This document shows, in pieces, positions 1 to 48,109 of a DNA stretch of 48,109 nt. How positions within the stretch are numbered: position 1 is the stretch's first letter; each line of letters starts with the position of its first letter. Made by a program: the position numbers and the translations under genes. The notes beneath the pieces were generated by a model that saw only the letters and a list, made by a program, of their open reading frames with translations, was not told where the DNA came from and made no database searches. Origin of the DNA: Singulisphaera sp. GP187 (GTDB taxonomy: Bacteria; Planctomycetota; GCA-002687715); contig CAMDTN010000018.1 in the NCBI GenBank assembly GCA_945907755.1, positions 1-48,109 on the forward strand, read 5' to 3'.

Positions 1-268
1 CGCGGGTTTGATCTTGCAGTTCAGGGACAGCCTGGGTCTTCAGGCCGGCTTGGCCCGAAAATAAACAGCTATCCCGCCACGACGACAGCGTCGACGCTGT
101 CACACCAAGTTCGCGAGAGATCGCGTCCAGCTCATCGCCGCGCAAGAGACGCATCACGGCCTCCATCTTGCGTCGCGAGGAGAATCGACCACGCTCGCGC
201 TGTGGATCTCCTCCGGTCGGCCTTCGGCCTCCCTGCGGAGATCCAGCTAGCTGCTGCTTCCCAGACAT
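1..268 (-). CDS. IS3-family transposase OrfA, partial (copy 1)
   Basis: This is the N-terminal part of the helix-turn-helix OrfA protein of an IS3-family element; its 3' end is beyond the window. The ATG at 268 is preceded by AGGAGG with about 5 nt spacing, which fixes the start. The protein contains the charged stretch RERGRFSSRRKMEAVMRLLR, then an HTH segment (DAISRELGVTASTLSSWRD). It matches the OrfA at 6841-7227 except for small changes: QQL for QQA near the N-terminus, and WRDSCLF where the other copy has WRDRFLF. OrfA binds the element ends and is normally made together with an OrfAB frameshift product. Whether this copy is intact cannot be judged here. Confidence 0.75.
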   Translation of the reverse strand, partial: MSGKQQLAGSPQGGRRPTGGDPQRERGRFSSRRKMEAVMRLLRGDELDAISRELGVTASTLSSWRDSCLFSGQAGLKTQAVPELQDQTR

Positions 269-333
269 AGACACCTCCTGTGCTCATGAGAGCGAACCAC
301 TGTAGGGTGTCCAGAGAAACTGTGGGGCGGGAG
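1..333 (-). mobile_element. IS3-family element copy 1, terminal part
   Basis: Bases 1-333 match 6960-7292 almost base for base. Both copies diverge from each other right after the shared end GGGGCGGGAG, so the element end lies at about 333 here and about 7292 in the other copy. Read inward, the terminus begins CCCGCCCCACAGTTTCTCTG, which resembles IS3-family ends. The rest of the element lies left of the window. The two copies are in the same orientation and flank about 6 kb of cargo, as in a composite transposon. A difference cluster near 62-70 shows that the copies have begun to diverge. Confidence 0.8.
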
Positions 334-768
334 TGCCGCCTCGAGCTTTGCCGGAGTCTGCATGATCTCCGCCGCATTCGCCGCCATCGCCGGCTTCGCG
401 CTTCCCCGCGCGCGGCGTGGTTCGGGCTGCCGGATTCCTGTCGTTCGCGCTGTTTCACCTATAAAACCACGCTCTTGACGAGCGGACGGTAGGCGGCCGG
501 ATTCTCCTCTATTCGCTATCCGGAAATGATTTTTGGGTTGGGTTGCGCTTCCCTGATGCGCTGGTGTAGTCTTCAGCCTGTTTCTCGAACAGACCTGTCG
601 GTTGCGAGGGGAAATTTAGGTGCTAGGCGCCCGCGGGCGAAACAGAGGCAAAATGCTCTCAGGGACTTGAACCGGCGAGAAGAACCCGCGCGGCAATTGA
701 GCGTTGATTCGGAGCGTGTATCAGAGAAAAGACAGATCAACTACAGAGAAATCAGCGAGGCGAATGCA
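334..768. other. Gene-free leader between IS end and cargo operon
   Basis: No convincing gene is seen. Short open frames cross the segment, but none has a good ribosome binding site or recognisable protein. A TTGACG at 475-480 could be a -35 element, but no good -10 follows at normal spacing. The segment presumably holds the promoter of the downstream operon, because the first gene start (769) has a GAGG ribosome binding site at 757-760. Confidence 0.4.
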
Positions 769-1113
769 ATGATGAACACATCAATTTCAACATTTCGGAA
801 CCAGTACTTGGATGGCACGGTCACTGAAATGACATCTCAGCCCACCCCAATGCAAGGCAACAAACTTGTGATGGCACTGACGATTATCAACATCTCGGGC
901 GCTTCAGCCTCATTCAATTTTCGTGCGCAAGGGAGCTACGACGGGCTCGCGTGGATCAATTTGGGTGCAGGGAAGGACGAAACCGCCTTCGGGTACGACT
1001 CGGAAGCGATCGGGAGCGTGGACGTTTCGTTCGTGCGCGTCCGAGTGAAAAATACTGCGGGCACGTCGCCCAAAGCGATTTTCGATGTGTCGCTCGCGAT
1101 GTCGCAGCAGTAA
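769..1113 (+). CDS. Hypothetical beta-rich protein, first of a paralogous pair
   Basis: The product is about 114 aa and belongs to no family I recognise. The start is ATG 769 (or ATG 772), with GAGG at 757-760; a longer frame opens upstream at 526 but lacks a ribosome binding site. The protein has no signal peptide. It is rich in alternating hydrophobic and Ser/Thr residues, which suggests a beta-sandwich. A central block RAQGSYDGLAWINLG is closely echoed in the next gene (QVCGSYDGRAWQTDG), and both end in similar strands (AIFDVSLAM and ATLSFFD). The pair therefore looks like a tandem duplication with strong divergence. The next gene starts 14 nt downstream. Function is unknown; a small structural or binding module is possible. 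Confidence 0.6.
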   Translation: MMNTSISTFRNQYLDGTVTEMTSQPTPMQGNKLVMALTIINISGASASFNFRAQGSYDGLAWINLGAGKDETAFGYDSEAIGSVDVSFVRVRVKNTAGTSPKAIFDVSLAMSQQ

Positions 1114-1126
1114 TCAAGTAGCAACG

Positions 1127-1525
1127 ATGCCGACGACAGCCGTTACTGTTCACGTACTTAATAGTGCCTACCTCAGTGACCATGATGGTTTCGGAGGGAA
1201 CACGAATTCCAACCCGGTGGAGATACCAAGGAGCACAGTTGTGCTGAATGCAACGATGCTCAAAGGATCGAATGTAGGTGGGGGGGACATGCGGGTTTTG
1301 GTGCAGGTCTGCGGCTCCTACGACGGCCGGGCTTGGCAGACAGATGGGTTGCCATTTGTGACCTTTGACGTGCGCCCGGGCGAAACCGCCGCGGGTCCAG
1401 AAACGGCGTATTCCTCAAAGGTAGCCGTTGACTTCGCTATGCTCCGGGTGGCAGTCTCCGTAGAGTCGATCGACTCGTCAGGGGCTGCCCTTCTAGACGC
1501 AACACTGTCATTCTTCGATCGGTAG
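1127..1525 (+). CDS. Hypothetical beta-rich protein, second of a paralogous pair
   Basis: The product is about 132 aa with no recognised family. ATG 1127 follows the stop of the previous gene by 13 nt. The block GSYDGRAW near residue 65 and the C-terminal ATLSFFD match the equivalent parts of the upstream protein, so the two are paralogues. No membrane segment or signal peptide is visible. The base composition is more AT-rich and the codon choice less biased than in the housekeeping genes after 8 kb, which fits acquisition with the flanking insertion sequences. The next gene begins 9 nt downstream, with an AGGA motif overlapping this gene's stop, so the genes are probably co-transcribed. Confidence 0.6.
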   Translation: MPTTAVTVHVLNSAYLSDHDGFGGNTNSNPVEIPRSTVVLNATMLKGSNVGGGDMRVLVQVCGSYDGRAWQTDGLPFVTFDVRPGETAAGPETAYSSKVAVDFAMLRVAVSVESIDSSGAALLDATLSFFDR

Positions 1526-1534
1526 GACGTCACG

Positions 1535-1756
1535 ATGATTGCAAGCACGACACTCGGCCGAATAACAAAAAACGTAGATTCGGGGCTCAAGAAGCACCTG
1601 TGGCGGAGGCAGCTACATCTCGAACGTGATCTTTGGCGCCTGGATCGGTCAGCCCATCCGGGGGCATGGATTGCTTTCCAAGCATGTATTCCACCTCAGT
1701 TGGTGCATGTCTTGACGCGATCGAAATTCGGAGCGCCTGCGGTCGCAGAATGTTGA
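1535..1756 (+). pseudogene. Small cargo ORF, possibly frameshifted
   Basis: ATG 1535 has a good AGGA site at 1524-1527 and opens a frame of 73 codons. After about 25 codons the protein becomes an Arg/Trp/His-rich stretch that looks out of frame. The other forward frame reads GGGSYISNVIFGAWIGQPIR from about 1595, which looks far more protein-like, then stops near 1716. A single-base slip in the run around 1590 would join the two. I therefore suspect a frameshifted gene, but a genuine short unknown protein is not excluded. Confidence 0.35.
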
Positions 1757-1920
1757 GTATGTCAAACCATGTCATTATCGAGTACCACGCCCTGTCACCA
1801 ACGGGGCGGACGACGCCATCCGGAGTTCTTCATGAGTTGACCATGCGTGAGGATGCCGGGGTCAGGGGAGATTTTGTTTCAACAGGCGCGCTGGAGGAAA
1901 TGACCCTTGCAGGAGCATGA
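1750..1920 (+). CDS. Very small hypothetical protein
   Basis: This is a frame of 56 codons (ATG 1750, alternative ATG 1759) whose stop TGA (1918-1920) overlaps the ribosome-binding region of the next gene (AGGAG 1911-1915). That arrangement is typical of translational coupling and is the main support. The product contains MSNHVIIEYHALSPTG and an acidic C-terminus. No family is recognised. It may instead be the in-frame tail of the damaged gene just upstream. Confidence 0.35.
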   Translation: MLSMSNHVIIEYHALSPTGRTTPSGVLHELTMREDAGVRGDFVSTGALEEMTLAGA

Positions 1921-1921
1921 C

Positions 1922-2872
1922 ATGTCTGGACCGCTGCATCCCGATTTCGGGGCGATCGATGGAGCCGGGCAGAGCGCTGGCAGTTCACGCCAGTGCCAAT
2001 GCCGCCCAAATCAACCCAGCGGAGCGAATCAGAGTTTGGCAGGAATGAACAATACACCATTGCGCAACGAAACTGGACATGTGATCGCCATTCGTGTGCC
2101 GTCGGTCATCAGCATCCCACGCCAATTACCATCGACCGCGTCCGCAAGCAATATCATGAGCACAACGGCATCCGAAGATCGCCGGGGCGCGCATTCGTTG
2201 CCATCAGAACAATCTCTCATCGCACCGCCAGCGCAGGAAGCAGGACTCCCGTCCTGGTGGCGACCAGAACTATATGGCACCGCTCTCGGTTTCGAGGCGA
2301 TGTGCACATTCATCCCACGAGAGCCTCACTGTGTCATAGACACAAAGATAGATATGTTCAAAAGGCGCGGCATACAACCTTCAAGCGCGGAGGTTGACTT
2401 CATGCGACGTCTGACCGTACGCAAACCGCAACAGCTGCAATATTTTTTGGTTTTGGAATGGCAAAAGAAGTATTTTCCACGCGCACAAGTCTACGTCAGT
2501 GATGCTATCAAACTGGCAGGCGTAGAGGGCATGGGCACCCTTTCCGAGCTTGTCAGCGGCATGAACTCAAGAGATTGGTGCTGCTGGAACAGCAATTACC
2601 TACCAGATGCTGGCATCGGGTTTGTCGGGAGAACCGGTGGACATTTTGCTCGCATAGTGCGTGTCCACTGCTGGCAGCAGCACTTGCGCGGGATGGTATG
2701 CATCCTCGTGCTCAAGAATGACAGCAACGATCCTGTTCAGGATGAATATACGATTCAACTGAGCGGCGAAGTTACCAGAGATGGAATCGTCGGCACTCTC
2801 ACGTATCCGAACGAAGGGGGAGGCTATGAGTCAGGGAGAGTGTTGGTGACAGGGTTTGATTTTCCAGAATGA
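1922..2872 (+). CDS. Hypothetical protein of the cargo operon
   Basis: The product is about 316 aa. ATG 1922 is chosen because AGGAG lies at 1911-1915 with 6 nt spacing; an in-frame ATG at 1907 has no such site. The first 100 residues are low-complexity, rich in Ser, Gln and Pro, and probably disordered. From about residue 110 the sequence becomes globular, with many aromatics and a Cys/Trp cluster (SRDWCCWNSNYLPDAG), followed by beta-rich segments up to the C-terminus. There is no signal peptide, membrane helix or catalytic motif I can name. The stop overlaps the start of the next gene by ATGA. Function is unknown. Confidence 0.6.
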   Translation: MSGPLHPDFGAIDGAGQSAGSSRQCQCRPNQPSGANQSLAGMNNTPLRNETGHVIAIRVPSVISIPRQLPSTASASNIMSTTASEDRRGAHSLPSEQSLIAPPAQEAGLPSWWRPELYGTALGFEAMCTFIPREPHCVIDTKIDMFKRRGIQPSSAEVDFMRRLTVRKPQQLQYFLVLEWQKKYFPRAQVYVSDAIKLAGVEGMGTLSELVSGMNSRDWCCWNSNYLPDAGIGFVGRTGGHFARIVRVHCWQQHLRGMVCILVLKNDSNDPVQDEYTIQLSGEVTRDGIVGTLTYPNEGGGYESGRVLVTGFDFPE

Positions 2873-4773
2873 TGCATATGCGAGAAAATACGTCATTCAG
2901 TCGCATCTTGATGCCCGAGCGCATGATTAAACGCATGTTAGGAGTGCTATGGGCGCGAAACTGGCAGCGACACCAAGCGCGCAAAGCGTTGCCATTGATA
3001 TGCGTGATTGGTGTGGTTGCCAGCCTTGCGTTGATCGAATGGCCTTCGACAGTTTTCGGTCAGTCTCTCTCCGGCGCAAGTCATGTTCGCGTTGGTCATG
3101 GTGTTCCATCTGCGTCCGCCCGCAAGAAACGCGAGGAAGTTGTCAAGGGCCGGGTGTTGGATTGTGCGGGGTTGTCAGTCGTCGGTGCAAAGATTGAGGT
3201 GCTCGGCCTTGCACAAACGCGGGGCGAAGGGAGCACGGATGCTGACGGCAGGTTCTCCGTCGCGGTGAAAGAGTGCGGTCCGTTCGTGGTCAGAGTGGGA
3301 GCATCGGGTTCCTACTTGGGAACCTGGATGGACGGAGCCATGCCGGATTGCGAAGTGGCGCTGACGGTGCGACGGGGCACATTGGTACGGATACGCCTAA
3401 CCGACGCCAAGACGGGTCACCCGATATCGCGCGAGGAAGTCACATGGTGCACATGCAGCAGAGGATTAATGGCGTTGTTGTTCGGGTCAGAACTGCCCCA
3501 TTATAGGCAATTGACGGACACCAACGGAGAGCTCGCGGTGCTATTGGAGCGCGGCGTGTGGAAGATTACGATCACCGGTGATACATTCCAGACGGTGCTT
3601 GCGCCCATTGACGCCTCAAAGGTGCGTGATGAGGTCCTGGATGTCCGCGTGAGCCGTATTCACCGCAGGCACCGATTCATACGGATCGTTGACAGCATTG
3701 AACTGTTACGGGAGGGCTTCACCGCACTGCTCTCGAGACTCGAGAGCACGCCGAGAAAGCCTGTGGAGGGCGTTTCGCTGACTTCCGGAACGGAGATATC
3801 TCGCGACGCGAATCTGATGGAAGTGATACCCGCGCTCACCTGTGAAGGTGAGTACGTCGAGGTCACCGCGCCCGGGTACGAACCAACCCGCATCATGTTT
3901 GGCAGCGCTGGCGCTGGTTGCGACAGAGCTGACCCCGTCATAGAAACACCACCGCGCTCGGTCCCTGTCCAGTTGCGAATCACTACGGATGATCCGAAGC
4001 GCAGCTTCAACGCCGTTGTCGAGGTGAGGCGTATCGGGACGCCGTTGGGCACCAAGATTTACGGACCATTGGCGTGGAGGTCAGCGGCCGACAAGGAAGG
4101 CAATGTCGTATTCCCGGGCTTTCGCGTCGACTGCCAGTACGAGGTGGTGGCATGGTGCGATGGATTCCGGCCTTTTGACAGGACATTCGATTGGCAGCAT
4201 GGCGTGGGATTCAGCGTCGAGAAAATTCACTTGCGCGCTCAGGCTCCATTGGAGCTGCACATCAGACAGGCAGATGGGGGAATTCCGGACAATGCCGTGG
4301 TGGTAGTCAATACCAAGGAGTTCCTGCACAGCATTCCGTGTGGCAAGGATGGGACGTGCAGGATCACCTGCTGGGATGAGGGAAGCACAATCACTGTTGT
4401 GAGGCAGGGCAGCGTGAGCACGACGACGACGTGTAGTGCTGTCAAGAAAAGTGGAGGCCAACTGGTGCTTGAACCGAGCGGCACGATTCGAGGGCGTGTG
4501 ACCGACTCGGACGGAGCCGCGCAGGGTGGCGTCATCATCCTTGGTGGTGCCGTCGGCTTCTTCGATGTGCGGGACACGAGGGGGAGTGACCATCTTGTCG
4601 CGCGAGGTTTCCAGATCGCGGTATCTGACAATACCGGAGCGTTCAGTATTCCTGGTGGCCCGAATACACAGCTCCTTGCCCTGTATCCGAGCGATTGGCC
4701 TCATCGTATGAGTAATACGCCTGTCCTCTGCAACAAAGGTGACCTGTCACGCATCGGATTGCGCGTGCGGTAA
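2869..4773 (+). CDS. Exported carboxypeptidase-regulatory-like multidomain protein
   Basis: The product is about 634 aa. A long basic N-terminus leads into a single hydrophobic segment at about residues 40-58 (LPLICVIGVVASLALIEW), so the protein is exported or anchored with its bulk outside. The segment VKGRVLDCAGLSVVGAKIEV followed by DADGRFSV (about residues 90-130) is a typical carboxypeptidase-regulatory-like (transthyretin-fold) repeat. A second copy lies near the C-terminus (IRGRVTDSDGAAQGG and NTGAFSIPGG). The middle also looks like repeated beta-sandwiches. Such proteins are often cell-surface structural or binding proteins; no enzymatic domain is visible. The start overlaps the previous gene by ATGA. 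This is the last gene of the IS-flanked operon. Confidence 0.65.
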   Translation: MMHMRENTSFSRILMPERMIKRMLGVLWARNWQRHQARKALPLICVIGVVASLALIEWPSTVFGQSLSGASHVRVGHGVPSASARKKREEVVKGRVLDCAGLSVVGAKIEVLGLAQTRGEGSTDADGRFSVAVKECGPFVVRVGASGSYLGTWMDGAMPDCEVALTVRRGTLVRIRLTDAKTGHPISREEVTWCTCSRGLMALLFGSELPHYRQLTDTNGELAVLLERGVWKITITGDTFQTVLAPIDASKVRDEVLDVRVSRIHRRHRFIRIVDSIELLREGFTALLSRLESTPRKPVEGVSLTSGTEISRDANLMEVIPALTCEGEYVEVTAPGYEPTRIMFGSAGAGCDRADPVIETPPRSVPVQLRITTDDPKRSFNAVVEVRRIGTPLGTKIYGPLAWRSAADKEGNVVFPGFRVDCQYEVVAWCDGFRPFDRTFDWQHGVGFSVEKIHLRAQAPLELHIRQADGGIPDNAVVVVNTKEFLHSIPCGKDGTCRITCWDEGSTITVVRQGSVSTTTTCSAVKKSGGQLVLEPSGTIRGRVTDSDGAAQGGVIILGGAVGFFDVRDTRGSDHLVARGFQIAVSDNTGAFSIPGGPNTQLLALYPSDWPHRMSNTPVLCNKGDLSRIGLRVR

Positions 4774-4988
4774 GCTTGGGGCGGCCTCGATCTCTACCCC
4801 CTACTGATCGATATCGCACACTCCAAAGTGCGATGCGCCAATCGGCAATTTTCGGGGTTGCGTGACCTCCGAAACGACGACGACACTTAATGATGCTCCT
4901 CTGGTGGCACCATTTTCTGGTCCGCCTTCAGGCGGCGGAGTTCGTTGGCTTTGGGCAGGTAGCCGCGCCACAGCAGGAACCCCCGGTG
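4774..4988. other. Non-coding junction with degraded coding remnant
   Basis: No intact gene is present. On the minus strand, 4888-4985 reads in one frame FLLWRGYLPKANELRRLKAD and on to VPPEEHH and a stop. This looks like the C-terminal tail of a real protein, but its frame is closed upstream by a stop. It ends against the left end of the IS at 4989, so it is probably a fragment cut by that insertion. I cannot name the family. Confidence 0.35.
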
Positions 4989-5078
4989 TCAGGATAGTTG
5001 TCGGGTCGTGGGGTGAGGAGTTTGTCCATGGCGAATAGCGCTGCGGCAGCCTCAGCCGAGCATGCCAGCAGGGCGTGC

Positions 5079-5096
5079 CGCCCCCCATGGGGGGCG
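5079..5096. repeat. Perfect 18-bp palindrome
   Basis: CGCCCCCCATGGGGGGCG is exactly self-complementary. It lies between the left IS end and the OrfA start at 5136, in the leader of the transposase mRNA. It could fold as a hairpin that limits read-through into the element or blocks translation of incoming transcripts, as some IS leaders do. This role is inference. Confidence 0.6.
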
Positions 5097-5135
5097 CTAT
5101 TCGTCAATAACCAGTGGGGCCAGATCTGAGTTTGC

Positions 5136-6458
5136 ATGTCCCATCCTGAAGGATTCAAAGCACGCATGGTCACACGCATGGCCGGTCCTGAAGACATCAG
5201 CGCTTGCGAGCTATCACGGCAAGTCGGTGTCTCTCATGCCACGCTGTCGCGCTGGCTGCGCGAGGCGCGTAGCCTGCGCAGCATGACCACCCCAGAAAAC
5301 CCACCCATCAGCCCGCGCAAGTGGAGCTCTGAAGAAAAACTGCGCATTGTTGCCGAAGCGCGGCAACTAAGCCCCCAAGAGCTCGGTGCATATCTGCGCA
5401 ATCAAGGCGTGCACGCAGCGCAGTTGCAAGAGTGGACGCGCGCAGCCACCGAAGGCCTCGGAGCAGTCATCACGCACGCAGCAAAGCGCACCAAGGGCGC
5501 AGAGCTGCGGCGCATCCGCGAGCTTGAGCGCGAACTCCGCCGCAAAGACGCAGCCTTGGCCGAAGTCACGGCCTTGCTCGCACTCCAAAAAAAGTCCATC
5601 TGCTCTGGGGGGACGCGGACGATCCCACGGCCACGAGGAGCGGGACATGATTCTTGGGCTGGTGAACGAAGCCGTCTCAGCGGGTGCGCGCCAAGCCAAG
5701 GTCTGCGCGCAACTCGCGCTGAGCGAGCGCACGCTTGAGCGCTGCGCGGCATCAAGACATTGGTGAAGATCGCCGCGCAGGCCCACACACAGCGCCTATT
5801 AACAAGCTGAGTGCAGGCGAAGAGCAGCGCGTCCTTTCCGCAGTGAATCAGCCGGAATTCTGCGACCTGCCGCGGAAGCAAATAGTGCCGATTCTCGCAG
5901 AGCGGGGTGTGTATGTGGCTTTTGAAGCCACCGTGTACAGAATCTTGCGCAAGGCCAAGCAGCAGCGGCACCGCGAAACAACGCGCGTGCCGCGCAAACG
6001 CCACCAACTCAAAGAGCTCGTGGCAGCGGAAGTGTTTGAGTACGAATCTGGCGAGCATGCTGGCCACGCTGCGTGCGCTGGGTGTTGCGAGCTCTTTCAG
6101 TCGCCCAGGTGTCAGCAACGACAATCCCTTCTCTGAGTCCTTGTTTCGCACGATGAAATATCGCCCGAATTATCCCGAGCGCCCTTTCGCGTCGCTGGAG
6201 CAAGCGCGCGCTTGGATCGGCAACTTTGTGCGCTGGTACAACTTTGAGCATCGGCACAGCGCTATCGGATTCGTGACGCCACAGGAACGCCACAGCGGTA
6301 TTGATGGCCCAGTGCTTGCGCGCCGCAGGCGCACCTATGCAGCGGCGCACAGCCGCAATCCGCAGCGCTGGAGCAGGCATGTGCGGCCTTGGACCACGCC
6401 GGCAACTGTCACCCTCAACCCCGTAGACAGCGCCCATCTGCAACGGGCTTCTGCATGA
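5136..6458 (+). pseudogene. IS3-family transposase OrfA/OrfB, dead
   Basis: OrfA starts at ATG 5136. It has an HTH (ACELSRQVGVSHATLSRWLR), a second charged helical region and a leucine-rich coiled coil ending near 5590. The OrfB parts follow in changing frames: ERDMILGLVNEAVSAGARQA, then INKLSAGEEQRVLSAVNQPE, then the C-terminal block NPFSESLFRTMKYRPNYPER with a final HRHSAIGFVTP. At least two frame changes (about 5640 and 5750) break the protein. Between about 6030 and 6055 the reading jumps from KELVA to EVFEYESGEHA and then to MLATLRALGV, so the usual WxxDIT and HSDNG segments are missing. Two of the three DDE catalytic acids are therefore absent and only the final Glu block survives. The element cannot move by itself. 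Confidence 0.8.
5587..5594 (+). other. A7G slippery site for -1 frameshifting
   Basis: A run of seven A followed by G lies at the end of the OrfA coiled coil. IS3-family elements commonly use A6G/A7 motifs for programmed -1 frameshifting to make OrfAB. Slipping here gives KKVHLLWGDADDP, a sequence that looks like the normal IS3 transframe region. The downstream frame is then closed by TGA near 5646, one of the lesions of this copy. Confidence 0.5.
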
Positions 6459-6485
6459 TCACATTTCACCCGACAACTACCTTGA

Positions 6486-6839
6486 TTCTTACCGGCGCAA
6501 AGCCTCCAAAGCTGTTGCGCACACCTTGGCGAATTGGTTCGAGTGCTTCGAATCGGGCCACACACCTGTCGCGTCCGTGCCCCACATGACGTTTGGCCGC
6601 TTGGGTGTGATCGTGCCGTCGTGGATGCGTGGGCCCAAAGTCCGCTGCGCACGACCGGGCGCGAGCAAACGCTCTTCGCGCATGAGACGCAGCGTGCGCT
6701 GCTTCGACGTGCGCACTCCCTTCATCCGCAGACGCGCCCAGACCTTGCGATGGCCCTCACCAACAAACGGAGTCACTCCTAAAACCGCACGGACATGCTC
6801 AGTGAGTTCCGCATCGGAGTAGGCCGTCTTCGGGCCACG
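6486..6839 (-). pseudogene. IS3-family transposase OrfB fragment
   Basis: Read on the minus strand from 6839, the frame gives the IS3 OrfB N-terminal region (HRKVWARLRMKGVRTSKQRT, then LRLMREERLLAP) and the start of the catalytic core, PNVMWGTDAT, with the first catalytic Asp. After GVWPDS the sequence changes frame: the next frame reads EALEPIRQGVRNSFGGFAP, which belongs further along such proteins. An internal deletion with frameshift therefore follows the first Asp. The fragment then ends at the neighbouring element (6486). The second Asp and the Glu are absent. No GTG or ATG with a clear ribosome binding site is seen, as expected for a frameshift-expressed OrfB. Confidence 0.75.
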
Positions 6840-6840
6840 T

Positions 6841-7227
6841 TTACGGCCGTGACCGGGGCTCCCACCGCACCGCTAAAGGGTCGCGTTCCTCATGCTTGCG
6901 CAAGAGCGATTTCAGGCACTCGTTGTCAATCGTCAGCTCGCCGATGAGCGCCTTCAGGTCGCGGGTTTGATCTTGCAGTTCAGGGACAGCCTGGGTCTTC
7001 AGGCCGGCTTGGCCCGAAAACAAAAATCTATCCCGCCACGACGACAGCGTCGACGCTGTCACACCAAGTTCGCGAGAGATCGCGTCCAGCTCATCGCCGC
7101 GCAAGAGGCGCATCACGGCCTCCATCTTGCGTCGCGAGGAGAATCGACCACGCTCGCGCTGTGGATCTCCTCCGGTCGGCCTTCGGCCTCCCTGCGGAGA
7201 TCCAGCTTGCTGCGGCTTCCCAGACAT
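6841..7227 (-). CDS. IS3-family transposase OrfA (copy 2)
   Basis: The product is about 128 aa. ATG 7227 is chosen because AGGAGG lies at 7233-7238; the GTG at 7233 overlaps that site and is unlikely. The protein has a basic N-terminus, an HTH (MRLLRGDELDAISRELGVTA), the motif WRDRFLFSGQAGLKTQ, and a heptad-like coiled coil (LKALIGELTIDNECLKSLLR). This is the standard OrfA layout for dimerisation and end binding. It ends at TAA 6843-6841, and the OrfB frame runs across this point in a different register. The frame is intact, but with OrfB broken it cannot support transposition and could act only as a DNA-binding inhibitor. Confidence 0.75.
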   Translation of the reverse strand: MSGKPQQAGSPQGGRRPTGGDPQRERGRFSSRRKMEAVMRLLRGDELDAISRELGVTASTLSSWRDRFLFSGQAGLKTQAVPELQDQTRDLKALIGELTIDNECLKSLLRKHEERDPLAVRWEPRSRP

Positions 7228-7242
7228 AGACACCTCCTGTGC

Positions 7243-7995
7243 TCATGAGAGCGAACCACTGTAGGGTGTCCAGAGAAACCGTGGGGCGGGAGACCAGGCA
7301 ACAAATCGTGCGGTCGGTGCGGTGCCCGGAAGGTGCGCCGGTGGCCAAGGCACATACTGGCATGGGTCAGCGTCGTTTTCGGCACAAGCTGGTTCAGCGA
7401 TGGACGGGAATTGATGGGATTCAGTCACAGAGACTTGATAGAGCAAGTCTGAAAGATTGCGGCTGGTGGTGATGGTGAAGGTAACGGTGCCGATGCTGCC
7501 CAGGGTGTCATCGAAGCCGACCACGGAGCTGTGGCAATCCTGAACGGTGTCCACGATGCTCGCGCTCACTGTCGTCGTGCGCTGCGCTCCCGGCGCAAGA
7601 TCTAAGGGCGGCAAGTACAGCACATAGGGCGCATCGTTGAGGCCCACAACGAGTGCACCGTCTGCATCCACGAAGGCACCTGCGAGGCCGCCGACTGCGC
7701 CGCAAGACCAATTGACTCTGGGGGCCGCGATAGCAAATGTATGCGGTCGGCAGCGGGTATTGCAGTGCAGCAGATAGGTGTCTTGGTCTTCAAGGGCAAT
7801 GCCGAGCGGAATGGGCTCTGGGATCTGCAGATTCGTTTTGTTGTAGGCGGCGCCAAAGTTGTAACCCATTTTTGGCGTTGCGCTGAATGCAGGGTATGCG
7901 TGCGGCACATAGGTGAGCGTGCATTGCGCGCAACTGGCACCCGCTGCCAGCGCCACAAACCAGAGCACCACAAGAACCGTCAGTGATCGTTTCAT
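7243..7995 (-). pseudogene. Secreted hypothetical protein truncated by IS insertion
   Basis: ATG 7995 begins a clear signal peptide (MKRSLTVLVVLWFVALAAGA, with SCAQ following), so the mature protein is exported. About 215 residues of beta-rich sequence with several Cys follow (for example HCNTRCRPH and DPCQYVPWPP). The reading frame crosses the IS end at about 7292, and its last 16 or so codons and stop are IS sequence, so the native C-terminus has been lost. An in-frame ATG at 8028 exists upstream but gives a worse signal peptide. No family is recognised. If the two IS copies moved as one unit, the missing 3' part should lie just left of copy 1, outside this window. Confidence 0.6.
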
Positions 7996-8249
7996 GATCT
8001 GTTGCCCAAATATCGGGACGCGCGTCATGATCTGCCCCACACCTTCGGGCGGTCCTGTCGTGACCCGATGCTGGGCAACCTACAGTTCTGCAACTAGTAG
8101 TCAAACGAGTTTTCGGAGGCACGAGGCGCCTTGGTCATGAGCGCACCATCACGGCCATGCGCGGCTGCCGGTTTCCGCCTTGCATTTGGCGCTGTTCATG
8201 GCAATTGCGCTTCCACCAGTGCTGAAGCTTCCGCCGAAGTCCGCGGGCC
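7996..8249. other. Intergenic segment
   Basis: About 250 bp separate the truncated secreted gene from the deoxyhypusine-synthase-like gene; both are on the minus strand. I see no small gene and no clear terminator. It presumably holds the promoter of the truncated gene. Confidence 0.4.
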
Positions 8250-9344
8250 TCAGGAATCGGCGGGCAGAGCGGCATCCAGCAGCGCTTCGGCATCGGCGAG
8301 GCGGTCGTAGATGCGCAGCGGAGCGCGGCGCAAGGTGGCTTCACTAAGCAAGCTGTGCACCAAGAACGGCAGCGCCACGGTGACATCGGTGCGCAGATAA
8401 ACGCTGGTGCTCTGCACGCATTCCGCAGAGGTCTTGCCCCAGGTGTGGCCCTCCCCTGCGGTGCACGACGACAGCGCCCCGTTGTCCACGACATCCACGC
8501 ACACTTGCACATCAATGTCGAAGCCTCGCGCTGACACGCCGAGGATCTGGTCCAGCAGCGGCTCGCCTTGCAAGGTGTAGTTCTTGGGCACGCCGCCACC
8601 AAAAATCCAAATGGCGCAATCCTTTTCGCGGCTCTGGCGGCACCAATGCTGCAGGGCGCCCATCTGATAAACATCGCGGCCTACATCGATGCGCAAACGG
8701 AAGGCGGGGTCGCGCCGTTGCAAACGCACCATGTTCAAGAAGATGCTGCCGTCTTGCACTGCGCCCGAAAAAATGGGCACGCCATTGCGGAAGCACGCGC
8801 CCAGCACCGTTGGATACGGGTTGCCCACTTCGTCTTCCAGTGCGGCCACCTGCCGTCCGAGTTCATAGTGAAACTCGGGCGTTGTCATGTCGCGCTGAAA
8901 CTCGGGGCGCTGCACGATGCGCGCGAAGAATCTGTCGGTTTCCAGCAGCGTCTCTTCGTCGAAACCCAAGTCGTAGATGCGGATGACTCGCTCTTCGCGC
9001 AACGCGATGTCGCCCGCGTTGGGGTCGATCTCGTGGATTACATAGCCCAGCAAGCGGTGAACATCGTGGTAGACATTCGCGCCCGTGGTGGTGAGGCAAG
9101 AGATGGCGCCGCATTCGATCAGCGGCACGATGCAACTGGTGCCCAATCCCGCAGGCGTCATGGCGCCGGACAGCGTTGCGAATACTGCGCAGTCATCTTC
9201 CAGCGATTTTTTCAGCAGCCGGTCGGCCTCGCGCATGCCGCGGCCAGCAAACGCTGGGAAGCGCGTTGATAGCAACTCGGAAAGCAATTCGCCCCCGGTG
9301 ATGGGCTGGGGCGCCACGGGACGCACGGATTCGTCGGCTGTCAT
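8250..9344 (-). CDS. Deoxyhypusine synthase family protein
   Basis: The product is 364 aa, the normal size for the deoxyhypusine synthase/homospermidine synthase fold. NAD-site motifs are visible: TTTGANVYHD (residues 85-94) and FGGGVPKNYTLQ (248-259). The C-terminal block EGHTWGK contains the Lys (K304) expected to form the imine intermediate with the aminobutyl group of spermidine. Archaeal and eukaryotic enzymes modify eIF5A. Most bacteria lack that substrate, and bacterial relatives are thought to act on polyamines or have unknown targets, so the substrate here is open. The enzyme should be cytoplasmic. The next gene is divergent, starting 85 nt away. Confidence 0.85.
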   Translation of the reverse strand: MTADESVRPVAPQPITGGELLSELLSTRFPAFAGRGMREADRLLKKSLEDDCAVFATLSGAMTPAGLGTSCIVPLIECGAISCLTTTGANVYHDVHRLLGYVIHEIDPNAGDIALREERVIRIYDLGFDEETLLETDRFFARIVQRPEFQRDMTTPEFHYELGRQVAALEDEVGNPYPTVLGACFRNGVPIFSGAVQDGSIFLNMVRLQRRDPAFRLRIDVGRDVYQMGALQHWCRQSREKDCAIWIFGGGVPKNYTLQGEPLLDQILGVSARGFDIDVQVCVDVVDNGALSSCTAGEGHTWGKTSAECVQSTSVYLRTDVTVALPFLVHSLLSEATLRRAPLRIYDRLADAEALLDAALPADS

Positions 9345-9428
9345 ACGCGCAGATTATCCACCGCCCGCAAGCGCGGCAATGCGCACGGCGCTTGCGGCCT
9401 TGCACCACCTCGCGCACCATGCCCGCGC

Positions 9429-10115
9429 GTGAGCCGTCACCCCCGTTGCACCCTGCTTCTCGATGCCGATGACACTCTCTGGGAAAACCACGCCTACTTC
9501 TTGAAGGTTTACGACGACTGGCTGGACATGATGATGGCGCGGGGCCAGCAGCGCGATGCTTCCCGCACAGCTTTTCGCATCGAAGAGGATGCGCGCACCC
9601 GGCGCTACGGCTACGGCTCGCGCAATTTCGCCGAAAGTTTATGCGCCGCCTGCGAGCGCTTGGAAGGCACCTTGGATGCGAGCTTGGCCACAGAAGTGCG
9701 CGCGATGGGCGAATGGATTCACGAGCACCCCATCGAACTGAAATCTGCTGTGCGCAGCACGCTGGAAGATTTGGCTTCACGGCATCGCTTGATGCTGGTG
9801 ACCAAAGGGCACTCGCTGGAGCAAAGCGCGAAGATTGCGCGCAGCGGTGTGGCGCACTTGTTCCCCGAGTGCGAAATCATGCACGAGAAAGACCCGGCCA
9901 GCTACGCCGAACTCGTGCAGCGCCACGGCTTCGATGACGCCAACACTTGGATGGTGGGTAACTCGCCCAAGTCCGACATCATCGCCGCTGCCGCTGCTGG
10001 CCTGAAGACGGTGCACATCCCGCACCACACCACTTGGGAGTTAGAGCACCGCGAAGGCCCATGCCAACCGGACTTGCTCCTCGCCACCTTCTCCGAACTC
10101 ACCCTTCATTTTTGA
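9429..10115 (+). CDS. HAD-family hydrolase
   Basis: The product is 228 aa and begins with GTG 9429. Motif I is LLLDADDTLW, with nucleophile D12 and acid/base D14. Motif II is the Thr in MLVTKG, motif III a Lys in HEKDP, and motif IV GNSPKSDI. These are the four classic motifs of the haloacid dehalogenase superfamily, with a helical cap between I and II typical of subclass IA phosphatases. The protein should be a cytoplasmic, Mg-dependent phosphatase; the substrate cannot be read from the sequence. It converges with the ComF-like gene, with stops 12 nt apart. Confidence 0.85.
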   Translation: MSRHPRCTLLLDADDTLWENHAYFLKVYDDWLDMMMARGQQRDASRTAFRIEEDARTRRYGYGSRNFAESLCAACERLEGTLDASLATEVRAMGEWIHEHPIELKSAVRSTLEDLASRHRLMLVTKGHSLEQSAKIARSGVAHLFPECEIMHEKDPASYAELVQRHGFDDANTWMVGNSPKSDIIAAAAAGLKTVHIPHHTTWELEHREGPCQPDLLLATFSELTLHF

Positions 10116-10127
10116 AGGCAGCGCACA

Positions 10128-10787
10128 TCAGCGCGCAGGTTCTAAGGCCAGCGCAAGGGTCAGTGGCAGCACGCGGCGCGCACCGGCGGATAGCAATGCG
10201 TTGGTGGCGGCGTGCAAGGTGGAACCGGTGGTGACCACATCGTCGAGCAGTAGCACCGCTGCGCCGTGACAGGGGCGCGCGCGAAAACTGTCGGCGACAT
10301 TTTTGTGACGCTCGGCGGCGGTGAGGCCAGCTTGTGCCGGGCGATGGCGGCGCCGCAATAGATGCGGCGCCCATTGCAGACCTAATTGCTGTTGCAAAGG
10401 CCGCGCCAACAAGGCCGCCTGATTGAAGCCGCGCTCGCGTTGGCGCCGCCACGACAACGGCATGGGCACCAGCGTGTCGCACCACGCAATGCTGGCTTGG
10501 TCAGGAAATGCTTGGGCCAGAAGAGTTCCAAGCGCCCGCGCCGGATAGGGGTCTGGTGCGTATTTCAGACGCACTACAGCGCTGCGCAGCGGCCCGTCGT
10601 AGACAAAGGCGGCGCGCACGGTGTTCAACAGTGGCGGTGCGGCGCTCAGCGGAGCGCGGACCAAGGCGGCGGCGCAGGCGTCGCAGAATGTTGCTGCTTG
10701 TAACGGTGCTCGGCACGCTGGGCATTCATCGGGAAAGACGAAGCGGCCAACAGCTTCGATGCAAAGTCGTAATGTGCGCACACCCAC
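10128..10787 (-). CDS. ComF-like phosphoribosyltransferase
   Basis: The product is about 219 aa. The N-terminus has two Cys pairs (C22, C25, C35, C38: ECPACRAP and FCDAC), the zinc-binding segment of ComF proteins. The C-terminal half is a type I phosphoribosyltransferase domain with the PRPP loop LLLDDVVTTGSTL. ComF is linked to DNA uptake in naturally competent bacteria, with an ATP-dependent or priming role in the cytoplasm; in other bacteria its role is less clear. The start is GTG 10787 (a later GTG at 10781 is possible). It overlaps a strong hairpin at 10783-10803, which would hide the ribosome binding site. Confidence 0.8.
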   Translation of the reverse strand: MGVRTLRLCIEAVGRFVFPDECPACRAPLQAATFCDACAAALVRAPLSAAPPLLNTVRAAFVYDGPLRSAVVRLKYAPDPYPARALGTLLAQAFPDQASIAWCDTLVPMPLSWRRQRERGFNQAALLARPLQQQLGLQWAPHLLRRRHRPAQAGLTAAERHKNVADSFRARPCHGAAVLLLDDVVTTGSTLHAATNALLSAGARRVLPLTLALALEPAR

Positions 10788-10803
10788 CCCCCATCGGGGT
10801 GGG
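10783..10803 (-). promoter_or_regulatory. Hairpin over the comF-like start
   Basis: CCCACCCC (10783-10790) and GGGGTGGG (10796-10803) form a perfect 8-bp stem with a 5-nt loop. On the minus strand the stem contains the first codons and the region where a ribosome binding site would be. It may limit translation initiation. It is not a standard terminator because no T run follows on either strand. Confidence 0.45.
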
Positions 10804-10843
10804 AGTGGATTCTTCGCGCAGGCACCTACAGCCGCGTAGGAAC

Positions 10844-11404
10844 TCAGCGACCTCTTAAGCGCGCAGGCTCGTCGCTGCGCGGCAGGTTCAAGCGCTGCCG
10901 CAGCTTCACGATGTAGCTTTCCACCGTGTCATCTGCACTGCGCGCAACGCCCAAGAGCGTGCCCACTTCGATGGCCAACGCCACATTGGATTCCAGCGGC
11001 AAGCGATTTTCCGTCACTACCTCGAACACCATGCGCTGAAAGTAGCCACGGCCATACACGCGCGAGCCCCAGTGCAGAATCAAGCCCAACAGCGCGCCAA
11101 AGGCCAGCAAGATGCCGCCCAAACTGAACGCGTCACACCCCAACAGCAGCACATAGTCGGCGCGCATGTCTGAGTTGCGCGAGAACACCAAAGCCAACAG
11201 CGCCACCACATTGCAACCAAACCCGACGAACAAGTTGGTGCGCTTCAGCACCGCAGCACGCACTTCGCGCAGATGTTCGGTGGCCACGCCGAAGGCCTCT
11301 TCCAAGATGTGCTTCGGACGCTTCACCTGCACCGCAGCGCAGATAAAAAAAGTGCCCACGATGCCGAGCGCGAGCGAAAGAAATTCGAGGTCCATCTGGC
11401 CCAT
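10844..11404 (-). CDS. Hypothetical membrane protein
   Basis: The product is 186 aa. Three hydrophobic segments are visible: about residues 8-26 (LSLALGIVGTFFICAAVQV), 58-74 (LFVGFGCNVVALLALVF) and 85-112 (a Leu/Gly-rich stretch including LGGILLAFGALLGLIL). A cytoplasmic-looking C-terminal tail follows, with helix-forming sequence (YIVKLRQRLNLPRSDEPARL). No known family is recognised. It is transcribed away from gatC, with about 97 nt between the starts that must hold both promoters. An in-frame ATG at 11395 is an alternative start. Confidence 0.55.
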   Translation of the reverse strand: MGQMDLEFLSLALGIVGTFFICAAVQVKRPKHILEEAFGVATEHLREVRAAVLKRTNLFVGFGCNVVALLALVFSRNSDMRADYVLLLGCDAFSLGGILLAFGALLGLILHWGSRVYGRGYFQRMVFEVVTENRLPLESNVALAIEVGTLLGVARSADDTVESYIVKLRQRLNLPRSDEPARLRGR

Positions 11405-11501
11405 GGCGGCAGTCTACGCGCAGATCGTCGCGGGGCCGAGAGCCCATGCTTTGCCTCGATTCCTCGTGAGGGCTATCCTGCGCCCATTGGAGCGCTCCCC
11501 C

Positions 11502-11792
11502 ATGGTGGACCCTGAACTCGTCAAGCATGTAGCCCTGTTGGCGCGGCTGGAAATGCCGCCAGATCGTCTGATTCCTCTCACGAAGGAACTGGCCGCCATC
11601 ATCCAATATGTGGAGCAACTGAAAGACCTTGATGTCAGCAAGGTCGCGCCTCTCACCCACGCCAGCGCTTCCCACGACATTCTGCGCGACGACACGCCTC
11701 AGGAGCCTTTGTCGCGCGAAGCCGCTATGGCCAACGCCCCGCGCACGGAAGGCCCCTACTACTTGGTCCCTCGCGTCATCGGAGAAGCCTGA
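11502..11792 (+). CDS. gatC: Asp-tRNA(Asn)/Glu-tRNA(Gln) amidotransferase subunit C
   Basis: The product is 96 aa, the usual GatC length. It begins MVDPELVKHVALLARLEMPP and has the conserved FxxIIxYVEQLxxLD-like region (AAIIQYVEQLKDLDVSKVAP), followed by LRDDTPQEPLSREAAMANAP and a Pro/Tyr-rich C-terminus (YYLVPRVI). GatC wraps round GatA and stabilises the GatCAB complex, which amidates misacylated Glu-tRNA(Gln) and/or Asp-tRNA(Asn). The frame is open further upstream, but the homology begins at ATG 11502. The stop overlaps the gatA start by one base, so the genes are translationally coupled. Confidence 0.95.
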   Translation: MVDPELVKHVALLARLEMPPDRLIPLTKELAAIIQYVEQLKDLDVSKVAPLTHASASHDILRDDTPQEPLSREAAMANAPRTEGPYYLVPRVIGEA

Positions 11793-13267
11793 TGTCGCAG
11801 TTCATCAGCGCCAGCGCCATGGCCGAAGGCGTGCTGACTGGAGGCGTCGCGCCGGGCCACTTTGCGCGGCAGGCATGCCAGCGCCTTGAAACCACAGGAC
11901 GCGAATTGGGTGCAGTGCTGGATGTGAACCGCACGCGCATGGAAGCGCGCGTAGCTGCCTTGGAAAAGCGTTTGGCGCAAGGCGAGCGTCCGTCTTTGGC
12001 CGGCGTGCCCGTAGGCATCAAAGACAACATTTGCACTTTGCAGGAGCGCACCAGTTGCGGCTCGAAGATTCTTGAGAATTACTGCGCGCCCTACGACGCC
12101 ACCGTCATCGAACGCTTGGAAGCTGCTGGAGCCATTCCGGTGGGCAAGCTGAACATGGACGAGTTCGCGATGGGGTCGTCCACCGAGAACAGCGCCTTCG
12201 GTGTGTGCCGCAATCCGTGGGATTTGCAGCGCACTCCGGGTGGCAGCTCGGGCGGGGCCGCGGCCGCTGTGGCCGCAGGCTGCGTGCCCGTCGCTCTTGG
12301 CAGCGACACAGGCGGGTCTATCCGCCAGCCCGCGGCCTTCACCGGCACCGTTGGGCTGAAGCCCACCTACGGGCGCGTTTCGCGCTACGGCTTGGTGGCC
12401 TTCGGTTCGTCCCTCGACCAGATTGGGCCGTTGGCGCGTACGGTGGAAGACGCCGCCCGCGTTTATGCCGCCATCGCTGGCCGCGATGACCGCGACGCCA
12501 CTTCGCAAGCCGCCGCAGTGGAAGACCCGTTGGCGCAGTTGGAAGCCGGAGTGCGCGGCGTGCGCATCGGAGTGCCCAAGGAATACTTGAGCGACGCCAT
12601 CGATGGGCGCATTCGCGAGCGTGTGCAGGAAACCATCCGCCGTCTCGCCGCAGAGGGCGCGATTCTGGTCGATGTCTCGCTGCCGCACACGCCCTACGCG
12701 ATCCCCACTTATTACATCGTGGCCACTGCGGAAGCCTCCAGCAATCTCGCGCGCCACGACGGCATGCATCAAGGCGTGCGCGCTGCTGGATCCACCGATT
12801 TGCTCTCGTGCTACTTGAAGAACCGCGGCCAAGGCTTGGGCCCTGAAGTGCAGCGGCGCATCCTGCTGGGCACTTTCTGTTTGTCGTCGGGTTATTACGA
12901 CGCCTACTACGACCGCGCCATGCGTGTGCGCACTTTGCTGGCGCAAGACTTCGAGCAAGCCTTCGCGCGCTGCGATGTGGTCATTGGCGCCACCACCCCC
13001 ACTCCGGCATTCCGCTTGGGCGAAAAAACTGCGGATCCGCTGCAGATGTACCTCGCCGACATCCTCACCGCGTCGGCCAACCTTGCAGGAATCCCAGCGC
13101 TGGTGGTGCCCGCTGGCACCATCGATGAAGGTGGCACGGCCCTACCCGTGGGCGTGCAATTGATGGGCCCCGCGTTGAGTGAAGCACTGTTGTTGCGCGT
13201 AGGCCGCAGCGTCGAACGCGTTTGGGATGGCCCGCTGCCCATCGCCCCGCACGGAGTCCGCTCATGA
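11792..13267 (+). CDS. gatA: Glutamyl/aspartyl-tRNA amidotransferase subunit A
   Basis: The product is 491 aa, full length for GatA. The amidase-signature catalytic triad is present: K77 in VGIKDN, cis-Ser S152 in GGSSGG and nucleophile S176 in GSDTGGSIRQPA. GatA releases ammonia from glutamine, which travels to GatB for transamidation of the misacylated tRNA. The start overlaps the gatC stop and the end overlaps the gatB start by 4 nt (ATGA). The gene order C-A-B is the common bacterial one. Use of GatCAB implies that the organism lacks GlnRS and/or AsnRS, or uses the indirect route for at least one of the two tRNAs. Confidence 0.97.
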   Translation: MSQFISASAMAEGVLTGGVAPGHFARQACQRLETTGRELGAVLDVNRTRMEARVAALEKRLAQGERPSLAGVPVGIKDNICTLQERTSCGSKILENYCAPYDATVIERLEAAGAIPVGKLNMDEFAMGSSTENSAFGVCRNPWDLQRTPGGSSGGAAAAVAAGCVPVALGSDTGGSIRQPAAFTGTVGLKPTYGRVSRYGLVAFGSSLDQIGPLARTVEDAARVYAAIAGRDDRDATSQAAAVEDPLAQLEAGVRGVRIGVPKEYLSDAIDGRIRERVQETIRRLAAEGAILVDVSLPHTPYAIPTYYIVATAEASSNLARHDGMHQGVRAAGSTDLLSCYLKNRGQGLGPEVQRRILLGTFCLSSGYYDAYYDRAMRVRTLLAQDFEQAFARCDVVIGATTPTPAFRLGEKTADPLQMYLADILTASANLAGIPALVVPAGTIDEGGTALPVGVQLMGPALSEALLLRVGRSVERVWDGPLPIAPHGVRS

Positions 13268-14697
13268 CCACTTTGCCTTACGAAATCGTGGTGGGCTTGG
13301 AAGTGCACACGCAATTGAAGACGCGCACCAAGATGTTTTGCTCGTGCCCCAATCGCTACGGCGCCGAACCAAACACGCTCACTTGCCCGGTGTGCACGGG
13401 GCAGCCCGGCGCGCTGCCTGTGGCGAATCGCCAGGCTTTCACACTCGCCATGCGCGTGGGACTGGCATTGAATGCGCAGATCGCGCGCGCCACAAAGTTC
13501 GACCGCAAAAACTATTTCTATCCCGACTTGCCCAAGGGCTATCAGATCTCGCAATTCGATCAGCCGATCACGGCGGACGGTTTTTTGGCCCTCGCATCCG
13601 GCAAGAAGATTGGCATCGTGCGCGCTCACTTGGAAGAAGACGCGGGCAAGAGCAGCCACATGGAATCGGGTGCGGGCTCTCTGGTGGATTTGAACCGCTG
13701 CGGCGTGCCGCTGTTGGAAATCGTCAGCGCTCCGGACCTGCGTTCCAGCGCTGAAGCCATCGAATACTTGGATTCGCTGAAGCTGTTGCTGCGCCACATG
13801 GAAGCCTCGGATTGCGACATGGAGAAGGGCTCGTTGCGCTGCGATGTGAATGTGTCCATCCGTCCGCATGGCGCCACCGAATATGGCCAGCGCGTCGAAA
13901 TCAAGAACTTGAACAGCTTCCGCTCGGTGGGCCGCGCCATCGAAGCCGAAGCGGCGCGGCACCATGCGCTGCAATTGAGCGGCGGAACGGTGGAAGGTGA
14001 AACGCGCTTGTGGGACGACGAGAAAGCCGTCACCCGCTTGATGCGCAAGAAGGAAGCGTCGCAGGACTATCGCTATTTCCCAGACCCAGATTTGCCGCCG
14101 CACCACATCAGCGAAGAGTGGATCGACGATGTGCGCAACACTTTGCCCGAGCTGCCCGTTGCGCGCCACGCGCGTTATCGCCGCGACTTCGGCCTCAACG
14201 ACTACGACGCCACGCTGTTAGTGCACGACAAGCAAGTGGCCATGTACTTCGAGGACTGCGCCGCGCTGAGCGGCGACGCCAAAGCCGCCGCCAACTGGAT
14301 TGGTGCAGAACTTTTCGGCTGGATGAACGAGACCAAGCAAAGCGTTGAAGCATCAGGCATCACCCCGGCGCGCTTGGCCGCGTTGATCAAACTGCAAAAG
14401 GACGGGACGCTGAATGTGCCTTCGGCACGCAAGCTCTTCGCCGCCATGATTGGCAACGCGGACGACCCAGCAGCCCTCGTGGTTTCGTTATCCCTCGGTC
14501 AAGTCAATGACCGCGGTGCGATCTTGGAAATCGTGCGCAAAGCGCTGCTTGCGAACCCGAAAGCTGTCGAGGATTTGCGTGCCGGCAAGCAAAAAGCCGC
14601 AGGCGCCATTGTGGGCTTCGTAATGAAGGAATCGCAAGGCCGCGCCAATCCAGCAATGGTCAACGAGCTCATCGCAGAATTGTTGCCGACTCTGTAA
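13264..14697 (+). CDS. gatB: Aspartyl/glutamyl-tRNA amidotransferase subunit B
   Basis: The product is 477 aa. The start ATG 13264 overlaps the gatA stop and is followed directly by the GatB signature YEIVVGLEVHTQLKT; the open frame upstream of it lies within gatA. Four zinc-binding cysteines (C26, C28, C41, C44: FCSCPNR and LTCPVC) are present. The central kinase-like domain carries KNYFYPDLPKGYQISQF, and the C-terminal YqeY/tail domain binds tRNA. GatB phosphorylates the misacylated Glu or Asp and transfers ammonia to it. Nothing is missing. Confidence 0.97.
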   Translation: MTTLPYEIVVGLEVHTQLKTRTKMFCSCPNRYGAEPNTLTCPVCTGQPGALPVANRQAFTLAMRVGLALNAQIARATKFDRKNYFYPDLPKGYQISQFDQPITADGFLALASGKKIGIVRAHLEEDAGKSSHMESGAGSLVDLNRCGVPLLEIVSAPDLRSSAEAIEYLDSLKLLLRHMEASDCDMEKGSLRCDVNVSIRPHGATEYGQRVEIKNLNSFRSVGRAIEAEAARHHALQLSGGTVEGETRLWDDEKAVTRLMRKKEASQDYRYFPDPDLPPHHISEEWIDDVRNTLPELPVARHARYRRDFGLNDYDATLLVHDKQVAMYFEDCAALSGDAKAAANWIGAELFGWMNETKQSVEASGITPARLAALIKLQKDGTLNVPSARKLFAAMIGNADDPAALVVSLSLGQVNDRGAILEIVRKALLANPKAVEDLRAGKQKAAGAIVGFVMKESQGRANPAMVNELIAELLPTL

Positions 14698-14767
14698 CTT
14701 CGCAACAGCAACGACCCCACCGTGTGCGATACAGTCCAAGAATGCGCTGCGGCGCACAGAGGTCTGC

Positions 14768-17521
14768 ATGAACAAAACTCTACTGCTCGTTGTTGTGTTC
14801 GCGTGTTCCCTGCCGCTCTTCGCACAAGAGACGAGCAAGGCCGATGCCGCTCAGATTGCGCGGCTCGAACGCGTTGAAGAACTGAGCGAGGATCTCGCCA
14901 ACGATCTGTTGGAAATGTCGGTGGCGGTGCGCGACAAAGACGCCGTCGCCCTGCGCAACTTCTTCGCGGAATCGCTGTTCGCCGCACCGTTCGCCTGCAT
15001 GCCGCAAGCATTGCAGCAGAAGGTGAAGTGGATCAGCCAGCGCGCGTGGGCCCCAGCGGAAGCCGATGGCGCCGCAGCAGAGCAGCGCGCCGTCAGCGGC
15101 GCAGTTTTCCATGAACGCTGGATGCAGATGCTGACTAACTTCGCCTCCATCGAAGATGTGCGCTTCAAGATGAAGGAAGGCGACTTCAACGAAGCAGGCA
15201 CAGCCAAAGTGCGCGTGGCCTTCTATGTCATCGGGCGCAACACGCAGCAGCAACGCGAATGGTTGCGCGGCAATGTTTGGGTGGAAGCGGCCAAGTCCGA
15301 GGGGCACTGGCGTTGGTCCAGCTACAAACCGTTGTCCATCGATTCGCTGGTGGCTACGCAAGACCTCTTCACGGATGTGGCCGCAAGCACGGGCCTCGCG
15401 CTGGAACTCCCGGCTTACCAAGGCGGCTACGCCTGGTATGGCGCGGCCACTGCAGATTTGAACAACGACGGCACGCTGGACCTCGTGGCCACCACCGGCG
15501 GACGCAATCAGATTCACCTTGGCGACGGCGCAGGGCGCTTCACCGACGCCTCGCAATCCAGCGGCTTTGCAGCCTTGGCCAACGGCCTCGGCCCGTTGCT
15601 GCTGGACTACGACCATGACGGCGATGTCGATGTGTTCCTCACCGCCATCGGCACGCAATTGCTGTTCGAGAATCGCATGGTGCCCGACGGCAAGCTGAGC
15701 TTTGACGATGTGTCCGCCAGCAGCGGTGTGGCCCGCGACGCCGTTGGTTTTTCCGCCGCCGCCGCCGATGTCAACAACGACGGCTTCGAAGACATTTATG
15801 TGTGCTCGTACAACCATTACGGCCGCGTGACGCCGAACTCATGGTTCAAGGCCACCAACGGCACGCCCAATCTGCTCTTCATCAACAAAGGCGACGGCAC
15901 TTTCCGCGAAGCAGCGAAGGAATGGGGCGTCGATGATCGCCGCTGGAGCTACGCCGCGCAGTTCGCCGACCTTGATCGCGACGGGCGCATGGATTTGTAT
16001 GTGGCCAACGACTTCGGCGAGAAGGCGTTATTCATGAATAAGGGCGACCATTTCGTGGATGAAGCGGTGGCACGCGGCGCGAGTGACCCCGGCAACGGCA
16101 TGGGTGTGTCCTTCGGCGACTTCGACAACGACGGGCACTTGGACATTCACGCCAGCAACATGTCCAGCACTGCGGGCAACCGCATCATCGGCCGCATTTA
16201 TGCGGGCTCCACCGCGGGCAACAATGTGCTGAAGAAACTTGCAGCAGGCAACAATTTGCTGCGCAACAAAGGCGACGGCACTTTCGAGGACATCACCGCG
16301 GCTATCGGCGGCTTTTCCGGTGGCTGGGCTTGGGGTGGCGGCTTCATCGATTGCGACAACGATGGCTGGAGCGATTTCTTCTGTCCCAACGGTTTCGTAT
16401 CGGGCCCTTCGATGAAGGACACTTGAAGCCACTTCTGGCGTCAGGTCGTGACGCTCACCAATGATCCCAAAGCTGAATCGGCACTACGCGATGATCAAAC
16501 CCGCCTCATGGGCGAAAAGGGTTTCTCGTTCAGCGGCTATGAACGCGATCCATTGTTCTTGAACCTTGGCGGCAAGAAGGTGCTGGATATTTCCGGTGTC
16601 TCTGGCGTTGATTCCATCAGCGACGGGCGCGCCGGTGTGTTCGCCGATTTCGACAACGATGGCGACACCGACATCTTCATGAACACCATTCAAGGCGATG
16701 CGCACATTCTTTTCCGCAACAATGTGGGCGCAGCAGCCGGCTGGGTGCGCGTCAGTTTGGAAGGCAACGCCAAGATCGGGCCCGCAGCATGGGGCGCGCA
16801 AGTGCGCGTGAAAACTCCCGTCGGCGTGCAAACCAAGTTGAAGAGTTGTGGCGAGGGCTTCCTTTCGCAGCACGACCCACGCTTGCTCTTCGGGCTGCCG
16901 CAAGACGGTGCAGCTGAGTGGATCGAAGTGTGCTGGCCAGGCGGCGCAGTAGACCGCTTCACCGGGCCGTTCAAAGCTGGCAGCGAAGTGCTGCTGCGGC
17001 CAGCGGCGAAGGAAGCGCAAATCATTTCGAGCAAACGCACCTGCCTCGCCGATCCGCCATCCGCCTCGGATCACGCGCTGCGGCGCTTGAAGCTGCGCCA
17101 AGGCGCACAGGTGCCGGACCTCGCCATCAGCGACAGCGCGGGCAAGGCCACAACGCTGCGTGCGGGCCTGCGCCCCGGCCGCAAGATGCTGCTGAACCTA
17201 TGGGCCACTTGGTGCACCAACTGCGCGGTGGAAATGCCGCTGCTCAGCAAAATGGCACCTGCGCTCACAGCCAAGGGCATCGATCTGTGCGGCCTCAGCC
17301 TCGACACGACTGCGGGTGTGGACATCGCTGCTTGGGCACAAACCAAGCAAGTCACTTACCCGCTGTTCCTAGGCGGAACTAACGCTGCCGCGGCGCTGTA
17401 TGCGAGCCCGCAGATCACCGTGCCGGTGACGATCCTCATAGATGCCAACGGCATAGTGCTGCAAGCATGGAATGGTTGGAACGCTGAAGTGGAAGCAGCC
17501 ATCAGCGCGCTTACGCGCTAA
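14768..17521 (+). CDS. Predicted selenoprotein: FG-GAP/CRTAC1-ASPIC protein with TlpA domain
   Basis: Reading TGA 16424 as selenocysteine gives 917 aa in one frame with Sec at residue 553. The order is: signal peptide (1-19, MNKTLLLVVVFACSLPLFA); a helical and NTF2-like N-terminal region (20-190); FG-GAP/VCBS calcium-loop repeats (DLNNDGTLD, DYDHDGDVDV, DVNNDGFEDI, DFDNDGHLDI); Sec in KDT-U-SHFWRQVV; another repeat (DFDNDGDTDI); an ASPIC/UnbV domain (about 655-745, GAQVRVKT, FGLPQDGAAEWIEVCWPGG); and a TlpA/thioredoxin domain with WATWCTNC (C816, C819). The protein should act outside the cytoplasmic membrane. All domains continue in the same frame after the TGA, and a SECIS-like hairpin follows it. 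AGAGG about 6 nt before ATG 14768 supports the start. The alternatives are a nonsense mutation or sequencing error, but no other lesion is seen in 2.7 kb. The redox role is inferred. Confidence 0.8.
16424..16456 (+). promoter_or_regulatory. UGA(Sec) codon and bacterial SECIS-like hairpin
   Basis: The in-frame TGA is at 16424-16426. A 10-nt spacer is followed by the stem GGCGTCA (16437-16443), the loop GGTCG (16444-16448) and the stem TGACGCT (16449-16455), giving six Watson-Crick pairs plus a G-U pair. The distance from UGA to the loop is 17 nt. The loop starts with two G and contains GGUC. The E. coli fdhF SECIS has the same GGUC loop at nearly the same distance from its UGA. Known bacterial SECIS elements need a G in the first two loop positions and roughly this spacing for SelB binding; both hold here. 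Confidence 0.75.
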
Positions 17522-17532
17522 ACGAAGGTCTC

Positions 17533-17559
17533 GCCGCTGCGCTCGCGGAGCGCGGCGGC
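17533..17559. other. GC-rich hairpin between the two FG-GAP genes
   Basis: GCCGCTGCGCT and AGCGCGGCGGC form an 11-bp stem with one mismatch and a 5-nt loop. It starts 11 nt after the stop of the predicted selenoprotein gene. No T run follows, so it may protect the mRNA end or attenuate transcription rather than be a standard intrinsic terminator. Confidence 0.4.
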
Positions 17560-17587
17560 TGCGCGGCGCCTTGGTAGTCTTTCCGCC

Positions 17588-20500
17588 ATGCACGACACAG
17601 CACGCATTCTGGTGATGTTTCTTTGTTTTGTCACCGCATTGCAGGCACAAGACAAGACCGAAGAAGCGTGGCGGCACGTCAACGCTGGCGTGGCGTTGCT
17701 GGAGCAATACAGCAACGAGAAAGCTGCGGTGGAGTTTCGCGCGGCGCTGGAGTTAGACCCGAAACTGAATGCGGCACGCATCAACTTGGCCATCGCGCTG
17801 CACCATGCGTCGCTGATCCCAGAAGCCTTGGCGGAAGCCTCGAAGGCAGCAGAAGCCGCGCCGGATTCCCCCCACGCGCACTATTTGGTGGCTTTGAATG
17901 CGCGCCAATCCAACGACTTGCCGCTGGCGCGCGCGTCGTTCGAGCGTGTCCACCAACTGGACCCAACAGATACTGCCACGCGCATCCACTTGGCACGGCT
18001 GTGCATGGAGGCGCAAGAGTTCCCTCGGGCTTTGGAATTGTTGACCGACGCCGCGGAGCGCGAACCCTTCAACACCACCGCGGTCTACAACCTCGGCATG
18101 ACCTTGCAGCGCTTGGGCCGCCGCGACGAAGCCAAACCATTGCTGCAACGCTTTCAGCAATTGCGCACCAGCGGCTACGCCACTGCGCTGGGCACTCAGT
18201 ATTTGGAAGCAGGCCGTTATGCAGCAGCGGTTACCGCTGACGCGCGCACGCAACCCTTCGTTTCAACCGGCGCCAGTGTGGCCCTCACCGTTCCAGAGGC
18301 GCTACGTGGTGCTGTGCCTGCCTGCGACGCCGCGAAACCCGCTGCGAAAATAAACCTCGCCGACATTGATGCCGATGGCGACGAAGACGCGCTGCTGTGC
18401 GGGCCTGACGGCGCGCGCGTATGGCTGAACACCGCGGGCAGTTTCAAAGCCGGCGCGCAATTGTTCGATGCTGCCACCTATGGCGCGTTGGCTGGCGACA
18501 TGAATGCTGATGGCGCGAACGACATCGTGCTCTTGACCGCAGCAGGCGTGCGCATCCTCTGCAATAGTGCCGATGGCTTCGTTGATGCCACAGCACAGGC
18601 GGGCTTCCCCGCCGCCCTCGGGCACTTGCACTGCGGCGCGCTGGCCGATGTTGACCACGATGGAGACTTAGACATCTTGCTGGGCGCCAGCGAAGGCGTG
18701 CAACTGCTGCGCAACAATGGCGACGGCACCTTTCTGGACATCACTGCAAATGCAGGTGTCGGCAACAAAGAAGCGGTGCATGCCATCGCTGCCAGCGATT
18801 TGGACAACGGCCGCGACATCGATCTCGTACTGGCACTGTCGAGCGGCGCCAGAATCGCCAAGAACCACCGCGACGGAACGTTCGCAGCAACAGCGCTGGG
18901 CACTCCTGCACAAGCAGTGCGCGTCTTAGCCATTGGCGACAGCAATAAGGACGGTTTCGAAGATCTCTTCCTTGGCGGTGAAGCGGCGGCGGAACACTTG
19001 CAAAGCAATGGGCGCGGCGGCTATTCCACCGTTTCCATGGCCATCGCTCACAGCGACACTGCACTGTTCACCGACATCGACAACGACGGCTGGCTGGATT
19101 TGTTGGTGCTGGCGGATGGCCGCGTGCTGTGGTGCCGCGGCGCCCCTGCTGGCCTGCAAGCTCCCGTTATTCTCAGTGGTGAAGCCACGCTTGCCACCCG
19201 CGCAATGGCAGCAGCGGACATCGATGGCGACGGCGACAGCGACATTGTGTGCGCGGATGCCAGCGCCCACCCGCAAGTGCTGCTGAACAGCGTCACCCCA
19301 AGCGCGCGTGCGCTGGAATTGTCGTTGACAGGGCGCGTGTCCAATCGCTCGGGCTTCGGCACCAAGATTGATCTGCGCGCAGGCAGCCTGACACAGAAAC
19401 TGGAAACAGGCAGCAGTTTTCCACCGAATAGACCCGCCGTGCCGCATTGTGGCCTCGGGAACAGAACGCAAGTGGACGCGGTGCGCTTGCTGTGGCCTTC
19501 GGGCAATGTGCAGGCCGAATTGCCAACGCGCACAACGCCGCTGCATTGGAAGATCGAAGAAGTGGATCGCAAGCCGTCGTCGTGCCCCAACCTTTACACA
19601 TGGAATGGGCACCAATTCCAGTTCATCACAGATTTCATGGGCGGCGGCGAAATGGGTGCGTGGGTGGAAGAGGGTTTGCGCAATTCTCCAGACCCTGAAG
19701 AATATGTGCGCATTCCGCCCGGGGCATTAGTGCCCCGCAACGGCTTCTTGGAATTGCGCGTGACCAACGAACTGGAAGAGGCGCTGTTCATCGATCATCT
19801 TTCGCTGCTCGCAGTGGATCACCCATCGGGCATCCATGTGTTCCCCAACGAAGGCATGAGCTTTGTGGCCCCTCGCCCATGGCAATTGCATGCGCTGAGT
19901 GATTTGCAGTCAGCACTACGCGTCACTGATTCTCTGGGCCGCGAGCACACGGACAGCGTGGCCGTTGTGGACCGCAGCAGCGCCGCCGAGTTTTTCCGCA
20001 CCGCCATTCGCGGGTTTTCCACAGCGCACTGGCTGCAATTCGAATTCGCAACCATCCCAGAACACCCTGTGCTGTTGCTCAGCGGCTGGACGGATTACGC
20101 CTTCAGCAGCGACACACGCCGAGCGCAGCAGGCGGGCTTGCAACTCAACCCACCGAGCCTCGAAGCACAGCAGCCTGATGGCTCGTGGCGCGTGGTGGAA
20201 AGCGACATCGGCATTCCGGTGGGCAGTCCGCAATCCTATTGCGTCGACTTGCACGGCAAGCTGCACCGCGGCGTGACACGCTTGCGGCTCAGCACGAATA
20301 TGTGCGTGCATTGGGACAGAATCGCACTCGCGCAAGGCCATCCAGAACTACGCCCGCAAGTCAGTCGCGCACTGCCGCACACGGCCAACCTTGCATGGCG
20401 CGGTTATTCCGGCTTGCGTCCGACAAGCGCTAACAGCACCGGTGGTTTCGACTATGCCCGCGTCGCCTGCGCAGCACAGTGGAAAACTTTCGCAGGATTC

Positions 20501-20851
20501 TTCACACGCTTCGGCGAAGTCAACTCGCTGCTGGATGCGGTGGATGACATCTTTGTCGTCAGTGCCAGCGGCGACGAAATCGCGTTGCAATTCCGCGAGC
20601 AAGATTTCCCAGCATTGCGCGCTGGCTGGACGCGCACTTGGATGCTGCATGCCGATGGCTTCAGCAAAGAAATGGACCCCAATTCCGCCACGCCCGACAG
20701 CTTGCTGCCTTTGCCATTCCACGGCATGAGCCGCTATCCCTACGGCAGCAACGAACACTTCCCCATGACGCCTGAGCGTGAAGCCATCATGCGACGGTAC
20801 AACACGCGCCACCTCCGCAGCCGCATCCCCGCCGCTGTACAGGCACGCTGA
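17588..20851 (+). CDS. Exported TPR/FG-GAP/ASPIC-UnbV repeat protein
   Basis: The product is 1087 aa. It has a signal peptide (MHDTARILVMFLCFVTALQA) and several TPR units over about residues 25-200 (for example AAVEFRAALELDPKLNAARI). FG-GAP/VCBS repeats follow over about 240-560, with calcium loops such as DIDADGDED, DVDHDGDLDI, DIDNDGWLDL and DIDGDGDSDI. An ASPIC/UnbV domain (about 575-660, FGTKIDLRAG, AVRLLWPSGN) precedes a roughly 430-residue C-terminal region beginning TWNGHQFQFITDFMGGGEMG, which is seen with CRTAC1-like proteins but has no function I can name. The protein is extracellular or periplasmic and probably a beta-propeller scaffold. It lies 66 nt downstream of the predicted selenoprotein gene and may be co-transcribed. 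No in-frame TGA is present. Confidence 0.8.
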   Translation: MHDTARILVMFLCFVTALQAQDKTEEAWRHVNAGVALLEQYSNEKAAVEFRAALELDPKLNAARINLAIALHHASLIPEALAEASKAAEAAPDSPHAHYLVALNARQSNDLPLARASFERVHQLDPTDTATRIHLARLCMEAQEFPRALELLTDAAEREPFNTTAVYNLGMTLQRLGRRDEAKPLLQRFQQLRTSGYATALGTQYLEAGRYAAAVTADARTQPFVSTGASVALTVPEALRGAVPACDAAKPAAKINLADIDADGDEDALLCGPDGARVWLNTAGSFKAGAQLFDAATYGALAGDMNADGANDIVLLTAAGVRILCNSADGFVDATAQAGFPAALGHLHCGALADVDHDGDLDILLGASEGVQLLRNNGDGTFLDITANAGVGNKEAVHAIAASDLDNGRDIDLVLALSSGARIAKNHRDGTFAATALGTPAQAVRVLAIGDSNKDGFEDLFLGGEAAAEHLQSNGRGGYSTVSMAIAHSDTALFTDIDNDGWLDLLVLADGRVLWCRGAPAGLQAPVILSGEATLATRAMAAADIDGDGDSDIVCADASAHPQVLLNSVTPSARALELSLTGRVSNRSGFGTKIDLRAGSLTQKLETGSSFPPNRPAVPHCGLGNRTQVDAVRLLWPSGNVQAELPTRTTPLHWKIEEVDRKPSSCPNLYTWNGHQFQFITDFMGGGEMGAWVEEGLRNSPDPEEYVRIPPGALVPRNGFLELRVTNELEEALFIDHLSLLAVDHPSGIHVFPNEGMSFVAPRPWQLHALSDLQSALRVTDSLGREHTDSVAVVDRSSAAEFFRTAIRGFSTAHWLQFEFATIPEHPVLLLSGWTDYAFSSDTRRAQQAGLQLNPPSLEAQQPDGSWRVVESDIGIPVGSPQSYCVDLHGKLHRGVTRLRLSTNMCVHWDRIALAQGHPELRPQVSRALPHTANLAWRGYSGLRPTSANSTGGFDYARVACAAQWKTFAGFFTRFGEVNSLLDAVDDIFVVSASGDEIALQFREQDFPALRAGWTRTWMLHADGFSKEMDPNSATPDSLLPLPFHGMSRYPYGSNEHFPMTPEREAIMRRYNTRHLRSRIPAAVQAR

Positions 20852-20857
20852 CGCTGG

Positions 20858-21676
20858 CTATTGCTCGAAGGTGTGTTCGGGCCCGGGGAAAGTGCCGCTG
20901 ACAACATCGGCGTGATATTGGCGCAGTGCGGCGCGGATGGTGTCGGCCACGGTGGCGTAGCGCTTGGCGTGCTTGGGCAAAAAGTCTTCGTAGAGGCCCA
21001 TGATGTCGTGAAAGACTTGGATCTGTCCATCGCAGCCAGGGCCCGCACCAATGCCGATGGTGGGAATGCTGAGCATGGAACTGATCTGTGTCGCCAGAGG
21101 CGCGGGTACGAGCTCCAGCACCACAGCAAACGCGCCAGCTTTTTCGAGCGCCTGCGCAGCCGCGATGAGACGGCTGGCCGCCTCTTCGCTGCGGCCCTGC
21201 ACGCGGTAGCCACCGATCATGTGGATGGATTGCGGCGTCAGCCCGATGTGCCCCATCACGGGAATGCCCGAAGCCACCAGCGCGCCGACCACCGGCGCCA
21301 TGCGCCGTCCGCCTTCGACCTTCACAGCTTGCGCGCCGCCCTCTTGCATGGCGCGTCGCGCCGTCGACAGACTCAGGTGCAAATCTGACGCCGAATAGGT
21401 CGCGAATGGCAGATCGATAACGATCATGGCCTGTTTCGCACCGCGCGCCACAGCAGCGCTGTGGTGGATCATCATGTCCAAGGTCACGCGCAGGGTCGAA
21501 TCGAAGCCGTGCACCACCATGCCCAACGAATCGCCAACCAACACCGCAGGAAACCCAATGTCATCAGTGATGCGCGCTGTGGGAAAGTCGTAGCAAGTGA
21601 CCATGGTGATGCGCTGCCCGCGTTCCTTCATGGCACGGAAGTCGTGAATAGTGGTGCGGCGTTTGGGTGCGCTCAT
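20858..21676 (-). CDS. panB: 3-methyl-2-oxobutanoate hydroxymethyltransferase
   Basis: The product is 272 aa, standard for PanB. Conserved elements are the N-terminal MVTCYDFPTARI, the metal-binding D49 in VGDSLGMV and D88 in IDLPF, KVEGG (K119, E121), and a C-terminal GIGAGPGCDGQIQVFHDIMG. It transfers a hydroxymethyl group from methylene-tetrahydrofolate to 2-oxoisovalerate, the first committed step to pantothenate, in the cytoplasm. It starts 1 nt after the guaA stop and is probably the third gene of a guaB-guaA-panB operon. panC and panD are not in the window. Confidence 0.96.
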   Translation of the reverse strand: MSAPKRRTTIHDFRAMKERGQRITMVTCYDFPTARITDDIGFPAVLVGDSLGMVVHGFDSTLRVTLDMMIHHSAAVARGAKQAMIVIDLPFATYSASDLHLSLSTARRAMQEGGAQAVKVEGGRRMAPVVGALVASGIPVMGHIGLTPQSIHMIGGYRVQGRSEEAASRLIAAAQALEKAGAFAVVLELVPAPLATQISSMLSIPTIGIGAGPGCDGQIQVFHDIMGLYEDFLPKHAKRYATVADTIRAALRQYHADVVSGTFPGPEHTFEQ

Positions 21677-21677
21677 G

Positions 21678-23246
21678 TCACTCCCATTCTATGGTGGCGG
21701 GCGGTTTCGAGGAGATGTCGTAAACCACGCGATTGATGCCACGCACTTCGTTCACGATGCGGCGGGAAATCGTAGCCAGCACTTCGTAAGGCAACCGCGC
21801 CCATTCGGCAGTCATCGCGTCCACCGAAGTCACCGCACGCACGGCGCAAGTGTTTTCATAGGTGCGGCCGTCGCCCATCACCCCCACTGATTGCACCGGC
21901 AGTAGCACTGCAAAAGCCTGCCAAATCTGCCGATCCAACCCCGCCCGAGTAATTTCTTCGCGCACGACTAAATCCGCTTTGCGCAGCACCGCCAACCGCT
22001 CTTCGGTCACCTCGCCCAAGACGCGCACGGCCAAGCCCGGCCCCGGGAAAGGCTGACGCCACACCAAGTGATCCGGAATGCCCAACTCGTGGCCCAACGC
22101 GCGCACTTCATCTTTGAATAAATCGCGCAGCGGTTCGATGAGCGTGAAGCCCAAGTCCTTGGGCAAGCCACCCACATTGTGATGTGTCTTAATAACGGCC
22201 GTGGGGCCGCCGAATGCCGACTGGCTTTCAATGACATCGGGGTACAGCGTGCCTTGCACCAAGAACTGCGCGCCGTGCTCGCGCGCCAGCAATTGCTCGG
22301 CGCGGAATGTCTCGACAAACACGCGCCCGATGACTTTGCGTTTCTGCTCGGGGTCGCTGATGCCCTTCAGTTCGCTCAAGAAATGCGGCCCAGCGGACAC
22401 GCACTTGAAGTTCATGTGAAAATTGTCGGTGAAAAAACCAATGACATCGTGCACTTCGCCTTCGCGCAACAAACCGTTGTCGACAAAAACGCAATCGAGA
22501 CGGTCGCCGATAGCTCTGTGTAGCAGCACTGCGGCCACCGTTGAATCCACCCCGCCGCTGACACCGCACAGCGCGCGCCCTGTGCCCACGGTTTCGCGGA
22601 TGCGCGCTGTCCATTCCTCGATAAACGAAGCCATGCGCCAATCGCCGCTGACACCGCAAATGCGGAAAAGGAAATTGCGCAGCACCGCCGCGCCATGCTC
22701 GGAGTGCACTACTTCGGGATGGAACTGCAAACCGTACAAGCGCCGCCCCGCGCTCTTGAAGCGCACGGCTGCGTAGGGGCAAGTGGGTGTGGCCGCCAAC
22801 GCGTCGAATAGACCTTCCGCAGCGTGCACTTGGTCGCCGTGGCTCATCCACACCGCTTGCGTTGCTGGCGTGCCGGCGAACAGGCCGTCATCGGATGCGC
22901 CATTGCACACCAAATTACGGTGCCCGAATTCGCGCTCCGCTGCTGGCTTCACGCTGGCGCCCAACAAGTGCGAAATCAATTGCATGCCGTAGCAGATGCC
23001 CAGCACGGGCACGCCGAGGTCCAGCACTGCGGGGTCGAGGGTAGGCGCGCCGTTCTCGTAGACCGAGTTGGGACCGCCCGACAGAATCACGCCCTTCAAC
23101 TGGGGGCCCTGCAATTCCGAGGCCTTCACCTTGGGAGTGACGATGCGGCAGAAGACTTGGGCCTCGCGCACACGCCGTGCGATCAACTGCGCGTACTGCG
23201 ACCCATAATCGACGATCACAATCTCTTCGTGGCGAATGGAGGCCAA
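21678..23246 (-). CDS. guaA: GMP synthase (glutamine-hydrolysing)
   Basis: The product is about 522 aa with a TTG start at 23246. The frame is open upstream but would overlap guaB by 140 nt. The homology begins right after the TTG ([18 protein letters not shown]), and GGGAG lies 9-13 nt before it. The class I amidotransferase domain has the catalytic Cys in LGICYGMQL (C85) and the ATP-pyrophosphatase domain has the P-loop SGGVDST. The C-terminal GMP-synthase dimerisation domain is complete and ends [17 protein letters not shown]. It converts XMP to GMP with glutamine and ATP. The start is 1 nt after the guaB stop, so expression is coupled. Confidence 0.96.
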
Positions 23247-23247
23247 T

Positions 23248-24756
<1,509 letters not shown>

Positions 24757-24792
24757 TTAGGAAGGGAGAGCGTAGCCCTATGCCCTGCCTGT

Positions 24793-26646
24793 TCAAGCGC
24801 TGCTGCGTTGGCGGAAGATCAACGGCAAGGACCACTCCAGCAACAGCAGCAATAGCAGCACAGCGGCAAGCTCCGTGCGCAGCGAATGATTGGTCTCTTG
24901 CGCTGCAAAGGCGGGCAGTGCGAACGCGGCGCGCTGCGGCGCGCCTTGAGCAACGCCCCATCCTTGCGTCGGTGCTCCAGCAGCATCCAGCAATGCCGTG
25001 GCCACCAAGCGGCCTTGACTCGTGCGCCACCAACCCGGTGCGGGGGCAACAAAGCCCGTGGCATCTTCGCGCTCCGACAACACTTGCGGCACCGCGGCAC
25101 CTTCCGCCGTCAGTTGCGCACCTTCGCCCGGCAGCAGCAACAAGCAACCTCCGCTGTTTGCCACGGCGGGCATCAAGACTTGATTGGGCCGCGCCAAGCC
25201 GCGCAAGGCTGCATCCAATAAGAGTGGGAACAGTGGCAAGCTGGTGAGGTTGCTGTGGCTGCGCTCTAAGGGGCACAACAGCGCGATGAACTCCGCTTCG
25301 CCGCAGGTGCCCCGTGCCAGCAGCGGCCCTGCCGATGTGCGCACGATGATTTGGGCAGCGGGAGCGCCTTGCACCAGCGGCAGCGCAGGCATGTCCAGAT
25401 CGGCGAAGCTCAAGCCGCGCACCAATGGGTCGGTGCTTGAAACATCCAGCAGGGTCGCGCGCACTGCGGCACTTGGCTGCGTGCGCAGCGCGAGCCCTTC
25501 GGCACTGGAATCGATCAGGAAGTAGCGGCCCGGCGGCAAAGGCTGCGCGCTGTGCACACCGTGCAACACCACAACATCAGCGGCGAACGGCGTGGTTCCG
25601 AAATCCGCTGGGGCCATGCGCCCGGAGCGCGCGTGGTCCACGCATTCGCTCGCTGCGAAGCAGGCATCGAGCGCGTTGCTCGTCAAATCCGTCACCAACA
25701 TCACCGCCACACGGCGCCGCTCGGGCAGCGCCACGCGCGCAACATCGTCTTGCGGAAAACTGTCCGCTGGTTCGAGTTGCAGACGCAGCGCTTCGGGCGC
25801 CGCGGGCGGCAAGACCACGCTGCAGCGCACGCCCGTCGCAGTGGGTGCCACCGCCCACTCACCCAACAGTTTTTCAGGGGTCTGGCCATCTGCGAATAGG
25901 CGCAGCGTGCGCGCAGTTCCAGTGCCCTTCACAGTCACCGCTAACTCTTCGGGCCCGTCGCGCTCCACCGCCACGATGCCGGCTTGAGGTAGCGGCGTTC
26001 CCGCGTGCACAAAAAACAATCCCGCGGCGCTGAGGCGCGCGCGCATGGAAGATTCCACTGCAAACGGCGAAACCCACACCACCCTCTTCGGCGCAGCGGC
26101 GCTTTCGGCCAACACGGCTAACGCTTCCAACGCCCGCGCACCGCGCACCATAGGCGGGTCGGCCAAAGCGGCGTCAACTGCTGCGTCATCGCCCACAGTG
26201 CCTGCGGCATGCAGTCCGTCGCTGATCCACCCCAAACCCACGAGCCCATCCAACCGTGCAGCGCGCACCAAGGCGTTGGCGCTCTCCAGCACATGCTGCG
26301 ATAAAGGGACGCCGCTGGCATCTGTGGCCAAAGTGCCCAACGAGCGATCGACTATGACCAGCGTCGTGCCTCGCCCCGCGCTGATTGCGTGCAAGTGCGG
26401 CCCGGCCCACAGCAACACCAAACCGCAGAGGACCATGAATTGCAGCAGCAGCACCAAGCGCCGCAGCCAGCGCAGTTCGCGCCGCTGCACACGCCCGAGT
26501 GCGATGCGCCAGAGGGCCAACGAAGGCACCGTCAACACGGCTGCGCGGCGGCGCAGCAAGCGCAGACACAGCAAGCTCGCAGGCACCAACAGCAACAGCC
26601 ACAATCGTTGCGGCTGATCGAATGCAAACTGTTCGGTGCCCAGCAT
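24793..26646 (-). CDS. BatA-like membrane protein
   Basis: The product is 617 aa. The N-terminus has the BatA/aerotolerance-regulator layout: a membrane segment at about 14-31 (LWLLLLVPASLLCLRLLR), a basic loop ending RRLVLLLQ, a second segment at about 66-82 (LLLQFMVLCGLVLLWAG), then a von Willebrand A-like region starting TLVIVDRSLG. Its metal site is imperfect (DRSLG rather than DxSxS). A long beta-rich periplasmic part follows, with a C-terminal helix LAAVLLLLLLLEWSLPLIF. Related proteins occur next to DUF58 and MoxR genes and are thought to form an envelope-stress or chaperone-like complex. It begins 1 nt after the DUF58 gene stop. Confidence 0.7.
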   Translation of the reverse strand: MLGTEQFAFDQPQRLWLLLLVPASLLCLRLLRRRAAVLTVPSLALWRIALGRVQRRELRWLRRLVLLLQFMVLCGLVLLWAGPHLHAISAGRGTTLVIVDRSLGTLATDASGVPLSQHVLESANALVRAARLDGLVGLGWISDGLHAAGTVGDDAAVDAALADPPMVRGARALEALAVLAESAAAPKRVVWVSPFAVESSMRARLSAAGLFFVHAGTPLPQAGIVAVERDGPEELAVTVKGTGTARTLRLFADGQTPEKLLGEWAVAPTATGVRCSVVLPPAAPEALRLQLEPADSFPQDDVARVALPERRRVAVMLVTDLTSNALDACFAASECVDHARSGRMAPADFGTTPFAADVVVLHGVHSAQPLPPGRYFLIDSSAEGLALRTQPSAAVRATLLDVSSTDPLVRGLSFADLDMPALPLVQGAPAAQIIVRTSAGPLLARGTCGEAEFIALLCPLERSHSNLTSLPLFPLLLDAALRGLARPNQVLMPAVANSGGCLLLLPGEGAQLTAEGAAVPQVLSEREDATGFVAPAPGWWRTSQGRLVATALLDAAGAPTQGWGVAQGAPQRAAFALPAFAAQETNHSLRTELAAVLLLLLLLEWSLPLIFRQRSSA

Positions 26647-26647
26647 G

Positions 26648-27517
26648 TCAGTGCAGCAACGTTCCGCGCCGCGCCAACTGCATCAGGATGCCTTCAGCGC
26701 CTTCGCTCACTTCGAAGGCGGAAACCACCGCGCCCAACGCGGTCAGCGCTTGGGTGCGCGCAGCAAAATGTTCTTCCAGCGTGGTGCGCCACGCGCGGCG
26801 CGTGCTGGCGTCCAAACACACGCGCAGTTCTTCTGCGCTTTCAGCGTCGCGCAGGCGCACTTGTTCGCCCAAGGGTGGCGACAAATCTGCTGCATCGCGC
26901 AAGTGCAGAACATGCACTTCGCAGCGTCGCGCCGCCAACATGCGCACGGTGCCATCCGTGGCGTCATCGAAGAGATCGGTGATGCACAGCGCCATCCCGG
27001 CGCGGCGCGAATCCGCCAACGCAGCGGCGCGTTGTTTGCCAGCACCTGCGCGCAAAGATTGCGTGCGGCGCAGCAAGGCCGGCAGCGCGCTGCGGCCACT
27101 GAAGTTGGTGGGTTCTAATGTGGCGGGGATTTCGGCGCAGGTCACTAACACGCGCCGCATCAAAGCGATGGCACCCATGCACAACGCCAATTCGCGCGCC
27201 ACGGTGAACTTGGGCTGCGGCTCCATAGCCATGCTGGCGCTGCAATCCAGCACTAACAGCAAGCGCGGCGATTCTTCCGCTTCATGTTCCTTCACCAGCA
27301 GTTCGCCCAAACGCAAGTAGACATTCCAGTCCAAGCGCCGAGGGTCGTCGCCCACGCTGTAGGCCCGGTGCTCGCGGAATAGAAGCCCTGAGCCGCGGCG
27401 CGCGGCAGCGTGGTCGCCCGAGGGCGCTCCATGCGCCAGCCGCCTGAGGCTCAAGTCCAAGTGTTCGAGTCGCGCCAGCAGGGCCGCGTCTATCTGCGGC
27501 TCAGAATCACTGCTCAT
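26648..27517 (-). CDS. DUF58 domain protein
   Basis: The product is about 289 aa. ATG 27517 overlaps the stop of the upstream gene (ATGA); the frame is open further upstream but only inside that gene. The DUF58 core is clear: REHRAYSVGDDPRRLDWNVY followed by LLVKEHEAEESPRLLLVLD. The last strand runs into a von Willebrand A metal site (DCSASM, DxSxS). DUF58 proteins are found with MoxR AAA+ ATPases and BatA-like proteins; the role in the complex is not settled. Here a BatA-like partner follows directly, but there is no MoxR gene in the window. Confidence 0.85.
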   Translation of the reverse strand: MSSDSEPQIDAALLARLEHLDLSLRRLAHGAPSGDHAAARRGSGLLFREHRAYSVGDDPRRLDWNVYLRLGELLVKEHEAEESPRLLLVLDCSASMAMEPQPKFTVARELALCMGAIALMRRVLVTCAEIPATLEPTNFSGRSALPALLRRTQSLRAGAGKQRAAALADSRRAGMALCITDLFDDATDGTVRMLAARRCEVHVLHLRDAADLSPPLGEQVRLRDAESAEELRVCLDASTRRAWRTTLEEHFAARTQALTALGAVVSAFEVSEGAEGILMQLARRGTLLH

Positions 27518-28884
27518 CGGCCGCCTGCCCCACCCTGGAGTCGACGGAAATAGCGCTGGATCAAACGCAACTCGGAGGCGTTCCATGTTGCGCGCAGACC
27601 GCCGCGCTCGGGCAAGGGCACTTGTTGCAAGTCGGTCTTCGGTTCTGCGCCGCGTAGCGGCGGCGGCACCTTGGCGGCTTCGCCCGCTTCGCGCTGGAAC
27701 ACATCCACTTCTTTGTCCACCATGCCGGAGTCGTTCACCAACGGCTTCACGGCCTTGGGCACGAGGGTTGCTTTGCCCAGTTCTTCGGCCTCGCCCGATT
27801 TGACAGGCCCAGCGCCGCCACCGACGCCCTTCTTGGGCTGTTCCATCCCGCTGCTGCTGGGGCTCGCTTGAGGTTCCACCGCCACGCGCACTGGCATTTC
27901 TAATGGCGCGGCACTACCGGCTTCCGCCAATGTGAACGTCAGCGCCGCAGAGCGCACTTCGAATTCGCTGCCATCTTGCAAGTGCGCCAGAGCGCGCACT
28001 TCCATGCTGACTAAGCCAGGCCCTTCGATGTGCACCACTTGCAGCAACTGTCGCAACGACGCTGTGGAATGCACTGCGACAAACGGTCCATCGCTCTGCA
28101 GACGCGCGCTCGCCTCCAAGCGCACGGGACGCTGATCACGCCCATAGCCGTGGTCTGCTCCATCGAAACCATCGCTGAACAGCGCGACGAAACGCACGTC
28201 TGCCGCCGCAGCCGCCGCAGCAGTTTGGATCCATTCAATGTGCAACGGCGCGTCGTCGCCGGGAACCAACACACGCCGTTCGAGGCCCAAGGTGATGCTG
28301 CCTGCAGGGCGCTGCGCTGCCGCAGCGGTGGCCACTGAATCTGAAACCACTGTGCCTTGCGCTGCTGTCGCTGCACTCGGTGCAAGTGCGTTGGCTTGCA
28401 TCGCTGCCGCGCCTTGCGGCCACCAACTCAGGGCGAAGGCCAACAACAACCACATCCCGAAGCGCATGGCTTGGGCCCGCTGCACGCGCCAGCGCAAAGC
28501 CCCAGGATCGCGTTGCAGCGCTGCTGCGGCTTGGGCCAAGACCAGCGGTGCGAAATAGGCGCTCTCTGCAAGCGAGTCGACTGTCGACAACACTCCGTGC
28601 CCAGTGCAGCGCGCATCCAACCGGCACAAGAGCTGCGCTTGGTCGGCGCGTTGTGCGGCGCGCAGCGCGAGCGCTACGAACACCAGCAGCACAGCAGCGC
28701 AGCCAGCGCCGAAGGACGCCAAAGCAGCAAGACCAGCGAAGCTGCAGAGCGCGGCGATGAGTGCTGCCAACGGCGCCGCACGCAACGCGGCGCGTGCTCC
28801 GTGGCCTAGGGCGCAACGCAGCGTGTCACGGCGCAAAGCGCTCGCGATGCGCTGCTGTAACGATGGCGCCGCTGACATGCGCAC
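27514..28884 (-). CDS. Hypothetical membrane protein of the DUF58/BatA cluster
   Basis: The product is 456 aa and very rich in Ala (about a fifth or more by eye). Two hydrophobic hairpins are visible near residues 33-75 and one near 140-158 (MRFGMWLLLAFALSWW). The region after residue 190 is soluble and beta-rich. The C-terminal third is low-complexity with Pro, Lys and Glu, and ends in a basic helix (LRLIQRYFRRLQGG). It resembles the large membrane protein often present in planctomycete Bat-like clusters, but I cannot assign a family. The stop overlaps the DUF58 gene start by 4 nt. An in-frame start four bases later (ATG 28878) is possible. Confidence 0.55.
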   Translation of the reverse strand: MRMSAAPSLQQRIASALRRDTLRCALGHGARAALRAAPLAALIAALCSFAGLAALASFGAGCAAVLLVFVALALRAAQRADQAQLLCRLDARCTGHGVLSTVDSLAESAYFAPLVLAQAAAALQRDPGALRWRVQRAQAMRFGMWLLLAFALSWWPQGAAAMQANALAPSAATAAQGTVVSDSVATAAAAQRPAGSITLGLERRVLVPGDDAPLHIEWIQTAAAAAAADVRFVALFSDGFDGADHGYGRDQRPVRLEASARLQSDGPFVAVHSTASLRQLLQVVHIEGPGLVSMEVRALAHLQDGSEFEVRSAALTFTLAEAGSAAPLEMPVRVAVEPQASPSSSGMEQPKKGVGGGAGPVKSGEAEELGKATLVPKAVKPLVNDSGMVDKEVDVFQREAGEAAKVPPPLRGAEPKTDLQQVPLPERGGLRATWNASELRLIQRYFRRLQGGAGGR

Positions 28885-28919
28885 ATGTTACGGCCTTGCC
28901 ATGGCAGCGGAAAGCGCGC

Positions 28920-29279
28920 TTAGCTTTCGATGCAGTCGAAGCGCTGTTGCAGTTCGGCGTTGTCGCCGGCCCACACATAGCCGTGGTCTTGCGCCAGCAC
29001 ATGGCTGACGGCATCCACCGTGCTGCCGTAGCGCACCACCATTTTCACGACAGCTTCACCGGCGCAGCCCGTGCCGACCACAAGGGCCAACCGACGCATG
29101 CCGGAATCCAGTGACTCCAGTGAAGCTTCAGTGATGTACACCAGCGTCACGCGGTTGGCAGAACGGCTCGCAAACTCCAAAGCGGTTCGGGCTAGCGCAG
29201 TGAGTGTTCCCCCTGCTTGCAGCGGGACGATCAAATGAGCAACTCGTAAGCGCGTGTCGAAGAGTGTCGTTGTGGCCAT
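28920..29279 (-). CDS. Small hypothetical protein, possibly UspA-like
   Basis: The product is 119 aa. The pattern LIVPLQAGGTLTALARTALE, followed by NRVTLVYITEA, recalls the first strand, helix and second strand of universal-stress (UspA) folds. The C-terminal glycine signature of that family is not present, so this is only a suggestion. It is transcribed away from the ABC transporter at 29.6 kb. ATG 29279 has no strong ribosome binding site. Confidence 0.45.
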   Translation of the reverse strand: MATTTLFDTRLRVAHLIVPLQAGGTLTALARTALEFASRSANRVTLVYITEASLESLDSGMRRLALVVGTGCAGEAVVKMVVRYGSTVDAVSHVLAQDHGYVWAGDNAELQQRFDCIES

Positions 29280-29574
29280 GTTGCCTTCATCGGCAGATTT
29301 AGGCCAAAAAGGGAAGTCCCGGGGAAACTCTCATGAGAAGAAGGAAAAGGGAATGATTGAGGGAATAGCTGAGAGTTCTACGCGCAGTCCGCAACCCCGC
29401 GACTTCCGGCAAATGGCACCCGCTGTCGCCCTCATTCCGTTCCCGTGCCGCGACCGTGGGTTTGTGTGACCATCCCCTTTCGTCCTCGCGCCCCCTGCGT
29501 CTTGAGCCATTAGTGCGCGACCTCCCGCGTCCTTGCCCAATCCTGCAAACTCTGTGGTTTGACAGGGCCCCGCC
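29280..29574. other. Divergent intergenic region
   Basis: About 295 bp lie between two divergent genes. The left part is purine-rich (AAGAAGGAAAAGGGAATGA near 29339), unlike the rest of the window. No protein is convincing in either direction. It must hold the promoters for the small protein at 28920-29279 and for the ABC operon. Confidence 0.4.
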
Positions 29575-30519
29575 GTGGCCCGAAGCTGCCTGTGGATGCA
29601 ACCCCTACTCGCCACAGAAGGCTTGAATTTCAGCGTTGGACGAGAGTCCCTCGTGCATGGAGTCGGCTTGGAGGTAGACGCTGGGCAGGTCTACGGGCTG
29701 TTAGGGCTTAACGGCGCTGGCAAGACCACCTGCCTGAAGCTCATCACGGGCCTGCTGCGCCCAGATTCAGGGACCATCCGTTTCCGTGGCCAAGTGGTCC
29801 AGTGCGCCGACCAGCGCGCGGGCCTAGCCGCAGTTGTGGAAGCCCCGGCCTTCGTCCCTGCGCTGGCTGGCGCGGACAATGTGCTGTATTCCGCGCGGCT
29901 CCACGGGCAGTGCGACAGCGCTACCGCAGCCCAAGAACTGCGTCGCATGGGGCTGGACCCTACCGACAGGCGCCCTGTGCGCACTTGGTCCTTGGGGATG
30001 AAGCAGCGCCTCGCTTTGGCCATGGCGCTCGCGACGCGTCCGCAGTTGTTGCTGCTGGACGAACCCACCAACGGCCTCGACCCCGCCGGCATCGCCGACC
30101 TCCGCGCCTTGCTGCCGCGCTTGGCGCGCGACGAAGGCACTGCTGTGTTGCTGTCATCGCACCTCTTGGACGAAGTCGAGCACTGTTGCACGCATGTGGG
30201 CGTGCTGCGCTCTGGGCGACTGCTCATGCAAAGCCCACTGCATTCTCTGCGCGAGCGCGCTGGCTGGAAGGTGCGACTCACAGGCAGCGCAGCACCGCCC
30301 GAAACGCGTTGCCGCGAGGCCTTGGCACGCTGCCGGGCCGCTTTGCCAAGCGAGCACTGGCGCGCCGACGCTGACGACACGCTGCATCTTGCGCGCGGCA
30401 CCTTGCCCGCCGAAGAAGTGCTGGCGCGACTCGTGGCCGCAGGTGTTCCCGTCTGCGCTTTCGAACCCGCATCGCGTCTGGAGGATGTTCTCTTGGGCCG
30501 CACGGAAGACGCCGCATGA
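29575..30519 (+). CDS. ABC transporter ATP-binding protein
   Basis: The product is about 314 aa from GTG 29575, or 307 aa from ATG 29596. Walker A is LLGLNGAGKTTCLK, the signature region is WSLGMKQRLALA, Walker B is LLLLDEPTNGLDP, and the switch His follows in LLSSHLLDEVE. This is the CcmA/DrrA-type ATPase of ABC-2 exporters. The extended C-terminal domain is typical of that class. It works with the permease gene that overlaps it by 4 nt. The substrate cannot be inferred; the third gene of the run encodes a secreted VCBS protein. Confidence 0.9.
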   Translation: MARSCLWMQPLLATEGLNFSVGRESLVHGVGLEVDAGQVYGLLGLNGAGKTTCLKLITGLLRPDSGTIRFRGQVVQCADQRAGLAAVVEAPAFVPALAGADNVLYSARLHGQCDSATAAQELRRMGLDPTDRRPVRTWSLGMKQRLALAMALATRPQLLLLDEPTNGLDPAGIADLRALLPRLARDEGTAVLLSSHLLDEVEHCCTHVGVLRSGRLLMQSPLHSLRERAGWKVRLTGSAAPPETRCREALARCRAALPSEHWRADADDTLHLARGTLPAEEVLARLVAAGVPVCAFEPASRLEDVLLGRTEDAA

Positions 30520-31304
30520 GCGCCGTGTTGGCAGTGCTGTCCCTTTCGTTGCACGCGCAGCGCGCGCGCTTGTTGCCGCGTTTGCTGCTGCTGGCCGCAC
30601 CGCTCGGCGGTTGCGCTGCGGCCTTCAGCGCCAACGGCGAAGCTAACGAAGGCGTGCGCGGCTTGGCCGATGCGCTGTTGCTGCTGTTGCCGGGCATGGC
30701 CTTGGCATCGGCGGCGCTCGGCAGTGCCACACTGCGCGGCGAACGCGGCGAAGATTCATTGCGTGCGCTGCTGTTGGCACCCATCCCGCGCTGGAAAATT
30801 CTCTTGGGCTTGATGCTCGGGGCCCATGCCACCGCCGCGGTGATGAGCTTGATGGCCTGCGGCAGCGCGGCGTTGTGCATGTGGGGCCTGCGCGGATTCG
30901 GCGACATCGCCCCAGGTGGCATGTTCATCACCACCCACGAGATCATCAATCAACAAGCGTGGCGCTTGGCACCTTTGTGCGTCGGAGTCGTCCCTGTGGC
31001 TGTGCTGGCTGGCGTGCTGGGCGCAACCATCGTTGACGATGCCCTAGTGGCTTTCATGATTGCCGTTGTGGTGTTGCTGCTGCCGCTGCTGATGCTGCCC
31101 GAAACTGGTGCGCCATTCGCGCCCTACCCCATCGCCGACCACGCATTGATGGTGCTGCGCGATCTCGGAGAAGGGCGCACGGAACAAGAGGCCACAGTGG
31201 ACTGCAGTGCCTATGTGTTGCGGCATGCTGCTGTTGTTGGTGTGTGGAGCTTGGGCCTGCTGGCCCTCGGCATTGCCGCGTTTGCGCAGCCGAGGCGCGC
31301 ATGA
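30516..31304 (+). CDS. ABC-2 type permease
   Basis: The product is 262 aa with about six hydrophobic segments, including PRLLLLAAPLGGCAAAF, ADALLLLLPGMALASAAL, LMLGAHATAAVMSLMAC, LCVGVVPVAVLAGVLG, LVAFMIAVVVLLLPLLML and AVVGVWSLGLLALGIAAF. The short cytoplasmic stretch LRGERGEDSLRALLLAPIPR is the ABC-2 coupling motif pattern. It forms the membrane part of the exporter with the upstream ATPase. It overlaps both neighbours by ATGA-type junctions (30516 and 31301-31304). Confidence 0.85.
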   Translation: MSAVLAVLSLSLHAQRARLLPRLLLLAAPLGGCAAAFSANGEANEGVRGLADALLLLLPGMALASAALGSATLRGERGEDSLRALLLAPIPRWKILLGLMLGAHATAAVMSLMACGSAALCMWGLRGFGDIAPGGMFITTHEIINQQAWRLAPLCVGVVPVAVLAGVLGATIVDDALVAFMIAVVVLLLPLLMLPETGAPFAPYPIADHALMVLRDLGEGRTEQEATVDCSAYVLRHAAVVGVWSLGLLALGIAAFAQPRRA

Positions 31305-32761
31305 AATGTGCGCTGCTGTGGTTTTGCTGCGGGGCACTGCTCGCTGCGCAAAGTTTGAAGCAGGAACGCCTCGTGTTGCCTCAAGATGTGGCCTTGGATG
31401 ATTGGTTCTTGGTTGATGCCGACGGCGATGGCGTGCGCGAGTTGCTGTTGGTGGATGCAGGTCAACGACGCTTGGTGTTGCTGAAAGCCCCGTGGGGCGC
31501 ACCGACGCGGCGTGATATCCCCATCGCGCAAGATGTGGCGGCATTCACGTTCGCCGATCTCGTGAGCCCACCCGGCGAGGACTTGCTGTTGTTGAGCGCC
31601 CAAGGCGCGACACTGCTGGCCGGCATGCAAGGCACACCGCTGCCGTGGCTGAAAATGGAGTTGCTTTTGCCGCAGCAACCACGCAGCGCACCACGCTGCC
31701 ATGAATGGGCACAAGACCGCGACGGCGATGGACACGAAGACATCTTGCTGCCTGGCGTGACGCAAGAATGGTTGGTGAGTTGCAGCGCTGATGGCAAGGC
31801 TGGCGCAAGGCGCGCTGTGTCTCCTGCAACCACAGTGGAATTGCGCCGCGATGCTGCAGGCCTGTTCACAGAACGCGCCACAAGACCACGCGCAGGACTG
31901 CTGCGCTGCGTTGCCCCAAAGCGGTTGGAACCAATCCACCTGAGTAGCCGCGGCATCGAGCGCTTCGATGCCGTTAACGACAAGACCGAGTTGTTGTTTG
32001 CGCTTCCGGGCACGGCATCCAACGCAAGCGGCGGCGCTAGCGAAAACCCGAACGAGAGCACCAGTCCAGGCAACGCCATCGCGCAGCAAGACTGGGGTCT
32101 TGTCGAACGCTTGGAGTGCAGCACCAGCGCGCTCGAACCCGTCGCCGACGAAGTGGTGCTGCTGGCGCGCACCCGCGCTGAAGGCGGCCGCATCCCAGAA
32201 CCCCGCACCGAACTCCTGCTTTATCGCCTTGGCTCGCAAAAACCGGCTGGGGCACTATTGCTGTCCGGAATGCTCTCGTCAGGGCCTGACTTGGTGGACG
32301 CCAATGGCGACGGACGCATGGACCTTGCGCTCTCCGTGGTGGCTTCCGGTGTGCGTGGCGAATTGCAGCGCGCCATCGGCAAGTGTCCGGTGACTTGGCA
32401 CATCTATCTGCATCAGGGTGGCGCCATGCCCTGGCCGCGCTCGCCACACTACACCCTCACCGACACGCTCGACGCAGCCACTTTCGATCGTTGGGGAACG
32501 CGTCATCGTGTGTTCCTCGCCGGAGACATGGATGCGGATGGATTTCAAGAACTCGTGCGCGTGCGCTCTGCCGCCAATGGTGTGGTGGTGGAATTGCAGC
32601 GCGGGCGGCAGCACAAAGACGGGCCGTTCGCCGACGATGTGTTCGCGTCCTGCCATGTCGAAGGGACAGTGCGCGGCTACTCCGCTGTCAGCCTTGGCGA
32701 CAAGCCGGCAATTCTGGTGCGCTGCGATGGCAGCTTTTTCTTCGTGACTTTGCAGCGCTGA
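31301..32761 (+). CDS. Secreted VCBS/FG-GAP repeat protein
   Basis: The product is 486 aa from ATG 31301, which overlaps the permease stop; an open frame further upstream lies inside the permease gene. The N-terminus is a signal peptide (MKCALLWFCCGALLAAQS). Calcium-loop repeats are spread through the protein: DADGDGVREL, DRDGDGHEDI, DANGDGRMDL and DMDADGFQEL. This spacing suggests a beta-propeller. No catalytic motif is visible. Coupling to an ABC-2 exporter suggests a shared role in the envelope, but exporting this protein would not need it, because it has its own Sec signal. Confidence 0.75.
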   Translation: MKCALLWFCCGALLAAQSLKQERLVLPQDVALDDWFLVDADGDGVRELLLVDAGQRRLVLLKAPWGAPTRRDIPIAQDVAAFTFADLVSPPGEDLLLLSAQGATLLAGMQGTPLPWLKMELLLPQQPRSAPRCHEWAQDRDGDGHEDILLPGVTQEWLVSCSADGKAGARRAVSPATTVELRRDAAGLFTERATRPRAGLLRCVAPKRLEPIHLSSRGIERFDAVNDKTELLFALPGTASNASGGASENPNESTSPGNAIAQQDWGLVERLECSTSALEPVADEVVLLARTRAEGGRIPEPRTELLLYRLGSQKPAGALLLSGMLSSGPDLVDANGDGRMDLALSVVASGVRGELQRAIGKCPVTWHIYLHQGGAMPWPRSPHYTLTDTLDAATFDRWGTRHRVFLAGDMDADGFQELVRVRSAANGVVVELQRGRQHKDGPFADDVFASCHVEGTVRGYSAVSLGDKPAILVRCDGSFFFVTLQR

Positions 32762-32774
32762 GCGGCGCACGCAT

Positions 32775-33998
32775 TCACAAGTCGCCCATAGGCAACGAGA
32801 GCACGCGGTCCTTGCCACCGTTTGCAGATGCCCGCCAACCAAACACCCACGCAGCGCCTAGTTGCACGGCACCTAGTGGGTCCAGCGTGCGGCCCGGCCC
32901 CAGCGCCGCCACTTCTTGCGCAGGCCCGCGTTCCTGTGTGTGCCGCAGCACGCGGCCATCGTCGCCCGCCAGCAGCAGCGAGCGCTCAGTCATGAACACC
33001 GCGGCATTCAGCGCCACTGCACGCAAATCGTTGTTGACAGAAAAGGTGACCGGCACAAAGGCCTTGATGCGCGCCCGTGGCGAGCGCGGCAACAGGCCAT
33101 CTGCCTGCAAGGGGTAGTCCATCAGTTCCAGCGGCAGCCGCGACGATTTCAAAATTTCGAGCTGTTCCACCAGACCAATCTTGCGTGTGCGCAACACCAG
33201 CAGGTGACGCTCCCCCGCCCGCTCGAACAACGCCGTCGCAATCAGCCCGCCTTCCACGCGCAGCACCTGAACTGGCTCCAGATTTGTTTCGAGCTTGCGG
33301 TAAAGCGCCAACATGCCGCTGCGCGCATCGCCTAACACTAATGTCGGGCCCGCTGCGCCGAAGTCTGCCAAGAGCGGCGGCACGCTCCACGGAAAACCAC
33401 CTAAGTGATCATCGCCACCCGGAGACCAGTGCAATGGTTCAGCAGCACCGCCGCGCAGCACACGCAGCACCTGCGGGCCGCTGCCAACAACAAGCACATC
33501 CGCGCTGATGCGCAGGCTCCAGGGTGTGATGCGCACCACTTCGTGAGTGTCGCCCAAACCATAGCCAGCGGATTCGCGCACCGCGGCCGGTGCAACGGCT
33601 AACTGCGCTTCCGCGCCCCGCACCCACAGCACTCCATCGCGATGCGGCAGAGTCAGTGATTCCTTCTGCAACATGCGCACGCGCAGTGGCAGCGCAGCCT
33701 TGGCCCAACGCAGTGGCGGCTCCGCCAAATCCCATTGGTGCTCATTCATGTGCGCGAGCGCGCCGCGGGTTTGCAGCAGGCGGCCATCCCAGTCGAACAA
33801 CTGCACACCAGCATCAATGACCGTGGCGGCTTCGGCAACCAAATCATCCGCACGGATGCGCTGCACGCTGCGTCCAAACTGCACGGCGACCCCAGAGTCA
33901 ACGCGCCACAACGCACACAAATCCGCACCCTCCGCCACAGTGGCCTGCGCCAGCACCGCCCCGCACAGCGCTATCCAAACAAGCAGCGCAGATTTCAC
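32775..33998 (-). CDS. Secreted hypothetical protein, possible beta-propeller
   Basis: The product is 407 aa. Signal peptide MKSALLVWIALCGAVLAQA. The rest is evenly beta-rich with repeated short blade-like strands (VLVVGSGPQVLRVL, LVLGDARSGMLALYRK, SLLLAGDDGRVLRH), suggesting a propeller of the kind seen in the VCBS proteins nearby, but without the Asp calcium loops. The family is not recognised. The start overlaps the stop of the HEAT-repeat gene by ATGA, so it is the last gene of that run. It converges with the VCBS gene at 31301-32761. Confidence 0.55.
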   Translation of the reverse strand: MKSALLVWIALCGAVLAQATVAEGADLCALWRVDSGVAVQFGRSVQRIRADDLVAEAATVIDAGVQLFDWDGRLLQTRGALAHMNEHQWDLAEPPLRWAKAALPLRVRMLQKESLTLPHRDGVLWVRGAEAQLAVAPAAVRESAGYGLGDTHEVVRITPWSLRISADVLVVGSGPQVLRVLRGGAAEPLHWSPGGDDHLGGFPWSVPPLLADFGAAGPTLVLGDARSGMLALYRKLETNLEPVQVLRVEGGLIATALFERAGERHLLVLRTRKIGLVEQLEILKSSRLPLELMDYPLQADGLLPRSPRARIKAFVPVTFSVNNDLRAVALNAAVFMTERSLLLAGDDGRVLRHTQERGPAQEVAALGPGRTLDPLGAVQLGAAWVFGWRASANGGKDRVLSLPMGDL

Positions 33999-35356
33999 GG
34001 CAAGCGGCTCTTGAGCAACTCCACAGCAGCCGTACGCGCAGCGGCATCGGCGGTGCTTTGATAGCCCCCGTCGGTCTTGAGCGTGCGCTGCACCACCGCC
34101 AACGCACGGTTGCGGTCGGCAAGGCTGTCCGATAGCAGCATGGCCAAAGCCGGTGCGGCAGCCTCGTGGCCCGCGCTGGCTTCGAACAACGCAAGCGTGC
34201 GCACTTTCAGTGCTTCCGCATCGTCGCTGTTCCAGGTGCGCAACACCGCAGCACCAGCAACACCGGCTTGGCCCAACGCCTCCAACGCCGCCAAGCGCAC
34301 AGCGGGCGTCTCCAAAGCATCTTTCAGTGCAGCCACTGCGCCCGGCGTGCCTAGTTGTGCCAACGCAGAGGCCGCACGCGACGCCACCGTCGGATGTTTC
34401 TCGCGCACCAATGCAACCAACAGCACTTCGCTGTTCGCGTGTGCGATGCCGCCCAAGACTTGGGCCAGTCCAGCCAGCAGCGTGGCGTTTCCGGACTTGC
34501 GCCCGCGCTCGATGCCATCGCGCACAGATGGCAACGCGGCAACCCCAAGGCGCGTCAACATGCGCCGCGCTTGCTCGTGATACAAAAACTGCATTTGCCC
34601 CACGACATCAACGAAGAAATTGATGCGCCGGTCTGTAGCGGCGTCATCGCCCTGCTGCACCAGCCGCCCTTCGCCCACGAACGGGCGACCCGACGCGACG
34701 CGCTGCTCGACCAATACGCGCCAACGCGCCGCAGCCTCTTGTTTGTGCGTGAAACCAGCATCGGCGTTGTAGCCAGCGTCTTCGGCGGTGCACGCACGCA
34801 ACAGCACATCTGCGCTTTCACCCGCAAAGGCTGGCGATGCCATGAACTCACCTGTGGTCAAGTTGCGCCCCTCCGCGTGAGCCAACAGATACGGCAACCC
34901 CGCTCGGCATCCCAACGCCAACAATGCTGCGGCGGCATGATTCACCACCACAGGGTGACGATCATCCAACGCCAACAATAAATCCGGCAAAGCTTCGCGC
35001 ACTTGCAAGCGCTGCAACACAGCGATGGCTGCCACGCGTTCCATGGAACGCAGATCTGCTCCAGTTGCGGTCAGCTCGATGGCTTTCAAACCGAAGGGCG
35101 CAGCAGCGTCGGCGACTACATGAAAGGCCACTTGCGAACGGTCTTTCATCAAGTGAAGCAAGGCTGTGGTGTGGCCCGCTTCGCGCTGCTCAGCGACCTG
35201 CAAGATGCGTTGGATGCGTTCATCAGGGCTGCGGCCTTCCAGCTCGGCAACTAAAGCGTCGGTCACAACGGCAGGCGCAGGCGCAGGCGGCGCGACGCCA
35301 TCGGAACACGCCAACAACAGCAACAAGCACACAAAGCACAACTGTTCAACGCGCAT
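33995..35356 (-). CDS. HEAT-repeat lipoprotein
   Basis: The product is 453 aa from ATG 35356. The N-terminus MRVEQLCFVCLLLLLACSDG is a lipoprotein signal with Cys in LLAC, so the protein should be lipid-anchored outside the inner membrane. Helical repeats fill the rest (ALPDLLLALDDRHPVVVNHA; LLVALVREKHPTVASRAASA; PGAVAALKDALETPAVRLAA), the HEAT/PBS-lyase pattern of a protein-binding solenoid. The start overlaps the end of the multihaem cytochrome gene by 11 nt, and the end overlaps the next gene by 4 nt. The solenoid may hold partners such as the cytochrome; this is inference. Confidence 0.75.
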   Translation of the reverse strand: MRVEQLCFVCLLLLLACSDGVAPPAPAPAVVTDALVAELEGRSPDERIQRILQVAEQREAGHTTALLHLMKDRSQVAFHVVADAAAPFGLKAIELTATGADLRSMERVAAIAVLQRLQVREALPDLLLALDDRHPVVVNHAAAALLALGCRAGLPYLLAHAEGRNLTTGEFMASPAFAGESADVLLRACTAEDAGYNADAGFTHKQEAAARWRVLVEQRVASGRPFVGEGRLVQQGDDAATDRRINFFVDVVGQMQFLYHEQARRMLTRLGVAALPSVRDGIERGRKSGNATLLAGLAQVLGGIAHANSEVLLVALVREKHPTVASRAASALAQLGTPGAVAALKDALETPAVRLAALEALGQAGVAGAAVLRTWNSDDAEALKVRTLALFEASAGHEAAAPALAMLLSDSLADRNRALAVVQRTLKTDGGYQSTADAAARTAAVELLKSRLP

Positions 35357-36506
35357 GCACACTCCCTTCGTGCAGCAGAACCGCTTCGTTATCAGCCTGG
35401 AATGGCTGCGTGCGGTAATACAGCCGGAACTCGGCGCTGACCACACTCGGTGGCAGGATCACGCGATAGTCACGCGCTTCACCAGCAGGAATCTGAGTGG
35501 ATTCGGGGTAAGCAATGATGCTCTGCAGTGGGTGCCCTTCAGGTGCGACACGCTGCACATGCACTTCCAAACTGCCTAGCGCCCCCAGTGCGATTTCGTA
35601 ATCCCGCGTGGCACCCACGCTGCGCAACGGATTGCGCAATTCGAATTCGGTGCGGTACGGATTGCGATAGCGGTCGACGCGGCGCGAGACGCGACTGCCA
35701 TCGACACCGATGAACGTCGCTTCCAGATCCACCGCGCGATGGCGCTCGTCGGTGGGCAAATTGTGCCCTGAACCTGTGTTGCTCACGCGCACATGCAGCA
35801 CACCATCTTCAATGCGTTCCACTTTGAAACTGGCCGCGCTGCGCAGAATCGTGGCATCGTGCCCCGCAGGATAGCGATGAGACCGCCCGCGCCGCCCACC
35901 GGCCCGCAGCACTTCAGGCATGTGGCAATCGTTGCAATCTTTGAAGCCGGCGCCAGGCAATGCATAGGAGGTCTGCTTCCACTCTTCGTGAACTTTGTGT
36001 TGGTTGTGACAGGGAGCGCACAGCCCGAGGCTGGAAATCACGGCGGATTCCTGCGGCTGACATGGTGCGCTGCGTGCGGCGGCCCCCAATGGTCCGCGCC
36101 CGATCATGCTCGCGGCTTCGGGGGCGAAGTGGCAAGTGAAGCAATCGACGCCATCGTCGTGGCGGCGGTCGCGTTCCAACGGACGCTGCGACAAGCCCGT
36201 TTCCAACACCGGACGCGGCAAGTGACAAGGTAGACAATCTTTGTCTTGAAAGCCTCGCGACAACCCTTGCACTTCGGGATCTGTGTAGGCCTTGCTGTGC
36301 CATGAATCGCGCCATTCGCTGAACACTTCGCTGTGGCACGCAGCGCACTCGTCGCTGCTTTGCAAACGCATTGGAGTAGAGCGCATTTCGAAAACCGGTG
36401 CACTCTCCGCAGTGTTCAGCGCGGTTGCAGCCTCACCGCGCAACAAATGCCACAACAGCGCGGCGATCACCAGCAACAGCACCAAAAACAATGCCCAACG
36501 TTTCAC
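35346..36506 (-). CDS. Pentahaem c554-type cytochrome, membrane-anchored
   Basis: The product is 386 aa, starting with GTG 36506 directly after the upstream TGA; GAGAGG lies about 9 nt before. A membrane anchor covers residues 4-22 (WALFLVLLLVIAALLWHLL), with the rest in the periplasm. Five CxxCH haem sites are visible: CAACH (54-58), CLPCH (91-95), CFTCH (122-126), CAPCH (163-167) and CNDCH (191-195). The C-terminal half is a beta-rich domain without haem. The layout matches cytochrome c554-like multihaem proteins. It is predicted to carry electrons in the periplasm; donor and acceptor are unknown. It sits directly after an iron-type ABC importer, which could supply iron for haem. Confidence 0.85.
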   Translation of the reverse strand: MKRWALFLVLLLVIAALLWHLLRGEAATALNTAESAPVFEMRSTPMRLQSSDECAACHSEVFSEWRDSWHSKAYTDPEVQGLSRGFQDKDCLPCHLPRPVLETGLSQRPLERDRRHDDGVDCFTCHFAPEAASMIGRGPLGAAARSAPCQPQESAVISSLGLCAPCHNQHKVHEEWKQTSYALPGAGFKDCNDCHMPEVLRAGGRRGRSHRYPAGHDATILRSAASFKVERIEDGVLHVRVSNTGSGHNLPTDERHRAVDLEATFIGVDGSRVSRRVDRYRNPYRTEFELRNPLRSVGATRDYEIALGALGSLEVHVQRVAPEGHPLQSIIAYPESTQIPAGEARDYRVILPPSVVSAEFRLYYRTQPFQADNEAVLLHEGSVHAR

Positions 36507-37541
36507 TCAGCCTCTCCGTTCTTCAAGCACCGCAGGCAGGCCGTGCAGGCTCACCCACACCGCCGTGCCCGCAGCCACATCCGCGGATTCCACTCTGTGT
36601 TCCACATCCGCCACAGCGACACAGGCGTGGCGCCGCGACCCGAGGAACAGCATACGCGTCACGCGCGCCGGGATGCCTTCGCCTGCGGCGCCAAGGCGCA
36701 GATTCTCGGGGCGCACCAACAACCACACCGCACCGCGTTTCTCTGTTGCTGCCACTGGCACGCGCCCAAAGGGCGTGTCCGCTTGGCCTTGCGCATCCAC
36801 TGTTGCAGCGATGGCCACTCCTTCACCCAGCAAGCGCGCCACCGTGCGCGAAGCTGGCCGCTGCCACACAGCTTCAGGCCGCCCTTGTTGCAGCAAGCAG
36901 CCTTGGTCCATGAGCAGTAATTGATCGGCCAATTCCATGGCCTCTTCGTGATCGTGAGTGACATGCAACACGGTGCAGCCTTCGCGCTGCCGCGTCGCCG
37001 CCAACAACGCGCGCACCGCGTGCTTCAAGCCTTGGTCGACACTGCTGGTGGGTTCATCGAGCAACAACACTTGCGGGCGCGTCACCAGCGCGCGAGCCAG
37101 CGCCAGCCGCTGGCGTTCGCCACCAGAAAGTTCACCGGGCAAGCGCGCCGCCAATGCGGCGATGCCGAGCGGTTCCAAGCTCTGCGCCACGCGCTGGCGC
37201 CGCTCCGCCGCGTCCAAGCGCAGAGGCTTCAGCACCAAGTGCAAATGCTCCGCCACACTTAATTGCGGCCACAGTCCCAAACCTTGGAACAAGTAGCCCA
37301 ACCCGCGCGCCTCCGGGGCGACACTGCGCCCAGCTTGTTGCACCACAGCGCCGCCGATGCGCACTTCGCCAGCACATTCCAGCAACCCTGCAATGCAGCG
37401 CAACACGGTCGATTTTCCTGCGCCAGAAGGCCCGAGAATGGACGCAAAACCGCCGCGCTCCACCGCGAAGCTGATGTCGCGGCAAACCACGCGCCCACCC
37501 AACTCGCAATTGAGTCCTTGCACTTCGAGTCCTGCGCTCAT
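36507..37541 (-). CDS. Iron-type ABC importer, ATP-binding protein
   Basis: The product is 344 aa. ATG 37541 overlaps the permease stop (ATGA); longer upstream starts lie in the permease gene. Walker A GPSGAGKST, signature LSGGERQRLALARAL, Walker B VLLLDEPTSSVD and switch THDHEEA are all intact. The C-terminal TOBE-like domain (LVRPENLRLG, followed by beta strands) is typical of FbpC/PotA/MalK-type importers. Together with the double-domain permease and the binding protein upstream it forms a complete importer of the ferric-iron (Fbp/Fut) class. Substrate assignment rests on the binding protein and is not certain. Confidence 0.88.
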   Translation of the reverse strand: MSAGLEVQGLNCELGGRVVCRDISFAVERGGFASILGPSGAGKSTVLRCIAGLLECAGEVRIGGAVVQQAGRSVAPEARGLGYLFQGLGLWPQLSVAEHLHLVLKPLRLDAAERRQRVAQSLEPLGIAALAARLPGELSGGERQRLALARALVTRPQVLLLDEPTSSVDQGLKHAVRALLAATRQREGCTVLHVTHDHEEAMELADQLLLMDQGCLLQQGRPEAVWQRPASRTVARLLGEGVAIAATVDAQGQADTPFGRVPVAATEKRGAVWLLVRPENLRLGAAGEGIPARVTRMLFLGSRRHACVAVADVEHRVESADVAAGTAVWVSLHGLPAVLEERRG

Positions 37542-39271
37542 GCACGCCTCCTTCGTCGCAAACTCCATACCAACGTCAGAGGCAACACTGTCAGCAACAC
37601 CGTCAGCACGCACAACGCAGCCACTTCACCAGCCGACTGATAATGCACCATGTTGAAAATGCGAATCTGCAGGAACTGCCAGCCGGGCCGCAATAGCAGC
37701 AGCACCGCCGAGAGTTCTGTGAAACACAGGACCCATGCCAGCAGCAGCACCGCTGCAAAAGTGCCGGCCACTGCGGGCCATTCAGCCGCAATGAAACGGT
37801 CTTTCAGCGAGAGCCCCGCCACGCGCGCCGCCGCGACACTATCGGCATCGGTGGCAGCGAAAGCCTGACGCATCAAGCGCACGCACAGCGGCATGTACAG
37901 CGCCAGCCACCCAAGCACGGGCAACGCAGCGCCGCCCTCCAGCATGCTGCGGGCCAAGCCCGCTTGCAGTGCCCACTGCAACAAGCCGCACGCTGCACTG
38001 GTGCAGAGTGCGCACATCAGTGCCAGTCGCAAAGAGCCAGCGCTCAACGCGCCTGCCAACGCCCCGGCAGCAAGTGCCACCATCAGGCCTTCGCCCGCAT
38101 CGGCCGCCGCGAATTGCAACAAGAATGCAACGCCAACAGCCACCGGCGGCAACGAAAACGCAACTGCGGCCAGCGCGTCCAATAGGGGCCGCCGCTGCTG
38201 CGCCAGCATGCGCCCGGCCAGCAACGCTCCGATGCCGATGATGCTCACCGCTGTGCCCACCAGTAGCAACGAATCGGTGAACGCTGCGCCTGTGCGCGCA
38301 AACACGCTTTGATAATTGTCGGTACCGCCATCCAACGCCAACGGCCCCGCTTCGCGCAGCAGCGCAAAGAGCGGTAATCCGGCACTCAGCGCGAGCACTG
38401 TTAGTGCCACGCATGCTGCTGCCCGGCTGGGCTGCGGCAAGGCAATGCGCTGCGCCACCAAGGGCGGCAAGTGACGTTCCAGTCGCAGCAACACCACGAG
38501 CATCAAGATGCTCAACAGCACCAACGGTAAAGCCAGCAGCGTGCCGCTGCCTTGGTCCACCTGAGAAAACACGAAATAGACCTTTTGCACCAGCACCGGC
38601 GTGTCCAGCAGACTCACCACCGGATAAGTCACGATCGATAGAGCGAACACTGCCACCGCGCCGGTCAGTAATTGCGGTGCCGCCGCGGGCAGCGCCACGC
38701 GGCGCAGAGCACCGCGCCAACCGAGACTGATGCGCGCCGCGTCCATAGCGTCGCGATCGAGGCGCTGCAACGCAGCCATAGCCGGCAAGGCCATCAGCGG
38801 AAAGAAAGCGCAGGCCATCACCCAAGCAGGGCCCCAATAAATGTGAGCTAAGACACCTTCGCCGTCCATGCCAGCGAGCGGCGCACGGATGTTGATGTTC
38901 CAGCCCTGCTCGCGCAGCCACAACGCCATCCAACCTTTGTCGCCGAGCACGCGCGTCCACGCGATGGTGTGGATGTGCGGCGGGATCAGCAGCGGCAGGA
39001 TGCACAGCCCTTGCAACAGCGCGCGCGAGCGAAAGCGATAGAGGCCCAAGGCAGCGGCGGCCGGCACTGCCAACAAGGCGGCGAACAGCGTGGTCAACAG
39101 CGCCAAGAAAATGCTGTTAGCCAGCAGGACGTCCACCTGTGAGCCCGCGAAGATGGTGTTCAAACCGTCGGCCTGCAACGCAGCGCCGCCTTGTTGCAAC
39201 AGCGCCCCGAGAGGCATGAAGCACAAGGCGGCAGCGATGAGCCCGAGCAATACTCGCGGGAGCGCTGTCAT
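37538..39271 (-). CDS. Iron-type ABC importer, fused permease
   Basis: The product is 577 aa with about 12 membrane segments and two copies of the binding-protein-dependent transport domain, as in FbpB/FutB and ThiP. The first EAA-like loop is AMDAARISLGWRGALRRVAL (about residues 180-200). The second is SVAAARVAGLSLKDRFIAAE (about 480-500). It forms both halves of the membrane channel in one chain. The start overlaps the stop of the binding-protein gene by 4 nt and the end overlaps the ATPase gene by 4 nt, so the three subunits are translationally coupled. Confidence 0.88.
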   Translation of the reverse strand: MTALPRVLLGLIAAALCFMPLGALLQQGGAALQADGLNTIFAGSQVDVLLANSIFLALLTTLFAALLAVPAAAALGLYRFRSRALLQGLCILPLLIPPHIHTIAWTRVLGDKGWMALWLREQGWNINIRAPLAGMDGEGVLAHIYWGPAWVMACAFFPLMALPAMAALQRLDRDAMDAARISLGWRGALRRVALPAAAPQLLTGAVAVFALSIVTYPVVSLLDTPVLVQKVYFVFSQVDQGSGTLLALPLVLLSILMLVVLLRLERHLPPLVAQRIALPQPSRAAACVALTVLALSAGLPLFALLREAGPLALDGGTDNYQSVFARTGAAFTDSLLLVGTAVSIIGIGALLAGRMLAQQRRPLLDALAAVAFSLPPVAVGVAFLLQFAAADAGEGLMVALAAGALAGALSAGSLRLALMCALCTSAACGLLQWALQAGLARSMLEGGAALPVLGWLALYMPLCVRLMRQAFAATDADSVAAARVAGLSLKDRFIAAEWPAVAGTFAAVLLLAWVLCFTELSAVLLLLRPGWQFLQIRIFNMVHYQSAGEVAALCVLTVLLTVLPLTLVWSLRRRRRA

Positions 39272-40389
39272 GCAGCGTTAGACCGCCGCTTGAAGCCAAG
39301 CCACAGGAAACCCAACGCCAGCGCGAGCGCTGCAATTGCCATGTACAAGATCGTACTGTCGCTGCTGCTCGCCGCGCCAGTCGGGGTGGGTGTGGCGCCA
39401 CCGAACATCCGTTCGAGGTCCAGCTTGTGATTATCAATCTCGCGGGCGGCCGCAGCGAAGTCAACTTTCATGCTGCTGAACTCTGTAGGCACACCTTCGG
39501 GGCCTGCCACACCAGGATGCAGCGGAATCTGCGCAGAAGCGCCACGAGCCAACTGCGCTTCGGTTTCCATGGACAACAACGCATCCACCAACACCTTCGC
39601 CTCGGCCAAATGCGGCGCGCCTTTCAGGATCATCACCGAATTGGGAATGACTAATGTGCCGGCATCGCCTGCGCCTTGATCGAGGAACTTCATTCCAACC
39701 GGGAGGCCTTCGCGCTGCTTCACGCTGACATCGTCGGTGTCGGTGAGCCCGCAAGCCACCACACCTTCGCTGACGATGCGCGCCACTTGGCCGTTGCCGC
39801 GCTCGAAACGCACACCGTTGGCGATGAACTCTTTCAACAGGTTTTCCGTCGGTGCCGCGCCGTTGCGCGCATACAGCACACCCGCATGGGTGAGCGTGGT
39901 GCCGGTGAGCGGCTTGGCCATGGCCACCTTGCCGCGGAATTTCGGGTCGGCGAAATCGCTCAGACGCTGGGGTAACTCCGCTTCGCTCAGCATGGTCTTG
40001 TTCCATACCAGCACGCGCGCACGGGCCGCGAACCCAGTCCAATAGCCTTCCGCATCTTTGTAGTGGTCCGGAATGCTGGCGGCATTTGGCGAGATGTACG
40101 CTTGCAGCAGCCCCTGGGATTTCAGCCGCAGAGTCTGTGCGCACTCGTTGTTCCAGTACACATCCGCCACAGGGCTGGCCTTCTCGGCAATGATGCGCCC
40201 CACCATGCCGACCGTCTTATTGTCCTCCGTGTCGAACAACGGCTGCACTTTGATGCCACTGGAGCGCTCGAAGGCTTCCAGAATGGTGCGCGCGTGTTCC
40301 TCATCGAGGCTCACGTAGACCACGACCTTTCGGTCTTGGGCCAAACCCAGACCTGCCAAGAACAGTGCGAGCACAAGCATGCGGGGCAT
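39268..40389 (-). CDS. Iron-type ABC importer, substrate-binding protein
   Basis: The product is 373 aa. ATG 40389 has GGGAGA 8-13 nt upstream and is followed by a signal peptide (MPRMLVLALFLAGLGLAQ). The long open frame upstream lacks a ribosome site. The family signature KVVVYVSLDEEHARTILEAF, then ADVYWNNE, WNKTML, RVLVWN and FADPKFRGKVAMA, matches FbpA/FutA-type iron(III) or related binding proteins. Unusually, the C-terminus carries a membrane helix (LYMAIAALALALGFLWLGF) and basic stop-transfer residues, so the protein is tethered outside the inner membrane. Tethering by a C-terminal helix is less common than a lipid anchor. Confidence 0.85.
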   Translation of the reverse strand: MPRMLVLALFLAGLGLAQDRKVVVYVSLDEEHARTILEAFERSSGIKVQPLFDTEDNKTVGMVGRIIAEKASPVADVYWNNECAQTLRLKSQGLLQAYISPNAASIPDHYKDAEGYWTGFAARARVLVWNKTMLSEAELPQRLSDFADPKFRGKVAMAKPLTGTTLTHAGVLYARNGAAPTENLLKEFIANGVRFERGNGQVARIVSEGVVACGLTDTDDVSVKQREGLPVGMKFLDQGAGDAGTLVIPNSVMILKGAPHLAEAKVLVDALLSMETEAQLARGASAQIPLHPGVAGPEGVPTEFSSMKVDFAAAAREIDNHKLDLERMFGGATPTPTGAASSSDSTILYMAIAALALALGFLWLGFKRRSNAA

Positions 40390-40565
40390 TTGGTTTCTCC
40401 CGGAATGGACTGTTGGAGCACTACGCAAACCGTGGACCGCACAAAACAAGCCGAAAACAGCACATTTCCGGACCGGCGCTGTTACCGCCCGGTAACACGG
40501 TGTCAGGATTTCGACGCTGGCTGATAGGAGCCACGCGCCTGCGGTTGGGGCCCAACGCGGGAGCC
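40390..40565. other. Intergenic region upstream of the ABC importer
   Basis: About 176 bp separate the tetrahaem cytochrome gene stop from the binding-protein gene start, both on the minus strand. Near 40486-40501 the sequence has an imperfect inverted pair, TTACCGCCCGGTAA (14 bp, perfect palindrome), which could be an operator for the importer operon. I see no match to a classic Fur box. The presence of the palindrome is direct; the regulatory role is a guess. Confidence 0.4.
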
Positions 40566-41834
40566 CTACTTCCCGTGGCGGATTTTGGGCCAGTAGGTGT
40601 CGAAGTCGAAATTGGGCGAGTTGTCCATGTCGTGGCAGCGCAGGCAACTCCGCGGCGCAGGCTTGGACACAGGCGTGACAGATTGAGTTTGAGCGTGGGC
40701 TTCGCTCGGGCCGTGGCACGCTTCACAATCCACATTGGCCAGTGCGGGCTTTTCTAATGTCCACCCCTCACTGTCGTCATAGCCCACCACATGGCAGCGC
40801 ACACATTCGGGGTCGCGTTCGTCGCGCGTGCGTTCCAGCGTTTGCATCGCGCGCATGTGGCCGCTGGTTGCCAACGCAGTGGTGCAGTCTTCATGGCATT
40901 CACGGCACGATGCACCGCCGCTGTACGCCGCGCTGCTTGAACGCGGGTTGCCGCTGACGAGGTTTTCGCCACGCACCACATCCCGATAGGCATCAAGGAT
41001 GCGCGCGCATTCAGCATCCAAAACCACCGATTCTTCAAGACGAATCGAGCGCCAATAGGGCACGGCATCGGCTTGCAGCAGCAGCAGATCTCGCCCCTTG
41101 CTGCCCACCGCCACTGCCATGCTCGCCGCCCCCGCAATGGGACGCGGTGCGTCACCAACGCAAGCCACTGCGATCACCGTGCGCGCACGGCGCGCTGCAG
41201 GCAGTGCTTGCTCCAGTTTCTCCACCATCTCCTCCGGCCCGTTCCAGAGCACCACCAATTCGGTGCCGGCATCCAAGCCGGCTGCAAAGGCGCCGAGCGC
41301 AGCAACGGGATCTTCCACCACAACATCGGCGCAGTTCATGTCCGTGGGCACTAATCCCGTGACCCGCCACGCAGTGCCTTCCAGCGCCACACTGCGAGCA
41401 AACACCGGCTCGCCCGCTTGCGTGGCATTCAGGCAGACAAAGGGGAAATCTGCGAGGCTCGCGATGCCGCGCAAATAATCCAACCCAAGTCCGAATTCGC
41501 CAACGCCCGGCGCAAGAGCCTTGTAACCCATGGCGTTCATGGCAAAGAGCATGTGTTCGAGTTTGACTTGCTGTTGCACACCGCTTTCGGCGACGAGGTT
41601 GCCGGTGCTGAGCGGTACCAGCGGGCCTTCCTGACGCAATAAGTGCAGCATGCCCGCACGACGCGCGATGCCACCGAGCACGGGCTTCGAACAGCCGCAA
41701 GGGCGGATGAAGCCGAGGTCGTTGCCACTAAAGACAAAACGCGGTTGCGCAGTGGGAAGCGTGGCACACACCGTCAGCGCCAACAGCGCCAGCGCGGCGC
41801 AGGCTACCGCGGCGCAGCGCTTAGTCCACCACAT
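40566..41834 (-). CDS. Metallophosphatase-like tetrahaem cytochrome
   Basis: The product is about 422 aa from ATG 41834 (alternative ATG 41840). A signal anchor follows the basic start (AAVACAALALLALTVCATL). The N-terminal domain has the motif PCGCSKPVLGGIARRAGML, seen in 5'-nucleotidase/UshA-like domains fused to multihaem cytochromes. The usual metal-binding His residues are not obvious, so it may be inactive. The C-terminal 110 residues carry four CxxCH sites: CRECH, CVRCH, CEACH and CLRCH, in c554-like order (EACHGPSEAH). The protein is predicted to be periplasmic and to carry electrons. The start overlaps the end of the DUF1573 gene by about 14 nt. Confidence 0.8.
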   Translation of the reverse strand: MWWTKRCAAVACAALALLALTVCATLPTAQPRFVFSGNDLGFIRPCGCSKPVLGGIARRAGMLHLLRQEGPLVPLSTGNLVAESGVQQQVKLEHMLFAMNAMGYKALAPGVGEFGLGLDYLRGIASLADFPFVCLNATQAGEPVFARSVALEGTAWRVTGLVPTDMNCADVVVEDPVAALGAFAAGLDAGTELVVLWNGPEEMVEKLEQALPAARRARTVIAVACVGDAPRPIAGAASMAVAVGSKGRDLLLLQADAVPYWRSIRLEESVVLDAECARILDAYRDVVRGENLVSGNPRSSSAAYSGGASCRECHEDCTTALATSGHMRAMQTLERTRDERDPECVRCHVVGYDDSEGWTLEKPALANVDCEACHGPSEAHAQTQSVTPVSKPAPRSCLRCHDMDNSPNFDFDTYWPKIRHGK

Positions 41835-42813
41835 AGACATAAGGGAAGGCGCGCAGTTGCTGCTCGCCCAAGACATTGGTTCGGATTAAGACCGTGCCGC
41901 GGTGATAGCCCTTGGCTGCTGATTTGCTGACAGTCACCAGCACTTCCCAACGGCGGCCTTCTTCAACCGCATGCACGCTGGCGCTGAAAATTTCCTTCGG
42001 CGTCGCCTCCACCGCTTCTAAGACCATAGGCGCAACGCCGCCTTTGGTGACGGTGATGGGCTTTTCGGCACCTTCGCCGATCTTCGGCCGCCCCATGCTG
42101 AACGACGAGGGCGTTATGAGAACCTCGCCTTCAATGGTGGCCGCCAAAGTGATGACGGTGCGTTGCAACGCACCGTAGTCGGTGAGCACCGTAATGTTCT
42201 CACGCAGCAGCCCCACCGGTGCGCCATCCTTCAGCCGCACTTTGAATGCCTGTCGCTGCGAGCCATCGGGCAGCGGCTGCAATTCGCCATCTTTTTGCAC
42301 ATCCACCATGGGATTGCTGCACGACACATCCTTGATGTGCACTTCCACGCCCTTGGTGATGGTCACAGTGAAACTGCCGCCGTCGCCCGGAGCAGCACGG
42401 CCGACGCGGCCAAGATTCACTTCCCGTGGCAGCACTGAGTAGGGCGCCATGACTTCACCAGTGATGGTCAAAATCACTTGGGGCTGGCGTGGGTCGTTGC
42501 AGACGACTGTCACGATCTTGGTGAGCCCCCCCATGAAGTTCTTGGTGTCGAGGCTGACATCTATGGTGGTTTCCTCCCCAGGCGCCAGCACATTCTTAGC
42601 GGGCACTGCGGCGGCGCACTGGCAGGACGGCAACACTTGGCTGATCTTCAGCGGCCCAGAGCCCTCGTTCTTGATGGCGAACTGATGCTTCGCCAAGCTG
42701 AACTGCGGTAGCGACCCGAATTTCCAAACGGGCAACGGCACAGAAACCCGTGGCGTTCCTTCTTGAGCCGCAAGGGAAATGCACAGGATCGCAAGAGTGA
42801 TGAGTGTCTTCAT
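41821..42813 (-). CDS. Secreted DUF1573 protein
   Basis: The product is 330 aa. Signal peptide MKTLITLAILCISLAAQE. The first domain is DUF1573: FAIKNEGSGPLKISQVLPSC followed by QCAAAVPAKNVLAPGEE and GGLTKIVTVVCNDPRQPQV. The pair of Cys in SCQC is typical. Two further Ig-like domains follow. DUF1573 proteins are common in Planctomycetota and Bacteroidota and are thought to be periplasmic or surface Ig-like modules. It is divergent to the lipoprotein gene at 42878, with 65 nt between, and overlaps the cytochrome gene downstream. Confidence 0.85.
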   Translation of the reverse strand: MKTLITLAILCISLAAQEGTPRVSVPLPVWKFGSLPQFSLAKHQFAIKNEGSGPLKISQVLPSCQCAAAVPAKNVLAPGEETTIDVSLDTKNFMGGLTKIVTVVCNDPRQPQVILTITGEVMAPYSVLPREVNLGRVGRAAPGDGGSFTVTITKGVEVHIKDVSCSNPMVDVQKDGELQPLPDGSQRQAFKVRLKDGAPVGLLRENITVLTDYGALQRTVITLAATIEGEVLITPSSFSMGRPKIGEGAEKPITVTKGGVAPMVLEAVEATPKEIFSASVHAVEEGRRWEVLVTVSKSAAKGYHRGTVLIRTNVLGEQQLRAFPYVYVVD

Positions 42814-42877
42814 GAATTGGGTCCGGATTGACCTTCAGGTCTCTTGGAGATCATAGCGCGGCAAGGCTGCCTTCCGC

Positions 42878-43345
42878 ATGCTTGTCGCCGCCGTGCTCCG
42901 GCACTACTGTCGCGCCGTGCGCATTTCTTGCTGCCTTTTGCTGCTTCTTGGTGCTTGTTCTCGCGACGCAGGCCCCGAGGAAGCTCTAAGCACTTGGTAC
43001 GCGGCCCTCGCTACGGGTGAAACCGGCGCGGTTTGGGACGGCATCAGCAGCGCTTCGCAAGCCCGTTTGCAACGCGCCGCCGAGGCTTGGGAACGCGGCG
43101 ACGATGATGCACTCGCCCCGCACACGCCAGCTCCAGACAAGCCTGACGGCGAGGATGTGCTGCGGCACTGGATCAGCGCCGATGGCATGTTGCCGCCTCT
43201 GCCGGCAGACCCCGTCAAGTTGGTAGGGGCCATGACCGTTGTCGGCAACGAGGCTTCCTGCAGTGTGCGCGGGCCTTATGGCGCACTCCAAGTGCGTTTG
43301 GTTCTGGAAGACGGAGCGTGGCGCGTGCTGATGCAACTGCCCTGA
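42878..43345 (+). CDS. Small hypothetical lipoprotein
   Basis: The product is 155 aa from ATG 42878, or 142 aa from GTG 42917. The second start places a basic residue directly before a strong lipoprotein signal (RISCCLLLLLGACSRD) with Cys in LGAC. The mature part has an NTF2-like pattern: an opening helix (EALSTWYAALATGETGAVWD) and closing strands (GALQVRLVLEDGAWRVLMQL). Such DUF4878-like lipoproteins are common, but the assignment is tentative. The stop is 1 nt from the converging TMTC-like gene stop. Confidence 0.6.
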   Translation: MLVAAVLRHYCRAVRISCCLLLLLGACSRDAGPEEALSTWYAALATGETGAVWDGISSASQARLQRAAEAWERGDDDALAPHTPAPDKPDGEDVLRHWISADGMLPPLPADPVKLVGAMTVVGNEASCSVRGPYGALQVRLVLEDGAWRVLMQLP

Positions 43346-43346
43346 A

Positions 43347-45332
43347 TCAGCGTGGGCCGCGCGACAACGCTTCAGCGGCATCAACTTCGGCCAGCAACTT
43401 CCTCGCCTCGGTGCCACGCCCGACGCGCTGCAACAACGCAGCTCGTTCGCGCGCAATGCCGCGTGCGCTGTGATCGAAGGCCCAGCGAGCCCGAGTTCGC
43501 ACTTCCAGCGCTTCGTGCAAGCGCAAGGCTGTGGCCACATCGCCTTCCAGCTCTGCAATCCAAGCGCGCGTGCTGTCGATGCTGCTGTTCGCGGCTTCCG
43601 CCTGCGCCGCCTTGTCCAACAACTGTTGCGCCACAGCATGTGTGCCTCGTGGCGGCAACAACACCGCCTCTGTGCGCGCACAGCCCACCAACGCTTCAGC
43701 ATGCAAATGCGGCCAGCGCGTGCGCCCCGGCTGAGCCGCACTGCTGCGATGCCCCTCCTCACACAGTTGCACGGCGGCGCGGTAGTGCTCGCGGGCGCGC
43801 TCGGCATCGGAACGTTGCCCCGCTTGCAACGCCAATCCCGCAGCGTTCATGCGCGCTTGAAACGCCGATTCCAGCAAGTCTTCTTGCACGAGCGCGGATG
43901 AAGGAATGCGCGGCAAAGGCAATGACGCTGCGACGGCGAAGTGGCGTGCCGCAGCTTGCGAGTACCCGTGCTGCTGTTCGTGAACACCGAGGTTGTACCA
44001 GCCGAAAGCGTTGCCAGGGCTGCGCTCGGTCATGCTTGTGAACAGCGTTGCATCATTGCGCCAGCGTGGCAGTTCGCGCCAAGTGGCCGCCGCTGGAAGA
44101 GCCACGCAGCCGATGACAAGCAGGGCCACGCCGCTGCGCGCATGGCGCGATTCCAACAAGTGCGCCGTCAGAGCTGCCAACACCAAACCCCACCCCAACA
44201 ATGGAAGCACCAAGAAGCGCGTGGCACCGAGGGCGCCAATCGAGAAAGGCAAATTGCTGACCGGAAACAGCGCACACAAGAACATCGCTACGCCGCACGC
44301 CGCCAAGCGTTGGCCGCGGCGCAGCAACAGCCACGCACCCAACGCGGTGCCGAGCAACACTGCGAGCCCAGCTAAGGCGCGCCAATCGCCAAAGCCCGCA
44401 GCAGGCGGAATGTCCAAGAGCGTCAAATTCGGGTGCAGCCAGAAGGGCAGCAGCAACGCTTGCAAGTCGTACATCGCCACCACCGCAAGGGCCGTGCAGA
44501 TGCGCTCGGTGGATGAAAACAGCGCGAACACGGGATCGGAAACGCCAAGGGCATCGCCAAGAACTGCCGTGCGCAGCACCAAGAACAGCGCTAACGCGAT
44601 CAAGCTGGTCACGCTGTCGCGCAGCGCGCGCCACAACCCTGCCCCCGTTGCGAAGGCGATCAAGAAAGCAAAGGCTGGGGCTACCACAGCAGATTCTTTG
44701 CACCCGAGCGCAATCAACACCGCCACGCCTTGCAACACCGAGTTGGCACTGCGCAACTGCAACCACAACGCAGCGGTGACGAAAATGGCAGCGAGGGAGT
44801 CCGCCGCGCCCACCGCCGTGCCGACGGATTCTGTGTGCGCTGGATGAACGGCCAGTGCCAACGCGGCTATGACCGCCGCAGGCAGCGCCCAACGCCGCGG
44901 CCGCAACAACTCCAAGAGCAGTCGGAAGCGCAGCACGCTGAGCACGGCATGCAGCAGCACATTGCCCCACATGATGATCGGCAGCGCGTGGCTTTCGCCA
45001 CGCAGTTCCCCATCGCGCGGATGCAGCAGGCTCAGCCACAGTTTGCTCAACGGCCGCCACAAACTGGGGCGCGCGTCGTTGTTGTCGGCATCCGACTGTA
45101 GATTCCACCAATCACCGGAGAGCAGCGCCGCAGCCTCGCCGTTGGCCACGCGCGGGTCTGCCCCCACGATTGGAACGGAATCCAGCGTCAACGAAAAACT
45201 GTGAGCGCTACCGAAGAGGAGCAACGCCGCACAGAAAATGAGCAGCGACCACGCCCATGTGCTGCGACGCGCATATTCGCCCTGGCTAACACCCCCTGGC
45301 ACAGGCTGGCGCACTCGCGCTGCTTCAACCAT
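43347..45332 (-). CDS. TMTC-like membrane glycosyltransferase with TPR tail
   Basis: The product is 661 aa from ATG 45332, or 668 aa from ATG 45353. About ten to twelve membrane helices fill residues 30-420. The pattern WRPLSKLWLSLLHP, the HPAHTESV loop, and LIALGCKESAVVAPAFAFLI match the TMTC/GT-C family of protein O-mannosyltransferase-like proteins with TPR tails. The C-terminal 240 residues form helical repeats (GWYNLGVHEQQHGYSQAAAR and others). The active-site Asp near the first loop may be in VGADPRVANGEA. It is predicted to transfer sugar from a lipid carrier to proteins on the outer face; this is inferred. The first start would overlap the upstream gene by 29 nt, the second by 8. Confidence 0.7.
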   Translation of the reverse strand: MVEAARVRQPVPGGVSQGEYARRSTWAWSLLIFCAALLLFGSAHSFSLTLDSVPIVGADPRVANGEAAALLSGDWWNLQSDADNNDARPSLWRPLSKLWLSLLHPRDGELRGESHALPIIMWGNVLLHAVLSVLRFRLLLELLRPRRWALPAAVIAALALAVHPAHTESVGTAVGAADSLAAIFVTAALWLQLRSANSVLQGVAVLIALGCKESAVVAPAFAFLIAFATGAGLWRALRDSVTSLIALALFLVLRTAVLGDALGVSDPVFALFSSTERICTALAVVAMYDLQALLLPFWLHPNLTLLDIPPAAGFGDWRALAGLAVLLGTALGAWLLLRRGQRLAACGVAMFLCALFPVSNLPFSIGALGATRFLVLPLLGWGLVLAALTAHLLESRHARSGVALLVIGCVALPAAATWRELPRWRNDATLFTSMTERSPGNAFGWYNLGVHEQQHGYSQAAARHFAVAASLPLPRIPSSALVQEDLLESAFQARMNAAGLALQAGQRSDAERAREHYRAAVQLCEEGHRSSAAQPGRTRWPHLHAEALVGCARTEAVLLPPRGTHAVAQQLLDKAAQAEAANSSIDSTRAWIAELEGDVATALRLHEALEVRTRARWAFDHSARGIARERAALLQRVGRGTEARKLLAEVDAAEALSRGPR

Positions 45333-45657
45333 CAGCGGCTGAGATAGGAACACTTGTTGTCACTACCCCAGACGGCGTGGTGACTGTGATGTTGATCGTG
45401 CCCGTGGCGCCAGCGGGAATGGTGATCCTCTGCTCGATCTTGCCATTAGGAAGCAACACGCGCGGCCCCATGTATTCGCTGCTGATAGGCACACCGTTCA
45501 CATCTGCGCTGATCGCAGCAGCGGAAGCGCCGCTCACCGACACAGTGATGGTGGCGCCAGGGCGTGGCGTGCCTGTGACGCTGACATTCACTCCCTGTGC
45601 CACGAGAACACTCGTGAACAGGCAAAGAGCTGCGAGCGCGAGCAGGCCGCGAGTCAT
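45325..45657 (-). CDS. Small secreted hypothetical protein
   Basis: The product is 110 aa from ATG 45657; in-frame starts at 45675 and 45714 are possible, but this one gives the cleanest signal peptide (MTRGLLALAALCLFTSVLVA, then Q). The mature part is a single Ig-like beta-sandwich (VNVSVTGTPRPGATITVSVS, then INITVTTPSGVVTTSVPIS) rich in Thr, Ser and Val, like many extracellular repeat units. The stop overlaps the start of the membrane glycosyltransferase gene by 8 nt, so the two are coupled. With its many Ser and Thr residues it could be a substrate of that enzyme, which is speculation. Confidence 0.6.
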   Translation of the reverse strand: MTRGLLALAALCLFTSVLVAQGVNVSVTGTPRPGATITVSVSGASAAAISADVNGVPISSEYMGPRVLLPNGKIEQRITIPAGATGTINITVTTPSGVVTTSVPISAADG

Positions 45658-45766
45658 GCAAAACAAGCTTGACATGTAAGATTCGTCGGAACCCATCCTC
45701 AACAGGTGAAGCATAGGCCTTGAAAGGGACCTAGTGCAACCTCACTTTCCCACGAATCCCCTCGGC

Positions 45767-48109
<2,343 letters not shown>

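Follow-up and report, generated by a model that had tools for sequence, protein, structure and literature searches.

Organization of the gene and domain architecture of its product

The window, i.e. the whole stretch of 48,109 nucleotides analysed here, belongs to a 2.68-Mb Singulisphaera sp. genome that is 97% complete and available as a draft in 94 contigs. On the forward strand of the window, a frame of 917 codons (14768-17521) is open apart from a single TGA at codon 553 (16424-16426), and neither a second stop nor a frameshift was detected in it. A homologue (L017) with 78% identity is collinear with the window gene and carries one TGA at the same codon. The description of this locus in a first-pass annotation as one otherwise continuous gene interrupted by one TGA was thus confirmed. 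The features of the locus are as follows.

14768-17521, forward strand: whole predicted selenoprotein gene, 917 codons including Sec553, stop codon TAA at 17519-17521, with collinear homologues
14768-14827, forward strand: putative export signal MNKTLLLVVVFACSLPLFAQ, read from the translation
15419-17053, forward strand: FG-GAP/ASPIC beta-propeller region (residues 218-762) with Dx[DN]xDG calcium-type loops; Pfam FG-GAP_3 5.8e-40; CRTAC1 (9etn) top by sequence and by fold
16418-16450, forward strand: Sec motif D-T-U-S-H-F-W-R-Q-V-V, with D551, U553, W557 and R558 conserved
16424-16426, forward strand: UGA codon predicted to be read as selenocysteine (Sec), residue 553; the column holds TGA in 118 loci of the phylum, 26 of Acidobacteriota and 3 of Gemmatimonadota
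16437-16455, forward strand: bSECIS-type hairpin GGCGUCA-GGUCG-UGACGCU, characterized by folding, shuffles and covariation
16787-16966, forward strand: UnbV_ASPIC domain (residues 674-733), Pfam PF07593 2.3e-13
17102-17461, forward strand: C-terminal TlpA/ResA-type thioredoxin domain (residues 779-898), Pfam AhpC-TSA 6.7e-17 and Redoxin 2e-12; solved structures of ResA and TlpA matched
17213-17224, forward strand: thioredoxin active site C816-T-N-C819 (WATWCTNC), identified in the sequence
17588-20851, forward strand: neighbouring TPR + FG-GAP + ASPIC gene without Sec, 66 nt downstream of the selenoprotein gene

In the 917-residue protein, five FG-GAP_3 stretches were recognized by Pfam. The order of FG-GAP repeats followed by ASPIC/UnbV (PF13517 and PF07593, both above cut-off) assigns the protein to the CRTAC1/ASPIC-UnbV family, and the Redoxin/AhpC-TSA domain with its WCxxC motif (WATWCTNC) is of the TlpA/ResA-like type. 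CRTAC1 (9etn) was the nearest solved relative both in the sequence search (2.6e-24) and in the fold search (1.8e-19). In AlphaFold2 models from four sequences, pLDDT was below 50 around Sec553. A short helix begins at or next to residue 553 in both models (pLDDT there below 50), and because of this poor confidence no geometric claim is made.

Conservation of TGA at the position of residue 553

Homologues were searched in 294 Planctomycetota genomes, mostly drafts or metagenome bins, of which 125 yielded matches, and more than 100 further stretches were added. The codon aligned to residue 553 was scored in 155 phylum loci at E < 1e-25. TGA was found in 118 of them, a Cys codon in nine and codons for other residues in 18 (five Arg, four Glu, three Asn, two His, two Ala, one Asp, one Gln), while ten loci could not be aligned at this position. 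TAA or TAG did not occur at the column in any of the 155 loci. Not all loci are independent, as exemplified by L017 and L046, which are identical across the aligned region and apparently derive from the same genome. The TGA persists in phylum homologues down to approximately 30% identity. Apart from this column, the aligned family cores contain only two in-frame stops, both in L061; together with the 118 TGA codons at one column, this means that the codon position is not due to chance.

The TGA-bearing family spans at least three phyla. In Acidobacteriota, TGA was present at the column in 26 of the 30 loci examined, and 20 of these TGA loci are whole-protein relatives (43-52% identity) that include the thioredoxin domain; three further loci with TGA were found in Gemmatimonadota. 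Within the window's phylum, at least 61 of the 294 genomes sampled possess the TGA form, in addition to many Acidobacteriota, and up to three TGA copies per genome were found; these counts are lower bounds, with at most three candidates scored per genome in the large searches. A search for a second Sec homologue within the window's own genome was negative. Locus L236, which had been considered as such, was rejected as an ordinary ASPIC gene ending in TGA. No relatives were found on viral contigs.

Among TGA homologues, D551, W557 and R558 are conserved to 99%, 94% and 83%, respectively, and W520, W522, D551, W557, R558, E592, D619 and R621 are conserved family-wide. The propeller contains no strictly conserved partner Cys (the best candidate, C346, reaches 56%), and neither UxxC nor CxxU occurs in the Sec motif. 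The nine Cys loci form one clade (L174, L175, L180, L186, L183, L171, L173, L192 and L178) with the motif DY-C-TxFW. Members of this clade have no thioredoxin domain, and their host genomes are mostly devoid of Sec machinery. In L061 (G020:C78), the two additional TGA codons are located 21 and 25 codons past the Sec TGA; they may represent extra Sec residues, an error or decay.

A hairpin downstream of the UGA codon

The hairpin at 16437-16455 starts 10 nt after the UGA and consists of a 7-bp stem (GGCGUCA/UGACGCU) and the loop GGUCG, with a UGA-to-loop distance of 17 nt and an energy of -9.5 kcal/mol. Stem, loop and spacing agree with those proposed in the first-pass annotation, and all four properties fit the bacterial SECIS model. 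When the RNA was folded from the first base past the UGA, the same hairpin was the minimum-energy structure (-10.0). In a 58-nt fold including the UGA and upstream bases, a competing hairpin pairing through the UGA was slightly favoured, and the z value of -0.64 was unexceptional; this fold was not taken as a test, since the UGA is occupied by the ribosome. The energy of the hairpin was reached by 0.8% of 3000 synonymous shuffles and at 41 of the gene's 897 codon positions. By itself, the window hairpin is only moderately unlikely to occur by chance, and hence the real test must come from relatives. No match to Rfam was obtained over the window or over the hairpin, so that the latter is not represented by any existing model.

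Across 116 unique TGA contexts, the energy of the best model hairpin averaged -9.4 kcal/mol as compared to -3.3 for synonymous, codon-usage-weighted shuffles (mean z -2.2). Energies of -7.5 kcal/mol or lower were reached in 81% of these contexts, and the UGA-to-loop distance was 17 or 18 nt in 85 of them. The 27 non-TGA homologues showed no hairpin excess (z -0.14), and the Glu, Arg, Asn, His and Ala forms, which make up smaller groups, mostly lack the hairpin. Further, the two stem arms change in step (GCGUCA/UGACGC, GCGACA/UGUCGC, GCGCCA/UGGCGU and GCGACG/CGUCGC). The fifth codon past the UGA encodes Arg, and its third base, which is silent, can be paired with position 1 of the ninth codon in 75 of 94 cases, compared to a mean of 44 and a maximum of 61 in permutations that ignore kinship. 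This ninth codon, on the opposite stem arm, is ACG, TCG or GCG and thus encodes Thr, Ser or Ala. In a sign test, approximately four independent pairs on the tree pointed in the same direction on average, short of significance. The hairpin is under selection.

Selenocysteine machinery and genetic code

All four components of the Sec machinery, whose presence the first-pass annotation had proposed to check, were detected in the window's genome: tRNA-Sec scored 78 bits, beside selA with 498 bits, selB with 325 bits and selD with 242 bits. Every one of the 61 genomes with the TGA form has SelB above cut-off, tRNA-Sec or both (51 have both), versus 144 of the remaining 233 (Fisher p 1e-11, kinship ignored). 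Both SelB and tRNA-Sec were missing in five of the seven genomes with a Cys form. TGA serves as stop codon of 12 of the 16 main genes in the window, i.e. as an ordinary stop, indicating that the genetic code is unchanged. In the family set, UGA ends 63 of 145 genes. The only other UGA-split gene in the window (36507-36509, reverse strand) was rejected as a candidate: the next frame opens with GTG directly after the stop, and most likely two adjacent genes are present.

The SelD encoded at L193 (G000:C26:33300-34233) has an in-frame TGA of its own in the motif GGGUASK and hence is itself of the Sec type. A contig end interrupts its gene, the C-terminal fragment of which is located on C71.

Evolution of the TGA form and its link to the thioredoxin motif

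A tree of 138 sequences was calculated from which the columns around Sec were left out. TGA is represented in every large group of this tree, and the Arg, Asn/His, Glu and Ala forms constitute smaller groups that are mostly nested in TGA clades. On this unrooted tree, gain and loss of TGA are indistinguishable. The first-pass annotation had suggested inspecting homologues for Cys or UGA, as opposed to unrelated residues such as Glu, at column 553. The outcome was in its favour: TGA is dominant and spread over three phyla, a Cys clade exists, and Glu, Arg, Asn, His and Ala are confined to the smaller non-TGA groups.

In the phylum set, a C-terminal CxxC motif was present in 67 of 98 TGA homologues with complete C-termini versus none of 27 non-TGA homologues. 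Outside this set, one exception was encountered, namely L222, an Asn form of Acidobacteriota which carries CxxC. Both associations of Sec, that with the thioredoxin motif and that with the hairpin, pointed in the same direction in approximately 3.4 of 4 independent pairs and never in the opposite one, pairs that are too few for significance. The distribution of the motif suggests that Sec and the thioredoxin domain may work together. CxxC is absent from about one third of the TGA proteins with complete C-termini, so that the reductant of these proteins must be separate. Replacement of a catalytic Sec by residues other than Cys (Arg, Asn, His, Glu, Ala) is unusual and suggests that such copies have another role.

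Comparison with known selenoproteins and CRTAC1 relatives

The gene shares several properties with bacterial SelB/bSECIS selenoproteins such as the formate dehydrogenase FdhA: an in-frame UGA, a hairpin immediately downstream with a G opening a small loop, spacing within 16-37 nt, SelA, SelB, SelD and tRNA-Sec in the genome, and a clade of Cys forms. Unlike in those proteins, Sec is located in an FG-GAP/ASPIC propeller within the motif DxU[ST]x[FY]WR that lacks UxxC and CxxU, and most replacements are residues other than Cys. A TlpA-type domain in the same chain is also found in the UGC-containing TlpA disulfide reductase family and other selenoproteins with Trx fold (PMC13188914). In contrast to the UGC-containing TlpA family, in which Sec is part of the thioredoxin active site, the TlpA domain described here has an ordinary CTNC motif, and the TGA is positioned approximately 260 residues upstream in the propeller. 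With CRTAC1 (9etn) and bacterial CRTAC1/ASPIC-UnbV proteins, the protein has the FG-GAP propeller and the ASPIC domain in common. The Sec segment (residues ~467-616), however, was not aligned to any part of 9etn by phmmer, and no TlpA domain was matched in 9etn. A CRTAC1 family protein with FG-GAP repeat was reported in hydrazine-synthase-like gene clusters (PMC12758564); it belongs to the same domain family, and selenocysteine is not mentioned there.

A catalogue from 2026 lists 119 prokaryotic selenoprotein families, the majority of which adopt a thioredoxin-like fold or are homologous to thiol-based oxidoreductases (PMC13188914). Table 1 of that work contains no FG-GAP, ASPIC, UnbV or CRTAC1 family, and no selenoprotein model of NCBIfam release 20 covers residue 553. 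Both results are in line with the earlier surmise of a new or little-described family. Planctomycetes are known to use Sec (PMC4807772). Our search of the open literature did not reveal a report of such a family, and an earlier listing among the supplementary candidates of PMC4807772 is possible. The gene probably represents a new bacterial selenoprotein family in which a standard decoding mechanism serves an unexpected protein.

Decoding of the UGA codon and proposed role of Sec553

The first-pass annotation had predicted a selenoprotein, and the conserved TGA column, the Sec machinery and the hairpins of homologues support this. Judged from the sequence data, it is highly probable that the UGA at codon 553 is decoded as selenocysteine. 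A nonsense mutation, pseudogene or sequencing error, i.e. a lesion in a dead gene, might be suspected, since a single stop in a long frame resembles a fresh lesion and the window comes from a draft genome in 94 contigs. The probability of such a lesion is negligible in view of the same TGA in 118 phylum homologues and two further phyla without TAA or TAG, the count of only two further in-frame stops across all aligned cores, and SelB and/or tRNA-Sec in every TGA carrier. Likewise, the possibility that resequencing might uncover another codon at 16424 is countered by the same TGA in independent assemblies of other species. It is also very unlikely that two proteins are made, one of 552 amino acids ending at the UGA and a second one, comprising the ASPIC-TlpA half, by restart at the GTG at 16448. 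A 357-codon frame does begin with this GTG, and a fraction of ribosomes ordinarily terminates at the Sec codon of a selenoprotein gene. However, the residues between UGA and GTG belong to a motif conserved at the amino acid level (W557 94%, R558 83%), non-TGA homologues run as one chain with Cys, Asn, Arg, His or Glu, and the hairpin would be left without a purpose. Insertion of another amino acid by code change or suppression is conceivable, residue 553 being deduced from the DNA. This has little to commend it, because most genes of the window (12 of 16) and 63 of 145 in the family set terminate at UGA, carriers always possess Sec machinery, the hairpin conforms to the SECIS model, and one clade has Cys instead.

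The conserved UGA, the complete Sec machinery, the SECIS-type hairpin, the domain layout and the co-occurrence of Sec and thioredoxin motif are supported by computation; from these we infer Sec insertion, export, an active-site role and reduction by the TlpA domain. SelB loaded with Sec-tRNA(Sec) would bind the hairpin at 16437-16455, selenocysteine would be inserted at the UGA (16424-16426), and the product would be a protein of 917 residues that apparently bears a signal for export. Sec553 would then be placed on a segment inserted in the FG-GAP/ASPIC propeller, among W520, W522, D551, W557, R558, E592, D619 and R621, where its most likely role would be that of a redox or nucleophilic centre outside the cytoplasm. 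A small oxidant, a thiol or a metal is a plausible substrate. The fused TlpA/ResA-type domain (CTNC) would return Sec553 to the reduced state, and the disulfide of this domain might in turn be reduced by a membrane thiol relay. On balance, we favour this reduction of Sec553 by the fused domain. Alternatively, Sec553 might be a metal ligand or have some other role while the TlpA domain acts on other substrates. The absence of CxxC in a third of the TGA forms with complete C-termini, the abundance of calcium-type loops in the propeller and the metal-ligand nature of some replacements (His, Glu, Asn) would agree with that, whereas the confinement of CxxC to TGA forms in the phylum set (67/98 vs 0/27, not kinship-independent) speaks against it; we consider this alternative possible though not probable.

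With some reservation, we lean towards a large undescribed family, present in at least three phyla, in which Sec would form the active site of an exported propeller enzyme fused to its own thioredoxin-type reductant. This would be an enzyme class outside the Trx fold, and many Planctomycetota and Acidobacteriota might devote much of their selenium to it as one of its main uses. The Sec of this common family would be located in an FG-GAP/ASPIC propeller. Annotation software that treats UGA as a stop would split each such gene in two, which is why the family can hide in annotations. As Sec marks a likely catalytic residue, it offers an entry point for studying what bacterial CRTAC1/ASPIC proteins do. 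The family also makes it testable why bacteria with multiple copies keep selenium metabolism.

Two observations on related genes are added. The gene at 17588-20851, which has a long stretch without Pfam match past its ASPIC domain, is adjacent to the selenoprotein gene in an arrangement that is kept in the genus, an association only. Genome G170 (L081, L086) possesses full Sec machinery and three copies with His, His and Asn at the Sec column, two of which are adjacent.

Follow-up and report, generated by a model that had tools for sequence, protein, structure and literature searches.

Putative exported selenoproteins that join a selenocysteine-bearing CRTAC1-type β-propeller to a TlpA-like thioredoxin domain

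Many catalogued selenoproteins carry selenocysteine (Sec) in a thioredoxin-like fold. In the UGC-containing TlpA family, Sec lies within the thioredoxin motif itself (WAxxUGC), and this family is found, as are those of Haft and Tolstoy (2025), in Table 1 of PMC13188914, a 2026 inventory that covers 119 families of prokaryotic selenoproteins. That table contains no FG-GAP, CRTAC1, UnbV, or propeller entry. Here we describe a family in which a CRTAC1-type propeller, rather than a thioredoxin-like fold, is predicted to carry Sec. It is not among the deep-Sep families (PMC12013277), NCBIfam release 20 has no model for it and gives weak thioredoxin matches only, and the literature searched contained no paper joining selenocysteine or selenoprotein with ASPIC, CRTAC1, UnbV, or FG-GAP, although other papers or recent annotation could do so. 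Without an NCBIfam model, ordinary gene calling would break each such gene in two at its UGA and report a pair of false open reading frames (ORFs), and the ORF list for the 48,109-nucleotide stretch of Singulisphaera sp. GP187 DNA analyzed here (the window) splits the gene at 14768-17521 in this way. The features of this gene are as follows.

14768 to 17521, forward strand: putative selenoprotein gene of 917 codons with one in-frame UGA, from translation, Pfam, and homologues
14768 to 14824, forward strand: putative hydrophobic export signal MNKTLLLVVVFACSLPLFA, cleavage putatively before Q20, assigned by eye
14846 to 15355, forward strand: N-terminal alpha+beta domain, residues 27-196, from predicted structure
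15359 to 16723, forward strand: FG-GAP β-propeller, residues about 198-652, from Pfam and the fold match to CRTAC1
16424 to 16426, forward strand: UGA, very likely encoding Sec (U553), motif DTUSHFWRQVV, at the predicted N terminus of helix 553-562
16437 to 16455, forward strand: SECIS-like hairpin with a 7-bp stem and apical loop GGUCG (16444-16448), from comparative pairing
16787 to 16966, forward strand: UnbV_ASPIC domain, residues 674-733, from Pfam
17102 to 17461, forward strand: TlpA/ResA-like thioredoxin domain (AhpC-TSA/Redoxin), residues 779-898, from Pfam and fold
17213 to 17224, forward strand: CTNC redox motif with C816 and C819, from sequence and conservation

Under the standard code the ORF runs from 14768 to 16426 and ends at the TGA at 16424-16426, while the read-through frame stays open to 17521. 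Translation with UGA as Sec gives a protein of 917 amino acids, with U553 and with WATWCTNC at residues 812-819, in which an N-terminal domain is followed by the CRTAC1-type FG-GAP propeller, the UnbV/ASPIC module, and the TlpA-like thioredoxin domain. A sequence-only reading of the window had placed Sec and the WATWCTNC site about 265 residues apart in one exported chain. This layout holds, with C816 located 263 residues past U553 and export of both modules predicted from the putative N-terminal signal that was recognized by eye.

The full chain was modeled with AlphaFold2 from a 79-row alignment (mean pLDDT 92.9, pTM 0.92). Residues 1-23 have pLDDT below 50, and residues 27-196 are confidently predicted to form an alpha+beta fold; a Pfam search with these residues gave no match. 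The propeller and UnbV part matches murine CRTAC1 (9etn) with a Z score of 38.7 and an rmsd of 2.4 over 452 residues, and the combination of a UnbV_ASPIC module with FG-GAP repeats on a propeller fold places the protein in the CRTAC1/ASPIC-UnbV family. Sec553 starts a predicted helix (553-562) on the propeller. The C-terminal domain matches ResA/TlpA in fold, and its CxxC, cis-Pro position, and thioredoxin fold above the Pfam cut-off identify it as TlpA/ResA-like. A predicted helix (817-835) begins at this motif, with C816 just before its first residue and C819 just after, and E822 and the cis-Pro position, P886, are conserved too. Domain packing in the model is confident, and a pTM as high as 0.92 over 917 residues suggests that the TlpA domain takes up a definite position relative to the rest of the chain.

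Several lines of evidence indicate that the UGA is very likely decoded as Sec. UGA closes many normal genes of the window, such as GatA, which rules out genome-wide UGA recoding and makes the recoding at 16424 site-specific. None of 2000 shuffles keeps the 364-codon frame past the UGA free of stops, and the two alternative frames of this region contain 12 and 8 stops. In three same-genus comparisons dN/dS is about 0.14-0.20 before the UGA and 0.19-0.33 after it, so that purifying selection also acts past the UGA; selection and conservation on both sides of the UGA also rule out a two-gene or frameshift reading. The 2.68 Mb genome, which is 97% complete, encodes a full set of Sec machinery: a tRNA-Sec (78.2 bits against a cut-off of 47, anticodon tca) that adjoins selA on contig 67, SelA (498 bits), SelB (324.6 bits), and SelD (242 bits), whose gene is spread across two contigs and contains an in-frame UGA of its own. 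UGA stands at the same site, with conserved coding on either side, in about 150 distinct homologues, which come mainly from Planctomycetota and Acidobacteriota. A few relatives, some of them in genomes where SelA was not found, have Cys at this position instead, in forms such as DYCTxFW[CRT]. Among genomes with low-scoring stop-free members, a SelA search found nothing in four (G231, G103, G015, and G295) and a sub-threshold trace in G251; G084, in which SelA is present, is the exception.

The UGA is also followed by a SECIS-like hairpin that spans 11-29 nt past the UGA. Its G-containing apical loop begins 17 nt past the UGA, a loop geometry that we take to be similar to that of the E. coli fdhF SECIS. 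At least six of the seven stem pairs form in 91 of 106 distinct Sec sequences, a degree of pairing that none of 1000 column shuffles reaches, and in Sec genes the stem shows compensatory changes at its wobble positions, where several kinds of base pair occur. Non-Sec homologues that encode the same following peptide form at least six of seven pairs in 3 of 35 cases, no better than shuffled sequences. Similarly, the apical loop starts 17-18 nt past the UGA in 112 of 124 Sec genes versus 6 of 39 non-Sec genes. Folded as a single sequence, the window hairpin is no more stable than its shuffles (z -0.6 to 0.2), so that the decisive evidence is comparative. An Rfam scan of the window returned nothing at gathering thresholds.

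If the UGA at 16424 were instead a true stop, translation would end after 552 residues, and the sequence beyond it would be a separate gene or a decaying remnant. UGA is after all the usual stop in the window, and a downstream ORF could begin with GTG at 16448. That start, however, would lie within the conserved helix, and a true stop is hard to reconcile with UGA at the identical site in homologues from several phyla, with purifying selection past the UGA, with SECIS-like covariation confined to Sec genes, or with complete Sec machinery in the genome. We consider termination at this codon extremely improbable.

Upstream of the gene are gatA and gatB. The downstream neighbor (17588-20851), in the same orientation, encodes a TPR/FG-GAP/UnbV protein with no in-frame UGA and is possibly a relative of the selenoprotein gene. 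Elsewhere in the window, a deoxyhypusine synthase-family gene at 8250-9344 on the reverse strand (Pfam DS, E 3.8e-53) is notable in a bacterium.

The family is widespread. The best 80 relatives among GTDB species genomes come from Planctomycetota, Acidobacteriota, Verrucomicrobiota, Latescibacterota, Gemmatimonadota, and Aminicenantes, and nearly all have U in the Sec-site motif D-[DK]-[LT]-U-S-x-[FY]-W-R-x-V. An order-level search gave nine further loci whose match contains a single UGA, in all cases at the same site. Matches were found in 108 of 392 genomes of a phylum sample, the richest with at least six (six candidates were scored for each genome), and 101 of 154 genomes from one planctomycete class contain members. 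A 4.8 Mb Verrucomicrobia metagenome-assembled genome (G394, the source of L081) has 17 UGA-containing members, a very large expansion of Sec paralogues if it is not due to contamination. Many planctomycete members have C-terminal tails of over 550 residues, similar in length to that of L097, where TPR repeats follow the TlpA-like domain. Three genomes of the same order as the window (G001, G002, and G003) have SelA, and the A2 profile search gave no match in them at E 1e-25.

The core of the window protein is 65-74% identical to Acidobacteriota proteins (Pyrinomonadaceae and others; L052-L061) and about 41-48% identical to members found in other genera of its own family and order. Because of this higher identity, and because it nests among the Acidobacteriota proteins in the tree, the gene was likely acquired by horizontal transfer.

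The final set comprised 203 distinct rows, sampled around the clade of the window gene, with U at the Sec column in 155, C in 9, and other residues in 39, the last including three remote relatives without the motif. In rows taken from farther out in the superfamily, the TlpA domain is mostly absent. We compared the residue at the Sec column with the presence of a CxxC 220-310 residues downstream. Of 147 Sec rows in which this could be determined, 124 have the CxxC. In the clade around the gene, therefore, it is not the case that most lineages have Sec without the TlpA domain, an outcome that would have spoken against the sequence-only reading, and an arrangement that had been described as unusual from the single sequence turns out to be the norm for a large family. 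Conversely, in a 177-row set, the CxxC is missing from every one of the 36 close homologues whose site holds E, A, N, R, Q, D, or H, though most of these retain a thioredoxin domain. The Cys homologues of this clade include one with the CxxC (L119) and one without (L217). Among the first 26 rows with neither Sec nor Cys, 10 have lost the thioredoxin domain and 16 retain a thioredoxin profile match. Where the domain aligns in non-Sec rows, the two Cys positions are mostly D and S, giving DxxS or SxxS for CxxC, and all 26 have Pro at the cis-Pro position. For comparison, the Sec rows with CxxC have Pro at this position in 124 of 124 and the active-site Glu in 113 of 124.

A test of independent pairs, on a quick tree from which the motif and the TlpA domain were excluded, gave six concordant pairs, none discordant, and one without a difference (p=0.031), and the median for a wider row set was similar. 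These statistics are modest because few independent losses exist. The same pattern could arise if the two sites were joined by common ancestry only, with joint loss reflecting relaxed constraint in paralogues that are losing function. This explanation draws on the small number of independent events, just 6 to 8, and on the frequent presence of Sec and non-Sec paralogues within one genome. The non-Sec proteins, however, are not pseudogenes: their frames are open, the propeller core and cis-Pro are retained, and loss is confined to the redox residues. Decay would also leave unexplained the pattern of local cysteines described below, and we regard shared ancestry as an unlikely sole cause. The joint retention and loss thus favor the proposal, made from the window sequence, that the TlpA Cys pair reduces or resolves the Sec, but they do not prove it; comparison of homologues supports a functional connection of the TlpA-like domain with Sec.

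Sec rows without the CxxC offer a second view of this link. Within positions -3 to +6 of Sec, a Cys is present in 11 of 23 such rows compared with 0 of 124 rows with both Sec and CxxC (Fisher p 1e-10, uncorrected for relatedness). The local-Cys rows fall in three clades, with motifs DGUxC[LV]W, DTUSxFWC, and DCUTFYWR. In the tree, the DTUSxFWC pair (Ux4C; L237 and L238) branches within a group of window-gene relatives that bear the TlpA domain, which indicates that this pair lost the domain and gained the Cys secondarily. The other 12 Sec rows have neither a CxxC nor a Cys near Sec, and their partner may act in trans; together with L217, the Cys row without CxxC, they indicate that a partner in cis is not obligatory. 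One clade of Sec paralogues (L029, L130, L230, and L232), of which L029 and L130 are from the genus of the window organism, has kept Sec with a thioredoxin domain that is Cys-less.

We propose that Sec553 is probably the catalytic selenol of an exported, SelB-decoded protein, regenerated or resolved by the CxxC in cis. In this mechanism, the SelB-decoded chain would be exported across the cytoplasmic membrane with Sec553 at the N terminus of a helix inserted between blades of the CRTAC1-type propeller, where the helix-capped, redox-active selenol could react with an oxidized substrate. The CxxC of the TlpA-like domain would then regenerate or resolve Sec by converting a selenenyl-sulphide to a disulphide, and would itself probably be recharged by a DsbD/CcdA-type membrane reductase; a DsbD_TM gene is present in the genome. 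In relatives without the thioredoxin domain, the Cys beside Sec (CU, UxC, or Ux4C) may often serve as the resolving thiol. Candidate substrates are peroxide, an oxidized thiol or methionine, or a ligand bound to the propeller, and neighboring genes of related loci included no shared partner that would give a clue to the substrate.

Alternatively, the main role of Sec could be within the propeller, for example as a metal or cofactor ligand, with the TlpA-like domain protecting or repairing the selenol or delivering metal/thiol chemistry. TlpA delivers such chemistry to Sco/CoxB, and TlpA-type domains reduce the copper-site thiols of these proteins. The structure matches include 4txo and 4txv, TlpA-type/Sco/CoxB mixed-disulphide structures, FG-GAP metal-binding loops close to the Sec site are invariant, and roughly half of the CxxC-less Sec rows have no Cys nearby, all of which would suit such a role. 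However, the 79-row alignment contains no conserved His or additional Cys ligand set near Sec, and the Cys found beside Sec in three clades that lack TlpA is more in keeping with a resolving thiol. We therefore view a primarily metal-binding or cofactor-binding Sec as doubtful. With a catalytic selenol as the preferred reading, and with slightly less assurance than for the mechanism itself, we think it fairly likely that these proteins form a class of exported selenoenzymes that is large but uncatalogued and is spread over Planctomycetota, Acidobacteriota, Verrucomicrobiota, and neighboring phyla. In this class the Sec active site would lie on a β-propeller instead of a thioredoxin fold, and it would be served by the chain's own thioredoxin domain or, as an alternative, by a local Cys. 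The poorly understood CRTAC1/ASPIC family would thereby gain a testable chemistry.

The window protein can be compared with four known systems. Like murine CRTAC1, it has an FG-GAP propeller followed by a UnbV/ASPIC module. The 9etn match has neither Sec nor a thioredoxin domain, whereas the window protein has a thioredoxin domain and very likely Sec, and the sequence alignment between the two is broken over query residues 466-616, the site of the Sec helix. With NHLRC2 it shares the fusion of a thioredoxin-like domain to a β-propeller, an NHL propeller there and an FG-GAP propeller here; the abstract on NHLRC2 (PMC6107167) mentions no Sec. With TlpA, ResA, and DsbE (CcmG) it shares the CxxC, the Glu past the motif, the cis-Pro position, and the fold, but the window version is the C-terminal domain of a 917-amino-acid propeller protein, and it misses the NCBIfam equivalog cut-offs for ResA (54.9 against 170), TlpA (53.6 against 230), and DsbE (30.7 against 123). 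Finally, the UGC-containing TlpA selenoproteins also combine Sec with a TlpA-type domain. In contrast to their Sec-containing thioredoxin motif, the motif here is all Cys, and Sec is predicted to sit on the propeller 263 residues away.
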